61,979 bases of DNA from IMG/VR virus record IMGVR_UViG_3300027985_000277, positions 1 to 61,979 of that record. One strand, given 5' to 3'. Within the stretch, counting starts at the first letter, position 1. Each line of letters starts with the position of its first letter. Under the pieces are notes generated by a model. That model searched no databases and was not told the origin of the DNA. It was given only the letters and a program-made list of their open reading frames with translations. A program made the position numbers and the translations under genes. This DNA is from a virus. Below are positions 1 to 61,979 of this stretch, one piece after another.

Positions 1-65
1 GTGTTCATCCTAGCGCACCCCCTCGCGGAGTTGCTTTTCGGGTAGGCCCTCGTTCTCCCCTATAT
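1..65. repeat. Left copy of 65-bp terminal direct repeat
   Basis: Bases 1-65 are identical to bases 61915-61979. The first 45 bases are the last 15 codons (ending in TAG) of the small membrane gene that is complete at the right end. The repeat shows that the sequence closes on itself, either as a circular assembly printed with overlap or as a true short direct terminal repeat; the sequence alone does not decide. Confidence 0.95.
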
Positions 66-102
66 CTCTATATATACTATATATATAAATATATATTTAG
101 AG
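66..102. repeat. AT-rich imperfect palindrome
   Basis: This 37-base tract is almost pure A and T, begins with CTC and ends with GAG, and reads nearly the same on both strands (runs of TATATA and AAATATATATTTA). It lies in an otherwise GC-rich genome, between the last small gene of the right arm and the early leader. It could be an easily melted origin element or a protein-binding site; no repeat array next to it supports an origin call. Confidence 0.6.
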
Positions 103-192
103 TAGATACCAAGGAGAGACACCCCCCGACAACTCAATAAGTGCAGTCCGGCTGAGATTGCTCTGAACCATAACTCGATTCTCAATAACCGC

Positions 193-263
193 GTTCTTGA
201 GGTTTTCGCCCGGAAAACATTAAGGAGACTTTCACATGTTCCCGGCCCGAAAACCTTAAGAAC
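193..263 (+). promoter_or_regulatory. Long leader hairpin enclosing a micro-ORF
   Basis: Bases 193-208 pair with 248-263 over 16 contiguous positions with one G-U pair, and CCGG at 210-213 can extend the helix with CCGG at 242-245. The loop contains a ribosome binding site (AAGGAG at 222-226 region) and the ATG of a 7-codon reading frame. A competing smaller hairpin, GTTTTC at 202-207 with GAAAAC at 212-217, shares the left arm. Mutually exclusive hairpins around a leader peptide resemble attenuators. It lies just upstream of the early promoter at 279-307, so it would act on transcripts started further left. Confidence 0.5.
236..259 (+). CDS. Putative 7-codon leader peptide MFPARKP
   Basis: An ATG at 236 is preceded at good spacing by AAGGAG and reads MFPARKP before TAA at 257-259. 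It is wholly inside the leader hairpin, its codons forming part of the right arm of the stem. Length and position fit a regulatory leader rather than a protein with its own function. Chance occurrence cannot be excluded. Confidence 0.35.
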   Translation: MFPARKP

Positions 264-278
264 CCGCATCTCAAGGTC

Positions 279-307
279 TTGACATACAACCCGGACCCGG
301 CTAGGCT
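279..307 (+). promoter_or_regulatory. Early promoter, TTGACA-N17-TAGGCT
   Basis: TTGACA at 279-284 and TAGGCT at 302-307 are separated by 17 bases, with the first early gene starting at 335 behind AAGGAGG at 324-330. The same -10 box with a near-consensus -35 box is found on the minus strand at 57785-57814 and 58855-58883, so this is one of a set of early promoters of host sigma70 type. Confidence 0.75.
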
Positions 308-334
308 GGGCCTACAACCTGCTAAGGAGGCAGC

Positions 335-760
335 ATGTACGACGACAAATTGCGGGCCATCTTCCCGCCCAACACTGAGGTTCCCATGATCCTGCGCCAC
401 GTCTCCCGCTCGGGGATGCTGCGGGCAATCTCGATCCTAGACCCCGCCGACATGCGGGACGTGTCCTGGATGGTGGCCGATGCTCTCGGCCTGAAGATGC
501 ACCCGGCCGGCGGTGTCAAGGTGCACGGGTGCGGGATGGATATGGGTTTCCATCTGGCCTACACCCTGGCCCGCCATCTGTACGGGGGCGAGCAGGGCTA
601 CACCTGCAACGGTAGCCGTGGATACGGCCCGGCACCTGAATACGCCAACACCCCGGATGCCCCCCGCTGCCTGAGCAACGACCACGCCAACGGCGCGGGC
701 TACGTGGCAGGAACCCGCCACAGTGATCCCGGCTATGCGCTGGGTAGGCGGTGGCTGTGA
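335..760 (+). CDS. Conserved phage protein with HGCGMDMGFH motif
   Basis: This 141-residue protein is the first gene behind the early promoter, with AAGGAGG eight bases before ATG. It carries the blocks RHVSRSGMLR and VHGCGMDMGFHLAY, a pattern I associate with a widespread phage family of unknown function; Cys, His and Asp in the second block could bind metal or act in catalysis. The C-terminal half is rich in Gly, Asn and Tyr. It ends in a GTGA overlap with the next gene, indicating coupled translation. The function is unknown. Confidence 0.8.
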   Translation: MYDDKLRAIFPPNTEVPMILRHVSRSGMLRAISILDPADMRDVSWMVADALGLKMHPAGGVKVHGCGMDMGFHLAYTLARHLYGGEQGYTCNGSRGYGPAPEYANTPDAPRCLSNDHANGAGYVAGTRHSDPGYALGRRWL

Positions 761-1140
761 CCGTCTATGACCCGGTAGCCGCGTGCGATATCGCTGATCG
801 GTTGGGGGTGACGCGATCCACTGTGAGCAACTGGCAGACGCGATACACCGATTTCCCCCGGCCCGTTTTTACGGTGGCGCACGGAACCCGCATATGGGAT
901 TGGGCCGATGTGGTGGCGTGGGCGCAACCGCGAATGATGAACAGTATTGGCGTGTTTGGATCACCATTTGACACCGAACGCAGAACGTACGACATCCCAT
1001 CGTCTGCCCGGCAGGTGCTGAATGAGGTTGTGGCCGAATTGTGGCGCACGGCTGAAAACATGCCAAACCCGCGAACGTCGGACCATGCTGCCGACATCAC
1101 GCGTAGACTCGAAACACTGTGGGGGAATGGCAATGCATGA
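757..1140 (+). CDS. Helix-turn-helix DNA-binding protein
   Basis: The protein of about 127 residues opens with a helix-turn-helix of MerR/excisionase type: DIADRLGVTRSTVSNWQTR, then a wing with FPRPVF and a WDWADVVAWA helix. The GTG at 757 overlaps the TGA of the previous gene; a GTG two codons earlier at 751 is possible. The C-terminal part is helical and unrecognised. As the second gene of the early operon it is a candidate transcription regulator. No recombinase is present for it to assist as an excisionase. Confidence 0.75.
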   Translation: MTVYDPVAACDIADRLGVTRSTVSNWQTRYTDFPRPVFTVAHGTRIWDWADVVAWAQPRMMNSIGVFGSPFDTERRTYDIPSSARQVLNEVVAELWRTAENMPNPRTSDHAADITRRLETLWGNGNA

Positions 1141-1507
1141 TCGCAGTTACGCGGTGGAGATGACCACCCCTGACCCCCTGACCGACACGGACAAGCGCGC
1201 CGCCAACATGAGCGTGAGCGCTTTTGCGCACTGGCACAAGGCCAGCGACCGCGACCCCCTCACCCGTGAGAACTGCGGTGCCTGCGCCCTGGAGGGGTAC
1301 GGCGAACACCGCGACTCTGATCACGGCAAGCTTGCCCCGAACTATGCCGGATGGGCCGCGTTGTACGTGGACCAAGGGCGACGCATTCCGGAACGCTACC
1401 GGGCCGCGTTCATTGCTGAACTGAACGAGACCGACGCGGACGGCAACCTGACTCCCTACGCACAGCATATCGCGCGGGTTGTGGGTGCCTATGGGGTGTG
1501 GCTGTGA
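1133..1507 (+). CDS. Hypothetical protein, Cys/His-containing
   Basis: I chose ATG 1133 because GGGGG at 1121-1125 precedes it at seven bases; ATG 1127 is the alternative. The 124-residue product contains ENCGACALEGYGEHRDSDHG, which could be a metal site, followed by AWNYAGW-like aromatic residues (APNYAGWAALYVDQGRR). It overlaps both neighbours by a few bases. No family recognised. Confidence 0.65.
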   Translation: MHDRSYAVEMTTPDPLTDTDKRAANMSVSAFAHWHKASDRDPLTRENCGACALEGYGEHRDSDHGKLAPNYAGWAALYVDQGRRIPERYRAAFIAELNETDADGNLTPYAQHIARVVGAYGVWL

Positions 1508-1734
1508 TGCGTAGCGAGCACACGCAGCGGGTCCGCTACGCGGACGGTTCTGAGGGCCTACAGGCCATGATGCCCGCCTACCCGGGCAACGGACCCCGGG
1601 AGGTTTTCGGGATGACTGAGGCCACCGCCAAGCGGCACGCCGGAGCACTGCTGAATTGCACCCGGGTGGAATACCTGGGCCTGCGCCGTGACACCGAGGG
1701 CGAGTTGTGGTCTGCATGGCGGTGCAAGGCATGA
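1507..1734 (+). CDS. Hypothetical protein
   Basis: A 75-residue protein starting at ATG 1507 inside a TGATG junction (GTG 1498 and 1504 are alternatives). The middle has GMTEATAKRHAGALL, a likely helix, and the end WSAWRCKA. It ends in an ATGA overlap with the next gene. Function unknown. Confidence 0.6.
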   Translation: MRSEHTQRVRYADGSEGLQAMMPAYPGNGPREVFGMTEATAKRHAGALLNCTRVEYLGLRRDTEGELWSAWRCKA

Positions 1735-1973
1735 CCGGGGAATTTGTGGTCGTGGCGTTCCCGGTGGTCGAATACTCGGAGACGCGAAATTACACCGCCC
1801 CCACCGTGAGCATCTCCGATTGCGAAACGCTGGAGGATGCCCAAGAGAGCGCGTTCTACGCAAACCTTACGGAAACATTCGAGGGTGACCCGAAGCGCAC
1901 CTATGAAGCGATGAGCCGGGCGGAATTCAACGGCTTGGACTGGCCCGGGATCGAGTTGACCTACGATGCATGA
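1731..1973 (+). CDS. Hypothetical protein
   Basis: ATG 1731 overlaps the previous stop (ATGA). The 80-residue product has a hydrophobic beta-like start (EFVVVAFPVVEY) and an acidic helical remainder (CETLEDAQESAFYANL). No family recognised; coding is supported by position in the overlapping operon. Confidence 0.6.
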   Translation: MTGEFVVVAFPVVEYSETRNYTAPTVSISDCETLEDAQESAFYANLTETFEGDPKRTYEAMSRAEFNGLDWPGIELTYDA

Positions 1974-2205
1974 GGTTACCGTGCGCTTGCGGATGCTGCC
2001 CAGCGGCAAAATACAGGGACGTACCGGGCGCACCGTCCGGGCGGTACTGCCCTACGACCCCCACCGCAGCCTTGCGTTGAACCTGCAAGCGGCCAGTTGG
2101 GCCACCCTGCAACGCTGGGCTTGGCGCAATAACGTACCCCTTGAGCATGTAACCCGCCTGACCCCGGACACCTACACCCACATTTACAACGTAAAGGAGG
2201 CATGA
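1966..2205 (+). CDS. Hypothetical basic protein
   Basis: A 79-residue protein starting at ATG 1966, eight bases inside the previous gene. It is basic, with TLQRWAWRNNVPLEHVTRL suggesting a helix-turn-helix-like segment, but no family is recognised. It ends in ATGATG shared with the next start. Confidence 0.55.
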   Translation: MHEVTVRLRMLPSGKIQGRTGRTVRAVLPYDPHRSLALNLQAASWATLQRWAWRNNVPLEHVTRLTPDTYTHIYNVKEA

Positions 2206-2378
2206 TGGTGAGAGGAATTGAAATCAGCCGGAGTCAACTTGAGTCATGGGCAGGGCATGATCTGACCGATGACACACTAGAGCGATTGCGGATCGCAATT
2301 GAATACTCCAGCATTCCGGATGCGATTGCCGAAATCGTGTTCCAGATTCTCCCGCCCGAACCCGAAGAGGAGGTATAA
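2205..2378 (+). CDS. Hypothetical small acidic protein
   Basis: This 57-residue frame starts at ATG 2205 (ATG 2202 overlaps as well) behind AAAGGAGG at 2193-2200. It reads as a helical acidic protein with SWAGHDLTDDTLERLR and an IPDAIAEIVFQI segment, ending in PPEPEEEV. The strong ribosome binding site and fit between neighbours support it. Function unknown. Confidence 0.65.
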   Translation: MVRGIEISRSQLESWAGHDLTDDTLERLRIAIEYSSIPDAIAEIVFQILPPEPEEEV

Positions 2379-2382
2379 AACC

Positions 2383-2802
2383 ATGCGTTTGCATGTGAGC
2401 AGGGGCATTACTGAGGAAACTGTGCGCCATGCGGCACAAAAGGCCGGGGCGACGCTGGAGCACCTGAGCGAGCACGGCAGCCGCAAAGCGGCGCACGCTT
2501 TTGAGGTGCACCTGACCGGGGCCAGCAACCACAGGCCCAATAGTGGCAACTACGGCGCGGGCGACGCCTACGCGGCGACCTGGGACCAATGGGGGGTGTT
2601 CCTGAGCGCCCTGTACGCGCTGGACCCGGACATGACCTGCTGGGCCTACAAGGACGTAGGGGACTTCAACTGGCAGACCGCCTACCGGTTCGCCTACGGT
2701 AGGCCCGACGACATGCACGGGGACCACCGCTGGCAGTCCCGAGTACCCTACGAGCAGGAGTGCACCAAGTGCAGCGCCGTGCGCAGGTTTGATAGCCGAT
2801 GA
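2383..2802 (+). CDS. Conserved phage protein (AATWDQWGVFL family)
   Basis: ATG 2383 follows GAGGAGG at good spacing. The 139-residue protein has the block AGDAYAATWDQWGVFLSALY and later FNWQTAYRFAYG, which I know from small conserved proteins of unknown function in many actinobacteriophages. The C-terminus has CTKCSAVRRF, a CxxC pair. It overlaps the next gene by ATGA. Role unknown. Confidence 0.75.
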   Translation: MRLHVSRGITEETVRHAAQKAGATLEHLSEHGSRKAAHAFEVHLTGASNHRPNSGNYGAGDAYAATWDQWGVFLSALYALDPDMTCWAYKDVGDFNWQTAYRFAYGRPDDMHGDHRWQSRVPYEQECTKCSAVRRFDSR

Positions 2803-3026
2803 AGCGCAAACGTTATGACGTGCGCCTGCTGGACGCTGACGGCACGGTGCTTGCCGAAGATGTGCGTTACGGTGGCAAGAGCGCCACTGACTCCGGGGTG
2901 GCCCTGGTGCGGGCCCACGCGAGGGCACAGGGCCAGCACTATGAACGCGAGTTCAGCGCCCCTTACGACTGGTACGGGTGCCGTACCGGTGAACATGTCC
3001 GGGTCGAAATAGTAGAGGAGGGCTGA
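2799..3026 (+). CDS. Hypothetical protein
   Basis: A 75-residue protein starting in an ATGA overlap, with a beta-rich start (YDVRLLDADGTVLAEDVRYG) and a charged remainder. The end of the gene carries GAGGAGGG, which would serve as ribosome binding site for a downstream frame that lacks a standard start codon. Function unknown. Confidence 0.6.
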   Translation: MKRKRYDVRLLDADGTVLAEDVRYGGKSATDSGVALVRAHARAQGQHYEREFSAPYDWYGCRTGEHVRVEIVEEG

Positions 3027-3029
3027 ACA

Positions 3030-3170
3030 CTGTACGCGACACAGGAGCAGGCTGAGCGCGCACTGGATACGGTGTGCCGGGCCATCACCCGAGACGGGGC
3101 ATCGGAGCCCAGCGTGCTTGGGGGTACCGGACCTACGTATGGCGTGGTGGCAGGTCGGTGGGGTTCTTGA
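3030..3170 (+). CDS. Possible CTG-initiated small protein
   Basis: A 46-codon frame (CTG at 3030, TGA at 3168) lies eight bases behind GAGGAGGG but has no ATG, GTG or TTG start. Its product begins with YATQEQAERALDTVCRAITR, which looks like a real helical protein. It overlaps the following frame by about 100 bases, so the two may be one gene joined by a frameshift near the run GGGGG at 3120-3124. Confidence 0.35.
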   Translation: MYATQEQAERALDTVCRAITRDGASEPSVLGGTGPTYGVVAGRWGS

Positions 3171-3262
3171 CGGACCACACCACAACATGGTCCAATCGGG
3201 TGGGCGCTGAAAGCGTCTCCCGAGACACGTTCTACAAGAGAATGAGGAGGCAATACAGGTGA
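3074..3262 (+). CDS. Hypothetical basic protein, start uncertain
   Basis: The last 45 codons (WGYRTYVWRGGRSVGFL through FYKRMRRQYR) look like a genuine basic protein, while the first 17 codons after GTG 3074 do not and have no ribosome binding site. The frame overlaps the CTG-initiated frame at 3030. It either starts elsewhere or is the 3' part of a frameshifted gene. It ends in a GTGA overlap. Confidence 0.45.
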   Translation: MPGHHPRRGIGAQRAWGYRTYVWRGGRSVGFLTDHTTTWSNRVGAESVSRDTFYKRMRRQYR

Positions 3263-3384
3263 GGAACAACAGCAAGGCCCGCAGGGCACAGCGCAAGGCG
3301 GCAGCCGACGAGCGGCTGCGCAACAGCAAACCATGTGTGTGCGGCAGCGTGCACATCGGCGGCCACAAGGGCGGTGCACGGTGA
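3259..3384 (+). CDS. Small basic zinc-motif protein
   Basis: A 41-residue frame starting at GTG 3259, eight bases behind GAGGAGG. The first half is strongly basic (MRNNSKARRAQRKAAADERL) and the second has CVCGSVHIGGHK, a compact Cys-Cys-His-His arrangement that could bind zinc. It ends in GTGA overlapping the next start. Function unknown; nucleic acid binding is plausible. Confidence 0.6.
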   Translation: MRNNSKARRAQRKAAADERLRNSKPCVCGSVHIGGHKGGAR

Positions 3385-3671
3385 GCAATACGTGCCAAGT
3401 GTGGGTGTACCGGCGCGACAACCCCTGGGCCAAGGACCCGCGTTGCGGCAAGAAGTCCAAGGATGTGCCGGACAACCCGGAGGGGCTGTGCGGCATCCAC
3501 CTACGGCAGCGCAACGAGGAGGCCCGCAAGGAGAAGGCCCTGATCGATGAGTTCGCGGCCTATGGGGTGGACGTGTACCCCCAATACTGGAACGGCAAGT
3601 ACGACCTGACGAGCGTGACGGTGAGAACTGACGTGCTGCGCCGCCTGGTGCAGAAAGGAGAGCAGAAGTGA
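3381..3671 (+). CDS. Hypothetical protein with Cys/His cluster
   Basis: GTG 3381 overlaps the previous stop. In 96 residues the N-terminal third has CQVWVYRRDNPWAKDPRCG and LCGIHLRQR, a possible zinc site (C, C, C, H), followed by a charged helix and a C-terminal helix (VRTDVLRRLVQKG). It ends with AAAGGAG and GTGA, coupling it to the next gene. Confidence 0.6.
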   Translation: MSNTCQVWVYRRDNPWAKDPRCGKKSKDVPDNPEGLCGIHLRQRNEEARKEKALIDEFAAYGVDVYPQYWNGKYDLTSVTVRTDVLRRLVQKGEQK

Positions 3672-3799
3672 GCAACGAACGTAAGTGGGACCGGCCCGAA
3701 TACACGCCCCGGCAGGTGCGTGCGATTGCCAGCGGAAGGCTGGACCCGCGCAAGCTGAACGCCCAGCTACAGGCTGCGGGCAAAGGGGTGTGGTACTGA
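3668..3799 (+). CDS. Small basic hypothetical protein
   Basis: A 43-residue basic protein (EYTPRQVRAIASGRLDPRKL) with GTG 3668 in a GTGA overlap and AAAGGAG eight bases ahead. The stop is followed directly by the ATG of the next gene. Function unknown. Confidence 0.6.
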   Translation: MSNERKWDRPEYTPRQVRAIASGRLDPRKLNAQLQAAGKGVWY

Positions 3800-3967
3800 A
3801 TGGCCGTTGCAAGCCGAAATATCACGGTGACCCTGAAACTGGATGAGGTTGAAGCCCGAGCCGTGCTGCGGGCGCTGCGCTGGTACGGTGGTCCCTCCGG
3901 CCCGGATGTGGGACCGCACAAGCAGGCGAAGGATGTACGAGAGACGTTGGAAGGAGTGCTGGAATAA
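3800..3967 (+). CDS. Small protein of the LKLDEVEA paralog family
   Basis: A 55-residue protein starting at ATG 3800 directly after the previous stop. It has the pattern ITVTLKLDEVEARAVLRALR, a beta strand followed by a helix, that recurs in other small genes here (5035, 5304, 13854, 15429). The stop TAA is shared with the next ATG (TAATG). Function unknown. Confidence 0.6.
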   Translation: MAVASRNITVTLKLDEVEARAVLRALRWYGGPSGPDVGPHKQAKDVRETLEGVLE

Positions 3968-4311
3968 TGCAAATGCAGGTACAGGCAAAAGACGCGAGGA
4001 AAGACGACGTGATCGACTTCGGCGGCCAGCCGTTCACGGTCGCTGAGACCGACCTGCACCCCTACCAGCACCTCTGCCGTGGACTGCTGTACCTACGCGG
4101 AAGCATCCATGGGCTGGGCTACACCTCATCGATCACCATCGACGTGGACACCCCCCTGAACGTTCAGCGCCCCGACCCTGACGCCGAGCTGATCGAGGTC
4201 ATGGCGAAGGCGATTGATAGGCGGGGATGGGATGAGAGTGCGGAGGTCTTCAACGAGATGGACGCCGCCCGTGCCGCCCTCGCTGCCGCCAGAGAGGCGG
4301 GCCTGCTGTGA
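3967..4311 (+). CDS. Hypothetical protein with C-terminal helical tail
   Basis: A 114-residue protein with a beta-rich middle (VIDFGGQPFTVAETDLH, HGLGYTSSITIDVDT) and a helical end (DAELIEVMAKAIDRRG, then AARAALAAAREAG). The helical tail resembles those found in several small phage proteins of this type. ATG 3967 is in a TAATG junction; the gene ends in GTGA. No function assigned. Confidence 0.6.
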   Translation: MQMQVQAKDARKDDVIDFGGQPFTVAETDLHPYQHLCRGLLYLRGSIHGLGYTSSITIDVDTPLNVQRPDPDAELIEVMAKAIDRRGWDESAEVFNEMDAARAALAAAREAGLL

Positions 4312-4550
4312 GCAAGCTGGAACTGATCCCGACGCGGACCAAGGCGCTGCCCCGCATGTGGGCCGAGACCGGGCTGAACCCGGACGGTACGTTCATGGTG
4401 GTGACCCACGATGAGCCCGGGTTCAAGGGAGCGCACCGGGACCGTGCCGCGAAGGCTTTGGGCGCCCACAAGCTGACCCGTGTGAGCGAGACCCATTACA
4501 CGAACAACCGGGGCGCACCCGTGGCCCTGACCACCTGGGGGCGTGGCTGA
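4308..4550 (+). CDS. Hypothetical protein
   Basis: An 80-residue protein starting at GTG 4308 in a GTGA overlap and ending in TGATG. It is basic in the middle (AHRDRAAKALGAHKLTRV). No family recognised. Confidence 0.55.
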   Translation: MSKLELIPTRTKALPRMWAETGLNPDGTFMVVTHDEPGFKGAHRDRAAKALGAHKLTRVSETHYTNNRGAPVALTTWGRG

Positions 4551-4720
4551 TGCAAATAGTGACCAAGGGAGGAAACGTTTACGACACAGACAAAATCTGG
4601 GTGGATGTGATGGATGATTATGGCATCAAGATCCCGGTGCTGTTGTTCCGCGACAACCGAGAGGCCACGTTTTCTCGTACTTCGTTGCGCCAAGAGGAGG
4701 TGGCGGTGATCATCGAATGA
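4550..4720 (+). CDS. Small beta-rich hypothetical protein
   Basis: A 56-residue frame from ATG 4550 (in TGATG) to TGA 4718-4720. The sequence (KIWVDVMDDYGIKIPVLLF, then EEVAVIIE) suggests a small beta fold. Coupling to both neighbours by overlap supports it. Confidence 0.55.
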   Translation: MQIVTKGGNVYDTDKIWVDVMDDYGIKIPVLLFRDNREATFSRTSLRQEEVAVIIE

Positions 4721-4881
4721 GTGGAAAGAAAGCCACTTTCGGAACGCGCTGGACGTTGAACAGATGGCGTTACATCGAACGTCTAGGGTCTAAGACAGCG
4801 CGTCGAACCCACCCGTACGGGCACGTACACATTTCGGCGCAATGGGGGCCCTCTTTGTACGCATATTGGAGCGAGGGGTGA
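4717..4881 (+). CDS. Small basic hypothetical protein
   Basis: A 54-residue frame in an ATGA overlap, ending in GTGA. It is basic and aromatic (WTLNRWRYIERLGSKTARR, then YAYWSEG). Function unknown. Confidence 0.5.
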   Translation: MSGKKATFGTRWTLNRWRYIERLGSKTARRTHPYGHVHISAQWGPSLYAYWSEG

Positions 4882-5042
4882 CAGTACCCAACCATGCCGT
4901 ACTTGACAACCACAGGCCACCTGTGAGAGTATTGGCTTACGAGGGCAATGGGTTCTTCACGGTACTGCGCCGTGATGACTCCCGGGTGCTGGTGCACCGA
5001 AACCGATTGACGTTTGTAAAGGAGGGCAATAGGAATGGCTGA
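4878..5042 (+). CDS. Small hypothetical protein
   Basis: A 54-residue protein from GTG 4878 (GTGA overlap). It contains VRVLAYEGNGFFTVLRRDDS, a small beta-barrel-like pattern. Its end carries AAAGGAGGG, the ribosome binding site of the next gene. Confidence 0.55.
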   Translation: MTVPNHAVLDNHRPPVRVLAYEGNGFFTVLRRDDSRVLVHRNRLTFVKEGNRNG

Positions 5043-5304
5043 AGCGAAGTTGAGCACCCGTGCGGTGCAGAAGTGGATGGACGAGAAGACCGTGGTGCTC
5101 ACTCTGAGCCCCGACGAGGCCCGAACCCTGTTGGGGGTATGCGGTCGGATCGGAGGACAGGGGGCGGACCGCAACAACATGGACGCGATTGCCTACGCGC
5201 TGGACCTGAACGGCATCGAGCAGCACTACTTCAATTTCACGGTGCCTGAGGGCCACATGAGCCCCCGCGAGAATACCGTCTACATCTACGGGAGGTTGCC
5301 CTGA
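5035..5304 (+). CDS. Small protein of the LTLSPDEA paralog family
   Basis: An 89-residue protein with ATG 5035 behind AAAGGAGGG. It holds VVLTLSPDEARTLLGVCG near residues 20-37, the same strand-helix pattern as the next gene (VVLELSKDEAQALREML). The two neighbours look like diverged duplicates. The stop overlaps the next ATG. Function unknown. Confidence 0.65.
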   Translation: MAEAKLSTRAVQKWMDEKTVVLTLSPDEARTLLGVCGRIGGQGADRNNMDAIAYALDLNGIEQHYFNFTVPEGHMSPRENTVYIYGRLP

Positions 5305-5543
5305 TGAAGGCGACGACGCAGACCCGTGAGGTGATGGTGCCCGGTACCGAAGAGGTTGTGGTTCTGGAGTTGAGCAAGGACGAAGCGCAAGCCCTGCGCG
5401 AAATGCTGGGGGCGCGCAGCATTGCTGACTCAGGTAAAAGTGATATTCTCCACAAGGTCTACCGGGCCCTCAGGGAGCACACGCATGGAGGTATCGGCTG
5501 CAAGAAGTTCCCGCTGTGGAGTGTGTACCCGGATGCTGATTGA
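5304..5543 (+). CDS. Small protein of the LELSKDEA paralog family
   Basis: A 79-residue protein, adjacent to and resembling the previous gene: VVVLELSKDEAQALREMLG near residues 19-37 followed by a helical segment. It starts at ATG 5304 in a TGATG junction. Function unknown. Confidence 0.65.
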   Translation: MKATTQTREVMVPGTEEVVVLELSKDEAQALREMLGARSIADSGKSDILHKVYRALREHTHGGIGCKKFPLWSVYPDAD

Positions 5544-5712
5544 GATCAAGCATGAGACCCTGCCGCTGCATTACGTGGCGAAGCGGGTGGGACGTGGCTG
5601 GGTGCTGGGGGACAGCCCAGCACAGGTGCTGAACGCAGACCCTGCAAAGGCCGTACCGGCCAAAATCCTGAACGCCTACCGCGAGGTCGGCACGGGCCGG
5701 AGGCTGTGGTAA
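5533..5712 (+). CDS. Small hypothetical protein
   Basis: A 59-residue protein; ATG 5533 lies eight bases before the end of the previous gene. It reads HYVAKRVGRGWVLGDSPAQV followed by a short helix. It ends with GGAGG in the coding frame ahead of the next small frame. Confidence 0.5.
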   Translation: MLIEIKHETLPLHYVAKRVGRGWVLGDSPAQVLNADPAKAVPAKILNAYREVGTGRRLW

Positions 5713-5783
5713 TGTGCCGTGGAGCATACTGTGCTGGGTACTACCGTGGGCTGCGGCTTACGCCTGGGCGCTATGGAGGGTGA
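5712..5783 (+). CDS. Possible 23-residue leader frame before sigma-like gene
   Basis: ATG 5712 follows GGAGG at 5699-5703 with eight-base spacing, the only good ribosome binding site here. It reads MCRGAYCAGYYRGLRL and a few more residues, then stops at TGA 5781-5783, eight bases past ATG 5773 of the sigma-like gene. Translation could pass from this frame to the sigma gene. The product has two Cys residues; chance cannot be excluded. Confidence 0.4.
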   Translation: MCRGAYCAGYYRGLRLTPGRYGG

Positions 5784-6252
5784 AGAGGCCCTAACTCTCC
5801 GCACGCTGGCTACCAAGTTGGCCCGCAAGAGGGTGCATCGTAGGGATGAAGACTTGGAGCAGGAAGCGTGGGTGGCGGGATGGAGGGTCAGAGGCCACCC
5901 GGAGGGGTATGTGGTGCGGAGCATCCAAAACCGGATCACCGACTACCTCTGGGGGGCTCGTCTGGGTCACTCCCGACCCAACCACAAGACGGTGACCAAT
6001 ACGTTGCCTCTCGTGGAACTGGACAAAGACGAGCCCCGTGTCCTAACTTACACTGATACCTACCCTTCCGTGGAACTGGGGTGGGTACCTGAACTGCCGC
6101 AACTCGACCGTGCCATTGTGAATGGGCTGGCGTCGGGGCTGACCATTGCGGAGGTAGCTCGTAGCCACGGACTGAACCCGCGTAATGTGCAAAGACACTG
6201 GCAGCGGCACACCCGCCCTGCATTACAGAGGGCGTGGCTGGACAATGCGTGA
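5773..6252 (+). CDS. Sigma factor-like protein
   Basis: The product of about 159 residues shows an ECF-like layout. The region-2-like part has DEDLEQEAWVAGWR and YVVRSIQNRITDYLWG, the pattern of the sigma70 core-binding helices. The C-terminal helix-turn-helix is GLTIAEVARSHGLNPRNVQR. A long acidic linker separates them. I prefer ATG 5773, translationally coupled to the 23-codon frame; GTG 5719 would add 18 residues but has poor spacing. It may guide host RNA polymerase to phage promoters or act as a plain DNA-binding regulator. The region 2 match is by eye and short. Confidence 0.65.
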   Translation: MEGEEALTLRTLATKLARKRVHRRDEDLEQEAWVAGWRVRGHPEGYVVRSIQNRITDYLWGARLGHSRPNHKTVTNTLPLVELDKDEPRVLTYTDTYPSVELGWVPELPQLDRAIVNGLASGLTIAEVARSHGLNPRNVQRHWQRHTRPALQRAWLDNA

Positions 6253-6358
6253 GATTCCATTTACCATAGCAGTGATCTTGACCATTACGGCAGCATTGAC
6301 GAAAAGCTGGCCGACACCTGGTTGCCTTGGTTTTCTGGGCAGCCTTCTACTTGATTGA
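6245..6358 (+). CDS. Small membrane protein
   Basis: A 37-residue frame from ATG 6245, overlapping the end of the sigma-like gene. Residues 5-18 (PFTIAVILTITAAL) and 26-36 are hydrophobic, so one membrane segment is likely. No ribosome binding site stands out. Confidence 0.4.
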   Translation: MREIPFTIAVILTITAALTKSWPTPGCLGFLGSLLLD

Positions 6359-6369
6359 GAGGTTGATAC

Positions 6370-6801
6370 GTGAGCAAACTGAGGACTTTGCGGGACACAC
6401 AGAAGGCGCTGAAGAAGACCTTCGAGCAACAGAAGGCGCAGGAGTGGACGGAGATAACAGCGGAGATTGAAGCCCGCATCACCCACGAAATCAACCGCCT
6501 GTACCGCAACGGGTTGAAAATGTCTCAGATTATGCGCGAGTACGGAACCAGTGACTACCGCACGGTGCGCAGCCGTGTGCTGGACCACGTTGTGGTGCCT
6601 GTTGCCGATGCTTCCGGCTTGGTGTGGCACAACGTGAAGGACACCCTGTGGGAAGTCACGGACGGCACACACAAAGCCCGCGTGGTGATCCTGGAAGATG
6701 AGGGCGAGGCCGTGATGATGGACCACTTCGGGAATCCGGAGTTCGGTGCGCAGGTGAATGAGGGAGCGGGGTACGCCTTGTGGCTGGCGCGTGGAAACTG
6801 A
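6370..6801 (+). CDS. Coiled-coil / helix-turn-helix protein
   Basis: A 143-residue protein from GTG 6370 behind GAGAGG. The N-terminal 45 residues are a charged helix likely to form a coiled coil (TQKALKKTFEQQKAQEWTEI). It is followed by a Hin/resolvase-like helix-turn-helix (LKMSQIMREYGTSDYRTVR) and a beta-rich C-terminal part with ALWLARGN at the end. DNA binding is plausible; the family is not recognised with certainty. Confidence 0.6.
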   Translation: MSKLRTLRDTQKALKKTFEQQKAQEWTEITAEIEARITHEINRLYRNGLKMSQIMREYGTSDYRTVRSRVLDHVVVPVADASGLVWHNVKDTLWEVTDGTHKARVVILEDEGEAVMMDHFGNPEFGAQVNEGAGYALWLARGN

Positions 6802-7016
6802 ACGGCCTGTGCAGTACCCACCCGGAGCGCTATACCCTGTGGTGGCCCACCTACGACACACCGCCCGATGAGATCCAGAGGGCCAAGGAGATTTGTGAAC
6901 AGTGCCCTGTGCGGGCCCGATGCAAGGAAGAAGGCAAGGGCAAGCGCGTGATTGGCGTATGGGGTGGCGTACTGATGGGCCTGGACCCGGGGGACTTCAT
7001 TGCTGACCCCGACTGA
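6780..7016 (+). CDS. WhiB-family iron-sulfur regulator
   Basis: The 78-residue product has the four-cysteine WhiB pattern: Cys 11 (GLCSTHPE), then EICEQCPVRARC giving CxxCx5C, followed by the glycine turn GVWGG that marks the DNA- or sigma-binding end of the family. WhiB proteins hold a 4Fe-4S cluster and act with the host primary sigma factor; phage versions can silence host whiB genes and exclude superinfecting phage. The start is GTG 6780 inside the previous gene. The family is restricted to actinobacteria and their phages, which fixes the host phylum. Confidence 0.88.
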   Translation: MAGAWKLNGLCSTHPERYTLWWPTYDTPPDEIQRAKEICEQCPVRARCKEEGKGKRVIGVWGGVLMGLDPGDFIADPD

Positions 7017-8406
7017 GGAACAGGCGTGGGCCATAAATAGGATGGCCTGCGAGGAAACCCGGGCTGCCCTGAACGCCAGCGTGCTGGGAACTGGAAAGAC
7101 GCTCATGGCGGTGGAACTCGCCAAAACCTTGGGTGCAAAAACGGTACTTATCACTGCCCCACTGGGCACCCATAAAGGATGGAAAGCCACACTGGAGCGC
7201 CAGAAGTTCCCCCACCCGGTGAAATTCATCAACAGCACCAATGAAGAATTCATCAATTTGAAGGCTGGTGTTCCCGGTGCCTACTTGGTGGGGCGGGAGT
7301 TCTTCTACCTGTCCGCCACCAACAGCAAGCTTCGTGATGACGGAACCCGGGCTCGCACAGCACGGTGGTCATGGTCCAAAATACCCCATATCGACTTGCA
7401 TATTGTGGATGAGAGCCATTCGGCTCAGAACCAATTCGGAAAAATGTTCTCCACGCTGCGCAAGATGCACAATGTGGGGTACAAGCTGGCAATGTCCGGC
7501 ACACCGCAGGGCAGCAAGTTCGAGGGCATCTGGGCCACCACGAAGTGGTTGTGGCCTGATTTGGTGGACGGTTCCAAGGTACGCTGGGCTGCGCAGTGGT
7601 GCGAGCAGAAGCAGGTGGTGGTCGGATACGACAAGGATGCCGGTGAACTCAAGCGGGTGACTCAGGTTGTGGGGGAGAAGAGACCGGGAGCCTACCTCGC
7701 CAGCCTGCCGTGCGTGGTGCGGCTGGAACTGGAAACCAAGCCCTATGAGTTGTACGAGGCCCGGGTGGACTTGTGCCCTGTGCAGAGGCAGATGTGGGAC
7801 GAGATGGCCGCACATAGCATCGCGTGGTTGGCTGAACGCCCCACCGTGGCGAAACTGCCGCTGGAACAGCGCATCCGGCTACGCCAGATGGCGCTGGGCG
7901 AGGTCAGCTTCGATGACGAGGGGGCAGTAGCCTTCGCGCCGGATTGCCGCAGCACCAAAATAGATGCGGCCCTCAAAATCCAAGCGCGCCACCCCGGAGA
8001 GCCGATCCTGTTCCTGACCGATTCCGAGAGGTTCGCCCGCATCGCTGCGCCGAGGCTGGGAGCGGAACTCTTTACGGGGCGTGTGCCGAAGCGGGTGCGC
8101 AACGAACTGGTGGACCGGTTCGGGGTGGACGTGCCTTACCTGGTGGCGACCTATCAAGCCATCGCGGAGGGCACGGATGGGTTGCAGGCACACTGCCATA
8201 TCGAGGTGCTGTTCAACATCGCGGACAGCCCCGTGCTGAATGAGCAGGTTTCTGGTAGGCTCAACCGTACCGGACAGCGGGCCGACAAGATCGTTCGTTA
8301 CACGTTGGTGGCCCGCAATACCGCCGATGACGACCACTTCGACCGGGCCGTAGCCAACATGGATGCCCGCCGATCCGAGGTTGACAAGTTGCATGTGGAC
8401 CTGTAG
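7000..8406 (+). CDS. SNF2-type DEAD/DEAH helicase
   Basis: A 468-residue superfamily 2 ATPase. Motif I is LGTGKT (residues 29-34), motif II VDESH (about 136), motif III SGTP (about 166) and motif VI GRLNRTGQR (about 420). The ESH variant and the order fit SNF2-like phage helicases that remodel or unwind DNA at forks. The start is TTG 7000 within the end of the WhiB gene; no better start lies upstream. It is the first enzyme of the replication block. Confidence 0.88.
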   Translation: MLTPTEEQAWAINRMACEETRAALNASVLGTGKTLMAVELAKTLGAKTVLITAPLGTHKGWKATLERQKFPHPVKFINSTNEEFINLKAGVPGAYLVGREFFYLSATNSKLRDDGTRARTARWSWSKIPHIDLHIVDESHSAQNQFGKMFSTLRKMHNVGYKLAMSGTPQGSKFEGIWATTKWLWPDLVDGSKVRWAAQWCEQKQVVVGYDKDAGELKRVTQVVGEKRPGAYLASLPCVVRLELETKPYELYEARVDLCPVQRQMWDEMAAHSIAWLAERPTVAKLPLEQRIRLRQMALGEVSFDDEGAVAFAPDCRSTKIDAALKIQARHPGEPILFLTDSERFARIAAPRLGAELFTGRVPKRVRNELVDRFGVDVPYLVATYQAIAEGTDGLQAHCHIEVLFNIADSPVLNEQVSGRLNRTGQRADKIVRYTLVARNTADDDHFDRAVANMDARRSEVDKLHVDL

Positions 8407-8418
8407 GCTGCCTACAGG
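8400..8418 (+). repeat. Perfect hairpin over helicase stop codon
   Basis: CCTGTAGGC at 8400-8408 and GCCTACAGG at 8410-8418 form a perfect nine-base inverted repeat with one central base, spanning the TAG stop. There is no U-tract, so it is more likely an operator or mRNA-end hairpin than a terminator. Confidence 0.55.
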
Positions 8419-8438
8419 CTTAGAGGAAGGAGCAGTAA

Positions 8439-8666
8439 ATGCTGTACGTTGAGACCAAGAGCGGTGCTGCCTACGAGGTAGATGCTGAGACCATGCACAT
8501 CCGACGTGAGGGCCCTGTGGCTGAGACGGATGCGGACAAGCCTGATGGAGAGTGGCTGCCGGTGACGGACTTCGTGGGTCCCCTTGTTGGTCATAGCATG
8601 GTGTTCATGTTCCCAGACGGTCGGGTCCGCACAACCACCAACGTGACCAAGGTGGTGGCGAAGTGA
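8439..8666 (+). CDS. Hypothetical small protein
   Basis: A 75-residue protein with ATG 8439 behind GGAAGGAG. It has a beta-hairpin start (LYVETKSGAAYEVDAETM) and a charged middle. It overlaps the next gene by four bases. Confidence 0.6.
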   Translation: MLYVETKSGAAYEVDAETMHIRREGPVAETDADKPDGEWLPVTDFVGPLVGHSMVFMFPDGRVRTTTNVTKVVAK

Positions 8667-9043
8667 TCGACTTGGCCGACATCAGGCCCGGAGGCAAGGT
8701 ATCGGTCACTCTGGCCGATGGGACGAAGGTTATTGACAGCCCGGTGATTGAGGGGCGTAGCGGTGACTATGAAGGAACCATCCGGATCATCAACGGGTTC
8801 TTCATCCTGCGCAATGGGAGGAATTGGCCGGGAGGTACCGCTATTGTTAGCATCGACGCCTACACGCCCCCGAAGCCCGAGTGGGATCGGCCCGAGGTAT
8901 TTGCAGTGACGGACGTAGACGGGTTTGTATGGACTCGAACCAAGCGCGACGGAATGTGGCGAGCACGCGGAAACTCTGTCGGTGCCATAGTGGTGGAGCG
9001 CGACTACGGACCTTGTACCGTACTGGCGGTGTACGCCGGATGA
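8663..9043 (+). CDS. Hypothetical beta-rich protein
   Basis: A 126-residue protein, GTG 8663 in a GTGA overlap. Its two halves (KVSVTLADGTKVIDSPVI and FAVTDVDGFVWTRTKRDG) suggest two small beta domains. No family recognised. It ends in ATGA coupling. Confidence 0.55.
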   Translation: MIDLADIRPGGKVSVTLADGTKVIDSPVIEGRSGDYEGTIRIINGFFILRNGRNWPGGTAIVSIDAYTPPKPEWDRPEVFAVTDVDGFVWTRTKRDGMWRARGNSVGAIVVERDYGPCTVLAVYAG

Positions 9044-9246
9044 TCTCCTCAGAGAACACCACGCTCGAAAACTTCATCGCGGCGCAGTATTTCCGTGCGA
9101 CCACCCGAGTGCCCTACTGGCTCTACATGCAGGGGCACCACGGCAAGGGCTCGAACCGATGGCACAAGCCCTCCAAGCCGTTCCGCCGTTCGGCGGCAGT
9201 GCGCAAGGTCTACCGTGGGGACGTGTGGTGGCTGGACGCACAGTAG
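9040..9246 (+). CDS. Hypothetical basic protein
   Basis: A 68-residue basic aromatic protein from ATG 9040 (overlap with previous stop), with TTRVPYWLYMQGHHGKG and RRSAAVRKVYRGDVWW. Function unknown. Confidence 0.55.
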   Translation: MISSENTTLENFIAAQYFRATTRVPYWLYMQGHHGKGSNRWHKPSKPFRRSAAVRKVYRGDVWWLDAQ

Positions 9247-9428
9247 CTAACTTGACCCCTGACGATGCGGGGCGGCGTGTCCTGGTGAACAGTGCTGTGG
9301 TGGGCGTTCTTGAGTCCACCCCGCACCCCGCCGTGTACTCGCATTGGCTGCTCAAGGAGACCCACAGAAATAGCGGTTGGTCGTTCCAAGTGCTGTATCT
9401 CGATGACGTTGTGGAGGAGGTTCTGTGA
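9228..9428 (+). CDS. Hypothetical protein
   Basis: A 66-residue protein from GTG 9228 (or 9225) behind GGGG. It contains LTPDDAGRRVLVNSAVVGVL and an acidic end (VLYLDDVVEEVL). GGAGG near the end serves the next gene. Function unknown. Confidence 0.55.
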   Translation: MAGRTVANLTPDDAGRRVLVNSAVVGVLESTPHPAVYSHWLLKETHRNSGWSFQVLYLDDVVEEVL

Positions 9429-9649
9429 ATTTTCCTGGATTGCCGGAAGGCTATTTCTGGCGTGTGAAGAAGACGTGGGGCCTCGCAGGAAATGTTACTG
9501 TTCAATTGAGGAAATCATTTGGACCATTCTCCTATTGCATTTCCGACGCAATAGTGGAGCCCCGAGACGTAGTTTTGGGGGCGACAAATGCCAAACAGAA
9601 GTGGGACAATTCCAAACGCATCCCAGAGGTGTTGGGGGACTACCGATGA
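9425..9649 (+). CDS. Hypothetical protein
   Basis: A 74-residue protein, GTG 9425 in a GTGA overlap with GGAGG ahead. It contains GYFWRVKKTWGLAGNVTVQL. Base composition is a little richer in A and T than its neighbours. Function unknown. Confidence 0.55.
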   Translation: MNFPGLPEGYFWRVKKTWGLAGNVTVQLRKSFGPFSYCISDAIVEPRDVVLGATNAKQKWDNSKRIPEVLGDYR

Positions 9650-10914
9650 GCAACAAGTACGAGATTTTGGGTGAGCGTAACTACAGTCTCAAGGTTGTGA
9701 AGGTGCGGCAACTTGTTGAGTTGCCCGGGCTGGACAACCTGCGCGGTGTCCCCGTGGATGGCTACATGGCGCTGGTATCGAAGGATACCCCGCTTGGTGG
9801 GCTCATGGTGATGTTCCCGGCAGAGTGCCAGATCGCACCCGAGTTCGCGGCTATGAACAACCTGTACCGGGACGTGACGTTGAACGACGGCGATGCCGTG
9901 GGCTACTTGGAGAAGTCTGCCCGTATCCGGGCCATCAAGCTGCGCGGGCATGTATCAAGCGCGCTGCTGCTGCCCGCGTGGGAGCCAGACATGGCCGAGG
10001 GCCTTGAGTTCGATACGATCAACGGTAAGACGCTCTCGTGGAAGTACGTCCCGCCCATCCGGCGCGGGGCCAACCCGGCACAGGGGGCTGCTCAGCGTAA
10101 GGTGTGGAAGCGCGTGGACGCGAAGTACCTTCCCGAACACCCAGACACGGCTCAGTACCTGCGTGAGCAGGACAGCATCTCCGACGATGCCTGGTTCGTG
10201 GTGTCACAGAAGCTGCATGGCACCTCCGTCAGGTTTGGGCGGACTGTGGTGAAGCGCCAACTCAAGTGGTACGAACGGCTGTTGGTCAAACTCGGTGTGC
10301 CGGTGAGCGACCACGAGTACGACCTGATCGCAGGATCTCGGAAGGTCATCAAAGACCCCAAGAGCACCACGCAGAATCATTGGTACTCAACTGATCTGTG
10401 GACCAGTGAAGCGCTCAAGTACGCCGACCTGATCCCGAGCAACGTCGTGGTCTACGGCGAGTTGATCGGGTGGGTTCCGGGCACAAGCACCCCCATACAG
10501 AAGAACTACACCTACCAGGTTCCAGTGGGCGAGTGCCAACTGTGGGTCTATCGCGTGAGCATCGTGACTGAGGACGCCAAGCAGTACGACCTTGGGGACG
10601 CCGCCATGCGCGAGTTCTGCGGGGCCCGTGGCCTGAACGTGGTTCCGAAACTCTGGGAGGGGTACAAGCAAGGATTCGAGGTTGAGCGTTGGCTGGACCA
10701 ACGATTTGCCGACATGGTTTCGGAGCGATGGATGTGGGGCTCTCCTGTGCCGCTTGCCAAAGAAAGCCCTGTGGATGAGGGCGTGGTTGTCCGAATTGAG
10801 GGCATCCTCCCCCGATTTTTCAAAGCGAAAGGCCCCATTTTCTATGCGCATGAAACCGCGCAACTTGACGGTGGTGAGGCTGACCTTGAGACAGAGGGCA
10901 GCACTGAAGGCTGA
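9646..10914 (+). CDS. RNA ligase, Rnl5-like
   Basis: A 422-residue ATP-dependent ligase. The lysine motif I is KLHGTS (about residue 190), motif III/IIIa is VVYGELIG (about 275), motif IV is DEGVVVR and motif V FFKAKG (about 390-400). An N-terminal region of about 170 residues, probably an OB fold, precedes the catalytic domain, an arrangement known for the Rnl5 family. The next enzyme gene is a polynucleotide kinase/phosphatase, so the pair can heal and seal cleaved tRNA. I chose ATG 9646 in an ATGA overlap. Confidence 0.85.
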   Translation: MSNKYEILGERNYSLKVVKVRQLVELPGLDNLRGVPVDGYMALVSKDTPLGGLMVMFPAECQIAPEFAAMNNLYRDVTLNDGDAVGYLEKSARIRAIKLRGHVSSALLLPAWEPDMAEGLEFDTINGKTLSWKYVPPIRRGANPAQGAAQRKVWKRVDAKYLPEHPDTAQYLREQDSISDDAWFVVSQKLHGTSVRFGRTVVKRQLKWYERLLVKLGVPVSDHEYDLIAGSRKVIKDPKSTTQNHWYSTDLWTSEALKYADLIPSNVVVYGELIGWVPGTSTPIQKNYTYQVPVGECQLWVYRVSIVTEDAKQYDLGDAAMREFCGARGLNVVPKLWEGYKQGFEVERWLDQRFADMVSERWMWGSPVPLAKESPVDEGVVVRIEGILPRFFKAKGPIFYAHETAQLDGGEADLETEGSTEG

Positions 10915-11029
10915 ACTGGTGCAGGCTTGGAACGACTTGACCGTGGACGAGAAGTTGGCTATGCTCAAGTCAGTGCCAAACTTGTACTGGAGGTTGGCTT
11001 GGTTCATAGCGAGGGAGGGCAACAGGTGA
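10871..11029 (+). CDS. Small hypothetical protein between ligase and kinase
   Basis: A frame of about 52 codons from GTG 10871, reading AALKAELVQAWNDLTVDEKL and NLYWRLAWFIAREG. The first 45 bases lie inside the ligase gene. It ends in a GTGA overlap with the kinase gene. Helical; function unknown. Confidence 0.5.
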   Translation: MVRLTLRQRAALKAELVQAWNDLTVDEKLAMLKSVPNLYWRLAWFIAREGNR

Positions 11030-11904
11030 CACTGCACTTGATGAGGGGCATCAGCGGCAGCGGGAAGACCACGTACGCTAAGGCGCTGGATGCCGTGCGG
11101 ATCAGCCGTGACGACATCCGGGCTGAACTGACTGGGCGCAGTGACAAGTTTGCGGGCGACTTCAAGTTCGAGGCCAAGGTGACGCGCATTGAGCAGGAAC
11201 GCGTACGCAACCTGCTGGTGCAGCGCAAGGACGTGGTTGTGGACGACACCAACCTGGTGCTCAAGCACGCCCGAACTTGGGCCAACATGGCGAACGACTA
11301 CGGCCACGACTTCGAGGTGCACGACCTGAACGTGGGTGTGTCGGTGGCTGCGGCCCGCAATGCTGAGCGTGAAGACGGGGTGCCTGTAGAGGTGATCTAC
11401 AAGCAGGACTCCCGAGCTTGCTGGGACGCTATTGTGGCTGACGCCACGCACCCGTTCGTGGACTGGAGCCCGGTGGAGGTTGACTACAACCTAGAGGACA
11501 TCGTGACGTGCGATATTGACGGCACGCTGGCGATTTTGGCGGACGGTTTCAGCCCCTACGACCCCGCTCATTACCCGTACGATGGTCTCAACCGATCCGT
11601 GTTCGCTGCTGTGTGGGCCATGCAGGGCGCAGGGTACCCGCTCGTGTTCCTGTCGGGACGCGACGAGGGCGGGCGACAGGAGACGTACCGGTGGCTGATG
11701 GACACCCAGTTGGATGTGTCTGAACTGTTCATGCGCAAGGCCGGAGACACCCGCCGCGACGACGTGGTGAAGGTGGAGATGTTCAATGAACACATCCGGG
11801 GCAAGTACAACATCGTGATGCATTTCGATGATCGCCAACGTGTAGTCAATGCATTGCGGGCAATCGGGGTTACCGTGTTTCAGGTTGCTGAAGGAGATTT
11901 CTGA
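11026..11904 (+). CDS. Polynucleotide kinase / 3'-phosphatase
   Basis: A 292-residue two-domain protein with the T4 Pnkp layout. The N-terminal P-loop GISGSGKTT (residues 8-16) and SRDDIR are the kinase site. A HAD phosphatase starts at CDIDGT (about residue 164), with VFLSGRDE and HFDDRQRV as later HAD motifs. It prepares RNA ends (5' phosphate, 3' hydroxyl) for the ligase encoded just before it. GTG 11026 is in a GTGA overlap. Confidence 0.88.
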   Translation: MTLHLMRGISGSGKTTYAKALDAVRISRDDIRAELTGRSDKFAGDFKFEAKVTRIEQERVRNLLVQRKDVVVDDTNLVLKHARTWANMANDYGHDFEVHDLNVGVSVAAARNAEREDGVPVEVIYKQDSRACWDAIVADATHPFVDWSPVEVDYNLEDIVTCDIDGTLAILADGFSPYDPAHYPYDGLNRSVFAAVWAMQGAGYPLVFLSGRDEGGRQETYRWLMDTQLDVSELFMRKAGDTRRDDVVKVEMFNEHIRGKYNIVMHFDDRQRVVNALRAIGVTVFQVAEGDF

Positions 11905-12636
11905 ATGCGTTACGTTGGGGGAAAGGTTCGCATCTCTAAATGGATCAAGGATCAATTGGAGCCGCTTGTCCCGAAGCATCTGAAGTACTTGGAGCCCTTT
12001 ATGGGTGGGGGTGCCGTTCTGTCAAAGATGGCTCCGTTGTTTCAAAAGGGTTGCATTTTTGCGGGGGACGCACATGAAGACTTAATTCTGATGTGGAAAG
12101 CTCTTCAACGTGGATGGATTCCCCCCGAACGGGTATCACGTCAAGAGTACGAAGAACTGCGAACAGCCCCGCCCTCTGCTCTTAGGGGATTTGTCGGGTT
12201 TGGGTCCAGTTTTTCAGGGAAATGGTTCGGAGGATATGTGGACCGGGCATACGATATTCATGCCGATTACATGATGCCGCCTTTTTCCGCTACTGCGCGC
12301 CGTGCTGTTTTGGCGGACGTGGAAAACTTTAGAGACGCAGAACTGCACTGTACTTCGTACTCAAATTGGAACCCTCACGAGGGAGTATTGGTCTATTGTG
12401 ATCCGCCTTATGCTGGATCTTTAGGCTATTCCGGAACGGATAAGTTCAACCACGACGAGTTTTGGGAGACGATGAGAAAGTGGTCTCGTCAGGGGGCTTC
12501 CGTGTTTGTTTCGGAGTATCGGGCTCCGTCCGATTTTGTGGTATTCGCAGAGCGAAGCAGGAAGGTAATGCTGCGGGCCACCAAAGGGGAAGAGCAAGAA
12601 ATTCGCACCGAAAGATTGTTCACCTTCAATGTTTAA
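11905..12636 (+). CDS. DNA N6-adenine methyltransferase (Dam type)
   Basis: A 243-residue class D12 methylase. RYVGGK opens the protein, EPFMGGGAVL is the AdoMet-binding motif, and DPPY at residues 166-169 is the catalytic motif. It would methylate adenine in phage DNA, as protection against host restriction. Its codons are visibly richer in A and T than its neighbours, which suggests recent transfer. ATG 11905 follows GGAG closely. Confidence 0.88.
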   Translation: MRYVGGKVRISKWIKDQLEPLVPKHLKYLEPFMGGGAVLSKMAPLFQKGCIFAGDAHEDLILMWKALQRGWIPPERVSRQEYEELRTAPPSALRGFVGFGSSFSGKWFGGYVDRAYDIHADYMMPPFSATARRAVLADVENFRDAELHCTSYSNWNPHEGVLVYCDPPYAGSLGYSGTDKFNHDEFWETMRKWSRQGASVFVSEYRAPSDFVVFAERSRKVMLRATKGEEQEIRTERLFTFNV

Positions 12637-13363
12637 TCTCACTTCCTGGGGCATAGGTTTGCTGAAGACCCCCAGCGAGCGCGACCTGCAAACCCGTGTG
12701 GGGGCTTCGGATCTGAGCAATCAATGTACACGTTGCTTAGCGGACGCCCTGCTGGCACTCAAAAGTGACGCGATGCAGAGCGACTTCTGGCTGGCCCCAC
12801 GCATCGGCACAGGCATCCACTTGTTGATCGAGCAACGAGCCCCCGAGCATGGAGCCATCGGTGAGCATCGCGTTGTACTGGGGGAACTGCCCGGGTACGG
12901 CCCGGTGAAATCCACGCTGGACCTTTACATCACTGACGAGAACATGGTGGTGGACGCCAAGAGCACCACCCGCAAGAAGCTCGCTGCCTATAAGCGAGTG
13001 CTGTTGGAGGACGACCCCTCGGAGAGCCTGATTCCGCATCGGCTGACTGTGAACACCTACCTGAACCAGCTTATGCTGTATGGCAAGGGGGCACAGGACG
13101 AGGGCTACACCGTCGAAAGTGTGGGCATCCTGTTCATCTGCCGGGATGGCGCGGCGGACAATGATGTGTGGGGGTGGCCTGTACCGTTCGACCGCCAGAG
13201 GGCCGATGCCGTGTGGGCTCGTGCCGCGAACCTGTGGGCGTGGCTGGACTTGGGGCATGACCCGGACGAGTTGAACCGGGCTCCGGGGTGTTACACCTGC
13301 ACCCACTTGCGCCCGAAGGCCAGCCGTGGTAAGTTGTACCTGAACTTGGAGGAAGGAGCGTAA
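12629..13363 (+). CDS. Cas4/RecB-like exonuclease
   Basis: A 244-residue PD-(D/E)XK nuclease. The core is IGTGIHLLIEQR (His and Glu), then STLDLYI and VVDAKST (Asp, then Asp-Ala-Lys). Cysteines near the N-terminus (QCTRC) and C-terminus (CYTCTHL) could hold an iron-sulfur cluster as in Cas4/AddB-type nucleases. It sits next to a Sak4-like ATPase and an ssDNA-binding protein, as in phage recombination modules. Confidence 0.8.
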   Translation: MFNLTSWGIGLLKTPSERDLQTRVGASDLSNQCTRCLADALLALKSDAMQSDFWLAPRIGTGIHLLIEQRAPEHGAIGEHRVVLGELPGYGPVKSTLDLYITDENMVVDAKSTTRKKLAAYKRVLLEDDPSESLIPHRLTVNTYLNQLMLYGKGAQDEGYTVESVGILFICRDGAADNDVWGWPVPFDRQRADAVWARAANLWAWLDLGHDPDELNRAPGCYTCTHLRPKASRGKLYLNLEEGA

Positions 13364-13368
13364 TAAGC

Positions 13369-13704
13369 ATGGACTTTGAGGACACGGTTGCGGCCATCGC
13401 ACGAACCAAGGACCAGATTAAGGAACTGCAAGAGCACATGGAGGATCTGTACGCCACGCTGCCGCAGTCGCAGAAGGCCGGAGCTTACCCGGCAGGTCGG
13501 TACATTCTGAAGGTGCGTGACAACTACCGCTTTGATGCTGCTACGGCCATCAAAGTGCTGCCTACGATTGTGTTGCAATCCATCTTGGTGTCCAAGCCGG
13601 ATTCGGCACAGGCGCGCAAGGTGCTCAGCGGGGACGACTACGCGAAGTGCCAGAAGAAGATCGGCGTGGTTCGAGAAGTGGAGGAGGTTACCGATGAGGT
13701 TTAG
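13369..13704 (+). CDS. Coiled-coil hypothetical protein
   Basis: A 111-residue protein whose first 35 residues are a charged coiled coil (ARTKDQIKELQEHMEDLYA). A basic central part (GRYILKVRDNYRFD) follows. It stands between the nuclease and other recombination genes and could be an accessory factor; no family recognised. Confidence 0.65.
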   Translation: MDFEDTVAAIARTKDQIKELQEHMEDLYATLPQSQKAGAYPAGRYILKVRDNYRFDAATAIKVLPTIVLQSILVSKPDSAQARKVLSGDDYAKCQKKIGVVREVEEVTDEV

Positions 13705-13873
13705 CGTGTACGACAACAGCGGAGACGAAATCAGTCTGAGCCGTGAGGGCAATGTGGTGCAACTCGTTGCCACGGAGGGAAACCGCTCGGTCACGTTGGT
13801 ATTCGATGAGGATGGGTTCAAGCAGTTGCGCCGAGCCGTAGGGTACGTGTGGAATGAGCGTGACGGTGGCTAA
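13694..13873 (+). CDS. Small beta-rich hypothetical protein
   Basis: A 59-residue protein from ATG 13694, overlapping the previous gene. It reads as a small beta sheet (MRFSVYDNSGDEISL, VTLVFDEDGFKQLRRAV). Function unknown. Confidence 0.55.
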   Translation: MRFSVYDNSGDEISLSREGNVVQLVATEGNRSVTLVFDEDGFKQLRRAVGYVWNERDGG

Positions 13874-14093
13874 GTACAGGTTGAAGCTTGACCAGGACGA
13901 GGCTGACTTCCTGTTCAGCCTGTATCAGACGTTGAACGTGGGGGGCCCCGCTGAAAAAGCCCTGAGCGACTTCGCTGACGAGTTGCTCGACAAGGGTGGC
14001 CCTAAGGTCGAGTACGAGTTCTACCTCGGGGGCCACAAGGTGGAGCGGTTCGAACTGAACTGGGCTCCCGCTGAGAAAGCAAAGCAACGATGA
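13854..14093 (+). CDS. Small protein of the LKLDQDEA paralog family
   Basis: A 79-residue protein with YRLKLDQDEADFLFSLYQTL near the start, the recurrent strand-helix pattern seen at 3800, 5035, 5304 and 15429. It overlaps both neighbours. Function unknown. Confidence 0.6.
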   Translation: MSVTVAKYRLKLDQDEADFLFSLYQTLNVGGPAEKALSDFADELLDKGGPKVEYEFYLGGHKVERFELNWAPAEKAKQR

Positions 14094-14596
14094 TCACGAC
14101 CGCCGCCGAACTCGGGCGCACCGAGCCGACCGAGGATCAGGTGTTGACTATCCTTCGCACCCACGGAATCGAGTGCACTGGGTTGGGTGAAGTCACCTGC
14201 GTCGGGTGTCGTAGCGCTGGGTGGATGACGTGGGGTGAATACAGGCTCCATCTCGCCCGCGCCGTCCTCGCCCTGCTGCCCCAGCGGGTAGCGCCGAGCG
14301 TGGATGCCATCTTCCAGATGCTCGAAGCGCATCAGGACGCGGGCTCTGATCGGTGTGCCTGCGGGTACCGAGCGATGGACATCAGTGGGCATCGCGCGAG
14401 GTGGCTGTCCACCCTCTACGCCTCGCAGCCGACCGTGGCCGAGGTCAAGGCCACCGAGAAGAAGAGGGTCCTCGAAGCTATCCAGAAGCTCCCCACTACC
14501 CGCACCAAAGCGTGGGACAAGGGTTGGGATTCGGTCTCGCTCGCGGACGTGATCGCAGTTATCTTCACCGACCGGCAGGAGGCTGATCATGGCTGA
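14090..14596 (+). CDS. Conserved phage protein with Cys pairs (paralog of 24455)
   Basis: A 168-residue protein with VTCVGCRSAGWMTWGEY and later CACGYRAM, four Cys that could bind zinc. ARAVLALLPQRVAP and QPTVAEVKA recur almost unchanged in the protein at 24455-24901, so the two are paralogs with a shared scaffold. ATG 14090 is in an ATGA overlap. Function unknown. Confidence 0.65.
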   Translation: MITTAAELGRTEPTEDQVLTILRTHGIECTGLGEVTCVGCRSAGWMTWGEYRLHLARAVLALLPQRVAPSVDAIFQMLEAHQDAGSDRCACGYRAMDISGHRARWLSTLYASQPTVAEVKATEKKRVLEAIQKLPTTRTKAWDKGWDSVSLADVIAVIFTDRQEADHG

Positions 14597-14678
14597 GTGG
14601 TTTGATCCCGTGCTCCTTGCGAAGATCATCGTCGGATTCGTCGTACTCGCTGCCGTGGTGGTGATCCTTCATGGCTGA
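14589..14678 (+). CDS. Very small membrane protein
   Basis: A 29-residue frame: MAEWFDPVLLAKIIVGFVVL and a few more residues, one clear membrane helix. It stands immediately before an AEWTTEDVR-family gene, the same order as at 23279-23720. Confidence 0.6.
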   Translation: MAEWFDPVLLAKIIVGFVVLAAVVVILHG

Positions 14679-14925
14679 GTGGACGACCGAGGATGTGCGG
14701 GAGGTTGTCATCCAATGGGGGGATGACCGTGGGACGGGCGCAATAGCGGAGGCCCTGCTCGACAGGTGGATGGACGCTCACGACGCCGAGGTGCGGGCGC
14801 AGGCGGTGTTGGACGCGGCGGACGCTCTTGGCGAGACCTTTGCGCAAGCGAGCGAAAGCCGACCCCGAGGAATCCTCCAGACGGTTGATTGGCTCCGCGC
14901 CCGCGCTGAGCGTGGGGAGGCGTGA
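14671..14925 (+). CDS. AEWTTEDVR-family protein, copy 1
   Basis: An 84-residue acidic helical protein. It shares MAEWTTEDVR, AHDAEVRAQA and the ending RARAERGEA with the gene at 23436-23720. This family of unknown function is common in actinobacteriophages. It starts eight bases inside the preceding membrane-peptide gene. Confidence 0.65.
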   Translation: MAEWTTEDVREVVIQWGDDRGTGAIAEALLDRWMDAHDAEVRAQAVLDAADALGETFAQASESRPRGILQTVDWLRARAERGEA

Positions 14926-15227
14926 TTGCTTTGGAGGTGATGTGTGTACCACCCGTTCACGCCTGCGGCAATGAGGACGCAGGGCACTACTGCGCTCGCA
15001 AGTACGGACACTTGGGGCAGCACACCTGTACGTGTTACCGTACCTGGGGGATTGACCGCGTTCTGGAGCGGGCCCGTATTCTGTACCGCATTTGGGCCAC
15101 TGTTCCGTATACTGAGGCTCCTGAAATACCCAGCCCCAAACTAGTGGACGCTGCGGTGTTGGCTCACGGGAGTCCATGGTGGAGGATGGCTGAAGAGATG
15201 GAGAAGTATGACAACGCTACTCGCTGA
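14922..15227 (+). CDS. Hypothetical Cys/His-rich protein
   Basis: A 101-residue protein from GTG 14922 (GTGA). HACGNEDAGHYCARKYGHLG and HTCTCYR make a dense Cys/His cluster likely to bind zinc. A helical remainder follows. Function unknown. Confidence 0.6.
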   Translation: MIALEVMCVPPVHACGNEDAGHYCARKYGHLGQHTCTCYRTWGIDRVLERARILYRIWATVPYTEAPEIPSPKLVDAAVLAHGSPWWRMAEEMEKYDNATR

Positions 15228-15432
15228 ACCGGGAGACTCTTGGCAGGAGCGATCCGAAGAACTATTGGCGACAATTGACCGAGTGACCGCTGCGATGGCC
15301 GACGAATACGGTCTTATGCTGCTCACCAACGACGGTGTGGGCTACCACAAGTTGCAGGCGCAGTTCAAGGAAGCGAACGACGAATTGAGCCGCATCTGGC
15401 GTGACCATCCTCCGGAGGCCGTGCTACCATGA
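15208..15432 (+). CDS. Small helical hypothetical protein
   Basis: A 74-residue acidic helical protein (SWQERSEELLATIDRVTAAM, then FKEANDELSRIWRD). It overlaps both neighbours. Function unknown. Confidence 0.55.
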   Translation: MTTLLAEPGDSWQERSEELLATIDRVTAAMADEYGLMLLTNDGVGYHKLQAQFKEANDELSRIWRDHPPEAVLP

Positions 15433-15599
15433 ACGTCTACCCTCAGCACGGCCCAGACCCCAAGGTGGTCGTGGAGATGTCCCCGGAGGAAGCTTATCGG
15501 TTATCGGACATTCTCTACGACTCTCCTGAGTCTAAGCAGTTTGATTGGTACTTGATTGATCGAATTGCACTGGAACTAATGGAAGGAAACAATGGCTGA
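15429..15599 (+). CDS. Small protein of the VEMSPEEA paralog family
   Basis: A 56-residue frame from ATG 15429 (overlap) to TGA 15597-15599. It carries KVVVEMSPEEAYRLSDILYD, the recurrent strand-helix pattern. GGAAGGAAAC near its end is the ribosome binding site of the Sak4-like gene, whose ATG at 15592 lies inside it. Confidence 0.6.
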   Translation: MNVYPQHGPDPKVVVEMSPEEAYRLSDILYDSPESKQFDWYLIDRIALELMEGNNG

Positions 15600-16350
15600 A
15601 ACTAGCCCAGACGAGTTCGATTTGGACTCAGTGTTGTCCAAGTATGTGGTGAAGCCGGTGGCTTCGGCCAAGCCGGAACTGCTCATGTTCTATAGCCCTC
15701 CTGGTTCGGGCAAGACTTGGCTGGCAGCATCTGCCAGCGAACTGCCCGGGGTCAAGAAGGTGCTCTACCTTGACATCGAGGGCTCCACGGTCGGCACACT
15801 GGGGTCGTTCGACCCAAAGAAAATCGACATCATCGAGGTTTACAAGCACCCTGACCCGTTTGCATTCGCCAACACGGTCCTTACCAAACTCGGTGACCCC
15901 GCTGCCAAGCACAGCTACGATGTGGTGGTGATCGACACCTTCGACACCTTGCAGGATCTGTCGATCAAGGCGTTCGACTCCAGCGACGGTTGGGAAATGT
16001 GGCGGGACGTGAAGGACTGGTCAACCGATATCGCCAAGATGCTCAAGCGCATCGCCCCTCTCGGCATCCTTGTGGTGCACGACCGGGAGGAGAAGTCCGA
16101 ATCCGGTGCTGTGGTGGCGCGACTGCGGTTGGCCGGTGCTGCCAAGGACATCCTTCCGGGCATCCCGGACGTGGTGGCCTACCTTGAGCGCAAGATCGAC
16201 AAGGAGGACGGCGAGGTGCATACCTACGCCTACTTCGAGAACTCGAACAAGAAAGTGACGAAGAACAGGTTCGGCTTCCCGCCCATCGTGAAGGACGTGA
16301 CGCTGGTGAACCTGTGGAAGTACATCGACAAGAAGGGAGAAGGTAAGTAA
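15592..16350 (+). CDS. Sak4-like RecA-fold ATPase
   Basis: A 252-residue P-loop protein. Walker A is PPGSGKTW (residues 36-43), Walker B is VVVIDTFDT (about 112), and VVHDREEK is a later motif. This compact RecA-like layout fits Sak4-type single-strand annealing or recombination ATPases of phages. The following gene encodes an ssDNA-binding protein and the two are translationally coupled by TAATG. Confidence 0.85.
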   Translation: MAETSPDEFDLDSVLSKYVVKPVASAKPELLMFYSPPGSGKTWLAASASELPGVKKVLYLDIEGSTVGTLGSFDPKKIDIIEVYKHPDPFAFANTVLTKLGDPAAKHSYDVVVIDTFDTLQDLSIKAFDSSDGWEMWRDVKDWSTDIAKMLKRIAPLGILVVHDREEKSESGAVVARLRLAGAAKDILPGIPDVVAYLERKIDKEDGEVHTYAYFENSNKKVTKNRFGFPPIVKDVTLVNLWKYIDKKGEGK

Positions 16351-16961
16351 TGGCACGTAAGGCCGAAGTAACAGGTGAGGTTTCAACCGAGGTTGGAGGT
16401 GCCTTCAAGCCGCTCCCTGCGGGACGCTACGAGGTGACCATCTTCGGGGTGGAGGAAGGCAAGTACAAGAACGGAGCCAACAAGGGCCGTCCCAACATCA
16501 ACGTCCAATACCGGATCAGCGAGGGTCAGAAGGGCACCAACCGGCGCGTCTTCCAGTTGATCCCGCTGTTCACCAACTGGGGTGGACCCGACAAGAAAGA
16601 TGCGTTCAGCTTCTTCCAGTTCTTCTCTGTTGTGCAGGGCATGTCGGAGAAGGACTTCCGGATCGCAGTGAAAGAGGACGGCGCAGCCGACAACCTTCCT
16701 GACGACGACGACCTCCTGGGCATGGAGTTGACTATCACCCTCAAGGTGGAGGACGACGAATACCATTTCGAGGAAGCCAAGAAGAAGTGGGAAGCCGAAG
16801 GCAGCAAGGGTGAGCCCCCCGTACAGGCGGACTACCAGCGCAACAGCGTCCAGAGCGTAAGCCCTGCGGGCAACGGCAACATGGACAAGGACTCCGACGA
16901 TGAGCCCTCCAGTGGCGGTGGCAGCACCAAGCGCTCGAAGGCTACGGTTCTTGACCTGTAG
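16350..16961 (+). CDS. Single-stranded DNA-binding protein
   Basis: A 203-residue protein with an OB-fold-like N-terminal part (GRYEVTIFGVEEGKY, NINVQYRISEGQKG, RRVFQLIPLF) and a low-complexity acidic end (DDEPSSGGGSTKRS). The layout matches phage SSB-like proteins that partner with Sak-type ATPases. The last codons contain TTGACC, the -35 box of a promoter for the RNA island that follows. Confidence 0.75.
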   Translation: MARKAEVTGEVSTEVGGAFKPLPAGRYEVTIFGVEEGKYKNGANKGRPNINVQYRISEGQKGTNRRVFQLIPLFTNWGGPDKKDAFSFFQFFSVVQGMSEKDFRIAVKEDGAADNLPDDDDLLGMELTITLKVEDDEYHFEEAKKKWEAEGSKGEPPVQADYQRNSVQSVSPAGNGNMDKDSDDEPSSGGGSTKRSKATVLDL

Positions 16962-16979
16962 AACGTAGTGGTGTAAGGT
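16951..16979 (+). promoter_or_regulatory. Promoter for the RNA island, TTGACC-N17-TAAGGT
   Basis: TTGACC at 16951-16956 and TAAGGT at 16974-16979 are 17 bases apart, overlapping the end of the ssDNA-binding protein gene. Transcription would begin near 16986, at the left border of the structured non-coding region. Confidence 0.5.
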
Positions 16980-17360
16980 AGTTCCTGTTGTAAGGGGCGA
17001 GCGCCACGGGCCCTTAGCCCTGACAACTTCATAGAGCAACACAGACCTGATCAGTCTGTGGAGGGTGGCTGAACATCGCGGGACTGCCAGTTCTGCGGCG
17101 AAAGGCGCAACTGGGGCTTAGCGGCCCTACCTTAGCGGGTGTAACAGTTGGCGGGCTCAAAAGGGGTACTCACTAGAGCGCACTGGCTTGGCCTTGGCGG
17201 TAAAACCCAATCCGCCCCCTCGCCCGACTCGGGCACTCCGTACAGGGGTCGTTCTAGTTCCGAGCAGCGCGGACAATGCGTGAGTCCGACGCAACAATAT
17301 ACGCGGTAAAGGTAGGGACCGCGCCCAAGCCCGCCTGACAGCCGGAAAGACGGCGGTTCC

Positions 17361-17439
17361 GGGCCTTAATAGGTTTCGACGGTTGCTAACGCCCCACGAG
17401 GGACACAACCGGAAGCGAGTTCGATTCTCGCAAGGTCCA
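17361..17439 (+). ncRNA. 79-nt tRNA-like element with tmRNA 5' signature
   Basis: GGGCCTT (17361-17367) pairs fully with AAGGTCC (17432-17438), and GCGAG/CTCGC with loop TTCGATT forms a perfect T-arm directly before it. Between them stands GGTTTCGACGG, the hallmark of the tmRNA 5' end, rather than a normal D-arm. CGGTTG (17380-17385) pairs with CAACCG (17406-17411), like tmRNA helix P2. There is no tag reading frame and no pseudoknot region, and position 8 is not U as in tRNA. It looks like the tRNA-like domain of a tmRNA with its body removed. Confidence 0.5.
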
Positions 17440-17563
17440 CGAGCAACTGTGAGTCGTGCTTGCGAGGTGGCACCTTCGAACTCTGACTCTCTGTGGGGTC
17501 TGGACCACACATCACCCAGACTGGCCGTAGACAGCTACTACGAGATGCTGTTAGCCACAGCAG

Positions 17564-17610
17564 GGTGTCCCCTAGTACCGGTGGGGCAGGCGCTTCGAGT
17601 GCGCAGCACC
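17564..17610 (+). ncRNA. tRNA-half-like element A
   Basis: GGTGT (17564-17568) pairs with GCACC (17606-17610). Inside lie a hairpin, CCCC 17569-17572 with GGGG 17583-17586, and a T-arm-like hairpin with stem GCGC/GCGC and loop TTCGAGT. It has an acceptor-like stem and a T-arm but no D-arm or anticodon arm. Confidence 0.35.
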
Positions 17611-17613
17611 TAC

Positions 17614-17659
17614 GATGGGCCCCTCTGGCGGAGGGTTTGGCGGTTCGGTTACGCCCATC
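17614..17659 (+). ncRNA. tRNA-half-like element B
   Basis: GATGGGC (17614-17620) pairs perfectly with GCCCATC (17653-17659). It encloses the hairpin CCCTC/GAGGG and a segment GGCGGTTCGGTTACGCC whose stem competes with the closing helix. It lies three bases after element A and has the same plan. Confidence 0.35.
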
Positions 17660-17713
17660 TAAGCCCGGACACCCGGCCCGTCTGTGCCGCCAGCACCTGG
17701 GGCCGGGATTTTT

Positions 17714-17784
17714 GCCCCCTTACCACAGTGGCAGTGGACCCGACTTGTAATCGGTTTACATGTGTTCGATTCACATAGGGGGCT
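17714..17784 (+). tRNA. tRNA-Thr (TGT)
   Basis: A full cloverleaf: acceptor GCCCCCT/AGGGGGC, D-stem CCAC/GTGG, anticodon loop CTTGTAA with anticodon TGT on stem CCGA/TCGG, T-arm ATGTG-TTCGATT-CACAT, discriminator T. CCA is not encoded. It is the only clearly intact tRNA on the plus strand. Confidence 0.88.
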
Positions 17785-17966
17785 CGTGGATAGTGAGTTC
17801 TGCTGCATGAGGGACGACCACTGAAACGGTAAGCGATGCAGTGGTGAGAGTTGGTCTGCGTCCGGACAGCCCGCAACCTATTGCGGGGTAATAAACGGCG
17901 CGGGGTATGGGGCTCTCCGATCACAGCCCCGGTGGCGGGACGCCGCACGAGAGTACTAGTCTCTCG
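17785..17966 (+). ncRNA. Structured non-coding RNA region (right part of island)
   Basis: No gene lies here. Perfect hairpins follow one another: ACCACTG 17817-17823 with CAGTGGT 17839-17845, CCCGCAA 17870-17876 with TTGCGGG 17881-17887 (loop CCTA), GGGGCT 17909-17914 with AGCCCC 17925-17930, and GAGAG with CTCTC at 17950-17965. The density suggests a structured RNA. Confidence 0.4.
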
Positions 17967-18021
17967 GCTGTGTGTTACGTTTTAGGCGTACATTGGAAGG
18001 GTTCGAGTCCTCAGCACAGCA
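17967..18021 (+). ncRNA. Armless tRNA-like element, loop TTTTAGG
   Basis: GCTGTGT (17967-17973) pairs with GCACAGC (18014-18020, one G-U). The inner hairpin TGTtACG/CGTACA carries a seven-base loop TTTTAGG (17980-17986). A weak T-arm GGG-TTCGAGT-CCT follows. There is no D-arm. If the loop were an anticodon loop, its middle bases would be TTA, reading the stop codon UAA. It lies just before the primase gene and its GAGGAGAGGAG ribosome binding site. Confidence 0.35.
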
Positions 18022-18051
18022 CTCACAACCGTACGAGGAGAGGAGTTCGTT

Positions 18052-20190
18052 TTGCAGGAGTTCTTCTCCGCGATTTACGGCGATGCGTCAGGGTGGGTTG
18101 ATATTGTCAACCGGGACCAAGATACCGGAAAGATCGACTCTGAGATGTGGCGTGAATGGCCCCGTTCAGTAGCCTACCTCGCCAAGTATTGCGGGCTCCG
18201 ACAAGACGAAGACACTTACTGCTCCGTGGCGCTGTTCACCGATAAGCTGCGCACCAAGGACGACACAAAGGCCATTGCCAATGCTGTGTGGGCCGATGCC
18301 GACACCTGTGACCCCCAGAACTTCCGCGCCACTCCCTCCATCATCGTCAATACCTCCCCGGGGCGTTGGCACTGCTGGTGGGTGTTGGACGCCCCTGTGC
18401 CCGCCGCAGACGCTTCCCTCACTAGTCAGAAAATCGCCTACGCTCACCGTGAGCAAGGCTGTGATCTGGGGTGGGCTGTCAGCAAGATCCTGCGGGTGCC
18501 CGGCACAACCAACACCAAGGACGGCCAGAACTTCTTGGTCACCGCAGAGTACACAGGAGTGCTCTACACCCTTGAGGAACTGAACGCCCTCTACACTGAC
18601 GTAGAGGCTCAGGCCCCGGTAGCGCTGACCGATGCGATGCCTGAATTGCTGACGCTTTCAGAGCGCATCGCCTTGGAGAAGCGGGTCATCGAGAACAGCC
18701 CGTTTGAGAATCTGTATCTGACGCCCCCCGAAGCCGGAGCGGACTGGTCCCAGAAACTGTTCCGACTCCAGTTTGACCTGTTCCGGGATGGGTGTACTCC
18801 CCAAGAGGTTTTCACGCTTAGCAAGCATTCGGCCTGTAACAAGTTCGCCCGGGACAACCGACCAGACTCTGACCTCTGGAAGACCGTACAGAATGCATAT
18901 CATAAGTACGAATCGGAGGAAGCACCTATTGCTGTGCGGGTAGAGGCCCGCAAAACCTACACGATTCCTGAGTTTGTGACTGATGACGAACGAAAATCTG
19001 CAACCGGAGGGTTTCCCGACACCTACACCAAGTGGGTGGCACAGCGGTCGGACGCGGCACAGACCTACAACTACAGCCTCGCCTACATGCTGCTGTCGTG
19101 CGTGTTCGGAGATCGGGGCTACATCCCGGACAAGTTCGGAATGCGTCGATTGAACCTGTGGCTACTGCTGCTGGGGGACACCACCCGCACCCGTAAGTCC
19201 ACCGCCAAGTCACTGTTCCTGCGTGTACTGCACGGGTATGAGACGGCTGCTTTGAATGGCGGCAAGATCGACATCGGCTCTGATGTCACCAAGGAAGGCC
19301 TGGGCAAGGTGCTCGGAGAACGTGATGGGCTGGTGTCCCTGATGCAGACCGACGAAGTGAACGGCATGTTCCGGGAGATGTACGGCAAGAACTACCAGAT
19401 CGGAACGCTGTCCTACTTCACTGACCTGTACGAGGGATTTGTGCCGGTGGTGCTTCGGGCAGCCAAGGATGCCGGGCAGACCAATCGGGCTCGGACAACG
19501 TTCAACATGCTGGGCGTGGGCATTCGGGAGCATGTGGCCCAGACCCTGACCAAAGAGGATTTTGAGTCCGGCTTTCTGGTTCGCATGTTGTGGTCGGTGG
19601 CCGACCCCGGGCCACGTCAGAAGGGTTCGGACAATTGGATCGACGCGATGGAGGCAGCCTCGGATGAGGCGGACGTGGCCCGCATCGTTTTGGACCTCAA
19701 GCGCAGAGCGAACAAGTTCGTGCCCGAGGCACCCTCTGCAATCAAGATTTCGGACTCAGCCAAGATCCGCTACAACGAGTGGGCTGAACTGGTGCGCAAG
19801 CACAGTGAGGAGTACGGAGACTCCGCATTGGAGGCCAGCATTGATCGCTTCCAGCACAGCATTCGGAAAGCAGCAGCCCTGCTTGCCATGTACGATGGTG
19901 TAGAAGTGATCGAGTTGAAGCACCTGCTCCCTGCTCTGGTGCAAGCTGAGCGTTGGTATGGGGACATGCTTCGGATGTTGAACGAGGTATCTTCCTCGGA
20001 TTTCGAGCGGTTGCTGAATGAGGTGGAGGCTTTCATCTCTCAAGGCACAAATGGTGAACGACAGGACGCAGCGGTGAAGCGCAAGTTCGCTCGTCTCAAG
20101 CCACAGGAGATTGGAGATGCTTTGACATCATTGAAAGCGCAGGGACGCATTCGCAACAACGGACAGTCGATTTGGCAGGTGCTGGCGTGA
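18052..20190 (+). CDS. Primase-helicase (AEP-like primase plus DUF3987-type ATPase)
   Basis: A 712-residue fusion. The N-terminal 200 residues resemble archaeo-eukaryotic primase domains of phages, with VWADADTCD and SPGRWHCWWVLD (about residue 100). The middle has LLLLGDTTRTRKSTA (residues 368-382), a Walker A variant in which GxGKS is replaced by RTRKS, followed by a Walker B-like LMQTDEVNGMF. The C-terminus is a winged-helix-like part. It would prime and unwind DNA for the polymerase encoded next. The start is TTG 18052 behind GAGGAGAGGAG. Confidence 0.8.
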   Translation: MQEFFSAIYGDASGWVDIVNRDQDTGKIDSEMWREWPRSVAYLAKYCGLRQDEDTYCSVALFTDKLRTKDDTKAIANAVWADADTCDPQNFRATPSIIVNTSPGRWHCWWVLDAPVPAADASLTSQKIAYAHREQGCDLGWAVSKILRVPGTTNTKDGQNFLVTAEYTGVLYTLEELNALYTDVEAQAPVALTDAMPELLTLSERIALEKRVIENSPFENLYLTPPEAGADWSQKLFRLQFDLFRDGCTPQEVFTLSKHSACNKFARDNRPDSDLWKTVQNAYHKYESEEAPIAVRVEARKTYTIPEFVTDDERKSATGGFPDTYTKWVAQRSDAAQTYNYSLAYMLLSCVFGDRGYIPDKFGMRRLNLWLLLLGDTTRTRKSTAKSLFLRVLHGYETAALNGGKIDIGSDVTKEGLGKVLGERDGLVSLMQTDEVNGMFREMYGKNYQIGTLSYFTDLYEGFVPVVLRAAKDAGQTNRARTTFNMLGVGIREHVAQTLTKEDFESGFLVRMLWSVADPGPRQKGSDNWIDAMEAASDEADVARIVLDLKRRANKFVPEAPSAIKISDSAKIRYNEWAELVRKHSEEYGDSALEASIDRFQHSIRKAAALLAMYDGVEVIELKHLLPALVQAERWYGDMLRMLNEVSSSDFERLLNEVEAFISQGTNGERQDAAVKRKFARLKPQEIGDALTSLKAQGRIRNNGQSIWQVLA

Positions 20191-20336
20191 AAATCCAACT
20201 GGCAATCGAAGTGTTTCGGAGGGTGTTTGTGTGGTCTACTCAATTCTCGATGGTGAAGCATCAAGAGCCGGAACTGGAGCCTGAAGAAGAGGAAGAAGTA
20301 GATGTTACTTCTATTCCATTAGGGTTTCATGGATGA
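20187..20336 (+). CDS. Small acidic-tailed protein
   Basis: A 49-residue frame from GTG 20187 (GTGA overlap) to TGA 20334-20336, which overlaps the polymerase ATG. The first half is amphipathic (IQLAIEVFRRVFVWSTQF), the second strongly acidic (EPELEPEEEEEVDV). It lies between primase-helicase and polymerase and could be a small adaptor. Function unknown. Confidence 0.5.
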   Translation: MKIQLAIEVFRRVFVWSTQFSMVKHQEPELEPEEEEEVDVTSIPLGFHG

Positions 20337-23266
20337 TTCTCAAGTACGTCACCACCTCCGACCTGACGCCGGAATACACCGCTATGCTGAAGCAGGCGGT
20401 GCGTTCGGTGTTCCCGGATGGGGTGCAACTGAGGCCTACCGCCAGTGCGCTGCGGGCCCAGATCGTGCTCAGCCCAGAAAACGATACTTACGATGACCTT
20501 GTGGCTGTGTTCACCCATTTCGCCACCCTTGTGCCGTGGCCCGGCCATGATGCGGAGACGCTGTACTTTGACATCGAAACCCATGATGCCGACTTGCGAT
20601 GGAACATGCCTGTGGAAGAGTTCTTCCGACTGGGGCAGTATTCCTGGGGCATCAACGGAGAAGTGCACCTTACCACCGACCTCGAAGAGATGCGGGCTCT
20701 GATCCGCAAAGCCTACGGTGTGGTGGGGCACAACATCCACAGCTTTGACCTCAGTGTGCTGCTGGGGGACGAGGCATTGCTGCTGCCTCGGGTGTTCGAC
20801 ACAATGGTGCACGCAGCACTGGTGAACCCGGCACCCTACATGTTTACTACCCGAAACGGCCATACCTATTACGACGGCATGAAGCCGGAAAAAGCACTGG
20901 TGTGGCTCTCATTGGACAACCAATGTTTTGTTCTTGGAGTACCCGGAAAAATCGGTGACCTGAAAGCACTGGCAAAGAAATACGGTGGGTTCGGGAACAT
21001 CCCGATTGACGACAAAGAGTTTGAGGAATATGCAATTGGTGACATTAAGCCTGCACTTCAAGGGCTTACTATGGCGCTGCTGGAAAAGCGGCCTCTGGAA
21101 TCGTATGACTGGCGGGAACAGGTAAATGCGGCCATTGATGCTCAGAATACTCGCAATGGTTTTGTGGTGAACATTGAAAAGGCTAAAGCTCGTGTCCTAG
21201 AATTGCAGTCTGAAAAAGAGCGTCTGCTGGCAATGCTTGAATCCGATTACGGTTTCCCCACCAATGGAGTGCAGCCGTGGAAATCGAAGGCGGGCAAGGA
21301 AGCCATCTTCAAGATCCTTGCGGACAATGGCATCACGGCACAAACCAAGCCCGACTGGACGCGCACGGCCACGGGAAATTTGAGCCTTGGTGGCGAAGTG
21401 CTGATCGAACTCACTGAGGGTACCGCTGCCGAAGAACTGGGGCGCTCTCTTGCCACTCTGATGGGGCAACGTTCGCTTGCTCAGCTTGCATTAGACAGCG
21501 TGCAGAATGACGGCAAGGCACATCCCCAGATCACGGCCCTGCAACGTAGCGGCAGGAAGTGCGTACCAACGAGCCACCGGATTCTCACGCAACGAGGACT
21601 ACTTACTGTGGACCAAGTTCTCCCGGGGGATAAAACACTAGATGTGTACAACGAGTGGACAAGTGTTACTGGGGTGCATCGTTATGATGACCAACCCACC
21701 CTTGTCTGGAGGAATTCTCGCGAATCGTATGAAGCTACTGCCGAGCATCGTTGGGTGCAAACACCGCTTGAGGATTCTCGGTGGTCAGTAGAGCCCATCG
21801 CGCAGGGGTCTCGGAGGAGACTGAAACTCACACCGGAAACTTACTTCTTTGATCTTTCTAAGCATCGTCGTTACCCGTCAGATATGTCCCGGAGTGAAAA
21901 GTTTGCTGCATTCGTAGGTTTATTGGTAACGGATGGGAGATGTGCGATACGTTCGGACAGTGGGAGCATTGCTGCGCATGTCTATCAGACCACGCATAAG
22001 TTCTACAAAGAGATGCTGTCCGTTCTGCCAAAGCACCTAATTGTGTCTGACACGTATCGAACTGAAACCGATCATCATGATGTGCGGCTTTCAGCTTCGG
22101 GGGTAGTTCGTATGTTGTCCGATAACGGATTAAGGGTTGAAGGCAATCTTCGGAAATCTTCCTCTTTGCTCCCTTGGATTTTGGGGCTAACGCAACGAGA
22201 GTGCTTAGCATTTCTTTGTTCGGTGTGGTTGGCGGATGGGGCAACTTCCGCAGACAAAGGTGTACGTATTTCTTGCAAAAATGATGTTTTAGCAGAATGC
22301 GTAATGATTGCTGCTTACCGTTGTGGGTATCGTCCTGTTCATTCTTATTATGACAATCCAAACGGGGGACGTGCGGGAGTAATTAGTCTGCGCCTGGACA
22401 GAATGGCGGTGAAAAAACTGACTCCCGTGTCTTCTCGTTCGGACGTGTGGTGTGTAACCACAAGTAGTGGAACATGGACTGCGTGGAACGACAACGGTCC
22501 TTATCTTACGGGGAACAGCACAACCAAGCCTGGCTTAACGGTCTGGTCCGCCAAGGGCGATAAGGCGGTGGAGAAGTCCTACTTCATCGCCTCCCCGGGA
22601 CGTAAGCTGATCGAGTTCGACTTCAGTAACGCCGACTCTCGGGTGGTCGCTGCCTACAGCGGAGACGAAGCGTTCGCCAAACGGCTCGAACCGGGTGTGG
22701 ACGGCCACGACCTGACCGGGGAGATTTTCTTCGGCTACGATGCCTATCACGCCGACCGGGAGAACTTGCGTCCTCTCGCCAAGGTTGCCAACCATGCCCT
22801 TGCCTATCGAATCGGCAAGAAGAAGCTGGCTGCGAAGATGGGCAAGACCGAGGCCGAGGCACAAGGCTACATCTTCGCCTACCAGGATGCTTACCCCGAC
22901 GTGGCAGCATGGCAGGATCGTGTGACCCATGAGGGGGAGCGAGGGTACATCGTCAACCGGTGGGGGCGGCGCATGATCGTGGACCCCGACCGGTCGTTCA
23001 CCCAGTCTGCGGCTCTGCTAGGCCAGTCCGGCACACGGGAGGTTCTAGTGGACGGGTTGATCCGCCTACTGGAGCGTGATCCCAAGTACATCCGGTACCT
23101 TGTTGCGCAGGTGCATGACGCGATTGTGATGGATGTGCCGGAACAAGAGGTTGACGAAGTGATCGCTGTGGTACTAGAGTGTATGGAGACAACTTGGAAT
23201 GGTATCGAGTTCCCGATGGAGCACGGTACCCCTGCAAACGACTGGCAGGCTTGCAGTCACGGTTAG
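20333..23266 (+). CDS. polA: DNA polymerase I family, intein-containing
   Basis: A 977-residue precursor. The 3'-5' exonuclease domain has YFDIETHD and VVGHNIHSFDLS in the first 150 residues. The polymerase domain has motif A EFDFSNADSR, motif B from RENLRPLAKVANH to AYRIGKK, and motif C VHDAIVM. Residues 410-728 are an intein inserted just before motif A; splicing joins QRSGRK to STTKPG and leaves a polymerase of about 658 residues. It is the phage replicative polymerase, and the insertion in its most conserved region is typical for inteins. Confidence 0.92.
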   Translation: MILKYVTTSDLTPEYTAMLKQAVRSVFPDGVQLRPTASALRAQIVLSPENDTYDDLVAVFTHFATLVPWPGHDAETLYFDIETHDADLRWNMPVEEFFRLGQYSWGINGEVHLTTDLEEMRALIRKAYGVVGHNIHSFDLSVLLGDEALLLPRVFDTMVHAALVNPAPYMFTTRNGHTYYDGMKPEKALVWLSLDNQCFVLGVPGKIGDLKALAKKYGGFGNIPIDDKEFEEYAIGDIKPALQGLTMALLEKRPLESYDWREQVNAAIDAQNTRNGFVVNIEKAKARVLELQSEKERLLAMLESDYGFPTNGVQPWKSKAGKEAIFKILADNGITAQTKPDWTRTATGNLSLGGEVLIELTEGTAAEELGRSLATLMGQRSLAQLALDSVQNDGKAHPQITALQRSGRKCVPTSHRILTQRGLLTVDQVLPGDKTLDVYNEWTSVTGVHRYDDQPTLVWRNSRESYEATAEHRWVQTPLEDSRWSVEPIAQGSRRRLKLTPETYFFDLSKHRRYPSDMSRSEKFAAFVGLLVTDGRCAIRSDSGSIAAHVYQTTHKFYKEMLSVLPKHLIVSDTYRTETDHHDVRLSASGVVRMLSDNGLRVEGNLRKSSSLLPWILGLTQRECLAFLCSVWLADGATSADKGVRISCKNDVLAECVMIAAYRCGYRPVHSYYDNPNGGRAGVISLRLDRMAVKKLTPVSSRSDVWCVTTSSGTWTAWNDNGPYLTGNSTTKPGLTVWSAKGDKAVEKSYFIASPGRKLIEFDFSNADSRVVAAYSGDEAFAKRLEPGVDGHDLTGEIFFGYDAYHADRENLRPLAKVANHALAYRIGKKKLAAKMGKTEAEAQGYIFAYQDAYPDVAAWQDRVTHEGERGYIVNRWGRRMIVDPDRSFTQSAALLGQSGTREVLVDGLIRLLERDPKYIRYLVAQVHDAIVMDVPEQEVDEVIAVVLECMETTWNGIEFPMEHGTPANDWQACSHG
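21560..22516 (+). mobile_element. Full intein with LAGLIDADG endonuclease in polA
   Basis: The 319-residue element begins with Cys (CVPTSHRILTQRGLLTV, block A), has ATAEHRW (block B) and ends LTGN before Ser, giving the splicing residues Cys1, Asn319 and Ser+1. The usual penultimate His is replaced by Gly. Two LAGLIDADG motifs, FVGLLVTDGRC and FLCSVWLADGATS, identify a homing endonuclease. The DNA is visibly richer in A and T than the flanking polymerase sequence, a sign of recent arrival. Confidence 0.9.
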
Positions 23267-23278
23267 AAGGAGGAGTGT

Positions 23279-23434
23279 ATGTCTTGGCAGAAGTGGGTTG
23301 CGATTGGGTTCATCGTCCTTTCGGTGTTGACCATGCTCACCAAGGTGGGCTCGACACAGAGGGTGACTGGCGGTGCAGCCGCACTGAGCGTTGCCCTGTG
23401 GTCCGGCGTGGTCTACTGCATCGTGGTTGGTTGA
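23279..23434 (+). CDS. Small membrane protein
   Basis: A 51-residue frame with ATG 23279 behind AAGGAGGAG. Two hydrophobic stretches (WVAIGFIVLSVLTML and AALSVALWSGVVYCIVVG) predict two membrane helices. As at 14589, it directly precedes an AEWTTEDVR-family gene. Confidence 0.65.
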   Translation: MSWQKWVAIGFIVLSVLTMLTKVGSTQRVTGGAAALSVALWSGVVYCIVVG

Positions 23435-23435
23435 C

Positions 23436-23720
23436 GTGGCTGAATGGACGACCGAGGACGTGCGGTGGATGGATCTTCTTCGCAAGGTCGGGTTGGGGCT
23501 CGGCCTCCACGAACCCTTGCGCACGACGATGATCGAGGAAGCGCTCCCGCACGTCCGAGCCGACCTTACCGCCCATGACGCCGAGGTACGGGCGCAGGCG
23601 CTGAGGGATGCGGCAGACATGGCCGACAGTGAAGGGCATCTATGGTCGGGAGCACCGGCACATCGGTTCTTTGCTCTCGCCGACGAATACCGTGCCCGTG
23701 CTGAGCATGGGGAGGCGTGA
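23436..23720 (+). CDS. AEWTTEDVR-family protein, copy 2
   Basis: A 94-residue protein from GTG 23436. AEWTTEDVR, AHDAEVRAQAL and RARAEHGEA match the protein at 14671-14925, with an extra variable middle. The repeated order membrane peptide then family member points to a duplicated module. It overlaps the next gene by GTGA. Function unknown. Confidence 0.65.
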   Translation: MAEWTTEDVRWMDLLRKVGLGLGLHEPLRTTMIEEALPHVRADLTAHDAEVRAQALRDAADMADSEGHLWSGAPAHRFFALADEYRARAEHGEA

Positions 23721-23929
23721 TGACCGAACAAACCTACTTCCGTCCCGGAGTGGGGCTCGCTGTTAAGAAGGGGCTTGGGCTCGGTGCCTATTGGGAAGGG
23801 CGTCTTGAGTTCAGCGCAGGCGAACTCCGCGCCCTAGCCGACATCGTGGAAGCGTCGAACTACCGCGACATGGCGGCTCTGGAGTTGCGCGCGTTGTGCG
23901 ATCTGGTCAATGAACTGAACGGGCAGTGA
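23717..23929 (+). CDS. Small hypothetical protein
   Basis: A 70-residue protein (GTG 23717 or ATG 23720) with GRLEFSAGELRALADIVEA, a looser version of the strand-helix pattern of the small paralog family, followed by a second copy-like helix (LELRALCDLVNEL). Function unknown. Confidence 0.55.
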   Translation: MMTEQTYFRPGVGLAVKKGLGLGAYWEGRLEFSAGELRALADIVEASNYRDMAALELRALCDLVNELNGQ

Positions 23930-24099
23930 TGGCTAGCGACGAACAGGTGATGTTCAATGAGGTGGAGTGCGTGTTGCGGCTCTGGAAGCAGGGCTTCTAC
24001 GATGACACCACTGCCATCGAAGTGGTGGAGGCCATGTACCTCGAACTCCGAGGCCCCAACGCACTAATGGATGAGCCGGAGGAACCCGACTGTGACTGA
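23929..24099 (+). CDS. Small acidic hypothetical protein
   Basis: A 56-residue frame starting in TGATG and ending at TGA 24097-24099. It is helical and acidic (VECVLRLWKQGFYDDTTAIE, then DEPEEPDCD). Function unknown. Confidence 0.5.
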   Translation: MASDEQVMFNEVECVLRLWKQGFYDDTTAIEVVEAMYLELRGPNALMDEPEEPDCD

Positions 24100-24271
24100 G
24101 ACGATGTTTGCAGTGTTGCTTCTTGTGGCTGCGACTGTATTCGCCCTGTGCGCTGCTTTCGTGCCGTTTCTGCCTGCTCAGACCGTCTTTGGGGCGTGGG
24201 CTTGCGTTTGCTTGGTGATGGGAATTTGGTATCTGTGGGGGTCATGGAAGGAGAGGAAGAATGTTCGATAA
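24092..24271 (+). CDS. Small membrane protein, two helices
   Basis: A 59-residue protein from GTG 24092 with two membrane segments (MFAVLLLVAATVFALCAAF and VFGAWACVCLVMGIWYLWG) and a basic tail (KERKNVR). Function unknown; it is far from the lysis genes. Confidence 0.6.
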   Translation: MTETMFAVLLLVAATVFALCAAFVPFLPAQTVFGAWACVCLVMGIWYLWGSWKERKNVR

Positions 24272-24458
24272 CACTGACGGTCTTAGCATTGACGACGTGG
24301 AGTACGGCTTTGATGGTGGGTACTACGGCATCTACGACGGGATCATTGCCTGGAAGATGAAGGACGGTACGATCCGCAACCGCTGGACTGACGTGCCCGG
24401 CTGCGAATTCCGCGCTGAGGCTACGCAGAAACTGATCGATGAGGGGGTGCTACGATGA
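24261..24458 (+). CDS. Small hypothetical protein
   Basis: A 65-residue protein with GAGAGGAAG ahead of ATG 24261. It is acidic and rich in Gly/Tyr (YGFDGGYYGIYDGIIAWKM). It overlaps both neighbours. Function unknown. Confidence 0.55.
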   Translation: MFDNTDGLSIDDVEYGFDGGYYGIYDGIIAWKMKDGTIRNRWTDVPGCEFRAEATQKLIDEGVLR

Positions 24459-24901
24459 CCATGCCCGCACCGAGCCGACCCGAGGAGCAGATCAACGAGA
24501 TAGCCCGTGTGCTGAAAGCCGCTTGGGACAAAGCCGAGCCGGAACATGGGGTCACTCTGTACCCAGCGTCCTACATGGCTACTTTCGCGGATATGGCCCG
24601 AGCCGTCCTCGCTCTGCTGCCCCAGCGGGTAGCGCCGAATCGAGACGATCTGATCAAGGGGATCGATCAGGTCGTGGGTACCCGCCGATCCACGATTCAG
24701 CGGGGCGAAGGGCACCTACTGACCACGGTCCTGACTGATGACCTGGCTGATGCTGTTGACGCTCTCTACGCCAACGCCCCGACCGTGGCCGAGGTCAAGG
24801 CCGATGGATGGGATGAGGGTGCGGAATTCATGGACGCGGACACCTTCTGGCATGACGGCGGGCGGGAGTCTAACCCGTACCGAAAGGAGGAGGGCAAGTG
24901 A
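24455..24901 (+). CDS. Conserved phage protein (paralog of 14090)
   Basis: A 148-residue protein sharing ARAVLALLPQRVAP and APTVAEVKA with the gene at 14090-14596, but without its Cys pairs. The C-terminus has WDEGAEFMDADTFWHDGG. ATG 24455 is in an ATGA overlap. Function unknown. Confidence 0.6.
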   Translation: MTMPAPSRPEEQINEIARVLKAAWDKAEPEHGVTLYPASYMATFADMARAVLALLPQRVAPNRDDLIKGIDQVVGTRRSTIQRGEGHLLTTVLTDDLADAVDALYANAPTVAEVKADGWDEGAEFMDADTFWHDGGRESNPYRKEEGK

Positions 24902-25134
24902 AGCCCCCCAATCACGGATGTCGGGTATGTGTCACAGACCTCGAAGAGTTCCCGTATAAAGGGTACTTGGCTTATTGTCCGACCGCACGCCAAGAAGGGG
25001 TGCAGGGGCTTTTCCTAATTGAGTCTGCTATCACCCCTACAATCCCGCTTGCAATCTGGACAACTGACCGCATCACACTTACTGACGAGGCGTACAATGG
25101 AAGTTCACCTCTAAACACGGAAGGTTCGCGTTGA
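24898..25134 (+). CDS. Hypothetical protein
   Basis: A 78-residue protein from GTG 24898 (GTGA) with HGCRVCVTDLEEF near the start. It ends in a TTGA overlap with the thioredoxin-like gene. Function unknown. Confidence 0.5.
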   Translation: MKPPNHGCRVCVTDLEEFPYKGYLAYCPTARQEGVQGLFLIESAITPTIPLAIWTTDRITLTDEAYNGSSPLNTEGSR

Positions 25135-25385
25135 ACGTCACGTATTTCTCCACCAAGACCTGTATGCCATGCAAAACCCTGTACCCCCAGGTGGAACAGA
25201 TTTGCACCACCAAGGGTGTTCCATTGAAGCATGTGGACATTGAGGAGAACCTGAACCTAGCGCCCCAGTGGTTGACCTCTGTGCCGACAATGGTGGTTCG
25301 CCACAGTGACGGTTATGAGCAGGTGCTGGCGGGCCCCTTCGCCACTGCTGTCGGCCTTCGGAAGGCACTGCGCCGGGATGAGTGA
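25131..25385 (+). CDS. Thioredoxin/glutaredoxin-like protein
   Basis: An 84-residue protein with the redox motif TCMPCK (CxxC at residues 11-14), the VPT cis-proline block (SVPTMVV) and the right length for NrdH-type glutaredoxins. It would donate electrons to host ribonucleotide reductase or reduce phage proteins; no phage reductase gene is present. Start TTG 25131. Confidence 0.82.
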   Translation: MNVTYFSTKTCMPCKTLYPQVEQICTTKGVPLKHVDIEENLNLAPQWLTSVPTMVVRHSDGYEQVLAGPFATAVGLRKALRRDE

Positions 25386-25539
25386 TGAACTGCTCTGCCC
25401 GCTGTGCGGTAACTACCGTGACACCCCGATGCACGACTGGGGTTGTCCCGCTGGGCAGTACTGGCAACAGGACGAAACCCTGTACCCTGAACTCTGGGAG
25501 GATGAGGACTATGACGACGACTACCCATACACAGTTTGA
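25378..25539 (+). CDS. Small zinc-motif protein
   Basis: A 53-residue protein from ATG 25378. LLCPLCGNYRDTPMHDWGCP holds CxxC, His and Cys, a likely zinc site; the tail is very acidic (EDEDYDDDYPYTV). It overlaps both neighbours. Confidence 0.55.
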   Translation: MSDELLCPLCGNYRDTPMHDWGCPAGQYWQQDETLYPELWEDEDYDDDYPYTV

Positions 25540-25810
25540 CATGTACCCCTGTGATCGGGGATACAGCGATGGTAAAGGCCGAGGACTTCACCATTTTGTT
25601 GCTGCGCAATACGGCCCTGCTGTTTGCACCTATTGCGGCAAAGTTGTAGCATCGGGAGGATATGTAGAAGCCCCCCTCCCGGTTCCCTGCCCTTGGGGTC
25701 CATATACCCCCTACCGACCCTACAAGTTGGAGGAGATCACTGTGGGTGATCCCCCTTGGCCGAACGCTACTTGGACGTGCTCTGTGCACAAGATGGGCTT
25801 CCCCGCATGA
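25511..25810 (+). CDS. Hypothetical zinc-motif protein
   Basis: A 99-residue protein from ATG 25511 with CTYCGK (CxxC) and further Cys/His. It is proline- and tyrosine-rich in the middle (WGPYTPYRPYKL). Function unknown. Confidence 0.55.
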   Translation: MTTTTHTQFDMYPCDRGYSDGKGRGLHHFVAAQYGPAVCTYCGKVVASGGYVEAPLPVPCPWGPYTPYRPYKLEEITVGDPPWPNATWTCSVHKMGFPA

Positions 25811-26040
25811 CCATTGGCTACGGTACGTTCGTACCTCGTAAGGGGGCACACCGGCATATCTACGGCCCAGTGAAGCGCACAACTGTGTTCACTTTCCAGG
25901 CTCCGTTGTGTGGTACGGTAAAGTGGTCGCTGCAACGCCTGAACTGTTGGGATTCCTTTTATCTTGACTACGAAACGAAGCAGGAGGCGGCACAGACGGC
26001 CACCTGCCCCAAGTGCTTGAGGAAGGCCCAACAGTGCTGA
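25807..26040 (+). CDS. Hypothetical zinc-motif protein
   Basis: A 77-residue protein from ATG 25807 (ATGA overlap) with LCGTVKWSLQRLNC and a C-terminal CPKCLRKAQQC. The Cys spacing suggests a zinc ribbon. Function unknown. Confidence 0.55.
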   Translation: MTIGYGTFVPRKGAHRHIYGPVKRTTVFTFQAPLCGTVKWSLQRLNCWDSFYLDYETKQEAAQTATCPKCLRKAQQC

Positions 26041-26525
26041 CCACCCTACTGGCTATCGACCCCGCAGCCGCCCGCCCTGTGTCCAGCACCGGGTGGGCCT
26101 TCTGCACATACTCCGACACTGAAGCTTTCGCTGTCGTGCAGTCTGGAGTGGTGAACGGAGGCTTCACTGGGTTCCGGGATGACCCCAACATCCACCGCCT
26201 CTTGAACGCTGCAAACACGGTTGTATGCGAGAAGTACGTTCCCTATAAGGCCGCTGACCCCAGCCCCATGATGATCGAGGGCATAGTCAGCTTCGTTCGT
26301 CCCGATACGGTTTTTCAGCCCGCCACAGGAAAGAACAACTTGGCTCCAGACGTTCTCCTTAAGGCGCTTGGCTTGTGGTCAACGTCGGGACACCACAGAG
26401 ACGAGTTGGAAGCCCGCCGACACGCCTTAGTGTATTTGCTGAAACAGGAGCACCTGCCCACTCTCGAATTGGTGCGGAAGGCGTACTCTACTACTGGACC
26501 TGCCGAGCGGCGAGCCACAAAGTAG
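26034..26525 (+). CDS. RuvC-like Holliday junction nuclease
   Basis: A 163-residue RNase H-fold protein. LLAIDPA at the start gives the first catalytic Asp, VVCEKYVP the Glu, and RDELEARRHALVYL the final acidic/His cluster, the order found in phage RuvC-like resolvases. It would resolve recombination or packaging junctions. It is the last gene of the rightward arm; its 3' end overlaps the convergent tail gene by 35 bases. Confidence 0.75.
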   Translation: MLTTLLAIDPAAARPVSSTGWAFCTYSDTEAFAVVQSGVVNGGFTGFRDDPNIHRLLNAANTVVCEKYVPYKAADPSPMMIEGIVSFVRPDTVFQPATGKNNLAPDVLLKALGLWSTSGHHRDELEARRHALVYLLKQEHLPTLELVRKAYSTTGPAERRATK

Positions 26526-27540
26526 AGAAGTCACCTCGAAGGCTGGAGCCGGACGTTCCGATGTACACCATTAGAGAGAACTGATCCCCTGTGGTGCAGA
26601 ACTCCTCTGTGTAGGCGGAACAACTGACGTAGCCACTTGTTGTAACGTCGAATCGGGTCAACGACGTTCCTGTGCCGGGGGTGCCTCCGCCCTTTTCGAT
26701 AGCCATCATTCGACGTGTCGTGGATTCGGTTGCGAAAGTGACAGCCCCCGAAAAACACCACAGACCCGTACTCGGGATTGTGATGATGCCGGTGGTGTTG
26801 TCGATAATTCCGCTCGTACTTCCGGTGACGGGAGTCAATGTGTTCAGTCGCGTCCAGGTGGACGATGAAATCCCTGTCATTTGGGTGTTACGAGTAGACT
26901 TAGCAAATGGGAGTGCAGCCGGAGGGGTATAGGTGAAGGTAACCTGCCTCCATGCAGTCCACGCCGTCAAATCGTAATCGCGCACAAATACGCGAGGGAT
27001 GCTCTCAAGTGTGGTGTATTCTTGTGTTTTGTAACTGGCATTATAGGAAGTTACTTTCAAGAATCCCGGAACCAAGTCTGGGTAATTCAGCCCTGAACTG
27101 GGTGTGTCGCTCTGGAAGAAGTTACCGGACGAAGTGAACGTGTCCAAATCAGTCACAAGATCGATTGCACCCGTGATGGAGGATGCTGCACTGATATTGG
27201 TTCGAGATTGCGCTTGCTGTGCATCAGTCAGCGTCTGTGCTGAATAGAGCAGTGCTGCGGGGTTTGCCCCGATGGCTGTCCACGTAGATCCGTTGGTTGT
27301 AACCTCCAACTGCTGCCCTGAAGACGCATCAGCCCTCCAGGCGAACAACGGTGCGCTGGTTGTGGGCGGATATTCGGCTACCAGTGCAGCACGACCTGAG
27401 ACATTTGCGATGGGGTGGATCACAGCATTGTCGTCAAAGAAGGAATCCACACTTACTTGCATGTTCCCGAGAAGGGTATGCAGCGGAGCAATGTTCGTAG
27501 CAGCGTCGGGGTAGTAAAACCCGTGCGAAGTATTTGGCAC
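26491..27540 (-). CDS. Distal tail / receptor-binding protein
   Basis: A 349-residue protein, last of the leftward structural operon. The N-terminus is typical of short tail fibre proteins (FYYPDAATNIAPLHTLL), the middle is Ser/Thr-rich with SLTDAQQAQSRTNI-like spacer patterns, and the C-terminus is beta-rich. Position after the minor tail proteins suggests host binding. No enzymatic motif is seen. Confidence 0.65.
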   Translation of the reverse strand: MPNTSHGFYYPDAATNIAPLHTLLGNMQVSVDSFFDDNAVIHPIANVSGRAALVAEYPPTTSAPLFAWRADASSGQQLEVTTNGSTWTAIGANPAALLYSAQTLTDAQQAQSRTNISAASSITGAIDLVTDLDTFTSSGNFFQSDTPSSGLNYPDLVPGFLKVTSYNASYKTQEYTTLESIPRVFVRDYDLTAWTAWRQVTFTYTPPAALPFAKSTRNTQMTGISSSTWTRLNTLTPVTGSTSGIIDNTTGIITIPSTGLWCFSGAVTFATESTTRRMMAIEKGGGTPGTGTSLTRFDVTTSGYVSCSAYTEEFCTTGDQFSLMVYIGTSGSSLRGDFSTLWLAARQVQ

Positions 27541-27541
27541 T

Positions 27542-28288
27542 TTACATTCCTACCTTGGAGATAGTGAGTCCGGTTCCTTGGAATTGAATGGTTGCATTAG
27601 AGGATAGCCCGGCTGTTGCTGCATAATAGCCCCGGCGTGTGCGGAATGTATACAGAGCACCCGGATGCAGGAATGACCACACATGTGCTTGGCCCGTACT
27701 CGCGATGGTGACCTGGCCGTCATTGGTGACTCCCCACTCTACAATGATCCCATCACCTCGCGTTGGATTCTTCACAGGGTCCCCGTCTTCGTCCAGAACC
27801 TCTACACCAATGAATCCGGAGGACAGAGAACTGTTTTCGGCCAGCACGGAAATGAACCCGCTAGCTTGCACCGAAACCTTCCCTGTTGAAGGAATATGGA
27901 TTTGTAGTTCCGTGTCTGCTGCTGGGTCGTACGGGAGCCATGTGAGGGGAATATCCTCAGTAAATGCGGTGAACGTAATTGTTGTGAAGTCGCTGGGGGC
28001 TGTTTCTCCCGACACTGTTTGATCCGCCAAGAATTGAACCTGGGTGTTCAACGATGATTGCATGGTTGCGAGCGCAGTCTGAGTGGTCGCAATCGTTTCC
28101 TGTGCGGACTGAATCAGTGCTTGAGTCTGGGCAATAGTGCTCTGGGCCGACAGAATTGCGTCTACGCGGTTATTGCTGCTGGTGATTAGGGCAGACAATT
28201 TCTTGTCGTTTGCCTCCAACGCTCGAAGTCGCTTTTCGACATCTCGACCCCACAATGCACTTTGCGGAGGAAGATTGGCTTTGACCAT
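27542..28288 (-). CDS. Minor tail protein, coiled coil plus beta domain
   Basis: A 248-residue protein. Residues 15-100 form a coiled coil with Gln/Ala/Thr heptads (AQTQALIQSAQETIATTQTA), and the C-terminal half is a beta-rich domain (GKVSVQASGFISVLAENS). The layout fits a trimeric tail fibre or tip protein. It abuts the genes on both sides. Confidence 0.65.
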   Translation of the reverse strand: MVKANLPPQSALWGRDVEKRLRALEANDKKLSALITSSNNRVDAILSAQSTIAQTQALIQSAQETIATTQTALATMQSSLNTQVQFLADQTVSGETAPSDFTTITFTAFTEDIPLTWLPYDPAADTELQIHIPSTGKVSVQASGFISVLAENSSLSSGFIGVEVLDEDGDPVKNPTRGDGIIVEWGVTNDGQVTIASTGQAHVWSFLHPGALYTFRTRRGYYAATAGLSSNATIQFQGTGLTISKVGM

Positions 28289-29731
28289 TTATGCCGTCCT
28301 TGTTGGTAATGTAGCAAATACCCCACAGGTTTGACCTGCCCAAAGGGTATTGAAGTCGGTAATTGTCTTTCCGGACCAAGCAGTGTTGAACTCAGAGACC
28401 AGTGTATCAGCCGTACCACTCAGGGAGTACCCTGTAGGGGACATGGTTACAGAAGAGATACGGAAGATGGCTCCTTCGCCCGTATGACGTGACCCCAGCA
28501 AGTCAGAGAACGCATTGTTTTGGATTGCTTCTGCTGAGACAGAATGGGTGGGCCCAGCAAATGCTTGGGCGGCACGGACACCAACAGTCCAAAGTCGCTC
28601 TGTCGTGTCTACGAAAGGGTTCTCCACTGTTGTAGCATTCTCTTCCTTGCTCACTGTGCCCTCCACTCCGGTCACGAACGTTTGTGTGGTCTTCACATAC
28701 CGGACACCGTACCCAGTAATGTGCAGAGAGTTATAGAATGCATTTTCGTCTACCGCTGTTGCAGCAATAGAATACGGAGCGAGTGTGGTTCCTCCGCTCG
28801 TATTCGGAAGACTTTCTACGTCGGGCGCAGTTATAGTAACGTGAAGAACTGAAGGATCATCCGAAATTTCTACCCGGATGCTTCCCCCCTGATCCACCCA
28901 TTGAGCAGCGACAATCGGAAGTCCATCATTTCCTGCAACACAATAAGCACCTGTATCTGTGCGTTCTTCTGGTCCAACGAGATCCATCGGCACAGGCTGA
29001 TTAACAGCGGATAGCCACCCGTTGCATTTGATGTCGTACTGAACTACTTCTCCTGCATCTACGGTAAGGATTTGAGGGTCGTCCACAGAAAATGGAGCGA
29101 ACTCCAAATACCCCGAACTCGGAATGGTGTATTCATACATATTCGCACTTACACTTTGCGCAGAAGTCTGGTCGTTCACGCTGTAAGTTCGAGACGAGAA
29201 TTTGGGGCTTGCAGGTTGTGTTCGAATGGTGCGAAATTTGATTACGTCTGGAGTTCCACTGTCCACGTAATATTCGTAGTCGTAGACCGTGCAAAAATGC
29301 TTGAGGTAGTCGAGTATTACCCCGCGCCATCCCGGGAACACCACTGTACCAGTGGTCGGGAGACCGGAACTGGACATCCCCGCAAGAGATAGAACTTGGT
29401 CCATTGCGTCCGTCAATGACAGTCCGTACGACGGGTAAATTGTGGCCTCAATATTGAGTCGTTGCAGCATAGTCTCCGCTGTGAATTCTACAGCGTTCTT
29501 GCTCCCCCAAGAGACCTGACTAATGCGTCCTGCGGCGGAACCGAATTGCGTATCTGTGAGAACGAATTGACGGTTTCGATTGACCTGGGGATATGTGAGT
29601 GGGCCTGTGGTGAACTTGATTGATCCCGTGCCGCCGTCAAGATCAGCCGGGTTCAAGGAAGGCACAGCGGCTTCAGCGCTGTATTGGGTGATGTTTGAGC
29701 CGATACCAGCAATGTCGGTCTTTACAGCCAT
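28289..29731 (-). CDS. Minor tail protein (baseplate hub-like)
   Basis: A 480-residue protein just after the Dit-like gene. The beta-rich sequence (FVLTDTQFGSAAGRISQVSW, then TAETMLQRLNIEATIYP) and position fit the second minor tail protein of actinobacteriophages, the tail-tip hub. It overlaps the preceding gene by ten bases. Confidence 0.7.
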   Translation of the reverse strand: MAVKTDIAGIGSNITQYSAEAAVPSLNPADLDGGTGSIKFTTGPLTYPQVNRNRQFVLTDTQFGSAAGRISQVSWGSKNAVEFTAETMLQRLNIEATIYPSYGLSLTDAMDQVLSLAGMSSSGLPTTGTVVFPGWRGVILDYLKHFCTVYDYEYYVDSGTPDVIKFRTIRTQPASPKFSSRTYSVNDQTSAQSVSANMYEYTIPSSGYLEFAPFSVDDPQILTVDAGEVVQYDIKCNGWLSAVNQPVPMDLVGPEERTDTGAYCVAGNDGLPIVAAQWVDQGGSIRVEISDDPSVLHVTITAPDVESLPNTSGGTTLAPYSIAATAVDENAFYNSLHITGYGVRYVKTTQTFVTGVEGTVSKEENATTVENPFVDTTERLWTVGVRAAQAFAGPTHSVSAEAIQNNAFSDLLGSRHTGEGAIFRISSVTMSPTGYSLSGTADTLVSEFNTAWSGKTITDFNTLWAGQTCGVFATLPTRTA

Positions 29732-30534
29732 GCTCCCACCTCTTGGAAGTTAGCACTCACAGCTTGGCGGTCTAGTCCTCCGGCTGAGTACCCCGTGATC
29801 TGTGGGTCGTCTTTGAGCATAAGGCCGGTGAACCCTTCACCCTTGATGAAACTTCCGGTAGGGGCGGTTGTTCCGAAACTCATGTGCAGTCCGTATGCGG
29901 TGAGAGTTCCCGTCCCATCCACGCTGACCACAATCCATCCACCCGTGGACGGAGCCGTATACGTGAAATTGGTCAGGGTCGAAGTGGTCACGGCCAACGG
30001 CGTAATGGCTGTACCATTGATGCGCAGTGCAGCAGTTCCGGTCACTGATCCGTGAAAGCCTACATATGCTGTGGTGCTTGGGGGGACAGGAAATCGCCAC
30101 GATACCGAACTAGCGCCTGAAACTGCGTACTGTGCTCCGTATGTGGGGTAGTTATAGGTGTTCGCAGGAGTAGTCACCTGTGTCGGTGTCGTAGTACCGT
30201 ACAGTGGTGGAGCGTCGTCTGTAGCCAAGTACGGCACAGCCAACCACTGGGGGAACACGTTTACGTTCTCGGCAAAGGGGTCGCTGTAGTAGAACGGGCC
30301 TGGGCCGTAAGTCCCCTCGAAGTAGGTTGTAAGTTGCCGCACCTCCGCACCTGTCATTGTGGGCCAGGTAAGGTTGTGTTGGCGAGAGCCACTGGCACTG
30401 CTGCGGCCCCACTGTCCGCCATTAAGGAACTGTCCTCCGACACGCCAGCGAGTCAGACTGCGGTCCACTCCTGGGATCGGAGCAGGCACCCACGACATCT
30501 TATTCAGCGTGCCGAACCAAACCTGTTTCCCCAT
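29722..30534 (-). CDS. Minor tail protein (distal tail, Dit-like)
   Basis: A 270-residue protein following the tape measure gene, the usual place of Dit-like proteins that join tail tube and tip. The N-terminus has VDRSLTRWRVGGQFLNGG, and the middle region is a Thr/Ser-rich beta domain that may bind carbohydrate. Confidence 0.7.
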   Translation of the reverse strand: MGKQVWFGTLNKMSWVPAPIPGVDRSLTRWRVGGQFLNGGQWGRSSASGSRQHNLTWPTMTGAEVRQLTTYFEGTYGPGPFYYSDPFAENVNVFPQWLAVPYLATDDAPPLYGTTTPTQVTTPANTYNYPTYGAQYAVSGASSVSWRFPVPPSTTAYVGFHGSVTGTAALRINGTAITPLAVTTSTLTNFTYTAPSTGGWIVVSVDGTGTLTAYGLHMSFGTTAPTGSFIKGEGFTGLMLKDDPQITGYSAGGLDRQAVSANFQEVGAWL

Positions 30535-33500
30535 TAGGAGTTCCCCCTAATACTAGAGTTGTGGTTGGACGTGTTTACCGATGCAGCGATCTGCTTTCCG
30601 TCGAGTTGGACGATCAAGTCGCCTCCCGTTGCGGCCAGCAGAGCCCGATCTGTAGGACTCAGTTCAACCATGATAACAGAAGGCATCCGAGCGATATTGT
30701 TTGTGGTGTTCTGGTTCTGCACCCGCTCCATGAGATATGGAAGACCTGTGTTCTGGTTAACGTCCTTCTTCGGAAAGACATACTCGCCCTTGTGGACGAT
30801 ACCGGCTTCGTCGTACTTGTTTCCTCGACCGGTGAAACCACCCGTCCACAGAGACTTCAGAGCTTGCCGCTGCCAGTAGGTCCACTTCTTGGAGTAATCT
30901 GTCAGGGCTGCCATGTTGGAGGTACCCATGATGAGTTTGGCGTATTTGTCCATCATGTCTTCGGCGTGCTGGCGTGCACTGGACTTTTCTCCCTTGTACG
31001 CAACATCGACAGGCACATCGATACCTCCCGAAGCGCCCTTCCCTCCGGTATTCTTCGCCAAGAACTCCTTGATGGCTCGGGTGGCGGGGTCAGTATCAGC
31101 ATCCACGCTGACATTGACATTCTTGGGAACCTTAGCGATGATCTTGATCATGCCATCAAACGCGGCTCCGTATTTGTCAATTTCTGCTTGGGACAAGCCC
31201 ATCTGCTTTGCGAGGGCTTCAACGGCTGCTCGACCGTCCGCAATTGCCTGGTTGATCTCCTTCTGGCTGGCCCCCGATTCGGCCAACTTGAGGATGTAGT
31301 TCTGCCACGAATCGTAGAGCGCGCGAACGGCGTCGTCGGCATCGTTCACCGTAGAAGCAGTTGTCGCTGCGAAAGCATTGAACAAATCAGCATAAGTGGT
31401 GAGTTCGTTGGCTGCGAACCCCATCGATTCGGCTTGCGCCAAGAAGTCTTCCTTGGCCTGCGCTACTGCCGACGCGATGTCCTCGTTGCTAGCCCCACTC
31501 TCAGCCAACTGTTTGATGTAGTCGGAGTATACTCCCAAAAGATCCTGAACGGTCTTGCGATTGGCGATAGCCTGCTTCGAGGTTCCCGTCAGGCTCTTGT
31601 CTTGTGCGTCGTAGGCATCAGCCAAATCACGTTGTGCGTCGGCCAAGTCTTTCGTCGCAGAGGCTTCCTTGGCGTCTAGTTCTGTCAGTTTGGCCCGAAT
31701 ACTAGCAGCCCGAAGGTCGTCTCCGTACATGACCGCAACATTGAGCCCATACTGGAGATTGGTGCGATCAGACCCGATTTCCGCAAGACTGGCAGTGGCT
31801 TCCTTGATCTTGTTCGTAGCATCTACTACGTCACTCGCAGCCTGCTGCGCTGCGTCTTGCATGTCGTAGAACATGGACGCAAGACTGTCCTTGTAGTCTT
31901 GGTAGGAGAAGAACTTGGTGTACGCACCTTCAATGTCGTACACTGTTTCGACCAAGACCTTGGCAGCATCCTGCTGCGCTTTCTGCACAGCCTTCCAAGC
32001 ATCTTCGAGACCCCAGCGGAAATTATCAGCGGCATCCATGACCTGCTGAAGGTCGTCCACCCAATCGCTGAGGGTACGCTTTTGCTTCTGCGCCGCAGAC
32101 GTGTTTTTTCGGGTCGCCCCGGTGTTCTTGTTGAGGGCCGCAGTTCCCTGCTGAATTCCCGCGTTGAGGGACTTCTGGGCTGCTGCTGAAGCCGCCATCG
32201 CAGCGGTACGAAGTGCTTGCAGTGCCTGCAAAGCATTCTCAGCCGCCACCCTCTTAGCGAGCGCAGCATTCATGGCTTGCTGTGCCGCTACGTCCCCCGC
32301 CATTGCAGCAGTCTGTGCACTAGCGATAGCTGTATTCTGAAGGCTGATAATGGCCTGCTGGGCGGCAATTGCGGAGTTGATCACGCCCAAGATATTCGTT
32401 TGGGCCTCAGCAGAATTGAAGTCCAAATTGTAAGTTCCGCCGAGAGTATCTTGGAGAATGTTCCCCAATACTCGCATGGATTTACCTGAGACAACACCCT
32501 GCTTTTGCAGAGCCACCATCGCCCCGAGAATGTTTTCGCCAAACTTGTTGGTGTCATTTCCAGATGCTTTCTGCACCTGATCAATAACATCCAACACTTT
32601 ACTCATGTTGGTGCGAGCCTTTTCCCCGAGGCCATCGAATTGTTGCCCATTTTCGACCAAGGATTTACCAAGATCCTCCCACGAGGCTGCGAGGTCATAA
32701 GGAGCTTCCAACTTGGTTTTCAGCGATGACCAAACATCAGCCAATGTCTTGCCTTCATCAGCAGTAGTTCCTGCGGAGTCAGCCAAGTTGCGCATACCGT
32801 CAGCCGCTTGCGCAGTCGCTTGGGTCGTTTGTCCAGAGGCAGCCCCCAGCAAATCCTGGGCCAAAGTCAATTCTTCAACCCGAGTCTTGGTGCTTTCAGA
32901 TGCCCCGGAGAGAACCTTGTAGACCGATATCTCAGCTTCGATTTGAGCAATACGCGCGTTCGCAGCGTCCTTCTGCGCCTGTGTGGCAGTGGTGCTTCCT
33001 GGCACAAGGGCCAAACGATATGCTTCGGCTTGCAGGTCTTCAATACGCTTCTGTACGTATGCTACACCGCTGTCCGCGTCCTGCTTCAGGTGGGAAAAGA
33101 AGTCCGGAAGACTAAAATCTGTCCCCTTGAGTTCAGCGGAATACTTAGCCCAAACATCTTTCAGGTCTGGGAGATTGGCAACATCATTGGCAAGTTGTTG
33201 CGTTAGATTGTCTCCAATAGCCAACGTTTGAGACTTGATCTCGTCCGTAGCGCCCTTGGCAGAGTCGCGTAGAGCGTCCTGACCCTTGGCAGCCACCTGG
33301 AGTTGCTTGCCCCACTCGGGCATAGTGTCGGAAGAGTTGCCCACCTCGGTCTGGAAGGTTCGAATGGCCTTGCCGGTCTTCTGGTATTCGGCTGTATCCT
33401 GCTTCAACGCTTCTATCAGCGCAGAGTTGTCCTCGCCAAACATCTTGTGGGCGCGGTCGGAAGCAGTCTCCGTGAACTTCTCATAGATAGCTTGCGCTCC

Positions 33501-35663
33501 CCACAGAGCGGCAGTAATAGCCAGCAGGACAGCATTGAATTTGACGAAGCTCCCCACCGTGGATACTACGGTGGCTCCCAGTGTTTTAGTGACAGCCACA
33601 CCCCGAGCGGCTGCTGCGGCTTCCCCTGTGAGCGCAGTAGATGCCTGTGCCGCTGCGGCAGCGTCTTGCTGAAGCATGGTGCGGAATGACTGGCCGCTCA
33701 GCGACCCCTTGAGAAAAGCTGCCGAAGTAGAAAGCAGTTGCTTGGTAAGAGTGCCGAGGCTGATACTGAGCGTACCAGAGATGTTACGCACGCCAGTGGC
33801 TGCGGTGACCATGCCGTACATGGTGCCTTGGAATTTAGCCGCGATAGCGACCTGGATAGCCATAGCCGCACCAAGAGCGATCATGGAACCGGCAATCATG
33901 GTCAGATACTGCACACCCGGAATGCGGGTAAAGCCCAGCCACACCTGTGCCAGTGAGTTGAACGCCTTGAGTGAGGAGTTCAAGGCTCCGTCTGAATCTC
34001 CGAGAGCCGCAATCAAGGCGCTGAGGGTATTCATCAGCACTTGGAAATTGTTGGCTACATTGTCGGTCTGCTTAGCGTATCCCTCAGCGAGAGCAGTAGC
34101 GTCCGAATAAGCAGATGCAGAGTTCTCTAGCGCTTGGGAGTAAACGTCAGTGTTATTGGCGAGAACCTGCAACAGCCGTTGATCTCGAACAGCGTGAATG
34201 CCCATGCTTGCCAAGAAGTTGGTTGTGTTCTCCCCAGCGGCCTGCATCTTCTGGAGACCCTGCACAAAGGCAGAGAACACCTGCTGGGAGCCAGCATCTC
34301 CTTGCTTCCAGAGCGCCTTCAATTGATCCAGCGTCATTCCAGTGGCATCAGCCAGCTTCTGTGTAGCATCGGTGCTGGAGGTAGCTCCGTTTTCGATGAT
34401 GTTGAAGATACGCTGCAACGAACCGCGAGCGGCTTCTGGCTGCACGCCCAACGAGGCGAGAGCGCCAGCCAACGCGATGATCTGAGTGTTGGAGAGCCCA
34501 GCAAGGTCACCGGCAGTGGCGATCTGACTGCCCATATCTAGAATCTCGGACTCCGTGGCGACCGAGGTGACGCCCACTTGATAGATGGCAGAGCCGAGGT
34601 TTTCGTACTCGCTGGCGGCGGTACCCGTCAACTGGGCCAGCCGACCGATATTGGTGGCAGCTTCTTCGACACCTACGTTAGTGGTGGCAGAGAACTTAGC
34701 AACCACTTGAGTGAAGTTGGCAACCGACTCAGCCGGAATATCCAACTGCCCAGCCAGCGTACCGATCTGGGACAAGTCCGCAAAGGTGGCCGGAATAGTG
34801 GTCGAAAGGTCTTCAAACTGCTGACGCAGGTGTTCGGCAGCGTCCCCGGTGAGGTTCACCGTACGCGCCACGCTGGCGAAGTTGGCTTCGAATTTAGCCG
34901 CAGCGATTGTCGGTACAACCACCGCAGCACTTAGCGCGATGCCCACAATGGAGGCTGTACGGCTGATATCGTACAACGCATATCGAGTGTTGCTCAGTTG
35001 CCCGAGATACTTTGACTCCGCAGCCAGTGCAGCCTTGCGGGCCCGTTCCGCAGCCGCAGCTTGGGCCACCTGGGCCTTGGTGATCATCTCAGCTTCGGTG
35101 ATGGCTTCTCGCGCTGCCTCACGAGCCGCCTGCTCCTGCGCTGCCGCCGATGCTTTAGACGATGCAGCCCTCTTGGCATCTTCCTTGGCGAGAAACGCCG
35201 ACGCCTCAGCAGCCAGTTTCTCTTGCCTGCGTACCGCTTCCCTTTGGATACGCGCAGCCTCAGCGTCCGCGATCTTCTGGGCGTCCATCAGCGCCTTCTG
35301 TTCCGCAGCGGCTCGCTTGGCGGCATCGCTGGTTACAGACTTTGGCGTGGCGGTAGTGGGTGTTGTCGTTGTTCCTGCCGTGGTGGTCGGCGTGGTGATA
35401 GTCCCCTGTGCCGCCTTCTTCAACGCCAGTTGCGAGCGCGTAGCTTTATCCAGAGCAGCCGCATAGGACCGGTATGCACTGACCGCGTTGCGAACGATCT
35501 TGGCGTCATTAGCAATGCTCTGGCTGAGCAGATTGACCGTCTTAGCGGTACTGAGCGCAATGTTGTCTACCTGCTCCAGCAGGACGCTCAGGCTTTCAAG
35601 CTTTTTGAGCCCGTCGCCGGTTACGTCAAACCGAAATTCGCCACTAACTTGGTCGTCGGCCAC
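30534..35663 (-). CDS. Tape measure protein
   Basis: At 1709 residues this is the longest gene. The N-terminal 230 residues are Ala/Lys-rich coiled coil; a TP901-type core follows with FEANFASVARTVNLTGDAAE and LSQIGTLAGQLDIP. Hydrophobic segments near residues 590-650 (SMIALGAAMAIQVAIAA) could cross the membrane during DNA entry. The rest is coiled coil. Length sets tail length, roughly 250 nm by the usual 1.5 angstrom per residue. The start is GTG 35663. Confidence 0.93.
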   Translation of the reverse strand: MADDQVSGEFRFDVTGDGLKKLESLSVLLEQVDNIALSTAKTVNLLSQSIANDAKIVRNAVSAYRSYAAALDKATRSQLALKKAAQGTITTPTTTAGTTTTPTTATPKSVTSDAAKRAAAEQKALMDAQKIADAEAARIQREAVRRQEKLAAEASAFLAKEDAKRAASSKASAAAQEQAAREAAREAITEAEMITKAQVAQAAAAERARKAALAAESKYLGQLSNTRYALYDISRTASIVGIALSAAVVVPTIAAAKFEANFASVARTVNLTGDAAEHLRQQFEDLSTTIPATFADLSQIGTLAGQLDIPAESVANFTQVVAKFSATTNVGVEEAATNIGRLAQLTGTAASEYENLGSAIYQVGVTSVATESEILDMGSQIATAGDLAGLSNTQIIALAGALASLGVQPEAARGSLQRIFNIIENGATSSTDATQKLADATGMTLDQLKALWKQGDAGSQQVFSAFVQGLQKMQAAGENTTNFLASMGIHAVRDQRLLQVLANNTDVYSQALENSASAYSDATALAEGYAKQTDNVANNFQVLMNTLSALIAALGDSDGALNSSLKAFNSLAQVWLGFTRIPGVQYLTMIAGSMIALGAAMAIQVAIAAKFQGTMYGMVTAATGVRNISGTLSISLGTLTKQLLSTSAAFLKGSLSGQSFRTMLQQDAAAAAQASTALTGEAAAAARGVAVTKTLGATVVSTVGSFVKFNAVLLAITAALWGAQAIYEKFTETASDRAHKMFGEDNSALIEALKQDTAEYQKTGKAIRTFQTEVGNSSDTMPEWGKQLQVAAKGQDALRDSAKGATDEIKSQTLAIGDNLTQQLANDVANLPDLKDVWAKYSAELKGTDFSLPDFFSHLKQDADSGVAYVQKRIEDLQAEAYRLALVPGSTTATQAQKDAANARIAQIEAEISVYKVLSGASESTKTRVEELTLAQDLLGAASGQTTQATAQAADGMRNLADSAGTTADEGKTLADVWSSLKTKLEAPYDLAASWEDLGKSLVENGQQFDGLGEKARTNMSKVLDVIDQVQKASGNDTNKFGENILGAMVALQKQGVVSGKSMRVLGNILQDTLGGTYNLDFNSAEAQTNILGVINSAIAAQQAIISLQNTAIASAQTAAMAGDVAAQQAMNAALAKRVAAENALQALQALRTAAMAASAAAQKSLNAGIQQGTAALNKNTGATRKNTSAAQKQKRTLSDWVDDLQQVMDAADNFRWGLEDAWKAVQKAQQDAAKVLVETVYDIEGAYTKFFSYQDYKDSLASMFYDMQDAAQQAASDVVDATNKIKEATASLAEIGSDRTNLQYGLNVAVMYGDDLRAASIRAKLTELDAKEASATKDLADAQRDLADAYDAQDKSLTGTSKQAIANRKTVQDLLGVYSDYIKQLAESGASNEDIASAVAQAKEDFLAQAESMGFAANELTTYADLFNAFAATTASTVNDADDAVRALYDSWQNYILKLAESGASQKEINQAIADGRAAVEALAKQMGLSQAEIDKYGAAFDGMIKIIAKVPKNVNVSVDADTDPATRAIKEFLAKNTGGKGASGGIDVPVDVAYKGEKSSARQHAEDMMDKYAKLIMGTSNMAALTDYSKKWTYWQRQALKSLWTGGFTGRGNKYDEAGIVHKGEYVFPKKDVNQNTGLPYLMERVQNQNTTNNIARMPSVIMVELSPTDRALLAATGGDLIVQLDGKQIAASVNTSNHNSSIRGNS

Positions 35664-35702
35664 CGGTTACCCCTTGCGTACGGAACATTACGTTCTATTC
35701 TA

Positions 35703-36140
35703 TCAAACGGGCTTTTTAGACTCCTCCTCGAAGTATTCCTTTCGAGTCGGCATTTTCGCACCCGCTTCGGCCTCAATGGGGAGCAATCCAACCTCCGTGT
35801 AGTAAGAAGTGCCCCAGTCCTTGGCGTCTTCCTTCGACGCACGATCTTTAGCCTTTTTCTTGCCGTCCTTGTAACGCTCTAGTGCTCGTGTTGCTTGGCA
35901 AGTAGTTTGCTTCACTTTGAAGTGGATAACGTTACTGTTGGATCGGCACAGCCAAATCGGATGTCCGCACTGGGGGCAGAGTTCGTCCTGCATTGTTTGA
36001 TAGGCCTCGATCAGGGCGAAGTCGAATTCCTCCCACGGATCGGTTGGTTGGGCCCGGAACAACAAGGCACATGGGCGGATGCCTGCGGTGATAGATGCCT
36101 TGATTTTGTGGACGAGGTATGAGTTTTCCGGCTTACTCAA
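35703..36140 (-). CDS. Tail assembly chaperone, frameshift extension
   Basis: This 145-residue frame is read mainly as the -1 frameshift extension of the gene at 36146-36667; its first codon (TTG) has no ribosome binding site. Joining the two frames by -1 gives exactly 322 codons. It contains CPQCGHPIWLC, and a basic KDGKKKAKDRASKED stretch. It would bind the tape measure protein during tail assembly. Confidence 0.85.
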   Translation of the reverse strand: MSKPENSYLVHKIKASITAGIRPCALLFRAQPTDPWEEFDFALIEAYQTMQDELCPQCGHPIWLCRSNSNVIHFKVKQTTCQATRALERYKDGKKKAKDRASKEDAKDWGTSYYTEVGLLPIEAEAGAKMPTRKEYFEEESKKPV

Positions 36141-36158
36141 TACCTCTATGAGAAATTT
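36114..36158 (-). promoter_or_regulatory. -1 programmed frameshift signal
   Basis: On the minus strand the heptamer A AAT TTC (36152-36158) is in the zero frame, three codons before the stop of the upstream gene. After a five-base spacer follows a hairpin (36114-36146) with GAGGTAT pairing ATACCTC and, past a one-base bulge, GAGT pairing ACTC. Slippery site, spacer and stem have the textbook layout for tail chaperone frameshifting. Confidence 0.85.
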
Positions 36159-36667
36159 GGGTCGGTAACGATGTTCTCGTACCGAAGGCTCTCGAAGTTC
36201 ACTGCCGAGGATGCCATGAGCAGTGTCTGAGATGCTTCCTGCCCCAACTTACTCCACAGTGCGGCGATCGCTTCCTCCGTCAGCGGGGCAGACTGCCCAG
36301 CGTGATTGGTGATCTTAGCGATATTTCGAGTCAGGATTTCTCGATTGATGATGTCGGCGCGCTCGTCCTGATCCTTGGTGGTGGCTTCAGCCTTCTTGGT
36401 GATCGCCTTGATCACGGATCGCGGCACACCCACCAATTCGATGTTCAAAACCGAATTGAGAATCTTTTCCCGGAGCACCCTTTGCTCAGCCAAGATTTCG
36501 TTGTTGCGTTCAGTGTCGTTCTCTCCGAGTAGCGCGGCCTCTTCCTCCAACGCATTGAAATCGGAGACTGCCTTCGAGTTCAGGTAAAGTTGCACACTCT
36601 TGGTGGGGTATGTCGTGCCTTCCAAAGCGCCAACAAGATCGAACTCTTCTGGGGTAACGTCAGTCAT
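36146..36667 (-). CDS. Tail assembly chaperone
   Basis: A 173-residue helical protein located directly before the tape measure gene, the constant place of the G/GT chaperone pair. It ends a few codons after the slippery heptamer, so a minority of ribosomes make a 321-residue fusion with the following frame. It keeps the tape measure protein extended while tube subunits assemble. Confidence 0.88.
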   Translation of the reverse strand: MTDVTPEEFDLVGALEGTTYPTKSVQLYLNSKAVSDFNALEEEAALLGENDTERNNEILAEQRVLREKILNSVLNIELVGVPRSVIKAITKKAEATTKDQDERADIINREILTRNIAKITNHAGQSAPLTEEAIAALWSKLGQEASQTLLMASSAVNFESLRYENIVTDPNFS

Positions 36668-36709
36668 TAAACACTCCTTCTCGATATCGCCTCCATGTTA
36701 GCACACAGC

Positions 36710-36740
36710 AAAACCCCCGGCCTTTTGAGCCGAGGGTTTT
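36710..36740 (-). terminator. Terminator after tail tube genes
   Basis: On the minus strand AAAACCC-CGGC pairs with GCCG-GGGTTTT around the loop TCAAAAG, followed by TTTT. It lies between the tail tube gene and the chaperone gene and would reduce transcription into the tape measure region after the highly expressed tube genes. The flanking A and T tracts make it work in both directions. Confidence 0.75.
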
Positions 36741-36759
36741 ACCTACCACCTCCCTTCTA

Positions 36760-37542
36760 CTAGGAGACAGTGACCGCCTGTGCCGTGCTCACGGTACCGG
36801 CAGCGTGTGTTGCCGTGATATTGGCCGTACCCGTCGCCACCGCTGTGACCACACCGTTCGGGGACACTGTAGCAACTGCAAGGTTGCTGGAGTGCCAATC
36901 CACCTGGTTCGTCACGCGCTTGCCGTTCAGGGTGGCCCGCAGAGCCCGCTTCTGACCCGCTGCTGTTGGCAGTCCGTTCGGAGCCGTCACGGTGATGGCG
37001 TTCTTGGACGCTGCCACGACCTGGGTGTAAGGCCACACACCACCCTGGGGGAGGAAGTTGATCGCGTACTTGTAGGAGTCCTCACCTTCGGTGTCCGCCG
37101 CGAAGGCGTCAGTGCCGAGCTTGAAGACGGAGACCGTATCGCCCTCAACGAAGGGCTGAATCGCGCTCGGGCTTGTCTGAAGCACACGGGTCACGATATA
37201 GACCGGGATACGAGTGGCGGTGTCCTTGAAGAACTGGTATGCCTTGCCGTAATCCGAAACCGTGTCCGTCAAGTCCTTCGGGTAGAACAGGTTCAGAGTG
37301 GCCTCGTACTGCGCGTAACCACGAGTGGTCGCGTTACCGGCATCCTTGATGGAGCGGTCATCGGTGTCATTGGAGTCGGTGTTGTTCGGCCACGTTGTGC
37401 CGTCCCACGCAATCGCATTCGACACGTTGATGCCGTTGCTGTTCAGTTCTGTGACCAGCGGGGCTGTGGGGTCGGTAAGCTGATTCTGCCGAATCACTAC
37501 CACATCCACGTAGCCGTCAGCGAAGACCTTTTCGTTAGCCAT
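36760..37542 (-). CDS. Major tail protein with Ig-like domain
   Basis: A 260-residue protein. Residues 1-175 resemble the neighbouring 180-residue protein (both start MANEK and share the pattern of an acidic D-rich middle and a YxVTRVL/YIIKRIG strand). The last 75 residues are a Big_2-type Ig-like domain (VDWHSSNLAVATVSPNGVV and ITATHAAGT). The Ig domain would decorate the tail surface and bind weakly to the host or its glycans. Confidence 0.82.
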   Translation of the reverse strand: MANEKVFADGYVDVVVIRQNQLTDPTAPLVTELNSNGINVSNAIAWDGTTWPNNTDSNDTDDRSIKDAGNATTRGYAQYEATLNLFYPKDLTDTVSDYGKAYQFFKDTATRIPVYIVTRVLQTSPSAIQPFVEGDTVSVFKLGTDAFAADTEGEDSYKYAINFLPQGGVWPYTQVVAASKNAITVTAPNGLPTAAGQKRALRATLNGKRVTNQVDWHSSNLAVATVSPNGVVTAVATGTANITATHAAGTVSTAQAVTVS

Positions 37543-38084
37543 TATGCAGCCACCTCGTAGTTAACAACCATCTTGCCGTTCGGCTTGAAGCGGGCACCGT
37601 GCTTGATGAGTTCGCCGGAATCAACGCCGTCCTGCGGATAGTCGGTGTCCACACCGAACACCGAGACGTGATCACCAATTGCGAAGGCGACATCGTTCTT
37701 GACGCCGATACGCTTGATGATGTAAAGCGGACGATCAGCCGCACGGGTGAGTTCCGCAGCGAGATTGTAAACACCCTGATCGGTAAGACTCTTGTCCCGC
37801 AGGAAGTCCAGCGAAGCCTCGTAGTTCATGAACGTCGCGTTCGACACTTCGCCTTCATCCACGATGGTTCGTGTGTCGTCAGTGTCACTGTCCGTCTGGT
37901 TCAAAGTGTAGTCGTCCAGAACCGCACCAGAAATGTTGAACACCATGTTCGCCTGGGAGGCTGTCGGGGACCATGCGAACTGTGCATTCAGTTCCGCAGC
38001 AGTGGGGGCCAGCGGGTCACTGAACGCCTCGGGATAGGCGAGCATAATCGTGACGTTCGCTGGAAGCAGCTTTTCGTTAGCCAT
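37542..38084 (-). CDS. Tail tube protein paralog without Ig domain
   Basis: A 180-residue protein immediately upstream of the Ig-bearing tail protein and similar to its first 175 residues. The two genes overlap by one base. They may be co-assembled in one tube or used at different places in the tail; a simple gene duplication followed by domain gain explains the pair. Confidence 0.75.
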   Translation of the reverse strand: MANEKLLPANVTIMLAYPEAFSDPLAPTAAELNAQFAWSPTASQANMVFNISGAVLDDYTLNQTDSDTDDTRTIVDEGEVSNATFMNYEASLDFLRDKSLTDQGVYNLAAELTRAADRPLYIIKRIGVKNDVAFAIGDHVSVFGVDTDYPQDGVDSGELIKHGARFKPNGKMVVNYEVAA

Positions 38085-38263
38085 TAACTCTTCCTCTTTG
38101 TCGTTGTGGCCTCAACTGTTGTGTCCGCCTCAGGCTGGGGCTCCTCAACCGTAGGCTCCTCGGTAAAAGCCAGAACAAGGTCGGGGTCCATCCCCAGATG
38201 AGTCTCTGGGTACGAACCGATCAGCCCTGTACTCAGGCTTTTGAGCGGAACCGTATTAACCAT
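38084..38263 (-). CDS. Small hypothetical protein in head-tail region
   Basis: A 59-residue frame whose TAA overlaps the next ATG (TAATG). The first half reads VNTVPLKSLSTGLIGSYPET, the second is acidic and Thr/Glu-rich (EEPTVEEPQPEADTTVEATT) with a basic end. The location suggests a minor virion component; function unknown. Confidence 0.6.
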   Translation of the reverse strand: MVNTVPLKSLSTGLIGSYPETHLGMDPDLVLAFTEEPTVEEPQPEADTTVEATTTKRKS

Positions 38264-38275
38264 GCGTCCATTTTA

Positions 38276-38698
38276 TCACGAAACAAGGTTGTGCACGAAG
38301 GAAAAGCGCACTGCACTCACGTAGCGAACAGGCTTGACATTGCTGTTCTTCGTGTCTTGAGAATACCCTCCGTCTGCTGTCATACGACCAGAATTCGGAG
38401 GGTAATGATCCTCCAGTGCACTGAATACCATTTGCTTGATTCGATCTGAGGTCATTGCATTCGACGATACGCACTGGACAGTACACCACATCAGGTTCGG
38501 ATTATTCGCGCTCTCCGTGATGCCCTTGTCCAAAGGGTATTTCAGAGGCCCACCGAACGTGAGAATTACGTAGGATTTCAGGATTCCTGTCGGCCCCACC
38601 GTCACGTCATCATGGGTTTGTACGATGTCGCAATCCGGCACAGCCGCAGCAACTGTGTCCTTGATGTCCTGCAATGCAGGCATGTAGTCAACCATCAT
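38276..38698 (-). CDS. Tail terminator-like protein
   Basis: A 140-residue protein located between the head-tail connector genes and the tail tube genes, the normal place of the tail terminator. It starts MMVDYMPALQDIKDTV and has a beta-rich middle (SYVILTFGGPLKYPLD). Assignment rests on gene order. Confidence 0.6.
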   Translation of the reverse strand: MMVDYMPALQDIKDTVAAAVPDCDIVQTHDDVTVGPTGILKSYVILTFGGPLKYPLDKGITESANNPNLMWCTVQCVSSNAMTSDRIKQMVFSALEDHYPPNSGRMTADGGYSQDTKNSNVKPVRYVSAVRFSFVHNLVS

Positions 38699-39192
38699 TT
38701 ACCCCAAGATCGCTTAGTGAGAGCCCTGATTCCTGCCTTGAAGTACATCTTTGCAGCGTAGTAAGCAGGTTCGTAGGCGTTCATGGGCAACGTATATCCA
38801 GCAGGCCCGCCGTCTGCGGACTCAACGTATTTGTTGACGTTGTTGAAGCCCTCATTCTGGTAGCCGAAGTAATCCTCGTACCGCTTGATCCAGCCAAACC
38901 GGGCAGAACGGCTTACACGACCGCTGAGCCTCGACGCTCCACGGGTCGCGCTTCGTTCGTAATCCACACTATTAAGCATGTTCCCGGAGTCAACACGGCC
39001 TCCTGTGGGGCCCAGTCGCCCATCGTATCCTGTACCGCTGGTTTCGATGATATGCTGCATGGTTTCAGCGCCGACCTTGGCGGACTCCACTACAAGGTGC
39101 GCACCGAGGTTCGACAGCGTTTCGGAGTACGCTGTAGCCTTGCCGGTGAAGTTCTTACCACCCGTCATGCGCCATCGTGCCTTGGATGCCAT
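38695..39192 (-). CDS. HK97 gp10-like head-tail protein
   Basis: A 165-residue basic protein with TGRVDSGNMLNSV-like sequence (GGRVDSGNMLNSVDYERS) and YFGYQNEGF, features of the gp10/HK97 neck family in which a conserved helix-strand precedes an aromatic loop. It sits between connector and terminator genes. Confidence 0.7.
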   Translation of the reverse strand: MASKARWRMTGGKNFTGKATAYSETLSNLGAHLVVESAKVGAETMQHIIETSGTGYDGRLGPTGGRVDSGNMLNSVDYERSATRGASRLSGRVSRSARFGWIKRYEDYFGYQNEGFNNVNKYVESADGGPAGYTLPMNAYEPAYYAAKMYFKAGIRALTKRSWGK

Positions 39193-39193
39193 G

Positions 39194-39622
39194 TTACGCC
39201 TCCAGTTCGGCTGTCAGGGTCCGCTCAATCGCGTTGGCTGCGTCCACCACGCCCTTGGTTGTGCCGATCCAACCCACAGCGGCGGGCAAGAAGGCGTCGG
39301 TGATCGAAACCACCATGTCGGATGTGAAGTCAATACTTAGCACTTCATCGGTCATCGGCAACTGGAACTGGATGGTGGTGATCTGTTCCTGAGAGCCGGT
39401 GGCGTCTCGACTCAACGTGGTGCGAAGTGGCTGCATCCGTGCAGGCCCCGCGTAGGCAATGGACTTGCTATTCTCCACCGGCTGTGTGGTACCGTTGTCC
39501 ACAATCTGACGGGTGTAAATTTCTATGGTGCAGTTGTTCACCTTGGTTCCTCTCGGCACAAGCCCCGCCCGCCAACGACCAGTGAACAGCGCACGGTTCC
39601 TTACCAGGCCCACGGCGCACAC
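39194..39622 (-). CDS. Head-tail connector (stopper-like)
   Basis: A 142-residue protein read from GTG 39622, overlapping the previous gene. It is beta-rich (TIEIYTRQIVDNGTTQPV, ITTIQFQLPMTDEVL). The position after the gp6-like adaptor fits the stopper of actinobacteriophage necks. Confidence 0.65.
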   Translation of the reverse strand: MCAVGLVRNRALFTGRWRAGLVPRGTKVNNCTIEIYTRQIVDNGTTQPVENSKSIAYAGPARMQPLRTTLSRDATGSQEQITTIQFQLPMTDEVLSIDFTSDMVVSITDAFLPAAVGWIGTTKGVVDAANAIERTLTAELEA

Positions 39623-39966
39623 GCTTCAGGATATGTCGGAGTTGAGTCCTCTACGAACACTAGACTGAACGAGCTATCGGTATCGGCAGCAGCGTCAGCC
39701 CGATCCTGATCTGAGCGAAGCGTCTTGGCTCGAACCAGCAGCACTTGTGCCGCCCCGGTGACACCGTTCACCGACAGGTCGTCAGTGGTGACGATCTTGT
39801 AGAGCAGACTCTCGTCCACGGCAATGGTTTCCAGCGCCATCGCAGCCGCGAGGAATACCTTTCCTCCCGCAAGAGTCAAAAAAAGCTCAATGCTGCTATC
39901 CTCGAAGATTTGATCCGAGGAGTCCATGTCGGGAATCAGCAAACGCACACTGTCTAGGTCAGCCAT
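39601..39966 (-). CDS. Head-tail adaptor (gp6-like)
   Basis: A 121-residue helical protein opening with DLDSVRLLIPDMDSSDQIFE and continuing with AAAMALETIAVDESLLYK. This pattern (short LxxLIPD start, then a helix with AMALE) matches the head-completion adaptors of HK97-like phages. Confidence 0.75.
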   Translation of the reverse strand: MADLDSVRLLIPDMDSSDQIFEDSSIELFLTLAGGKVFLAAAMALETIAVDESLLYKIVTTDDLSVNGVTGAAQVLLVRAKTLRSDQDRADAAADTDSSFSLVFVEDSTPTYPEACAPWAW

Positions 39967-40059
39967 GAACCTATCATATCAGCCGAGAACCAAGTCAGGC
40001 GCGTTTCCGGAAGGCGACCGCACCGATGACCACTCCGCGACGACGAGTAGCCCCCAGAA

Positions 40060-40104
40060 CGCATCAAAGCGCCCCGTCCACTGCGGACGGGGCGCTTTGA
40101 TGCG
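40060..40104. terminator. 20-bp perfect hairpin, bidirectional terminator
   Basis: Bases 40060-40079 pair perfectly with 40085-40104 around the loop ACTGC; the stem contains AAAGCGCCCC/GGGGCGCTTT. It lies between the tailspike cassette and the connector genes, closing off the cassette on the left. There is no long U tract outside the stem, but AAA and TTT tracts within the stem make it usable in both directions. Confidence 0.7.
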
Positions 40105-40145
40105 TCTGGTGATGGGTCAGGTGTCCCTATACCGGGACGAAAGGG

Positions 40146-41087
40146 TCAGGCGGGGAAGATCGTGCCGCCGACCGTGCGCGTGTATGCGGACTGTTCGCCG
40201 GTGTAGGCGGTGTAGTTGGGCTCGATCACGAGGCCCGCTATCGCCATGTCTGCAATGTCGGTGTTGTCGCAGTAGACCCTGCCGCCGTTATTGGCGCCGC
40301 CGAGGTTGTTGTGCATGTAGACGCCACGCCCCACGTTGGTGATCTTGATGGCCCAGTTGTCGGTGACGTGAGCGGTCAGGATGTAGTTGTGCGTCGCATA
40401 CACCTTTCCGGACGAGAGGATTCCGTTTGCCCCGTTCGCCTCAATCCAGTTGCCCCGGATCTTCACTGGAGAGAGGACCGCCGCATCCACGGAGATGCCG
40501 TTTCCGGTGTTGTTCTGGATAGTGGAGTCGAGCACGCTCATGCCGGACGAGTAGCCTGTCGAGCCGGGCTCCACATGCACGCCATCCCCCGTGTTCAGTT
40601 CGCTCAGCGAGTCCCGCACGATGGTGGCGTTGCACGACAGCGCACGGATTCCGTGCCCGCCGCAGTATCGCGCGGTGAGTCCGTCCAGTCGGGCAGCTTG
40701 GCATCCGTCGAGGTAGAACCCGTCACCCGTGGCGCCGGATACCCACACGTTGTCGAAGGAGACGCCCGGGGTGTTGAGGTGGGAGCCGTAGAATCCGCGC
40801 GCGGCGACACCGGCACAGTCGATGCGCAGGTTCGCGAGCCGCAGGACGGCCGTGTTCGACGCCGCCACGAGCGGCTTCCCGGCCAGCCCGGGGCCAGCCT
40901 TGATGGTGGCCCCGGAGAAGTCATAGAAGCCGCTGGCGAGGGTGATCGTGTCGTTGACTAGATAGGTCGCGCCGGAGGCCGTGACGATACCGCCAGAGGT
41001 GAGGGATGCTCGAAGTTCGGCAGTATCGTCCACTACCCCGTTGCCGATTGCGGTCATGCCGCCGAGCCGGGGAGGGTAGTGGGCCAC
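40146..41087 (-). CDS. Beta-helix tailspike, possible depolymerase
   Basis: A 313-residue protein with the repeat pattern of a right-handed parallel beta-helix (TGDGFYLDGCQAARLDGLTA, TGDGVHVEPGSTG, NTGNGISVDAAV). The start VDDTAELRASL is the usual entry to pectate-lyase-like tailspikes. It would bind or cut host surface polysaccharide. It lies among head genes, not with the tail genes, inside a cassette bounded by terminators. Its sequence is GC-rich. Confidence 0.78.
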   Translation of the reverse strand: MAHYPPRLGGMTAIGNGVVDDTAELRASLTSGGIVTASGATYLVNDTITLASGFYDFSGATIKAGPGLAGKPLVAASNTAVLRLANLRIDCAGVAARGFYGSHLNTPGVSFDNVWVSGATGDGFYLDGCQAARLDGLTARYCGGHGIRALSCNATIVRDSLSELNTGDGVHVEPGSTGYSSGMSVLDSTIQNNTGNGISVDAAVLSPVKIRGNWIEANGANGILSSGKVYATHNYILTAHVTDNWAIKITNVGRGVYMHNNLGGANNGGRVYCDNTDIADMAIAGLVIEPNYTAYTGEQSAYTRTVGGTIFPA

Positions 41088-41752
41088 GCCTCGGGGGTTG
41101 ACCAGGACACTGCGAAAGTCACCACATCATTTGCGGCCCAGTTGCCTGCCATACCTCGCGTTTCGAGGCTCGCCAAAGACGACATATTGCCGAGCACGCC
41201 AACAGATCCAGCGGTGGAGCAGTAGCACGCCCCCCGGACGACGTATCGCTCCGGCTTGAACCCGGTAGTGGTCGCGTAGACCGTGAGTGGGGCCACGCGG
41301 ATGCCGGAGGTTGCGGCACGGAGGATCTTTCCCCGCATCTCTACCACGCCATTCACGCGCCGCAGCTCCAAGTACTCGGTTCCACCGATCGTCCAGTCCG
41401 ATCCGACGCTTGCCGCGATGTTGCGCCAGCCGGTGTCACCGTCGAGTACCTTCCAGTTCGCGCTCGTGGTGCCAGTGCTGATCCACAGGCGGGCGCCGAG
41501 GGTCTGCGCCGTGTCTGCGTAGACCTGCCCTAGAGCCGTGGGGGTGACGACCCCGACCGGTGAACCCGATCCGCGGCGGTGGTTGGACAGTGCTGCATAG
41601 GTGGACGAAAGGGCCGCCGAAGTGGCACTGTTGGGATCAGTAACAATTGATGCAACCCCGGCATCGGACGCGTCCCCCCGGTAAGGCTGATTCGTATCGG
41701 GGTCGATGAGAACAACCCCACCCAAGATGCCTGCGCCGAAATTTCCAGCCAT
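41054..41752 (-). CDS. Tail fibre-like protein
   Basis: A 232-residue protein from ATG 41752, overlapping the tailspike gene by 34 bases. It starts AGNFGAGILGGVVLIDPDTN, a motif repeated in the small gene upstream. Its central part has GARLWISTGTTSANWKVLDG, a chain-fold pattern frequent in fibre proteins. Possibly the anchor for the tailspike. Confidence 0.65.
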   Translation of the reverse strand: MAGNFGAGILGGVVLIDPDTNQPYRGDASDAGVASIVTDPNSATSAALSSTYAALSNHRRGSGSPVGVVTPTALGQVYADTAQTLGARLWISTGTTSANWKVLDGDTGWRNIAASVGSDWTIGGTEYLELRRVNGVVEMRGKILRAATSGIRVAPLTVYATTTGFKPERYVVRGACYCSTAGSVGVLGNMSSLASLETRGMAGNWAANDVVTFAVSWSTPEAWPTTLPGSAA

Positions 41753-41754
41753 GT

Positions 41755-41925
41755 TCAACCGATCTTGTAGAAGTCTTTAGTATCAGGATCAATTAGAACA
41801 ACACCCCCAAGAATTCCGGGGCCGTTGTTTTCCAGCGCATCAAGTGCGTCATGTAGAGCCGAATAAGGCTGCCCTGTAGCAGGGTCTATGAGCACAACTG
41901 CACCGACGATATCCATGACTACCAT
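41755..41925 (-). CDS. Small protein with duplicated VVLIDP motif
   Basis: A 56-residue frame (ATG 41925 or 41916). It has two copies of one motif: GAVVLIDPATGQPYSA and GILGGVVLIDPDTKDFY. The second matches the start of the next gene. The motif may be an attachment segment shared by fibre proteins. Confidence 0.6.
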   Translation of the reverse strand: MVVMDIVGAVVLIDPATGQPYSALHDALDALENNGPGILGGVVLIDPDTKDFYKIG

Positions 41926-41940
41926 TTTACAGCAACAAGA

Positions 41941-41966
41941 AACCCCGGGCGACCATGCCCGGGGTT
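41941..41966. terminator. Terminator hairpin between tRNAs and tailspike cassette
   Basis: AACCCCGGGC (41941-41950) pairs with GCCCGGGGTT (41957-41966) around GACCAT. On the minus strand it is followed by TCTTGTTG. It ends transcription coming from the tRNA cluster and closes the right side of the tailspike cassette. Confidence 0.7.
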
Positions 41967-42040
41967 CTCGGGAAACAGGGGGAAGGAGGCAACCCCGTTT
42001 CCTGCAACTACGTCTCAGTTTAGCAGATTTTCACTCTGCG

Positions 42041-42124
42041 TGCGCCGGATGAGATTCGAACTCATACGCCCTCTCGGGCAACCGATTTTGAGTCGGTCGC
42101 GTCTACCAATTTCGCCACAAGCGC
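42041..42124 (-). tRNA. tRNA-Leu (CAA)
   Basis: An 84-base class II tRNA: D-arm GGCGAAATTGGTAGACGC, anticodon stem ACCGA/TCGGT with loop CTCAAAA (anticodon CAA), long variable arm GCCCGAGAGGGC, and T-arm ATGAG-TTCGAAT-CTCAT. The acceptor GCGCTTG/CCGGCGC has one mismatch. CCA is not encoded. Confidence 0.88.
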
Positions 42125-42293
42125 CCGGCCCGCCAAGTCCACTTGGACTATTGCCACGAGTGCACTCAATGTGGACAATAGCAGGGGGATCGAACCCCAC
42201 GGGAAAACTACGAAGCCAGACCCCTTGAGTGGGAACCAGACGGGGGCCCACCCGTTGCTCACGCCGTCCCCCGAGAGAGGGTAAGGCTTCGCG
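42125..42293 (-). ncRNA. Structured tRNA-like remnant between tRNA-Met and tRNA-Leu
   Basis: No tRNA can be completed here, yet the segment contains a T-arm-like GGGG-TTCGATC-CCCC and nested helices: 42211-42217 with 42285-42291 (7 pairs), enclosing 42241-42246 with 42268-42273 (6 pairs). A further 10-pair hairpin follows (CTATTG, CCAC with GTGG, CAATAG; about 42149-42181). It is probably a decayed tRNA or a small structured RNA processed with its neighbours. Confidence 0.4.
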
Positions 42294-42364
42294 TAGCTCG
42301 ACCGGGACTCGAACCCGGAGCGCAGGGTTATGAGCCCAGCATGTTTCCGTTACACCATCCAGCT
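42294..42364 (-). tRNA. tRNA-Met (CAT)
   Basis: A 71-base cloverleaf with acceptor AGCTGGA/TCGAGCT (one G-G mismatch), D-stem GTGT/ACAT, anticodon loop CTCATAA (CAT) on a stem with one T-T mismatch, and a perfect T-arm CCGGG-TTCGAGT-CCCGG. No CCA is encoded. CAT could also be an isoleucine tRNA after lysidine modification, or an initiator. Confidence 0.75.
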
Positions 42365-42371
42365 AAAACAG

Positions 42372-42455
42372 GAGCGGGGGTTGGACTCGAACCAACGACT
42401 ATTGCTCTCCGGTTTGAAGGGTGCCCGCACGCTCTGCCCGCTGAGCTACCCCGCT
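42372..42455 (-). tRNA. tRNA-like gene with abnormal anticodon region
   Basis: Acceptor AGCGGGG/CCCCGCT, D-arm GCTC-AGCGGGCA-GAGC and T-arm GTTGG-TTCGAGT-CCAAC are all perfect. The 34 bases between D-arm and T-arm allow no normal anticodon stem; the best is CGG/CCG with a 12-base loop GCACCCTTCAAA. The segment CTTCAAA would give anticodon TCA. It is either a broken tRNA, a class II tRNA I cannot fold by eye, or an interrupted one. No amino acid is assigned. Confidence 0.6.
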
Positions 42456-42461
42456 CCTGCG

Positions 42462-42534
42462 TCCGGATGGAGAGATTCGAACTCCCGACTCCTTGGCCCC
42501 AAACCAAGTCGCATAGCCGCTTGCGTACATCCAG
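42462..42534 (-). tRNA. tRNA-Pro (TGG)
   Basis: A 73-base cloverleaf: acceptor CTGGATG/CATCCGG, D-stem CGC/GCG, anticodon stem CTTGG/CCAAG with loop TTTGGGG (anticodon TGG), T-arm GGGAG-TTCGAAT-CTCTC with a G-U pair, discriminator A. It is the first tRNA of the minus-strand cluster, behind its own promoter. Confidence 0.85.
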
Positions 42535-42592
42535 TGTCTCATACCGGCGCATTACCGGGCCTGTGCCGTGCAGTTCGTTTGAGGTTGCTACA

Positions 42593-42622
42593 AGCATAGC
42601 AAAGCCCCCGAGAACTTGTCAA
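42593..42622 (-). promoter_or_regulatory. tRNA operon promoter, TTGACA-N18-TATGCT
   Basis: On the minus strand TTGACA (42617-42622) and TATGCT (42593-42598) are 18 bases apart and point toward the tRNA-Pro start at 42534. The -35 box lies inside the loop of the capsid terminator, so polymerases from the head operon stop and new ones start at almost the same place. Confidence 0.65.
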
Positions 42623-42630
42623 GGGGGCTT
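42601..42630 (-). terminator. Terminator after major capsid gene
   Basis: On the minus strand AAGCCCCC pairs with GGGGGCTT around TTGACAAGTTCTC, followed by TTGC. It lies 20 bases after the stop of the capsid gene, as often seen for highly expressed capsid genes. Confidence 0.75.
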
Positions 42631-42649
42631 CACCAACTAGAAGGGAGGC

Positions 42650-43786
42650 TTACGAACCAGCGCCCGAAGAGTTGACGATGTTCACGCCGCCGTCGTAGAC
42701 GAGGCCACCGCCGAACTGGCGAAGCTTGAGGGTGATGCTGTCGTTGGCGAAGGAGCCCTCGAACGGGGACGCCTGCCCACCACCGACGTAGTTACCGGTC
42801 AGGTTCTCAACGAACAACTGCGGTGTCTGGTAGCCGCGAAGCTCCAGCCGGTTCACAGTCGGACGCCGTGTGGCACCCGGCTTCGGCAGCAGCTTCCACG
42901 CCGCACCCGAAATCCAATCGGTCTCAATCGGAGTGATGTTCGCCAGCGGGTTGTACCCGTTACCGATCACGTACGACCACTTGGGATCGGAACTCTTATC
43001 GAAACCAACCAGGGTCTGGTTCAGGATGAAGTTGGCGTACATGCCCTGACCCGGAGCCACCAGCAGGTTGTACCCACCATTGACCATGACCTTGCGACCA
43101 TTCACGGTGCGCTCGGAGAGTTCGATCTGTGCCCTGATCAGCGCGTCACGACTCAGCGGAGCATTGGCCGGAATCGTAGCACCGGTCGGCACAGAGCCAC
43201 CAGCCAGAGCAATACCAGCCGCCATGAGCGGAGTCATAACCTCGGACTCCTCAGTGTCCAGAGCCGCTTCCTGCATCATGCGGGGAAGCTGATCGATGAC
43301 ACCCATGCCGTCGTTGATCCGAGACTCCAGCGTCCAGTCGGTCTTGAAACCCTTCTTCGTGACCTTACCGCTCTGATCGCTCAGCGCAGTGACGTACACG
43401 TACGGGTAGTTACTACCCTCGGGGATAACCGGGGCCTCGCCGTGGACGCCCAGCACATTGGACTTGCCGTGGCCGTCTGTATTGTCCCACACGAGGTCGT
43501 ACCAGATGGCAGGCTTGAAGTCAGACACCTGGGCCGTACCGGCAATCTGCGTCCAGACACGGGGAGCCTCATCATACTGGGGCAGGAAGTTCATCGTGGT
43601 CAGATGAGCAAGGCTGAAGATCGCATCGGAAGTGGTCAGCGCCTCTTCCAACTTAGCCGTAGCAACCTTGTTGCCGCTCAGGTGAGCGTCCATCAGTTCC
43701 TTGACAGCCTTCAGCTTCCCGGGAGTAACCGAGGGATGAACCTTCAGCCGACCGTCAGCGGTGATCGGGTTCTTGTAGGTCTTCAT
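42650..43786 (-). CDS. Major capsid protein (HK97 fold)
   Basis: A 378-residue protein in the standard place after the protease/scaffold and decoration genes. It has the N-terminal helix region (KVHPSVTPGKLKAVKELM), an E-loop-like stretch (VTKKGFKTDWTLESRINDGM) and a C-terminal beta-rich end. It forms the capsid shell; cleavage by the upstream protease is likely. Confidence 0.85.
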   Translation of the reverse strand: MKTYKNPITADGRLKVHPSVTPGKLKAVKELMDAHLSGNKVATAKLEEALTTSDAIFSLAHLTTMNFLPQYDEAPRVWTQIAGTAQVSDFKPAIWYDLVWDNTDGHGKSNVLGVHGEAPVIPEGSNYPYVYVTALSDQSGKVTKKGFKTDWTLESRINDGMGVIDQLPRMMQEAALDTEESEVMTPLMAAGIALAGGSVPTGATIPANAPLSRDALIRAQIELSERTVNGRKVMVNGGYNLLVAPGQGMYANFILNQTLVGFDKSSDPKWSYVIGNGYNPLANITPIETDWISGAAWKLLPKPGATRRPTVNRLELRGYQTPQLFVENLTGNYVGGGQASPFEGSFANDSITLKLRQFGGGLVYDGGVNIVNSSGAGS

Positions 43787-43792
43787 TGTGCG

Positions 43793-44203
43793 TTAGGCTC
43801 CAATCCGAACAGCCGCACGACCGGCTTCCTTGCGGTAATCCCGAGGGTAGTCTGTGTACCCGTAGTGGGTGTTGTCTGTGGAAGTCAGGGTCAACGCGCC
43901 ACCAGAGGTGATGAAAACCTCAACGCCATTTCCTGTTCCGGTCGTAGCCCCAGTAACAGCGAACTCGAAGGTTCCATCGAATGCCACAGTGGCCTTACCA
44001 GCCGCATTACCGACGCCGCCGATGGTGTAGGTGATGACCGTGCCATCGGAGAGTGTCTTGGTGGCGGTAGCTGTGGGCTCTGCTGTCAGAGTCACAGCGG
44101 GCCTGCCGTCCGCAATCAGCGGCACACCCGAACCAGTGCCAGCAGTAACCGTGGCTTCGCGGTTCTTGCTCTGGGTCTCAGCGAAAATCTTGTTGGTCGC
44201 CAT
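43793..44203 (-). CDS. Head decoration-like protein
   Basis: A 136-residue Thr/Gly/Ala-rich beta protein (VPLIADGRPAVTLTAEPTAT) directly before the capsid gene. Position and composition fit capsid decoration or stabilisation proteins. The C-terminus YGYTDYPRDYRKEAGRAAV is not typical of any family I recognise. Confidence 0.65.
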   Translation of the reverse strand: MATNKIFAETQSKNREATVTAGTGSGVPLIADGRPAVTLTAEPTATATKTLSDGTVITYTIGGVGNAAGKATVAFDGTFEFAVTGATTGTGNGVEVFITSGGALTLTSTDNTHYGYTDYPRDYRKEAGRAAVRIGA

Positions 44204-44205
44204 GA

Positions 44206-45135
44206 TTAGTTACCCCATCCACCGACCACGTAGGCATCGCCCTTGAGGTCGTCCTCTGTGATCTTGCCCTTGGGGGCATCTTCCTGCGTCTTGATGGACT
44301 CTGTGATGTCCTTAATGTAGGTCTGCTCCGCAGCGATGGCGTCCTCAACCTTGGCTCCACCCTTGACCGACTCCATGACCTTGGCCCGAGCGGTCTTCGG
44401 AAGCTTCGCCTCAACAACGGCCTCAACAACGGCAGCCATGTCGGGCTCCGCCTTCTCCGGCTCTGTCGCAGGCTTAGGAGCGAGGGCTTCCTTAAGCTCT
44501 GTGAACGAAGGTGCAATGGCCTTAGCCAGGGCCTCCGCGAGAGCCTGAATTTCCTCCGGCGTCATGCCGTTGTCCTTTCCGTGTTCATTACTGGAATCCA
44601 TTTTATCACGAACAATGCCTTTGTAGGATTCTTGAAGGGCCATTAGTTTTCCGCCAGCCCCCGCAACCGTCACGACATCCACTGTGTTAAGTGGGTCCGG
44701 GATGAATCCTTCGATAATGGGGAGTCCTGCTTCAGTAAGTTGATCCCCCCAACCGTAAGCGTTGATACTCATGCCGAGGATTTCGTGAAACTGCTCTACG
44801 AAAGGAGACCACTGAGTTCCGAACTCGACATCGGCTTCCAGCCCAGCCGGGATCGACTCTGTGGCAGCAACGAACTCCGGCTCAGTGACGATGGCCCCCA
44901 TGAGAGTCGTGATCGATCCAGACGGGTGCTCGAAGGATGCGTCAAAGCCCTGATGATCCGCGTTGATCTTCGTGCCAACTGGAAAAGCAGCAGGGCCTGT
45001 GTCTCGAAGCGCTGCTTCCGTATAGAAGCCACTCGACCCCGCACCGACCTGCACAATGCGAGCACGCCAACGGTTTTTACCAGTTACCTTGCCGAGAGAG
45101 AAACCCGATTCTCGAAGAGAGCGCTTTGTAGGCAT
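44206..45135 (-). CDS. Capsid maturation protease fused to scaffold
   Basis: A 309-residue protein. The first 170 residues resemble phage prohead proteases (NADHQGFDASFEHPSGSI, His and Ser as candidate catalytic residues; LGMSINAYGWG). The rest is a charged coiled coil (EIQALAEALAKAIAPSFTEL, EPEKAEPDMAAVVEAVVEA) like a scaffolding domain. Fusion of both functions is common in this phage group. Confidence 0.75.
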   Translation of the reverse strand: MPTKRSLRESGFSLGKVTGKNRWRARIVQVGAGSSGFYTEAALRDTGPAAFPVGTKINADHQGFDASFEHPSGSITTLMGAIVTEPEFVAATESIPAGLEADVEFGTQWSPFVEQFHEILGMSINAYGWGDQLTEAGLPIIEGFIPDPLNTVDVVTVAGAGGKLMALQESYKGIVRDKMDSSNEHGKDNGMTPEEIQALAEALAKAIAPSFTELKEALAPKPATEPEKAEPDMAAVVEAVVEAKLPKTARAKVMESVKGGAKVEDAIAAEQTYIKDITESIKTQEDAPKGKITEDDLKGDAYVVGGWGN

Positions 45136-45149
45136 GGTCCTATTCTACC

Positions 45150-46562
45150 TTAATTCCCGTTATCGCCACTGTGGTCTGTTGTGCCCTGATTTGTCCCCCC
45201 GGGCACAGCCCCGCTGTTACCTTGACGAGCCATCGGGTCCGCTGTGGTTGCTGTCGTATTGGGGTCAGTCCAAGTGTTGAACCCGTCTGGTTCTGGGAGC
45301 CCCGCCTTGCTCTTGGTGACATCTGCGATATCAAGAATAGCGTTGCGCATTTCTTCTCGATGTAGCGCTCCCAGTTGATATGCCTGCAAAATGCTGGCGA
45401 TTTGCCGATAAGCAGGGTCAGTTTGGAGCGCGGGAAACTCGACGTATCCGTCCTTGACTCCAACATCGTTGAGGATTTCGTTATAGAACACCGCCCACAT
45501 GTCCTGCAAACTGCTCATCGTCTTGAAAGTGGGCTCATCCAGTGTGCTGGCCGCACCATAGGAGCCTCCTGTGGCTCCAGGACTGGACAGCAGCGCGATC
45601 ACCGGCACACCGAAGCTTGTCGCCACCGCAGCAATCAGCGGCTGGCCGTTGTTCATGTTCACCTGAGCCGAAGGAACCCCTACGCCCTGCAACTGCGTAC
45701 CGGCCAGCATAGCTGCTGTGCCGCCAACGCCAGTTCCACTGTCGCGTACTGTCGCCGCAGCGGCTCCTGCACCGCTCGTAGTGGCGCTCGTGATCTTCCA
45801 GGCGATCAGAGAGAGAGCTTTCACCAGTTTGGCGTTGTCGCGCAAATAGGCAGCGTAGGCTTCGGTGTACACCATTGCAGCAAGACTGTCCGGCACACCC
45901 CAGGTCCAGCCCGTCTGTCGGTGACTGGCTTGGTGATAGATCACCGCATCCTGTGAAACAGATACGCCGTTGATCTCCTTACGGATCTTGCCCTTGACGC
46001 GCTTCTTGTAGCGGGAAATCGGGTACCAGCGAACCTGTTCTGCGCCATCAGCCACCCAACGGCGTTGGATATACCAGATCGTTCCCGCATCGTCTGGGTC
46101 GGTGGACACCGCCGTCACCTGACGAATGGGCACTTGCGTGAACAAGTTGGTAGATGTGTTCCGGATAACGAAATAGTTACCGTCCGTGAACAGAGCCAAG
46201 TTCGCAGCCTCATATGCCTGACTGGAGAACATGACTGCTACGTTGTGGGCATCTTCCAGCACTGCTTTATAGCGCGGTTGGGTGACATTGACAAAGCGTA
46301 AACCCCGACCAAACACATAACCGTGCCGCAACTGAGCACCACGAGAATGCCAAGGATTGCTCGCGGCAAGTTCTCGAAGCTTATCGGACAAACCCTTGAG
46401 GTCGGAAAGCTTGGGGCCGTCTTCTTCGCCCTCAAACCACCCATTGATGAGGAACCAATTGGCTTCATCCAGATCACGAAGTCGGGTCGAGAGGGTTTCT
46501 CGAAGGTCATGCACCTCAATCTGAAGGGCAGCAAGTTCAAGTTCTTCGGCGGTCTGGGTCAT
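45150..46562 (-). CDS. Portal protein
   Basis: A 470-residue protein between terminase and protease genes. RGLRFVNVTQPRYKAVLED and LALFTDGNYFVIRNT are typical portal core patterns, with the long helical region (DNAKLVKALSLIAWKIT) and a disordered Gly/Thr/Asn-rich C-terminus. It forms the dodecameric DNA channel of the head. Confidence 0.88.
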   Translation of the reverse strand: MTQTAEELELAALQIEVHDLRETLSTRLRDLDEANWFLINGWFEGEEDGPKLSDLKGLSDKLRELAASNPWHSRGAQLRHGYVFGRGLRFVNVTQPRYKAVLEDAHNVAVMFSSQAYEAANLALFTDGNYFVIRNTSTNLFTQVPIRQVTAVSTDPDDAGTIWYIQRRWVADGAEQVRWYPISRYKKRVKGKIRKEINGVSVSQDAVIYHQASHRQTGWTWGVPDSLAAMVYTEAYAAYLRDNAKLVKALSLIAWKITSATTSGAGAAAATVRDSGTGVGGTAAMLAGTQLQGVGVPSAQVNMNNGQPLIAAVATSFGVPVIALLSSPGATGGSYGAASTLDEPTFKTMSSLQDMWAVFYNEILNDVGVKDGYVEFPALQTDPAYRQIASILQAYQLGALHREEMRNAILDIADVTKSKAGLPEPDGFNTWTDPNTTATTADPMARQGNSGAVPGGTNQGTTDHSGDNGN

Positions 46563-46572
46563 ATCTGGTAGT

Positions 46573-48102
46573 TTACACCATCAATGTGAGGTAATCCTCT
46601 GTTTCGTCCCCCAAAATGTCGTTTGCGTCCTCAAAAACCTGTTGTTTTCGGTTCTTTTGCGGATTAAGGGCCTCGTCCAGATCAACACTCGCATAAACTG
46701 CTGCGTCTGCGAAGTCGGGGGATTTCCTGCCCTTCTTCTTCATCTCGTCCTTGGACTCGATCATCAAACCACCCAAAGGACTGAACTTGTACTCCACGCT
46801 CATTGCTTCGTCAGCCAAGCGTTCATCGTTGGGGTCAACGTCCAATTCTTTTGAACGTAGCATCCTTCTGAACATGTCCCACCACCAAGCACGGGCATTG
46901 CCCCACTGATGCTTATCTGGACTGGGGTTGCTGCCAATCATCCCGATCATTCGGTACGGACGCGGTTCGTGCTGCATCAGCAATTCCTCAAACCCTTGAC
47001 CGACACCTTGGTAGTCGTACCGGACTTCGTGCACGCCATTCTCTACCGCTGCCATGTGCACAGCAGCCGCCAGTTCAACAAGAGAGTTTTGATCAAATGA
47101 CTTGTAGAGGCGAAGTCTCCCGCCTTCATTCAAGTAGATACAGGACAAGTCCTTACCATAGCGAGCAATGTCAACTCCCAGAGTGATGACGCTGGCGCTG
47201 TCTGGCTCAATTTCGGTATCATAGGCCACGGCGAAGTCTTCTGGCTTGATGAGAGTGTCGCCCAAATCCCAAGCAAACTCTCCCAGCACACGGGCTTTGT
47301 ATCGCGCACTCTCCAGCCCATACTCGGCTTCCTTTTCCTTGACATAGGAATGACCCACCAGCTTGTTCAGTGCTTCCTTGTTCAAGCCGTCAGGGTTTCC
47401 AGTGAAGTTCGGACTGTCGAAAACCGAAATGGTGTGAAACACCCAGGTCGATACCTTGTTCTTGAACAATTGACCGACATAGGATGCTGGATTGGTTGGG
47501 TTGCAGATGAGGATACGTCGAGAGGCTTCGTTGGAAGTGATGTTGCCCAGCGAGTCGATCAGTTCTTTGGTAAGACCGACCGCTTCGTCTCCTACCGCCA
47601 GCACAGCCGCATCGTGGATGCCTTGGAAGGAGTCATCTTCCTTGTTCTCGGGGGGCTTGCGGCCAAACCCGAGCAGTACACCGCCTTCTTCCTTCCACTG
47701 ATTGTCCGCCGTGATGTATCCCGGCAGTACGTGGTCCACTTCTCCGGCCTTGTGGCGTTGGTCCACCAATGTCTTTAATTGTCGGACATAGCGCCAAACG
47801 ATGGCCGAAATCTGGGCCTGTGAGGGAGCAGTGGAGGCTACGAAGACGTTGGGGTATCGGGTATCGATCCACCAGCAGATCAAGATAGCCACCAACCAGG
47901 ACTTGCCCGTGCCATGAGCAGCTTTCACTGCTACGTTACGATTGTGCACCACGTCGTTTGCGATATTTCGCTGCTTGGACCACAATTTGATCCCGAGCAT
48001 GTACTCTGACCACGCAGCCGGATCATTCAGGTATCGTTCGCTGTCGGACTTGCGCTGCACCTCCCGCTGCGCCGTACGGGTAGCGTTGAGGAGTACGCCC
48101 AT
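46573..48102 (-). CDS. terL: Terminase large subunit
   Basis: A 509-residue packaging motor. ATPase domain: KAAHGTGKSW (Walker A, about residue 58), VFVASTAPSQAQ (adenine/Q-motif region), AVLAVGDEAVG (Walker B). Nuclease domain: LGVDIARYGKDLSC, YDYQGVGQG and FADAAVYASVD give the three acidic positions. It cuts and packages phage DNA with the small subunit encoded just upstream. Confidence 0.93.
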   Translation of the reverse strand: MGVLLNATRTAQREVQRKSDSERYLNDPAAWSEYMLGIKLWSKQRNIANDVVHNRNVAVKAAHGTGKSWLVAILICWWIDTRYPNVFVASTAPSQAQISAIVWRYVRQLKTLVDQRHKAGEVDHVLPGYITADNQWKEEGGVLLGFGRKPPENKEDDSFQGIHDAAVLAVGDEAVGLTKELIDSLGNITSNEASRRILICNPTNPASYVGQLFKNKVSTWVFHTISVFDSPNFTGNPDGLNKEALNKLVGHSYVKEKEAEYGLESARYKARVLGEFAWDLGDTLIKPEDFAVAYDTEIEPDSASVITLGVDIARYGKDLSCIYLNEGGRLRLYKSFDQNSLVELAAAVHMAAVENGVHEVRYDYQGVGQGFEELLMQHEPRPYRMIGMIGSNPSPDKHQWGNARAWWWDMFRRMLRSKELDVDPNDERLADEAMSVEYKFSPLGGLMIESKDEMKKKGRKSPDFADAAVYASVDLDEALNPQKNRKQQVFEDANDILGDETEDYLTLMV

Positions 48103-48611
48103 TACTGCTCCTGTGCCGCCTCGATTTCGAGGGCTGCTTGATCCATACCCTCGTTGAAAGCTCCGTCAATTACCAACAGGTCCACTTCGGGATACTGTTC
48201 AGCAAGAGCCTGTCGAGCCCGGTAGTACCCCAGATTGATGATAGTAACCATCTTACGAGCGTGAGCATCCGAGATTCTGAGCAAGTCTTCTTCATTCAAC
48301 TGGCTGCGCGATTCCAGCCGTTGGCCCAGCAACTCCAAAGTCTTGCGATAAGACTCCAGCAATTTCGGATCTCCGAGAATGGCTTCGATATTGTCTTCGA
48401 GCTTTTCCTTGAGTTCATAAATCGAATGCAAGAGCAAGTTCTCTCGCTCCATTGCATCCCACACATTGCGAGATCCGATCAATTCTTTGACTCGCAGAAT
48501 GACTTTCTCGGCAGGGATTCCTGTCTGCTCTGCGATCTCTTCTGCTGATTTCCCGTTGGCCGCAAGCGTAAGCACCTTGCGGTCCTGAAGAGTCATGTCC
48601 GACTTAGACAT
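48102..48611 (-). CDS. terS: Terminase small subunit
   Basis: A 169-residue helical protein directly before terL. A helix-turn-helix at the start (RKVLTLAANGKSAEEIAEQT) would bind the packaging site, and the following long coiled helices (NLLLHSIYELKEKLEDNIEA) would form the oligomer ring. Confidence 0.82.
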   Translation of the reverse strand: MSKSDMTLQDRKVLTLAANGKSAEEIAEQTGIPAEKVILRVKELIGSRNVWDAMERENLLLHSIYELKEKLEDNIEAILGDPKLLESYRKTLELLGQRLESRSQLNEEDLLRISDAHARKMVTIINLGYYRARQALAEQYPEVDLLVIDGAFNEGMDQAALEIEAAQEQ

Positions 48612-48739
48612 TTGTGCACCTCATGCAGGTCGTTGAGAATCTCATCGGCAACGGTTTGCTCTGTATAGTCCTCGGATGTATCTCTAACATCCCGCCACTT
48701 GTCGAGTAGTTCTTGTACGTATTCGAGTGCTGTCGCCAC
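48593..48739 (-). CDS. Small hypothetical protein before terS
   Basis: A 48-residue frame from GTG 48739 overlapping the start of terS. It is helical and acidic (MATALEYVQELLDKWRDVRD). A terminator lies just upstream, so it would be the first gene of the structural operon, but no clear ribosome binding site is visible. Confidence 0.45.
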   Translation of the reverse strand: MATALEYVQELLDKWRDVRDTSEDYTEQTVADEILNDLHEVHKCLSRT

Positions 48740-48763
48740 GAAAGTAGCGTAGCACAAACGAAA

Positions 48764-48792
48764 ACCGCTGCACTCTCAGACAGTGCAGCGGT
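48764..48792 (-). terminator. Terminator between lysis and structural operons
   Basis: On the minus strand ACCGCTGCACT pairs with AGTGCAGCGGT around GTCTGAG, followed by TTTCGTTT. It ends the leftward lysis transcript; the structural genes then need their own promoter, which I could not place. Confidence 0.85.
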
Positions 48793-48807
48793 CTTTTGAA
48801 GGATTGG

Positions 48808-49047
48808 TCAGAGGTCTCCGGACTCGGTTTCAGGAGTTAGTGTCGTCGGGTCGCTCAGATTGGCCCGCGACAGAAGGGACAGAAGGGCTGTAATGGCACC
48901 TGTCGCTCGTGTAGCCACAACGATCCATTCCTGCCCCACATTAAGAGCGGTCATTACGTCCGGAAGAACGGTCGCCACCACCATGCCAATGATGATACCT
49001 GCGATGTACAGCCATCCTCGTACGTTCAACGAAATCGGGTTCTTCAT
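48808..49047 (-). CDS. Holin-like small membrane protein
   Basis: A 79-residue protein with two membrane segments (GWLYIAGIIIGMVVATVLP and IVVATRATGAITALLSLLS) and an acidic C-terminal tail. Size, topology and location next to the endolysin fit phage LLH-type holins that release the endolysin. Confidence 0.75.
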   Translation of the reverse strand: MKNPISLNVRGWLYIAGIIIGMVVATVLPDVMTALNVGQEWIVVATRATGAITALLSLLSRANLSDPTTLTPETESGDL

Positions 49048-49193
49048 GTCCCCATGTTAGCACGCCACTCGTACAACTTGTCTCCGTAGTAAGCAGTGTG
49101 CGTTCCCGGATGATTGGGTGACGCGGAGCACAGCACTTCCTGCAATCCGCTCGTGCCGCTCAACCATATTCGGCTCAAGCACTGATCACACAC
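49044..49193 (-). CDS. Small Cys-containing protein between endolysin and holin
   Basis: A 49-residue frame from GTG 49193, overlapping the endolysin stop in another frame and ending in ATGA with the holin gene. It begins MCDQCLSRIWLSG and continues LQEVLCSASPNHPGTHTAYY. The CxxC, Cys, His set could bind zinc. Perfect coupling to both neighbours supports it. Function unknown. Confidence 0.55.
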   Translation of the reverse strand: MCDQCLSRIWLSGTSGLQEVLCSASPNHPGTHTAYYGDKLYEWRANMGT

Positions 49194-50508
49194 ATTGGAT
49201 CGGGATGTTGACGGCGGTGATGACCAGCGCGTGATCGGAGCCGCTGGACGGCTTCACGTTGTAGCCGCGCCAGTCGACCGGGGTCAGGCTGTCCGAGTGG
49301 ATGCGGTCGGTGATCGCCTTGCCCTGGTAGGTCTTGGCGTCGCGGGTGCCGCTGTTCGCTGCCTTCTCGCGTGCGTCGTCCCAGCCGGGCAGCCAAGCGT
49401 TGTCGTTCACGCCGTCGCCACCAAGGATGCGCGGACCCTGACCGAACTTCCGGATCGCTGCGATCATCTGCGACATCTGCGAACGCTGCTGGGCGTCCGT
49501 GCTGCGGCTGTTCGGCGTCAGGTGGTAGGAGCCGAACACGACCTGCTGGCCGGTGCTCTTGTCCTTCAGCACGCAAATCTGACCGCCCTGGTAACTGATG
49601 CCCTTGAAGTTCACCTCGGTCTCAGCGGTCTCGGTGAGCCGGTCGGAGTCCCACATGATCGCCTGTGCACCACGGGGACGGACCAGCCAGCGAGAGGCAC
49701 CGCCCGGCATGGCGGCGCGCAGCGGGTCGCGGATCACCTCAGGGCATTCGTTGAGCAGGTAAACGTCAGCCTTCGCCTTCACAGCCGTCTTGCCGAGCGC
49801 GGCGGCACGGGAGGCGGTCAGCGGCTTCGAGCCGGTCAGTGCGGGGTCCATCGTGTTGAAGGTGGCGACCCGCAGAGCGAGCACGGTGGCAGGCGTGGGG
49901 GTGGGGTCGGGGGTCGGCTCGGACCACTCGGCAATCTTCGCCAGCACGTCGGCCCGCACGCTGCCCATGTCGTCACCGGGGTCTCCCGGCTTGCGTCGGG
50001 TCAGTTCCTTGTGGGCAATCACCCGTGCACCGTTCGTCCAACCCTCGGCAATGTGCAAAGCGGCACAAACCTCCACTACATGCTTGCGAACAATGGGGGT
50101 CCATTTCCCTGTGCCGTCTGCCTCGATACCCCACCCGTGTCGGTTCCCCGACCACGAGCCATCACTTGCCGGAGGTTTGACTTCCGATGTCAGTTTGCCT
50201 TCCTTAGCGAGACGCCAATTGTCGTATCCGCCGTAACCAACATCATTCGTGTACCCGTCCGCCATCACGTAGATGTTTCCAGACTGCCCCACCAAAATGT
50301 TGGCGAGTGGGCCGGGAAGATTGCTTCGCCCACTGCGAATTACTCGCAGTGGGGTGGATACGTCTCCCGTGTGATGAACGTAGCATACTTCCGGAACAAG
50401 GGGGGTTCGCGATGCTTCTCGCCCCTGCCAACCGCTGTCCATGATAACGTGCGTGCCGTGAGATTCGAGGATCGCGACAGCCTTCTTCAGGACTTCGGAG
50501 TTAGTCAT
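49186..50508 (-). CDS. lysA: Endolysin: amidase fused to EEP nuclease/phosphatase domain
   Basis: A 440-residue protein. Residues 35-190 are a PGRP/Amidase_2 domain (YVHHTG; RHGWGIEADGTG; IAHKELTRRKPGDPG with the zinc His), which would cut peptidoglycan at the muramoyl-L-alanine bond. A Pro/Thr linker (PTPDPTPTPATV) follows. Residues 213-440 form an endonuclease/exonuclease/phosphatase (DNase I-like) domain: ATFNTMD, YLLNECPEV (Glu), GSYHL (His), GGDGVNDN (Asp) and GSDHALV (Asp-His). Usual endolysins end in a wall-binding domain instead. The C-terminal part looks more GC-rich than the amidase part. No signal peptide is present. Confidence 0.85.
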   Translation of the reverse strand: MTNSEVLKKAVAILESHGTHVIMDSGWQGREASRTPLVPEVCYVHHTGDVSTPLRVIRSGRSNLPGPLANILVGQSGNIYVMADGYTNDVGYGGYDNWRLAKEGKLTSEVKPPASDGSWSGNRHGWGIEADGTGKWTPIVRKHVVEVCAALHIAEGWTNGARVIAHKELTRRKPGDPGDDMGSVRADVLAKIAEWSEPTPDPTPTPATVLALRVATFNTMDPALTGSKPLTASRAAALGKTAVKAKADVYLLNECPEVIRDPLRAAMPGGASRWLVRPRGAQAIMWDSDRLTETAETEVNFKGISYQGGQICVLKDKSTGQQVVFGSYHLTPNSRSTDAQQRSQMSQMIAAIRKFGQGPRILGGDGVNDNAWLPGWDDAREKAANSGTRDAKTYQGKAITDRIHSDSLTPVDWRGYNVKPSSGSDHALVITAVNIPIQCV

Positions 50509-51014
50509 TGAGTATTCTCCCTCAAGTCATTGATGTCGGTACGGTTCTGGTGAACCACCTCCGCCAGTGTACCAACAGTGGTGCTCAACGTCACCACGAG
50601 CCCGTGGATCACGCTAACTTCGGCTCTTACAGTCTCGATGGCTTCCTTGGCTCCCGCAATCTCTCGACTCAACTTGTCGTGAGCGCTGCTGCCGTGATTC
50701 GGTGTGACCTCTGCTTTGATTTCTTGTAGTGTTCCCTCGACGCTCTCCAGTCTCCCGTCCATCGCGGAGACGGCTGTTTCCATCTTCTTGGTTCGGACTA
50801 ACAGGCTGGGCCGGGCTTCGACCCCCTCACGTTCCTTCTCTCCCATGATGTCGTCGTAAATGTTCTGAACCTTTTGGGCGATGGGGTGCACTTTCAAGAC
50901 TATCCTGATCGTTCCCCAGACCAACAGAACCACCAACAGAACCCCCAGAAGGGCAACAAGAATCCATCCGAAGGGGAGACTGTCCAGCCAATCTGGGGCG
51001 GGGGTGTCAATCAT
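50505..51014 (-). CDS. Membrane protein with coiled coil (second holin-like)
   Basis: A 169-residue protein. Residues 15-37 are one membrane helix (GWILVALLGVLLVVLLVWG), followed by a coiled coil (SAMDGRLESVEGTLQEIK; LSREIAGAKEAIETVRAEV). It lies directly before the endolysin and overlaps it by ATGA. This one-helix plus coiled-coil plan is found next to endolysins in actinobacteriophages, where it may act in lysis timing. Confidence 0.65.
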   Translation of the reverse strand: MIDTPAPDWLDSLPFGWILVALLGVLLVVLLVWGTIRIVLKVHPIAQKVQNIYDDIMGEKEREGVEARPSLLVRTKKMETAVSAMDGRLESVEGTLQEIKAEVTPNHGSSAHDKLSREIAGAKEAIETVRAEVSVIHGLVVTLSTTVGTLAEVVHQNRTDINDLRENTQ

Positions 51015-51049
51015 GGGCGAGAGCGGCTTTCACAAATTAGGTACAGGCC

Positions 51050-51778
51050 CTATTTTACCAAATCTCCCTTGAACCATGTTTTGCAATCCTGGCACTGCAA
51101 GCGATGGTAAGTACGTACATTGGTGTATTGCTTACCGCGCTTCTGAATATGCGTACTTCCGCAGTTGGGGCACCCTCCAGTGCGGTCCACCAAGCCCACA
51201 TTGATCGCGTTGGCTCCGCTGAGCAAGGGTTTGTAAAGTTCGTACAGCGGGGGTAGCAGGGCCGTGTCGTGCTTGCAGTACCGCTTCATGGTTTGCCACG
51301 CTGAGCGCTTTGCTTCAGAGTCCACCCACGGGGCAATACAGTCCACCCACATCTGGAATCCTTGGTGGGGGAGTTTGCGCTCATTGAGGTACCGATTCAC
51401 CTGGTACTGGAGCTTGCCGGAGATGTGCTTCATCTTTCGCTGCACTTGGAACAAGTCGATATGGCGCACATCGGGCGGAAGGTCGATGCCCTCCAACATG
51501 CACTCGGCCACCAGCCACGGCAAGTCGAAGGACTTCCCGTTGTAGGTGAGGATGGCATCAGCCTCAGCCACAAGGTCTCGCAGCCGGGTGAGCATGGAGA
51601 TGCGTCCGTCCTCATACTCGGAGGCGAACATTACCTTCTTGCTGCCCACCCACTGAGCGGACCAGCAAATCATGCGGTCAGCTTCTACGATATGGTCAGG
51701 GCCGATGAAGGGTTTGAAGAGGGAGAAACTGTAGACTAATGCAGGCGCTGTCTCGATATCAAATGCAAGAAGCTTCAC
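51050..51778 (-). CDS. DnaQ-like exonuclease with C-terminal zinc ribbon
   Basis: A 242-residue protein. LLAFDIETAP (residues 3-12), LTYNGKSFDLP and RYCKHDT carry the DEDD exonuclease residues. The C-terminal 40 residues form a zinc ribbon, GGCPNCGSTHI and LQCQDCKTW, like those at the ends of transposase InsA proteins. It would degrade or proofread DNA, using the ribbon for binding. The start is GTG 51778, overlapping the endonuclease VII stop. Its first 12 codons are a recoded copy of those left at 52505-52555. Confidence 0.82.
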   Translation of the reverse strand: MKLLAFDIETAPALVYSFSLFKPFIGPDHIVEADRMICWSAQWVGSKKVMFASEYEDGRISMLTRLRDLVAEADAILTYNGKSFDLPWLVAECMLEGIDLPPDVRHIDLFQVQRKMKHISGKLQYQVNRYLNERKLPHQGFQMWVDCIAPWVDSEAKRSAWQTMKRYCKHDTALLPPLYELYKPLLSGANAINVGLVDRTGGCPNCGSTHIQKRGKQYTNVRTYHRLQCQDCKTWFKGDLVK

Positions 51779-52500
51779 TTACTACTCCATTTGTTAAGGT
51801 AAGAAACCATTTTCCGAAGAAGATCAATGGATTCCCCCACCGACCCCAATACTTGATTACATCGCTGGCACAGCAGGCCACGAACACATTCTCCACAAGA
51901 GAGTCTACTGGGGCAACACTTGTGGTCATGATCTACTGCCAGTCTCTTATGCTCGTCTTGTCCTCCACAGATCGCACACACCCCCTCCTGTTCGGCCAAA
52001 GTGGCTCCGTACCACTCCGGGGGCACGCCGTAAGTCCGAGAGATTTTGGTGCCGTGAGACTGAACAGAGGCTTTTCGTCTTTCCTCTGCTCGACAACTTT
52101 TACACTCTGTTCGTAGCCCGTCAACTGCTCTTTGGCTGGACCCGAAGAACTCCTCTGTCTTCCATTCTCGGCAACGTACACATCGTTTGCGCCCCTGATC
52201 GTCTCTTCGGGTATAAGAATAACGCTCTGCTTGAGATCCGTACAGTGGTTGTAATGTACGACCTTGCTTCTGCTGCCAACGGTGGGCAGAGCAAAGCCCA
52301 TAACTTACAGAGTAATTGCGACACCCCTCGAAATTACAGGGGGTTTCTCCCGCTCTGATTGTGGCTCTCCGAGCGGGGCGAAAAGGCTCACCACGTCTGA
52401 ATTGTAGATAGTGCGCGTTGCAGAGTAGTCGTGTTTGGTTGATTGCCTTCCGACCGCATGGAACGCCGTCGAACACGAGGTGACACTGAGGAAGATCCAT
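51775..52500 (-). CDS. Recombination endonuclease VII-like homing nuclease
   Basis: A 241-residue protein. The C-terminal HNH/ββα-metal site is CAICGG, LAVDHDH, RGLLCQRCNQVLG, the endonuclease VII pattern, with paired cysteines for zinc. The N-terminal part holds further Cys/His pairs (CGRKAINQTRLLCNAH, CNFEGC...CSAH) that could be DNA-binding fingers. It sits at the 5' end of the exonuclease gene and looks like a free-standing homing endonuclease that inserted there. Confidence 0.82.
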   Translation of the reverse strand: MDLPQCHLVFDGVPCGRKAINQTRLLCNAHYLQFRRGEPFRPARRATIRAGETPCNFEGCRNYSVSYGLCSAHRWQQKQGRTLQPLYGSQAERYSYTRRDDQGRKRCVRCREWKTEEFFGSSQRAVDGLRTECKSCRAEERRKASVQSHGTKISRTYGVPPEWYGATLAEQEGVCAICGGQDEHKRLAVDHDHKCCPSRLSCGECVRGLLCQRCNQVLGSVGESIDLLRKMVSYLNKWSSK

Positions 52501-52504
52501 AAGT

Positions 52505-52555
52505 CTAGTGGGTTATACTCGGTGCGGTTTCGATGTCGAACGCCAGCAGTTTCAA
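52505..52555 (-). pseudogene. Truncated original 5' end of the DnaQ-like exonuclease gene
   Basis: Read from TTG 52555 the frame gives KLLAFDIETAPSITH and then TAG. The first 12 residues equal the start of the intact exonuclease at 51778, but ten of eleven compared codons differ by synonymous changes (only ATC is shared). GAGAGG stands seven bases ahead. The stop is four bases before the endonuclease VII ATG, so the stub may now serve as a leader cistron for that gene. Confidence 0.75.
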
Positions 52556-52604
52556 GGGTGTGCCTCTCTGAGCAGATGAACTTGTACTACCTTACCACGG
52601 GGGT

Positions 52605-52910
52605 TCACCCTCGCGGTTTACCCGCCACAGACGGAACTTGGGAAGACCTAGACGGAACGTACTGCCCCGTTCGAGCACCGCGAACGACGTACCCGCCCTC
52701 AGCAGAAGAGATCCTCCCGAATGCCTTTGGTCGCTGCTCACGAACCGTCTCCGTCGTCAGCCATGAGCGGTCTGGGGGTGGCTTAGGCTCCCACTTAACC
52801 TCCGGGGTGCTGTTCACCAAGCCCCACTCGGCCAGCCTTCGCAGCAAGTAAGCGGCGCCGAGTAGGGCCAACCCGCAACATACCGAACGTCGAAGCGCGT
52901 CAGCGTTCAT
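52605..52910 (-). CDS. Membrane-anchored hypothetical protein
   Basis: A 101-residue protein from ATG 52910. Residues 8-22 are hydrophobic (VCCGLALLGAAYLL), followed by a soluble part rich in Pro, Arg and Ser. One membrane helix near the N-terminus is likely. Function unknown. Confidence 0.55.
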   Translation of the reverse strand: MNADALRRSVCCGLALLGAAYLLRRLAEWGLVNSTPEVKWEPKPPPDRSWLTTETVREQRPKAFGRISSAEGGYVVRGARTGQYVPSRSSQVPSVAGKPRG

Positions 52911-53028
52911 GGCTGAACCATGCTTTGCCACACCGGCACACATGCAGCCTCGATTGCAGGTATAGGCCCTCTACAGCCATGCTCTCGATGCTGTGCCGCA
53001 ACACCCTCGAATGCCACCAATACCTCAC
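52900..53028 (-). CDS. Small basic protein with CxC motif
   Basis: A 42-residue frame from GTG 53028 (GTGA overlap) to TGA 52900-52902. It is basic and helical (RYWWHSRVLRHSIESMAVEG), ending LHVCRCGKAWFSHER, which has two Cys and a His. Coupling by overlap on both sides supports it. Confidence 0.5.
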   Translation of the reverse strand: MRYWWHSRVLRHSIESMAVEGLYLQSRLHVCRCGKAWFSHER

Positions 53029-53204
53029 CACTTCGTTACCTCCTCGTACTTCTGCTTGTTCAACGGAACCACACGGTACGCACTGTAAGGCTCGCGTTTA
53101 GCCCAAACAGGCCCGAACCCGTACGCCTCTTCGATAGTGGGGAATGCGTACTGGGGCACCCACTTCTCTCCGTTCCAGAGGTCCACTCGATAGCCGCTAT
53201 ACAT
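53025..53204 (-). CDS. Small hypothetical protein
   Basis: A 59-residue protein from ATG 53204 behind GGAGAAGG. Beta-like and aromatic (YSGYRVDLWNGEKWVPQY, SAYRVVPLNKQKYEEV). Function unknown. Confidence 0.6.
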   Translation of the reverse strand: MYSGYRVDLWNGEKWVPQYAFPTIEEAYGFGPVWAKREPYSAYRVVPLNKQKYEEVTKW

Positions 53205-53404
53205 CAGTCCTTCTCCAGCCAAGCAAAGCGGAAAGAGCGCCAAAGGTTTCGAATTACCAACACTGCACCGGCCACAGGCCAGACTGGGGCCATCCAAAGC
53301 CAACGAGCCCTCTTTCGAGGGTCATCGATGTAAAGCGACCCAACGACCCACCAAGCCATCGGGATAAACCACACTGGTATCAGCATCGGCCAGTATTCAG
53401 CCAT
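53204..53404 (-). CDS. Small membrane protein, two helices
   Basis: A 66-residue Trp-rich protein with two membrane segments (MLIPVWFIPMAWWVVGSLY and WLWMAPVWPVAGAVLVI) and a basic end. Function unknown. Confidence 0.6.
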   Translation of the reverse strand: MAEYWPMLIPVWFIPMAWWVVGSLYIDDPRKRARWLWMAPVWPVAGAVLVIRNLWRSFRFAWLEKD

Positions 53405-53675
53405 TCTTCGCCGCCCTTACTGCTGCCAACCGCTTACCGGCTGCCGCACGGGCCTCAGGGCTCATGTTTCTGGTGCGCTTGGCCCCTTGTGCCGGATTCC
53501 ACTTGTCCGCAGCAATCCGGACGTGCAGGTAACCGTCTGCTTCGTCCACCACCTCGAAAGCCGGGTTGGCCTTCAACTTAGTGATGTACTTCCGCTGGTA
53601 GGTGTGGATATGCACCCAATCGGAAGCATCGCTGGTGTTTACCGTGGTCTCGCGTTCCTCTGCGTCATACTGCAC
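53397..53675 (-). CDS. Hypothetical protein with basic C-terminus
   Basis: A 92-residue protein from GTG 53675. The middle has YQRKYITKLKANPAFEVVD and the end SPEARAAAGKRLAAVRAAKN, a basic helix like those of small DNA-binding proteins. It overlaps the upstream gene by 11 bases. Function unknown. Confidence 0.55.
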   Translation of the reverse strand: MQYDAEERETTVNTSDASDWVHIHTYQRKYITKLKANPAFEVVDEADGYLHVRIAADKWNPAQGAKRTRNMSPEARAAAGKRLAAVRAAKNG

Positions 53676-53895
53676 GGTACGCCTCCAGACTTGCAATCAG
53701 CGACTCACGGAACTCCCGGGCTGTGCAATCCTCCCATTTGTCCCAACCGTGCTGAACGTACTGCTTCGGCTTTTGCAGAGGCTGTCGATCAATCAGGTCA
53801 CGGATTTCAACCAGAACCGTCTGCCGCTCGATTCGGCGTGCTTCTTGGATGAGGTCAGCCCCCACTACAACCGCAGTGGGTCGTGTTCTCGGCAT
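53665..53895 (-). CDS. Hypothetical helical protein
   Basis: A 76-residue protein from ATG 53895 (53898 also possible). Helical and charged (ADLIQEARRIERQTVLVEIR). Function unknown. Confidence 0.55.
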   Translation of the reverse strand: MPRTRPTAVVVGADLIQEARRIERQTVLVEIRDLIDRQPLQKPKQYVQHGWDKWEDCTAREFRESLIASLEAYRAV

Positions 53896-53984
53896 CACTT
53901 CTTTTCCTTCAGTCGGGCTCGAAGGTCCATGATCTCAGCGTACATGTCCTCAACAGTCCACTGAAGCCTCGTCAGTTCGTCCAT
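53895..53984 (-). CDS. 29-residue helical peptide
   Basis: The frame from ATG 53984, with GGGAGG ahead, reads a single amphipathic helix (MDELTRLQWTVEDMYAEIMD plus a basic end). It ends in the TGATG junction with the next gene. Function unknown. Confidence 0.5.
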   Translation of the reverse strand: MDELTRLQWTVEDMYAEIMDLRARLKEKK

Positions 53985-53986
53985 TT

Positions 53987-54178
53987 TCAATCCTCCCTTA
54001 CAAACTCGATTTTGTCGTTTTCGTCCAACTTCAGCAGTACGTCATTATCGTCCAGGACGTACCACGTAATGTCCGGCACCAGTACACCTCGCAGCGGGGC
54101 CCCACCAGTATGCACGATCACCTCAGTGCCCTTGTCGGTGGCGTACAGCGCAGCCAACCCGTGCAAGTGGCGTCTCAT
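53987..54178 (-). CDS. Small beta-rich protein
   Basis: A 63-residue protein with TEVIVHTGGAPLRGVLV and WYVLDDNDVLLKLDENDKI, a small Sm/SH3-like beta-barrel pattern. The start overlaps the upstream gene. Function unknown. Confidence 0.55.
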   Translation of the reverse strand: MRRHLHGLAALYATDKGTEVIVHTGGAPLRGVLVPDITWYVLDDNDVLLKLDENDKIEFVRED

Positions 54179-54363
54179 CGGTGCTCCAGTACGCCATTGA
54201 TCAGGTCATAACGCGGTGCCAGGCCCATGTCCTCCATCTGCTCATACAGTGCCAGCAGTTCGGCGTCGTGGTCCAGCATGGTGGTGTCCAGCAGCAGGCT
54301 CATCAGCTTCTCCGCAGTCATGCGGTCCATCCCGATATTCAGCATCTCAAACACGCTCCACAT
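54175..54363 (-). CDS. Small helical hypothetical protein
   Basis: A 62-residue protein from ATG 54363 (54408 would also be in frame), rich in Met and Leu (MTAEKLMSLLLDTTMLDHD). It overlaps both neighbours. Function unknown. Confidence 0.5.
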   Translation of the reverse strand: MWSVFEMLNIGMDRMTAEKLMSLLLDTTMLDHDAELLALYEQMEDMGLAPRYDLINGVLEHR

Positions 54364-54580
54364 ACCCGCAAGCGTTCGGGTAGTCCGTATTCGGGACATA
54401 TTGCCCATCAGGGCATTTCACTCCGGCTTTCTCCAACGCATAGTAAGTACTGCGCAGCACGTCCCCTACGCCCTGATCCCACCAGAGCCCGAAGTTTACT
54501 GCCGCCATCAGGTCTTCGGCTTGCGTACCGGTCATGGTCAGCGTCACCTCAACCTCGCTCTTCGTCATCGTTGCCTTCAT
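54347..54580 (-). CDS. Small hypothetical protein
   Basis: A 77-residue protein from ATG 54580 in a TGATG junction. It has a strand-helix start, VEVTLTMTGTQAEDLMAAVN, resembling the small paralog family of the early arm, then WWDQGVGDVLRSTYYALEKAG. Function unknown. Confidence 0.55.
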   Translation of the reverse strand: MKATMTKSEVEVTLTMTGTQAEDLMAAVNFGLWWDQGVGDVLRSTYYALEKAGVKCPDGQYVPNTDYPNACGYVERV

Positions 54581-54867
54581 CAGCCCCTGCACTCCTTTGC
54601 GTAGTTGTTGTATGCATCCACATCCACGGTCTCCAGCAGTTGCTGGGCCGCGTCGAACTCCCGGGTCGCCGTGGCGTAGTCACCCTCCAGCGCATCTGTG
54701 GCCCCTTGTGCTGTCAGTGCTCCGGCCTGCGCCATCGCCGCTTGGTTCGTATCAGCTACATCCAGTGCAGCCACACAAGCCTGATGCTGCGTATCTGATA
54801 CAAAGCTGGTGCACCCACCAAGCCCCAGTGCCAACAGGGCAACCCCTGTTGCAACCACTTTCCTCAT
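54580..54867 (-). CDS. Lipoprotein
   Basis: A 95-residue protein with a signal peptide of lipoprotein type: MRKVVATGVALLALGLGGC, the lipobox LGGC giving Cys 19 as the acylated residue. The mature part is a helical Ala/Gln/Asp-rich domain with two further Cys. AAGGAGG precedes the ATG. A phage lipoprotein displayed on the host envelope could block superinfection; this is inference from class. Confidence 0.75.
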   Translation of the reverse strand: MRKVVATGVALLALGLGGCTSFVSDTQHQACVAALDVADTNQAAMAQAGALTAQGATDALEGDYATATREFDAAQQLLETVDVDAYNNYAKECRG

Positions 54868-54912
54868 CTCGATACCTCCTTAAGTAGTCTACGTTTTTCG
54901 ACGTAACCCACG

Positions 54913-55266
54913 CTACCCTACCTTCCGGGTACGGGTCAAGTCACATTGAGCACATCTTGTACCTTGTTTACGTGGGTGGCCATTGCGGCACAACAGGCGG
55001 TACTTGCGACTCTCGTTCTCCTGTCGGGTCACTGGCTCCAGGTGGTCGGGGTTCACACGCCACCGGTTCTTGCAGCGGTGGTCCAGTTCCAAGCTAGTGT
55101 CAAAGCCATGCAGGGCGTGGTATCCGTACCGGTGGGCCTGCCAGACTCTTCCTTCCGCTTTGATCTGACCGTAGCCGTCGCGGTCCCGGTAGCCCAGCCA
55201 CAACAGGCATCCGGTGGGCAGCAACAGGGTTTTGGCCCACCACCTATCGAGCGTGGTTGCGGGCAT
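54913..55266 (-). CDS. HNH endonuclease
   Basis: A 117-residue protein from ATG 55266. It has the HNH core LELDHRCKNRWRVNPDHLEP followed by VTRQEN, and a C-terminal zinc pair (LLCRNGHP, CAQC). The size and plan fit small free-standing homing HNH nucleases of phages. Confidence 0.8.
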   Translation of the reverse strand: MPATTLDRWWAKTLLLPTGCLLWLGYRDRDGYGQIKAEGRVWQAHRYGYHALHGFDTSLELDHRCKNRWRVNPDHLEPVTRQENESRKYRLLCRNGHPRKQGTRCAQCDLTRTRKVG

Positions 55267-55513
55267 GTCGAAATGCATAGTCCACGGCCTGCCGCCAGAA
55301 CCAGAATGATCCCAGCCACTCGCCCTCCGGGTCGTTCACCACCCAGAGCCCATAGTTGCCGTGGGGTCGGCGCACCGTGTACTTGTTCGGTGTCCACTCG
55401 ATCACTCCAGCACTACAGGACTTCGGGAACCGGCAGCACTTCGGGTCGTACTCACCGCTGAAACAGCCGGACCACTGGGCCACGCATTCAGGGTCGCGCT
55501 TGTCGATCAGCAC
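55244..55513 (-). CDS. Hypothetical Cys-containing protein
   Basis: An 89-residue protein with a Cys cluster (DPECVAQWSGCFSGEYDPKC, then C) near the start and a Trp-rich second half (GEWLGSFWFWRQAVDYAF). It overlaps the exonuclease stop by one base. Function unknown. Confidence 0.55.
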   Translation of the reverse strand: MLIDKRDPECVAQWSGCFSGEYDPKCCRFPKSCSAGVIEWTPNKYTVRRPHGNYGLWVVNDPEGEWLGSFWFWRQAVDYAFRHARNHAR

Positions 55514-56070
55514 TAGCAGCCCCCTTCACAGGTCGTGTATCGGTCCAGGATTGCCCGTAAAGCCTCAGCGTTACCCATCGCGTCATCCACAGGGTTGTGG
55601 GTGTGTGGGGTCTGTCGCCAACGTTTCCAGCTTGTGGTGTCCTTCCACTTGCCGGAGAACCCGGCGTACAAGTCGCCGATACGCCGTGCCGTGTGCCCGA
55701 AGGGGTTCTCCACACCATTGCCATCGAGCCCTGCTGCCATCCACATGTAGTCGTAGGCAGGGTTGTCGCTCACCATACGGTAAGGTCCATCCCACTGCTC
55801 CAGCCACTGGAACAACGCCTCGTACACCCGCTTTTCCGGAACCGAGGTGTTCTCCCACCCAAGACCCGCAGCCTCCAAAAGCTTGTAGTGCGGATTGAAC
55901 ACCGCAGTGGCTGGGTCCGGGCACGCCGGGTTACCCACAGACGGCTTGGCGTCGTAGATCGTCCCGTGGAACCACGCCCGGCTCTCGAACTCGACTACTC
56001 CGAACTCGGTCATCTGTCCCGACACAGGGCTCGGGCCCCACGCCTCAACATCTACCAGGAAATACCTCAT
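55513..56070 (-). CDS. DnaQ-like 3'-5' exonuclease (DEDDh)
   Basis: A 185-residue protein. LVDVEAWG (Exo I, Asp-Val-Glu), MVSDNPAYDYMW (Exo II, Asp) and HNPVDDAMGNAEAL (Exo III, His and Asp) are in the right order and spacing. It resembles RNase T / DNA polymerase epsilon-like exonucleases. It is the second such enzyme in this arm, besides the exonuclease domain of the polymerase. Confidence 0.82.
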   Translation of the reverse strand: MRYFLVDVEAWGPSPVSGQMTEFGVVEFESRAWFHGTIYDAKPSVGNPACPDPATAVFNPHYKLLEAAGLGWENTSVPEKRVYEALFQWLEQWDGPYRMVSDNPAYDYMWMAAGLDGNGVENPFGHTARRIGDLYAGFSGKWKDTTSWKRWRQTPHTHNPVDDAMGNAEALRAILDRYTTCEGGC

Positions 56071-56225
56071 CGCTTCGCTAGCTTCCGAAGAGAGGTTGCA
56101 ATGTCGAATAGCAGCACAGCCTGTGTTGCCCGGAGGCTGGTGTTAGCGGCATCCCACTTACCCAGTTCAGCCTGCTTACCGGCCCTGTCGAACGCTTCCT
56201 TTGCGGTCTCTATCAGGTCGGCCAT
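56067..56225 (-). CDS. Small helical hypothetical protein
   Basis: A 52-residue frame from ATG 56225 to TGA 56067-56069, coupled by ATGA to the exonuclease. Helical (MADLIETAKEAFDRAGKQAE). It overlaps the upstream stop by one base. Function unknown. Confidence 0.55.
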   Translation of the reverse strand: MADLIETAKEAFDRAGKQAELGKWDAANTSLRATQAVLLFDIATSLRKLAKR

Positions 56226-57007
56226 CACACCATCCGGCTCTCGTAGCAGCCGATGGGCTCTCCGTCATCGGTGAACCCCACCAGCATCGGGCCGGTGTGC
56301 CCGTAACCAGCAAGGAACACCTGACATCTCTCATGCACCAGGTAGTCCCCGCCCTTGTAGCCGTGCATGGTGGTGCCCAACCGTCCCCGGATCATCGCAG
56401 CCAGTTGGTTGCCTGTCGTGTGGCCTTCGTCCTCCATCGCCACGTGCTCGTAGTACCCTCGGTAGCTGTCCAGCCATGGTTCGAGCCCGAACACCTTATC
56501 GGGATTGTTCTTCGCCTCTTCCAGCAATCGTCCAAGCGTGTACGGCGTATAAACCTTCACCATTTGCCTCCTTCGTCGTTGCTCTGGAGCGAGTCTACGC
56601 CCTTTAGAGAGGTGTTTTGCAGCGTACTCCAGAACTCGTTCTGGTTCCTCTTCCCGCCACTGGGCCCAGCTTTCGTCGGTCAGTATGTGCTCAACCCACT
56701 TGGGGTGTTCGGGCTTCAGGGGGCAGGGGTCTTCGCCATTCAAGCAGCGTTTACATACTGCTTCGTTACCTTCATCGCTGTCCCCAGAGTGGTCCTTACC
56801 ACAACCGCAGTCTTCGTCGTGGTCCTCGGGGTAGTCGTAGTACAGGTGATCCCCGCAAAAGAACCTGCCGCAGCCGTCCAGCCCGCCACAGGCATAGGCC
56901 AGCCCCCGGTTGATTTCTTCAACACACCCCGGCTCCTCACAGTATGAGGGCACCCCATAACCTCTCCAGCGTCCGGTGTTCGCATCCCAACCGACAGCCC
57001 ACCCCAT
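56225..57007 (-). CDS. Hypothetical protein with Cys-rich N-terminal half
   Basis: A 260-residue protein. The first 100 residues have at least 12 Cys (SYCEEPGC, YACGGLDGCGRFFCGDH, DCGCGK, CKRC, CPLKPEH) and an acidic stretch, suggesting several zinc sites. The second half (PYTLGRLLEEAKNNPDKVFG and so on) is unrecognised and may be a fused former separate gene. Confidence 0.6.
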   Translation of the reverse strand: MGWAVGWDANTGRWRGYGVPSYCEEPGCVEEINRGLAYACGGLDGCGRFFCGDHLYYDYPEDHDEDCGCGKDHSGDSDEGNEAVCKRCLNGEDPCPLKPEHPKWVEHILTDESWAQWREEEPERVLEYAAKHLSKGRRLAPEQRRRRQMVKVYTPYTLGRLLEEAKNNPDKVFGLEPWLDSYRGYYEHVAMEDEGHTTGNQLAAMIRGRLGTTMHGYKGGDYLVHERCQVFLAGYGHTGPMLVGFTDDGEPIGCYESRMV

Positions 57008-57345
57008 CAGAACCGCTCCTCGGTGAACGGGTACACCTCAGCCTTGGTGAACACCACGTTCAGCGGGCCTTGTCGGTAAAAGTCGTTGTCACCCCACAAC
57101 TTGCCCACCAATTCACCAATCGTCACGTCCGGGCCCACATCCAGGGCGAACGTGTGCACCTCGCCGTGGTCGCCATAGTTCTGCTCACGGGTCACCAGAG
57201 CACCGATGCAGGTGGTGGTGTGCCCCACCCCATTACAGGTACTGCATACCTGCCAGTTGGGCTCTTGGTCCCGGTAGTACCGGTTGGTGTTGACCTTGCC
57301 GTCCTCACAGCCGACATTCGCACACTTGTGCTTGAGTTCAATCAT
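57007..57345 (-). CDS. Zinc-motif hypothetical protein
   Basis: A 112-residue protein from ATG 57345. CANVGCEDGKVNT and CSTCNGVGHTTTC resemble DnaJ-type CxxCxGxG zinc repeats. A beta-rich C-terminal part follows. Function unknown. Confidence 0.6.
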   Translation of the reverse strand: MIELKHKCANVGCEDGKVNTNRYYRDQEPNWQVCSTCNGVGHTTTCIGALVTREQNYGDHGEVHTFALDVGPDVTIGELVGKLWGDNDFYRQGPLNVVFTKAEVYPFTEERF

Positions 57346-57359
57346 TCCATGTACCCCTT

Positions 57360-57554
57360 TCAAACCATTTCTGTCGTAATGTCGCCGCACTTCTTGCAGT
57401 GGGTGGTCAGCGTTTCTGTATCGTACCAACCGTTGTAACCGTACCGGATTCCACCGAATTTGGCAAACTTCCCGCACCCCGGACAATGCAAGTTGTAAGG
57501 ATGTAATCGCCGCGATTCAGGTTTGTAATCGATATCAATCTGCATGAACCCCAT
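57360..57554 (-). CDS. Small zinc ribbon protein
   Basis: A 64-residue protein with HCPGCGKFAKFGG and HCKKCG, two CxxC pairs 27 residues apart, a classic zinc ribbon. It overlaps the upstream gene by 20 bases. Function unknown. Confidence 0.65.
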   Translation of the reverse strand: MGFMQIDIDYKPESRRLHPYNLHCPGCGKFAKFGGIRYGYNGWYDTETLTTHCKKCGDITTEMV

Positions 57555-57753
57555 CGTGTTCCCTCTTCATCTGAGTCCACAGGGCCTCAATAGCACCACA
57601 ATCGCATAGAAAGGCTCCTTTTGTCACCGCATAGGAACATGCCGGGTCGTGTTCGCACTTCGGACTCAGGGCCCATGCGGTAGGAAAGTCAAGGTAGTCC
57701 ATCATGCGTCCCTTTTCAGATGTGGAAATCGATGTGGACAACGGCACCTTCAA
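57535..57753 (-). CDS. Small Cys-containing protein, first gene of operon
   Basis: A 72-residue protein. I chose TTG 57753 because AAGGAGG lies five bases ahead and nothing comparable precedes ATG 57705. It contains KCEHDPACSY and FLCDCGAIEAL, probably a zinc site. It is the first gene behind the promoter at 57785-57814. Confidence 0.6.
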   Translation of the reverse strand: MKVPLSTSISTSEKGRMMDYLDFPTAWALSPKCEHDPACSYAVTKGAFLCDCGAIEALWTQMKREHDGVHAD

Positions 57754-57784
57754 AACAACCTCCTTCAGTAGTAGTTACAAGGCA

Positions 57785-57814
57785 AGCCTACAGGGCGCGG
57801 TGGGTCCGCGTCAA
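57785..57814 (-). promoter_or_regulatory. Leftward early promoter, TTGACG-N18-TAGGCT
   Basis: On the minus strand TTGACG (57809-57814) and TAGGCT (57785-57790) are 18 bases apart and 30 bases ahead of the start codon at 57753. The -10 box is the same as at 302-307 and 58855-58860. Confidence 0.7.
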
Positions 57815-57857
57815 GGGCTTGCAGCGGAAAATTTTCCGGGTTTCCGTGTGCAAAACG

Positions 57858-57938
57858 CTACCTAGTGGGTAGTATCCTGCTTTTCACAACCTCCCGGACA
57901 CAATCTTCCCAACTAGCCGCAGTGGTCCGGTAGAGCAC
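57858..57938 (-). CDS. Possible 26-32 residue protein with non-standard start
   Basis: From GTG 57938 the frame reads MLYRTTAASWEDCVREVVKS and a few residues before TAG. It is open back to the stop codon of the upstream gene with AAAQ ahead, where only CTG or ATT could start. The sequence looks like a real amphipathic helix. Evidence is weak. Confidence 0.35.
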   Translation of the reverse strand: MLYRTTAASWEDCVREVVKSRILPTR

Positions 57939-57952
57939 CTGTGCCGCCGCAA

Positions 57953-58141
57953 TCAGTCATCGAAGTACCTCCGTCCGAACAGCGCCTCGAATGTGTAATG
58001 CTCCGGGTGGGCGAGCCTCTTCAACAACGTGTCGCCCTCCAAGAACATCACCTTGTCCTTGCCCTGGTGCCAGACGGTGTACCCGGGCCTCCACTGGCGC
58101 AACCGTGCCGGGCGGTAACCGTCGCGCCACACCTCAATCAT
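57953..58141 (-). CDS. Small basic hypothetical protein
   Basis: A 62-residue protein from ATG 58141, overlapping the upstream gene by eight bases. Basic and aromatic at the start (VWRDGYRPARLRQWRPGY), acidic at the end. Function unknown. Confidence 0.55.
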   Translation of the reverse strand: MIEVWRDGYRPARLRQWRPGYTVWHQGKDKVMFLEGDTLLKRLAHPEHYTFEALFGRRYFDD

Positions 58142-58667
58142 CACTCGCAACATCATTCCCCTCCAACGCTTCAAGGATCACCACGGACAGCGCCCGGTAG
58201 TCGGTTGCCTCAAGGTCATCAGCCACCTTGCGGACTCGGGCGATGGCAGCCTCTGCTGCGGTGGCCCGGTTCAACCAGGGGTCCTGGTGAATGGTGCACG
58301 GAATCTCGTGCACATCAACCAAGTCCGGTCCGTGGTGGTCGCTTGGGCAACATTCGCAACAGCGGAACTTATTAGGCTGTGCGCTGGCTCTGATTGCGTT
58401 GATCTCAGCAAAGCTTCGCTCGACCTCAGCCTCTGCCGCCTTCACTCGCCCGATCAACTCTGCGATCCATGTGGGGGCGTTGGCGATCAGGTAGGCGTCC
58501 GACTCTCCCTCGTCCTTGCCTTGGTGAATGTCTTTGCAGATATAGACCACCCCCGGACCGGGGTCCGGCCTAACGACTGCGCAGTCCCAATCATCAATGT
58601 CGGTCTCCCACGGTCCCGGTGTTGCCGCCTTCAGTGCGGCCTCGATCACGGCCAGGTCAGTAGCCAT
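58134..58667 (-). CDS. Ea22-like conserved phage protein
   Basis: A 177-residue protein starting with an ATPGPWETD block and DAYLIANAPTWIAELI, the pattern of the Ead/Ea22-like family seen in many phages. A Cys/His cluster (RCCECCPSDHHG) lies in the middle, then a helical end. Family role is unknown. Confidence 0.7.
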   Translation of the reverse strand: MATDLAVIEAALKAATPGPWETDIDDWDCAVVRPDPGPGVVYICKDIHQGKDEGESDAYLIANAPTWIAELIGRVKAAEAEVERSFAEINAIRASAQPNKFRCCECCPSDHHGPDLVDVHEIPCTIHQDPWLNRATAAEAAIARVRKVADDLEATDYRALSVVILEALEGNDVASDD

Positions 58668-58822
58668 TACCGGGCTTCCTCGATCTCTACTACAGAGCCG
58701 TCAATTACCTCGGACGAAGTGGGCTCGTAATCAGACCACTTCTCCGCTGCTTCTTCGGCGGTTTCCGCCTCAACGACGTACGTCTCCTTCACACGGCCCT
58801 CATACGTTACATGGAACAACAT
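58667..58822 (-). CDS. Small acidic protein, first gene of operon
   Basis: A 51-residue frame from ATG 58822 behind AAGGAGGAG. It has a strand-helix-strand pattern (LFHVTYEGRVKETYVVEAET, AEEAAEKW, VVEIEEAR). Its TAA overlaps the next ATG. It is the first gene behind the promoter at 58855-58883. Confidence 0.65.
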   Translation of the reverse strand: MLFHVTYEGRVKETYVVEAETAEEAAEKWSDYEPTSSEVIDGSVVEIEEAR

Positions 58823-58854
58823 TGCACTCCTCCTTCTACTTGGCACTACACCAT

Positions 58855-58883
58855 AGCCTACAGCAGGGTGGGGTCGGGGTCAA
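58855..58883 (-). promoter_or_regulatory. Leftward early promoter, TTGACC-N17-TAGGCT
   Basis: On the minus strand TTGACC (58878-58883) and TAGGCT (58855-58860) are 17 bases apart, 32 bases ahead of ATG 58822. It matches the other two TAGGCT promoters. Confidence 0.7.
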
Positions 58884-59239
58884 GGGGCGGAACGTAACAA
58901 AAATTGTGACGTTGGGCAATGCTGAACAGCCCTCTGCGAAAACGGGGGTTTGCCCGTAGGGGAGGGGCTATTGAATTGAGTATGCGATGGGGCCCCACCC
59001 CCTCCTGGGTCCTGGGCCGGTGGTGCCATAAATCCGGATCTTTCACCCCGACCCTGAAACATCCCCGTCATTGACCCCACGTTGCCCGCTGCGCGCCTGC
59101 CAGCCGGGCACCGGTACCGACACGCCTACCCACCCGTACCCCTTTCCTATCCCCCACTGCACACTGAAGTCCGGTTCCCCCCTATGGGCGCGCGTGGGGC
59201 GTTGGGTGGGAGAGCGCACCCTTTAGCGTGAGTTGGGGC

Positions 59240-59269
59240 TTGCACCCACCCTTGCGCAGGGCGTACCTT
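59240..59269 (+). promoter_or_regulatory. Weak rightward promoter candidate
   Basis: TTGCAC (59240-59245) and TACCTT (59264-59269) are 18 bases apart, 37 bases ahead of ATG 59307. Both boxes deviate from consensus, but the place is where a promoter for the right-arm genes is expected. Confidence 0.35.
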
Positions 59270-59306
59270 GTGGGTGAGGGGCAGATTGCCCCCGGGAAAG
59301 GGCATC

Positions 59307-59438
59307 ATGTTCGAAGTCTTCAACTACCGAACCGGTCAGACGGTCACAACTGTTCCGTTCGCTTGGCTCGCCCGCATCGTGGTCCGTCTGTATGGCCGTG
59401 GGCATGACTACGCTGCACAGGGCGAAGGGTGGGTATGA
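59307..59438 (+). CDS. Small hypothetical protein
   Basis: A 43-residue frame from ATG 59307 behind GAAAGGG. It reads MFEVFNYRTGQTVTTVPFAW and LARIVVRLYGRGHDY. ATGA overlap with the next gene supports coding. Function unknown. Confidence 0.55.
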   Translation: MFEVFNYRTGQTVTTVPFAWLARIVVRLYGRGHDYAAQGEGWV

Positions 59439-59785
59439 ACATGTCCCCGCTTGTCTGCCTTGACAGCGAACCTGAGAACATGACCCCCGCCCTTGCCTTG
59501 CGCTGCCATGCGCTGGCCGGTACGTGGAACGGATGGATTGCCCCTCTCGCCACCGCTGAAGCCTTTGCGACGTTCATTGATGCATGGCGGCGCAACGATC
59601 CTAACGGCGATTGGGGCTGGGTTTTCGAGCACACGAACCGCCACACCGGTGCCACTCGGCTGGTGCTGGAGGACGCCGAGGGGGCCGTTACTGACACCTT
59701 CGACGCCTACGGCACAGACGCCGAAGGGCGCACCCTGTACAACCTTTCCGGCTGGCGCTGGGTGGCCTGCCCCGCCAACAACTGA
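59435..59785 (+). CDS. Hypothetical protein
   Basis: A 116-residue protein from ATG 59435. Trp-rich, with GTWNGWIAPLATAEAFATF and GWVFEHTNRHTGATRLV, ending NLSGWRWVACPANN. Function unknown. A 108-base gap follows with a TAGGTT box at 59811-59816 that may be a promoter -10 element without a clear -35. Confidence 0.6.
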   Translation: MNMSPLVCLDSEPENMTPALALRCHALAGTWNGWIAPLATAEAFATFIDAWRRNDPNGDWGWVFEHTNRHTGATRLVLEDAEGAVTDTFDAYGTDAEGRTLYNLSGWRWVACPANN

Positions 59786-59893
59786 AGCAACTGTCGAAAC
59801 CCGCTGTTGCGTAGGTTAGATCCCTACACCATGCGGGTCTGTAAGGGATGGCTACCCTTGCACCGATGAGACAAGCCACAGGAGGAAGACACC

Positions 59894-60214
59894 ATGACCA
59901 CGCTCTACGCACACCCCTACGCAAACACCTATTACGGTGGTTTGTGCGCCCCGCGAGACTTTCGGACCCGTGCCGAACTTACGGCCAAGGAAGGGCTCTA
60001 CGCCACACCGCGAGCCAAGACCCGCAAGGGCGTGCTTGTGTGCGCCTACTGTGGACAGGAGTTGCTCACCACTACGGGCCTGTTCCATGTTGTGGCGTGG
60101 CGCGGTGACAACGGTTACACCGATGCGGACGTGCTTTTCAGCTACTCCCGGCGATCTGTTGCTGAGGCCAAGGCCTACGCTCTTGGCCCTGACTACGTTG
60201 TGCGGGCGTGGTGA
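59894..60214 (+). CDS. Hypothetical protein with CxxC
   Basis: A 106-residue protein from ATG 59894 behind AGGAGGAAG. VLVCAYCGQELLTTTGLFH contains CxxC and a His. The rest is Tyr/Arg-rich. Function unknown. Confidence 0.6.
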   Translation: MTTLYAHPYANTYYGGLCAPRDFRTRAELTAKEGLYATPRAKTRKGVLVCAYCGQELLTTTGLFHVVAWRGDNGYTDADVLFSYSRRSVAEAKAYALGPDYVVRAW

Positions 60215-60220
60215 GTAGCC

Positions 60221-60613
60221 ATGCGTTACACCTGTACCGGTACCCTGCTGGGCGCTTCGTGCCCTTGGCGCAGCACGGTCATGCCGTGCCCTGTACACAC
60301 CGCCGACGCTACCGCCACTATTGACGGTGTGCGCCTGTCGGTGCACCGCTTGCCCCACCCCGACACTGAAGGACGTACCCTTTACCGTTGGGCCGTGGGC
60401 GACACGGCACAGGGCGAAGACTTGCGCACCGGGGTGCGGTTGGACCACGGCCCGCAAGCCATGCTGGGCACGCTGGCGTCATTCTTGAGCGCTTGCGGTG
60501 AGTCTTACCCTGACGGGGAAAACGCAGACTTGTTCCCGCCTGCTGTCGCTCAGTGGGCCGCTGAGCACGCCGACGACCTCACCATGTTGTCTTATGAACT
60601 GGAGGGGGAGTGA
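60221..60613 (+). CDS. Hypothetical protein with Cys/His
   Basis: A 130-residue protein with CTGTLLGASCPW and MPCPVHTAD near the start, possibly a zinc site, then a beta-rich part and an acidic helical end. No strong ribosome binding site precedes ATG 60221. Function unknown. Confidence 0.55.
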   Translation: MRYTCTGTLLGASCPWRSTVMPCPVHTADATATIDGVRLSVHRLPHPDTEGRTLYRWAVGDTAQGEDLRTGVRLDHGPQAMLGTLASFLSACGESYPDGENADLFPPAVAQWAAEHADDLTMLSYELEGE

Positions 60614-60616
60614 GTC

Positions 60617-60895
60617 ATGGGAAGACTAATACTGGCGGCACACCTGCCTAGCATTCGGGCCATTGTGGCCCCGCTCGACACCCCCGAGCGGCGGGAACGT
60701 TACCGGCGCGGCGACTTTCCCCGATCCGACGCAGTTAAGGACCTCGACAAGCGTTACCGCTGGGACCTGTGGTATGCGGCAGGGGTGAACTCTGTTGCCT
60801 ATTACGCCTATCTGTGCGAGCAGGAACTGGCGTTCACCTCAGACTCTCAACTCGACAGCGCCCTACGGGCAGTTGTCCCCCCGCTGGAGGGTTGA
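60617..60895 (+). CDS. Hypothetical protein
   Basis: A 92-residue protein from ATG 60617, with GGAGGGGGAG six bases ahead. It has a basic start (DTPERRERYRRGDFPRSD) and Tyr-rich helix (WYAAGVNSVAYYAYLCEQEL). Function unknown. Confidence 0.6.
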   Translation: MGRLILAAHLPSIRAIVAPLDTPERRERYRRGDFPRSDAVKDLDKRYRWDLWYAAGVNSVAYYAYLCEQELAFTSDSQLDSALRAVVPPLEG

Positions 60896-60899
60896 ACCA

Positions 60900-61130
60900 A
60901 TGCGCTATACCGTGACCGCTTCGGTCAACCGCGCCGAACCTAACGGGTGGCAATCCGCCCGGCAGGTGCCCACCTTCGGCCTGCCCGACCTGGGCAATAG
61001 CCTACCCACTACGGCGAGCATTGCCCGGGACGTAATAGACCCCTACCATGCCTTAACCGTGCACGTAGCGATCTGGGACACCCTGACCAATACCGGCCAT
61101 ACGGCCACTTTCGAGAGGACAGGACAATGA
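60900..61130 (+). CDS. Hypothetical beta-rich protein
   Basis: A 76-residue protein from ATG 60900 with GGAGG ahead. It reads RYTVTASVNRAEPNGWQSAR and ALTVHVAIWDTLTNTGHTA, probably a small beta sandwich. It ends in an ATGA overlap. Confidence 0.6.
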   Translation: MRYTVTASVNRAEPNGWQSARQVPTFGLPDLGNSLPTTASIARDVIDPYHALTVHVAIWDTLTNTGHTATFERTGQ

Positions 61131-61339
61131 GTGCAGAAGCGCTAGACGTTTGGTTGCGGTTCAATGACCCGGCCGACGAGATGGCAACCTACGAAGCCAA
61201 TACTTACCGGGCCGACAGGGGTTATCGGGTGGAATGGTATCACAATGCCGTAGGGCAGGTGTCGTCTATGTGGTTCCCCACCTATAGAGCGGCATGTGCT
61301 TGGTTGACTGCTCAAGGGTTCGAAAACTACACGGCTTAG
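61127..61339 (+). CDS. Hypothetical protein
   Basis: A 70-residue protein in an ATGA overlap, with VWLRFNDPADEMATYEANTY and MWFPTYRAACAWL. Function unknown. Confidence 0.6.
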   Translation: MSAEALDVWLRFNDPADEMATYEANTYRADRGYRVEWYHNAVGQVSSMWFPTYRAACAWLTAQGFENYTA

Positions 61340-61348
61340 TTAGCGCTC

Positions 61349-61385
61349 GGGGTACTTGGGCACCCTACCCCTACCCAAGTACCCC
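61349..61385. repeat. 12-bp perfect inverted repeat
   Basis: GGGGTACTTGGG (61349-61360) and CCCAAGTACCCC (61374-61385) are perfect inverted copies around 13 bases. It lies just after a stop codon and before a new ribosome binding site. It may be a terminator without U-tract or an operator for the genes that follow. Confidence 0.65.
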
Positions 61386-61431
61386 CTACGGTGGTTAAGC
61401 TGCCAAAATCCACACTACTTAGGAGGTAGTT

Positions 61432-61569
61432 ATGCAATACCCAACGCGCAAAGCCACGTCCGAAGGACGGGCCCAGACCCTGGCCCGGCGTGCTCAGCGC
61501 AACCTCAAGCACGGCGCGGTATTGGTGAACCGTTCCGGCCACGTCTCGAATAGGACGGTGCAGGCATGA
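61432..61569 (+). CDS. Small basic protein
   Basis: A 45-residue frame from ATG 61432 behind AGGAGG. Very basic (RKATSEGRAQTLARRAQRNL), so nucleic acid binding is likely. It overlaps the next gene by ATGA. Confidence 0.6.
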   Translation: MQYPTRKATSEGRAQTLARRAQRNLKHGAVLVNRSGHVSNRTVQA

Positions 61570-61724
61570 ACACTGACGCGGTGAACCGTAAGGTTGTGCA
61601 TATGGCTATGGACCCGTCCGGCAAGGTCTGGTGCGGTGTGGTGAACCACCCTTACACCACGCTTGACCCGCACCGGGTGACGTGCCGAGACTGCCGCCGC
61701 CGTGGTCAAGGGGTGTGGGCATGA
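61566..61724 (+). CDS. Small zinc-motif protein
   Basis: A 52-residue frame with VWCGVVNH and HRVTCRDCRRRGQG. One Cys, two His and a CxxC suggest a zinc finger. Coupled by ATGA to both neighbours. Confidence 0.55.
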   Translation: MNTDAVNRKVVHMAMDPSGKVWCGVVNHPYTTLDPHRVTCRDCRRRGQGVWA

Positions 61725-61864
61725 ACCTGCCATGTTGTCACGGGCTGAACGGCCATACAATGGGGTGTCCTTTACGGAACCGACGTCCTACTTCGCCGTC
61801 ACCCCTTGACCGTGCCCTAGCCTACCCCGGCCCCCCGGGACCCCGTAGGGCAATACGAGCATGA
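61721..61864 (+). CDS. Small Cys/Pro-rich protein
   Basis: A 47-residue frame: MNLPCCHGLNGHTMGCPLRN, then a Pro/Arg-rich tail. It ends in an ATGA overlap with the last gene. Function unknown. Confidence 0.5.
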   Translation: MNLPCCHGLNGHTMGCPLRNRRPTSPSPLDRALAYPGPPGPRRAIRA

Positions 61865-61959
61865 CGCAGCGGGAGTTTCTGGAGGCTGTCGCGGTGGGGT
61901 GCTTGTGCGTGCTCGTGTTCATCCTAGCGCACCCCCTCGCGGAGTTGCTTTTCGGGTAG
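61861..61959 (+). CDS. Small membrane protein at the genome junction
   Basis: A 32-residue frame with one membrane helix (VGCLCVLVFILAHPLAELLF). Its last 45 bases are repeated at positions 1-45, so on a circular or concatenated genome it leads directly into the AT-rich palindrome and early leader. Confidence 0.6.
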   Translation: MTQREFLEAVAVGCLCVLVFILAHPLAELLFG

Positions 61960-61979
61960 GCCCTCGTTCTCCCCTATAT
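61915..61979. repeat. Right copy of 65-bp terminal direct repeat
   Basis: Identical to bases 1-65. It begins within the last small membrane gene and ends at TATAT, the start of the AT-rich palindrome that is complete only at the left end. Confidence 0.95.

Follow-up and report, generated by a model that had tools for sequence, protein, structure and literature searches.

What could leave a phage with two beginnings of one exonuclease gene, standing on either side of a nuclease gene and spelling the same residues with different codons? The question is raised by a locus in an IMG/VR virus contig, of which the whole 61,979-nucleotide stretch analysed here is called the window. The explanation that we favour, with moderate confidence, is that the 5' coding region of the phage exonuclease gene is the seat of a cassette with a free-standing homing endonuclease, which supplies the gene with a replacement 5' end.

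Organization of the locus

On the minus strand of the window, a 16-codon open reading frame (52555-52505), here called the stub, is followed by an endonuclease VII gene of the HNH type (52500-51775, 241 aa) and by an intact gene for a DnaQ-like 3'-5' exonuclease, a DNA polymerase exonuclease subunit (51778-51050, 242 aa), the locus lying upstream of holin, amidase, and terminase genes. The stub consists of TTG, 15 further codons (LKLLAFDIETAPSITH), and a stop, and reads TTG AAA CTG CTG GCG TTC GAC ATC GAA ACC GCA CCG AGT ATA ACC CAC TAG. A Shine-Dalgarno-like AGAGAGG, read off the sequence at 52563-52569 (minus strand), lies 7 nt before the TTG and is presumed to be the native ribosome-binding site of the exonuclease gene. 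The nuclease ATG follows 4 nt past the stub TAG, and no Shine-Dalgarno sequence was found upstream of it. With a nuclease start that close to the stub stop and lacking a ribosome-binding site of its own, and a stub that has a good one, this arrangement suggests that the nuclease is translated by reinitiation after the stub stop. The exonuclease, whose N-terminus is VKLLAFDIETAP, starts with a GTG that overlaps the nuclease stop TGA by 4 nt (GTGA), and a Shine-Dalgarno-like GGAG, also read off the sequence (51785-51788, minus strand), lies 6 nt upstream of it within the 3' end of the nuclease gene. The stub is probably a relic of the native exonuclease 5' end and a leader for the nuclease. A sequence-only reading of this DNA had assigned the feature to 51050-52555; position 51050 is the end of the exonuclease gene, and the two starts themselves lie at 52555-52505 (the stub) and 51778-51743 (codons 1-12 of the exonuclease, the replacement or "recoded" 5' end).

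The two ends of the contig (window positions 1-60 and 61920-61979) have about 55 nt in common, as expected for a complete or circularly assembled phage genome. Elsewhere in the window, a second HNH endonuclease gene (phrog_826) is found at 54913-55278 (minus strand), and the Amidase_2 amidase encoded at 49186-50508 (minus strand) has a C-terminal part of about 240 residues in which an endonuclease/exonuclease/phosphatase fold is seen by eye (ATFNT, LNE, GGDGVND, SDHALV; no Pfam match). An RNA ligase gene followed by a polynucleotide kinase gene forms an RNA-repair pair at 9292-11904 (plus strand). A small protein encoded at 26013-26525 (plus strand) has, by eye, a RuvC-like N-terminus (LLAIDP...TGWAF), again with no Pfam match; if it is a resolvase, endonuclease VII would be unnecessary in that role.

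The nuclease and exonuclease proteins

Both proteins look functional, since conserved positions are intact in each: Cys, DHDH, and Asn in the nuclease, and D, E, D, Y, and D in the exonuclease. The nuclease matches the profiles PF02945 (E=8.9e-21) and phrog_2633 (E=1.8e-34), and its conserved residues (C175, C178, D190, H191, D192, H193, C205, C211, and N215) include the zinc cysteines and catalytic DH/N of an HNH-type core. This core, with its conserved Cys, DHDH, and Asn, is what it has in common with the PF02945 family of T4 gp49 (endonuclease VII), from which it differs by extra Cys-rich repeats at the N-terminus and by the gene context of a homing element. Its best fold matches are to T4 endonuclease VII, although weak (E=0.014), and a sequence search against solved structures gave no match. 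The exonuclease matches phrog_403 (E=1.6e-63) and also PF13482, with D7, E9, D85, Y167, and D171 conserved. The closest relative of the nuclease (129 bits; L002:759-2761) overlaps by 4 nt the start of a different large gene, by eye probably a terminase gene, and this type of nuclease is therefore found before different genes.

The nuclease belongs to a known homing nuclease class (HNH/endonuclease VII) and stands outside any intron or intein, as the sequence-only reading had held. Insertion of a group I intron or an intein was rejected as an explanation: Rfam searches detected no intron in the window locus or in the L120 locus described below, and the exonuclease is complete and uninterrupted downstream.

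Two starts that encode the same residues

The claim that the stub and the intact exonuclease begin with the same residues in different codons is borne out. Residues 2-12 (KLLAFDIETAP) are identical at 11/11 positions, and 10 of the 11 codons differ, ATC being the sole codon in common. At the DNA level, the two versions of this 33-nt stretch agree at 23/33 positions, and a repeat finder run on the locus did not detect the duplication. The codon differences somewhat exceed what codon usage predicts, with 4.1-4.5 matches expected and a probability of 0.02-0.03 for at most one match. Past this stretch, stub residues 13-16 (SITH) do not match those of the present exonuclease (ALVY).

No exact coding match to KLLAFDIETAP was found in 11.3 million genome contigs, and a relaxed pattern retrieved only two loci from 2.9 million viral contigs, both KILAFDIETAP. 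A scan of about 600,000 pairs of start codons, drawn from the window and from the loci that were fetched, gave N-terminal identity of at least 6/7 in five cases. Two of these pair a nuclease with an exonuclease, one in the window and one in L120, and the remaining three were judged by eye to be repeats, low complexity, or related ORFs. A start-anchored rescan of exonuclease loci from IMG/VR recovered two further cases, L120 and L083. Over 216 distinct exonuclease loci with 15,523 start codons, six matches of at least 5/7 were obtained. Three of these are the window, L120, and L083; the other three, none of them a nuclease gene immediately ahead of the exonuclease, set the background rate at about 3 in 15,500 start codons (about 2 in 10,000). 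The pair scan and this background rate rule out chance N-terminal resemblance. The sequence-only reading had named relatives carrying both copies but no nuclease as evidence against it; in the 216 exonuclease loci, no stub without a nuclease was seen. The two starts would appear to descend from two full-length exonuclease genes, because a non-coding peptide would not hold its protein sequence while its codons change.

Codon composition identifies a likely native start

Codon composition offers a way to ask which of the two starts is resident. The stub has a GC3 of 0.73, like the exonuclease body, and exonuclease codons 2-14 have a GC3 of 0.31 versus 0.74 afterwards (change point at codon 13-14, P=0.053), a shift that selection on initiation can also yield in AT-rich gene starts. 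A cumulative score of codon usage towards that of the nuclease peaks at exonuclease codon 13 (permutation P=0.0026). The same test on 17 other phage genes found none alike, the next lowest P being 0.07, and general 5' AT-richness was rejected as the cause, since these genes do not show it. With a stub and an exonuclease body that are phage-like and first ~13 codons that are nuclease-like, the stub looks resident and the exonuclease 5' end looks imported with the nuclease.

The sequence-only reading had held that the insertion brought the replacement 5' end. Composition speaks for this claim, but the window has no uninserted relative with which to back it: none close to the locus was found in phage records (at the DNA level), viral contigs, or species genomes, and the terminase relatives of the window have exonucleases at only about 32% identity. 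Calling the locus a "clear trace" of a free-standing homing endonuclease was therefore overstated, although the layout and the lack of an intron agree with that description. At the other endonuclease VII loci fetched, no convincing stub was found. The comparison with nuclease-free relatives, for which the window itself provides none, was obtained in the L120 sister case, and there it indicates that the upstream start is the native one.

Sister cases with unrelated nucleases

Two further loci have nucleases that start with the first 5-7 residues of the exonuclease, encoded by HNH genes unrelated to the window nuclease. In L120, an I-HmuI-like gene (HNH_3 plus NUMOD; 3537-4001) begins MKILLLD-YSV and overlaps by 4 nt an intact exonuclease gene beginning MKILLLDIES. 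In L083, a gene at 3645-4004, whose product has no Pfam match and is assigned to HNH by a motif seen by eye, begins MKLLV-SDA and precedes, with a 4-nt overlap, an exonuclease beginning MKLLVIDIET; its duplicate is short, with one synonymous difference and no close relative for comparison.

The L120 site is polymorphic, the nuclease being present in L120 and absent from L102 and L161-L163. The exonucleases of nuclease-free L102/L161 are 94% identical in protein to that of L120, and 10 synonymous changes fall in codons 2-17 (10/16) versus 21% elsewhere (P=0.0009), with the caveats that this is a single pair, that the distance of the L120 5' end from relatives besides L161 is unexceptional, and that several nuclease-free pairs also have somewhat raised 5' synonymous divergence. 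The first 16-codon segment of L120 is in the top 0.9% for synonymous divergence, and near identity returns sharply past codon 17. The 32 nt that precede the exonuclease in L161 can be aligned with those preceding the nuclease in L120 (P=0.004-0.006), but not with the 32 nt ahead of the L120 exonuclease (P=0.97). Moreover, the 21-nt stub of L120 is 20/21 identical to the start of the exonuclease gene in L163 and in L168, both of which lack the nuclease. Since the upstream flank of the nuclease-free relative matches the nuclease start and not the exonuclease start, this indicates that the upstream start of L120 is native and that the exonuclease's own 5' end has been replaced.

A homing cassette and its alternatives

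In the homing explanation, the mobile unit would be the nuclease gene together with a replacement 5' end for its target. The nuclease would cut a nuclease-free exonuclease gene near the conserved catalytic DIET codons, and repair of the break would copy the donor. The ribosome-binding site, the start codon, and the first codons would stay those of the recipient, as the stub, the nuclease gene and the donor's differently spelled 5' end would go in, and the outcome would be a chimeric exonuclease gene whose start codon overlaps the nuclease gene. The stub would then act as a leader for nuclease translation and provide the left homology arm in a further round of homing, and the replacement 5' end should withstand cutting. 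The native start would be captured either by in-frame fusion, as in L120 and L083, or by stop-and-restart, as in the window. Cleavage, mobility, resistance, and reinitiation are what we infer of such a cassette from these features. In its favour are the architecture, the recurrence with unrelated nucleases, the composition change within the exonuclease, and the replaced 5' end of L120. Against it stand the lack of an uninserted close relative of the window locus in the collections searched, the phages RIO-1 and phiL7, which have endonuclease VII directly upstream of the exonuclease with no stub, so that the adjacency can be that of an old operon, and the SITH/ALVY mismatch, the exonuclease otherwise looking like one lineage along its length, as if wholly foreign.

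These last points also belong to the main alternative, possible but rather unlikely, in which the resident exonuclease was exchanged, by recombination at its start, for a ready-made endonuclease VII-exonuclease pair of another phage, with the stub left behind. The codon differences would then be ordinary orthologue divergence, and the nuclease would be a recombination or resolving enzyme, not a homing one. An overlap of endonuclease VII with the beginning of this exonuclease is seen in RIO-1 and phiL7, with lysis genes just downstream in RIO-1, as in the window, and in L128 a T7-type endonuclease I precedes the exonuclease with a 4-nt overlap. The SITH of the stub resembles another exonuclease type, and exonucleases that agree at 11/11 start residues may share no more than 50-70% identity over their whole length, enough for synonymous sites to be saturated. 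Operon import is disfavoured by an exonuclease body that is phage-like in codon usage behind first ~13 codons that are nuclease-like. The window nuclease, moreover, is not close to the RIO-1 type (35 bits by tblastn versus 129 bits for L002), and L120 and L083 have the same plan with unrelated HNH genes, the body of the L120 exonuclease being clearly resident. As proof of whole-gene replacement, the SITH-versus-ALVY mismatch is not decisive: of 75 divergent pairs with the same residues 2-12, 5 have mismatches at each of the four positions that follow.

Unrelated nucleases (endonuclease VII, T7-type endonuclease I, and HNH) repeatedly occupy the site just before this exonuclease, as at L128:3603-4004, L069:2564-3004, L073:2544-2939, L065, L088, L157, and L318. 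The site is either a homing hotspot or else that of a resolvase-exonuclease operon.

A second alternative, which we consider improbable, explains the codon differences by stability and not by immunity: an identical 5' repeat would recombine the insertion out, and only divergent duplicates would survive. The 33-nt duplicate is just 23/33 identical and invisible to the repeat finder, and the phage encodes a Sak4-like annealing protein (15592-16350), both of which speak for it. Yet the duplicate in L083 is short and almost unchanged, although recombination between repeats this small is infrequent, and selection for stability is compatible with the homing explanation rather than opposed to it. It is extremely improbable that the exonuclease genes of two strains were joined in metagenomic assembly, or that the stub is a fortuitous short ORF: the source contig comes without reads for inspection, but the independent contigs L120 and L083 have the same plan, chance N-terminal matches occur at about 2 in 10,000 starts, and the overlaps and ribosome-binding sites are well formed.

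Relation to known mobile elements

The kind of element proposed here, a nuclease with a replacement target end and a displaced native end, is already known in fungi. In the WHO elements of the yeasts Torulaspora and Lachancea, the nuclease cuts a sensitive FBA1 allele and repair installs the nuclease gene with a resistant FBA1 end, the old end being displaced as a fragment that provides homology when the element next moves; that study tested both cleavage and allele-specific resistance (Coughlan et al. 2020, PMC7282813). As in our explanation of the phage locus, the mobile unit is a nuclease gene plus a resistance-conferring target end, the target is rebuilt as a chimera at each integration, the native end is left as a fragment, and there is no splicing (PMC7282813). 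The WHO elements have their own features, namely the yeast nucleus, an intein-derived nuclease with a zinc finger, FBA1 as the target, and replacement of the 3' end (PMC7282813), whereas the phage locus has an HNH/endonuclease VII nuclease, an exonuclease target, a replaced 5' end, and a start codon that is taken over. The combination of nuclease, duplicated target end, and displaced native fragment is present in the window locus, at the 5' end. A chimeric target is suggested in the window by a composition change point, and comparison with a nuclease-free relative supports it for L120 only. The WHO mechanism, mirrored to the 5' end, is the closest described mechanism and would account for every feature of the locus. 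Because its nuclease is a PF02945 endonuclease VII, neither intein-derived nor fused to a zinc finger, we say that the phage locus works like a WHO element, not that it is one.

T4 mobA with the gene 60 bypass sequence is a phage example of a nuclease cassette accompanied by a target-gene change that protects from cutting; there, protection comes from an inserted ribosome-bypass sequence and not from a recoded duplicate. In the part of a review of the T4 Seg and Mob nucleases cited here, stand-alone nuclease genes likewise adjoin essential genes and have targets that encode catalytic residues, 6 of the 12 lack a discernible translation initiation region, 5 overlap an upstream ORF, and translational coupling is suggested, whereas that part does not describe a duplicated, recoded target start (PMC2988022). 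Mobile ORFs of fungal mitochondria (Allomyces atp6; Glomus atp6, atp9, cox2, and nad3) also combine an endonuclease ORF with a duplicated target end and a displaced native end, and the C-termini that they bring diverge from the native ones in DNA while the protein stays similar; they differ in replacing the C-terminal end, in using LAGLIDADG or GIY-YIG nucleases, and in being mitochondrial (PMC3630166). A search of an open-access library turned up no description of such an element in a phage, of one that acts at the 5' end, or of a target start codon being captured.

Implications

We give about even chances to the broader proposal that phages harbour recurrent "start-capturing" homing elements, in which unrelated HNH nucleases settle in the first codons of a polymerase exonuclease gene, appropriate its start codon together with the ribosome-binding site, and bring a synonymously recoded 5' end that resists cleavage and restores the target gene. 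If true, nature would have in this class an equivalent of engineered cleave-and-rescue drives, one that has converged at the 5' end on the plan of the yeast WHO elements. The locus resembles a natural recoded-rescue drive, and the sequences predicted to be cut and to be resistant are directly testable. Start capture could also account for short residual ORFs and for unusual N-terminal fusions of annotated HNH genes. More generally, the locus suggests how an intron-less selfish nuclease can occupy a conserved replication gene and leave its host alive: it would borrow the start of the target gene and give back a replacement. The same solution is found at the 3' end in yeast nuclei and fungal mitochondria, and a 5'-end version in phages would make the strategy a general one.
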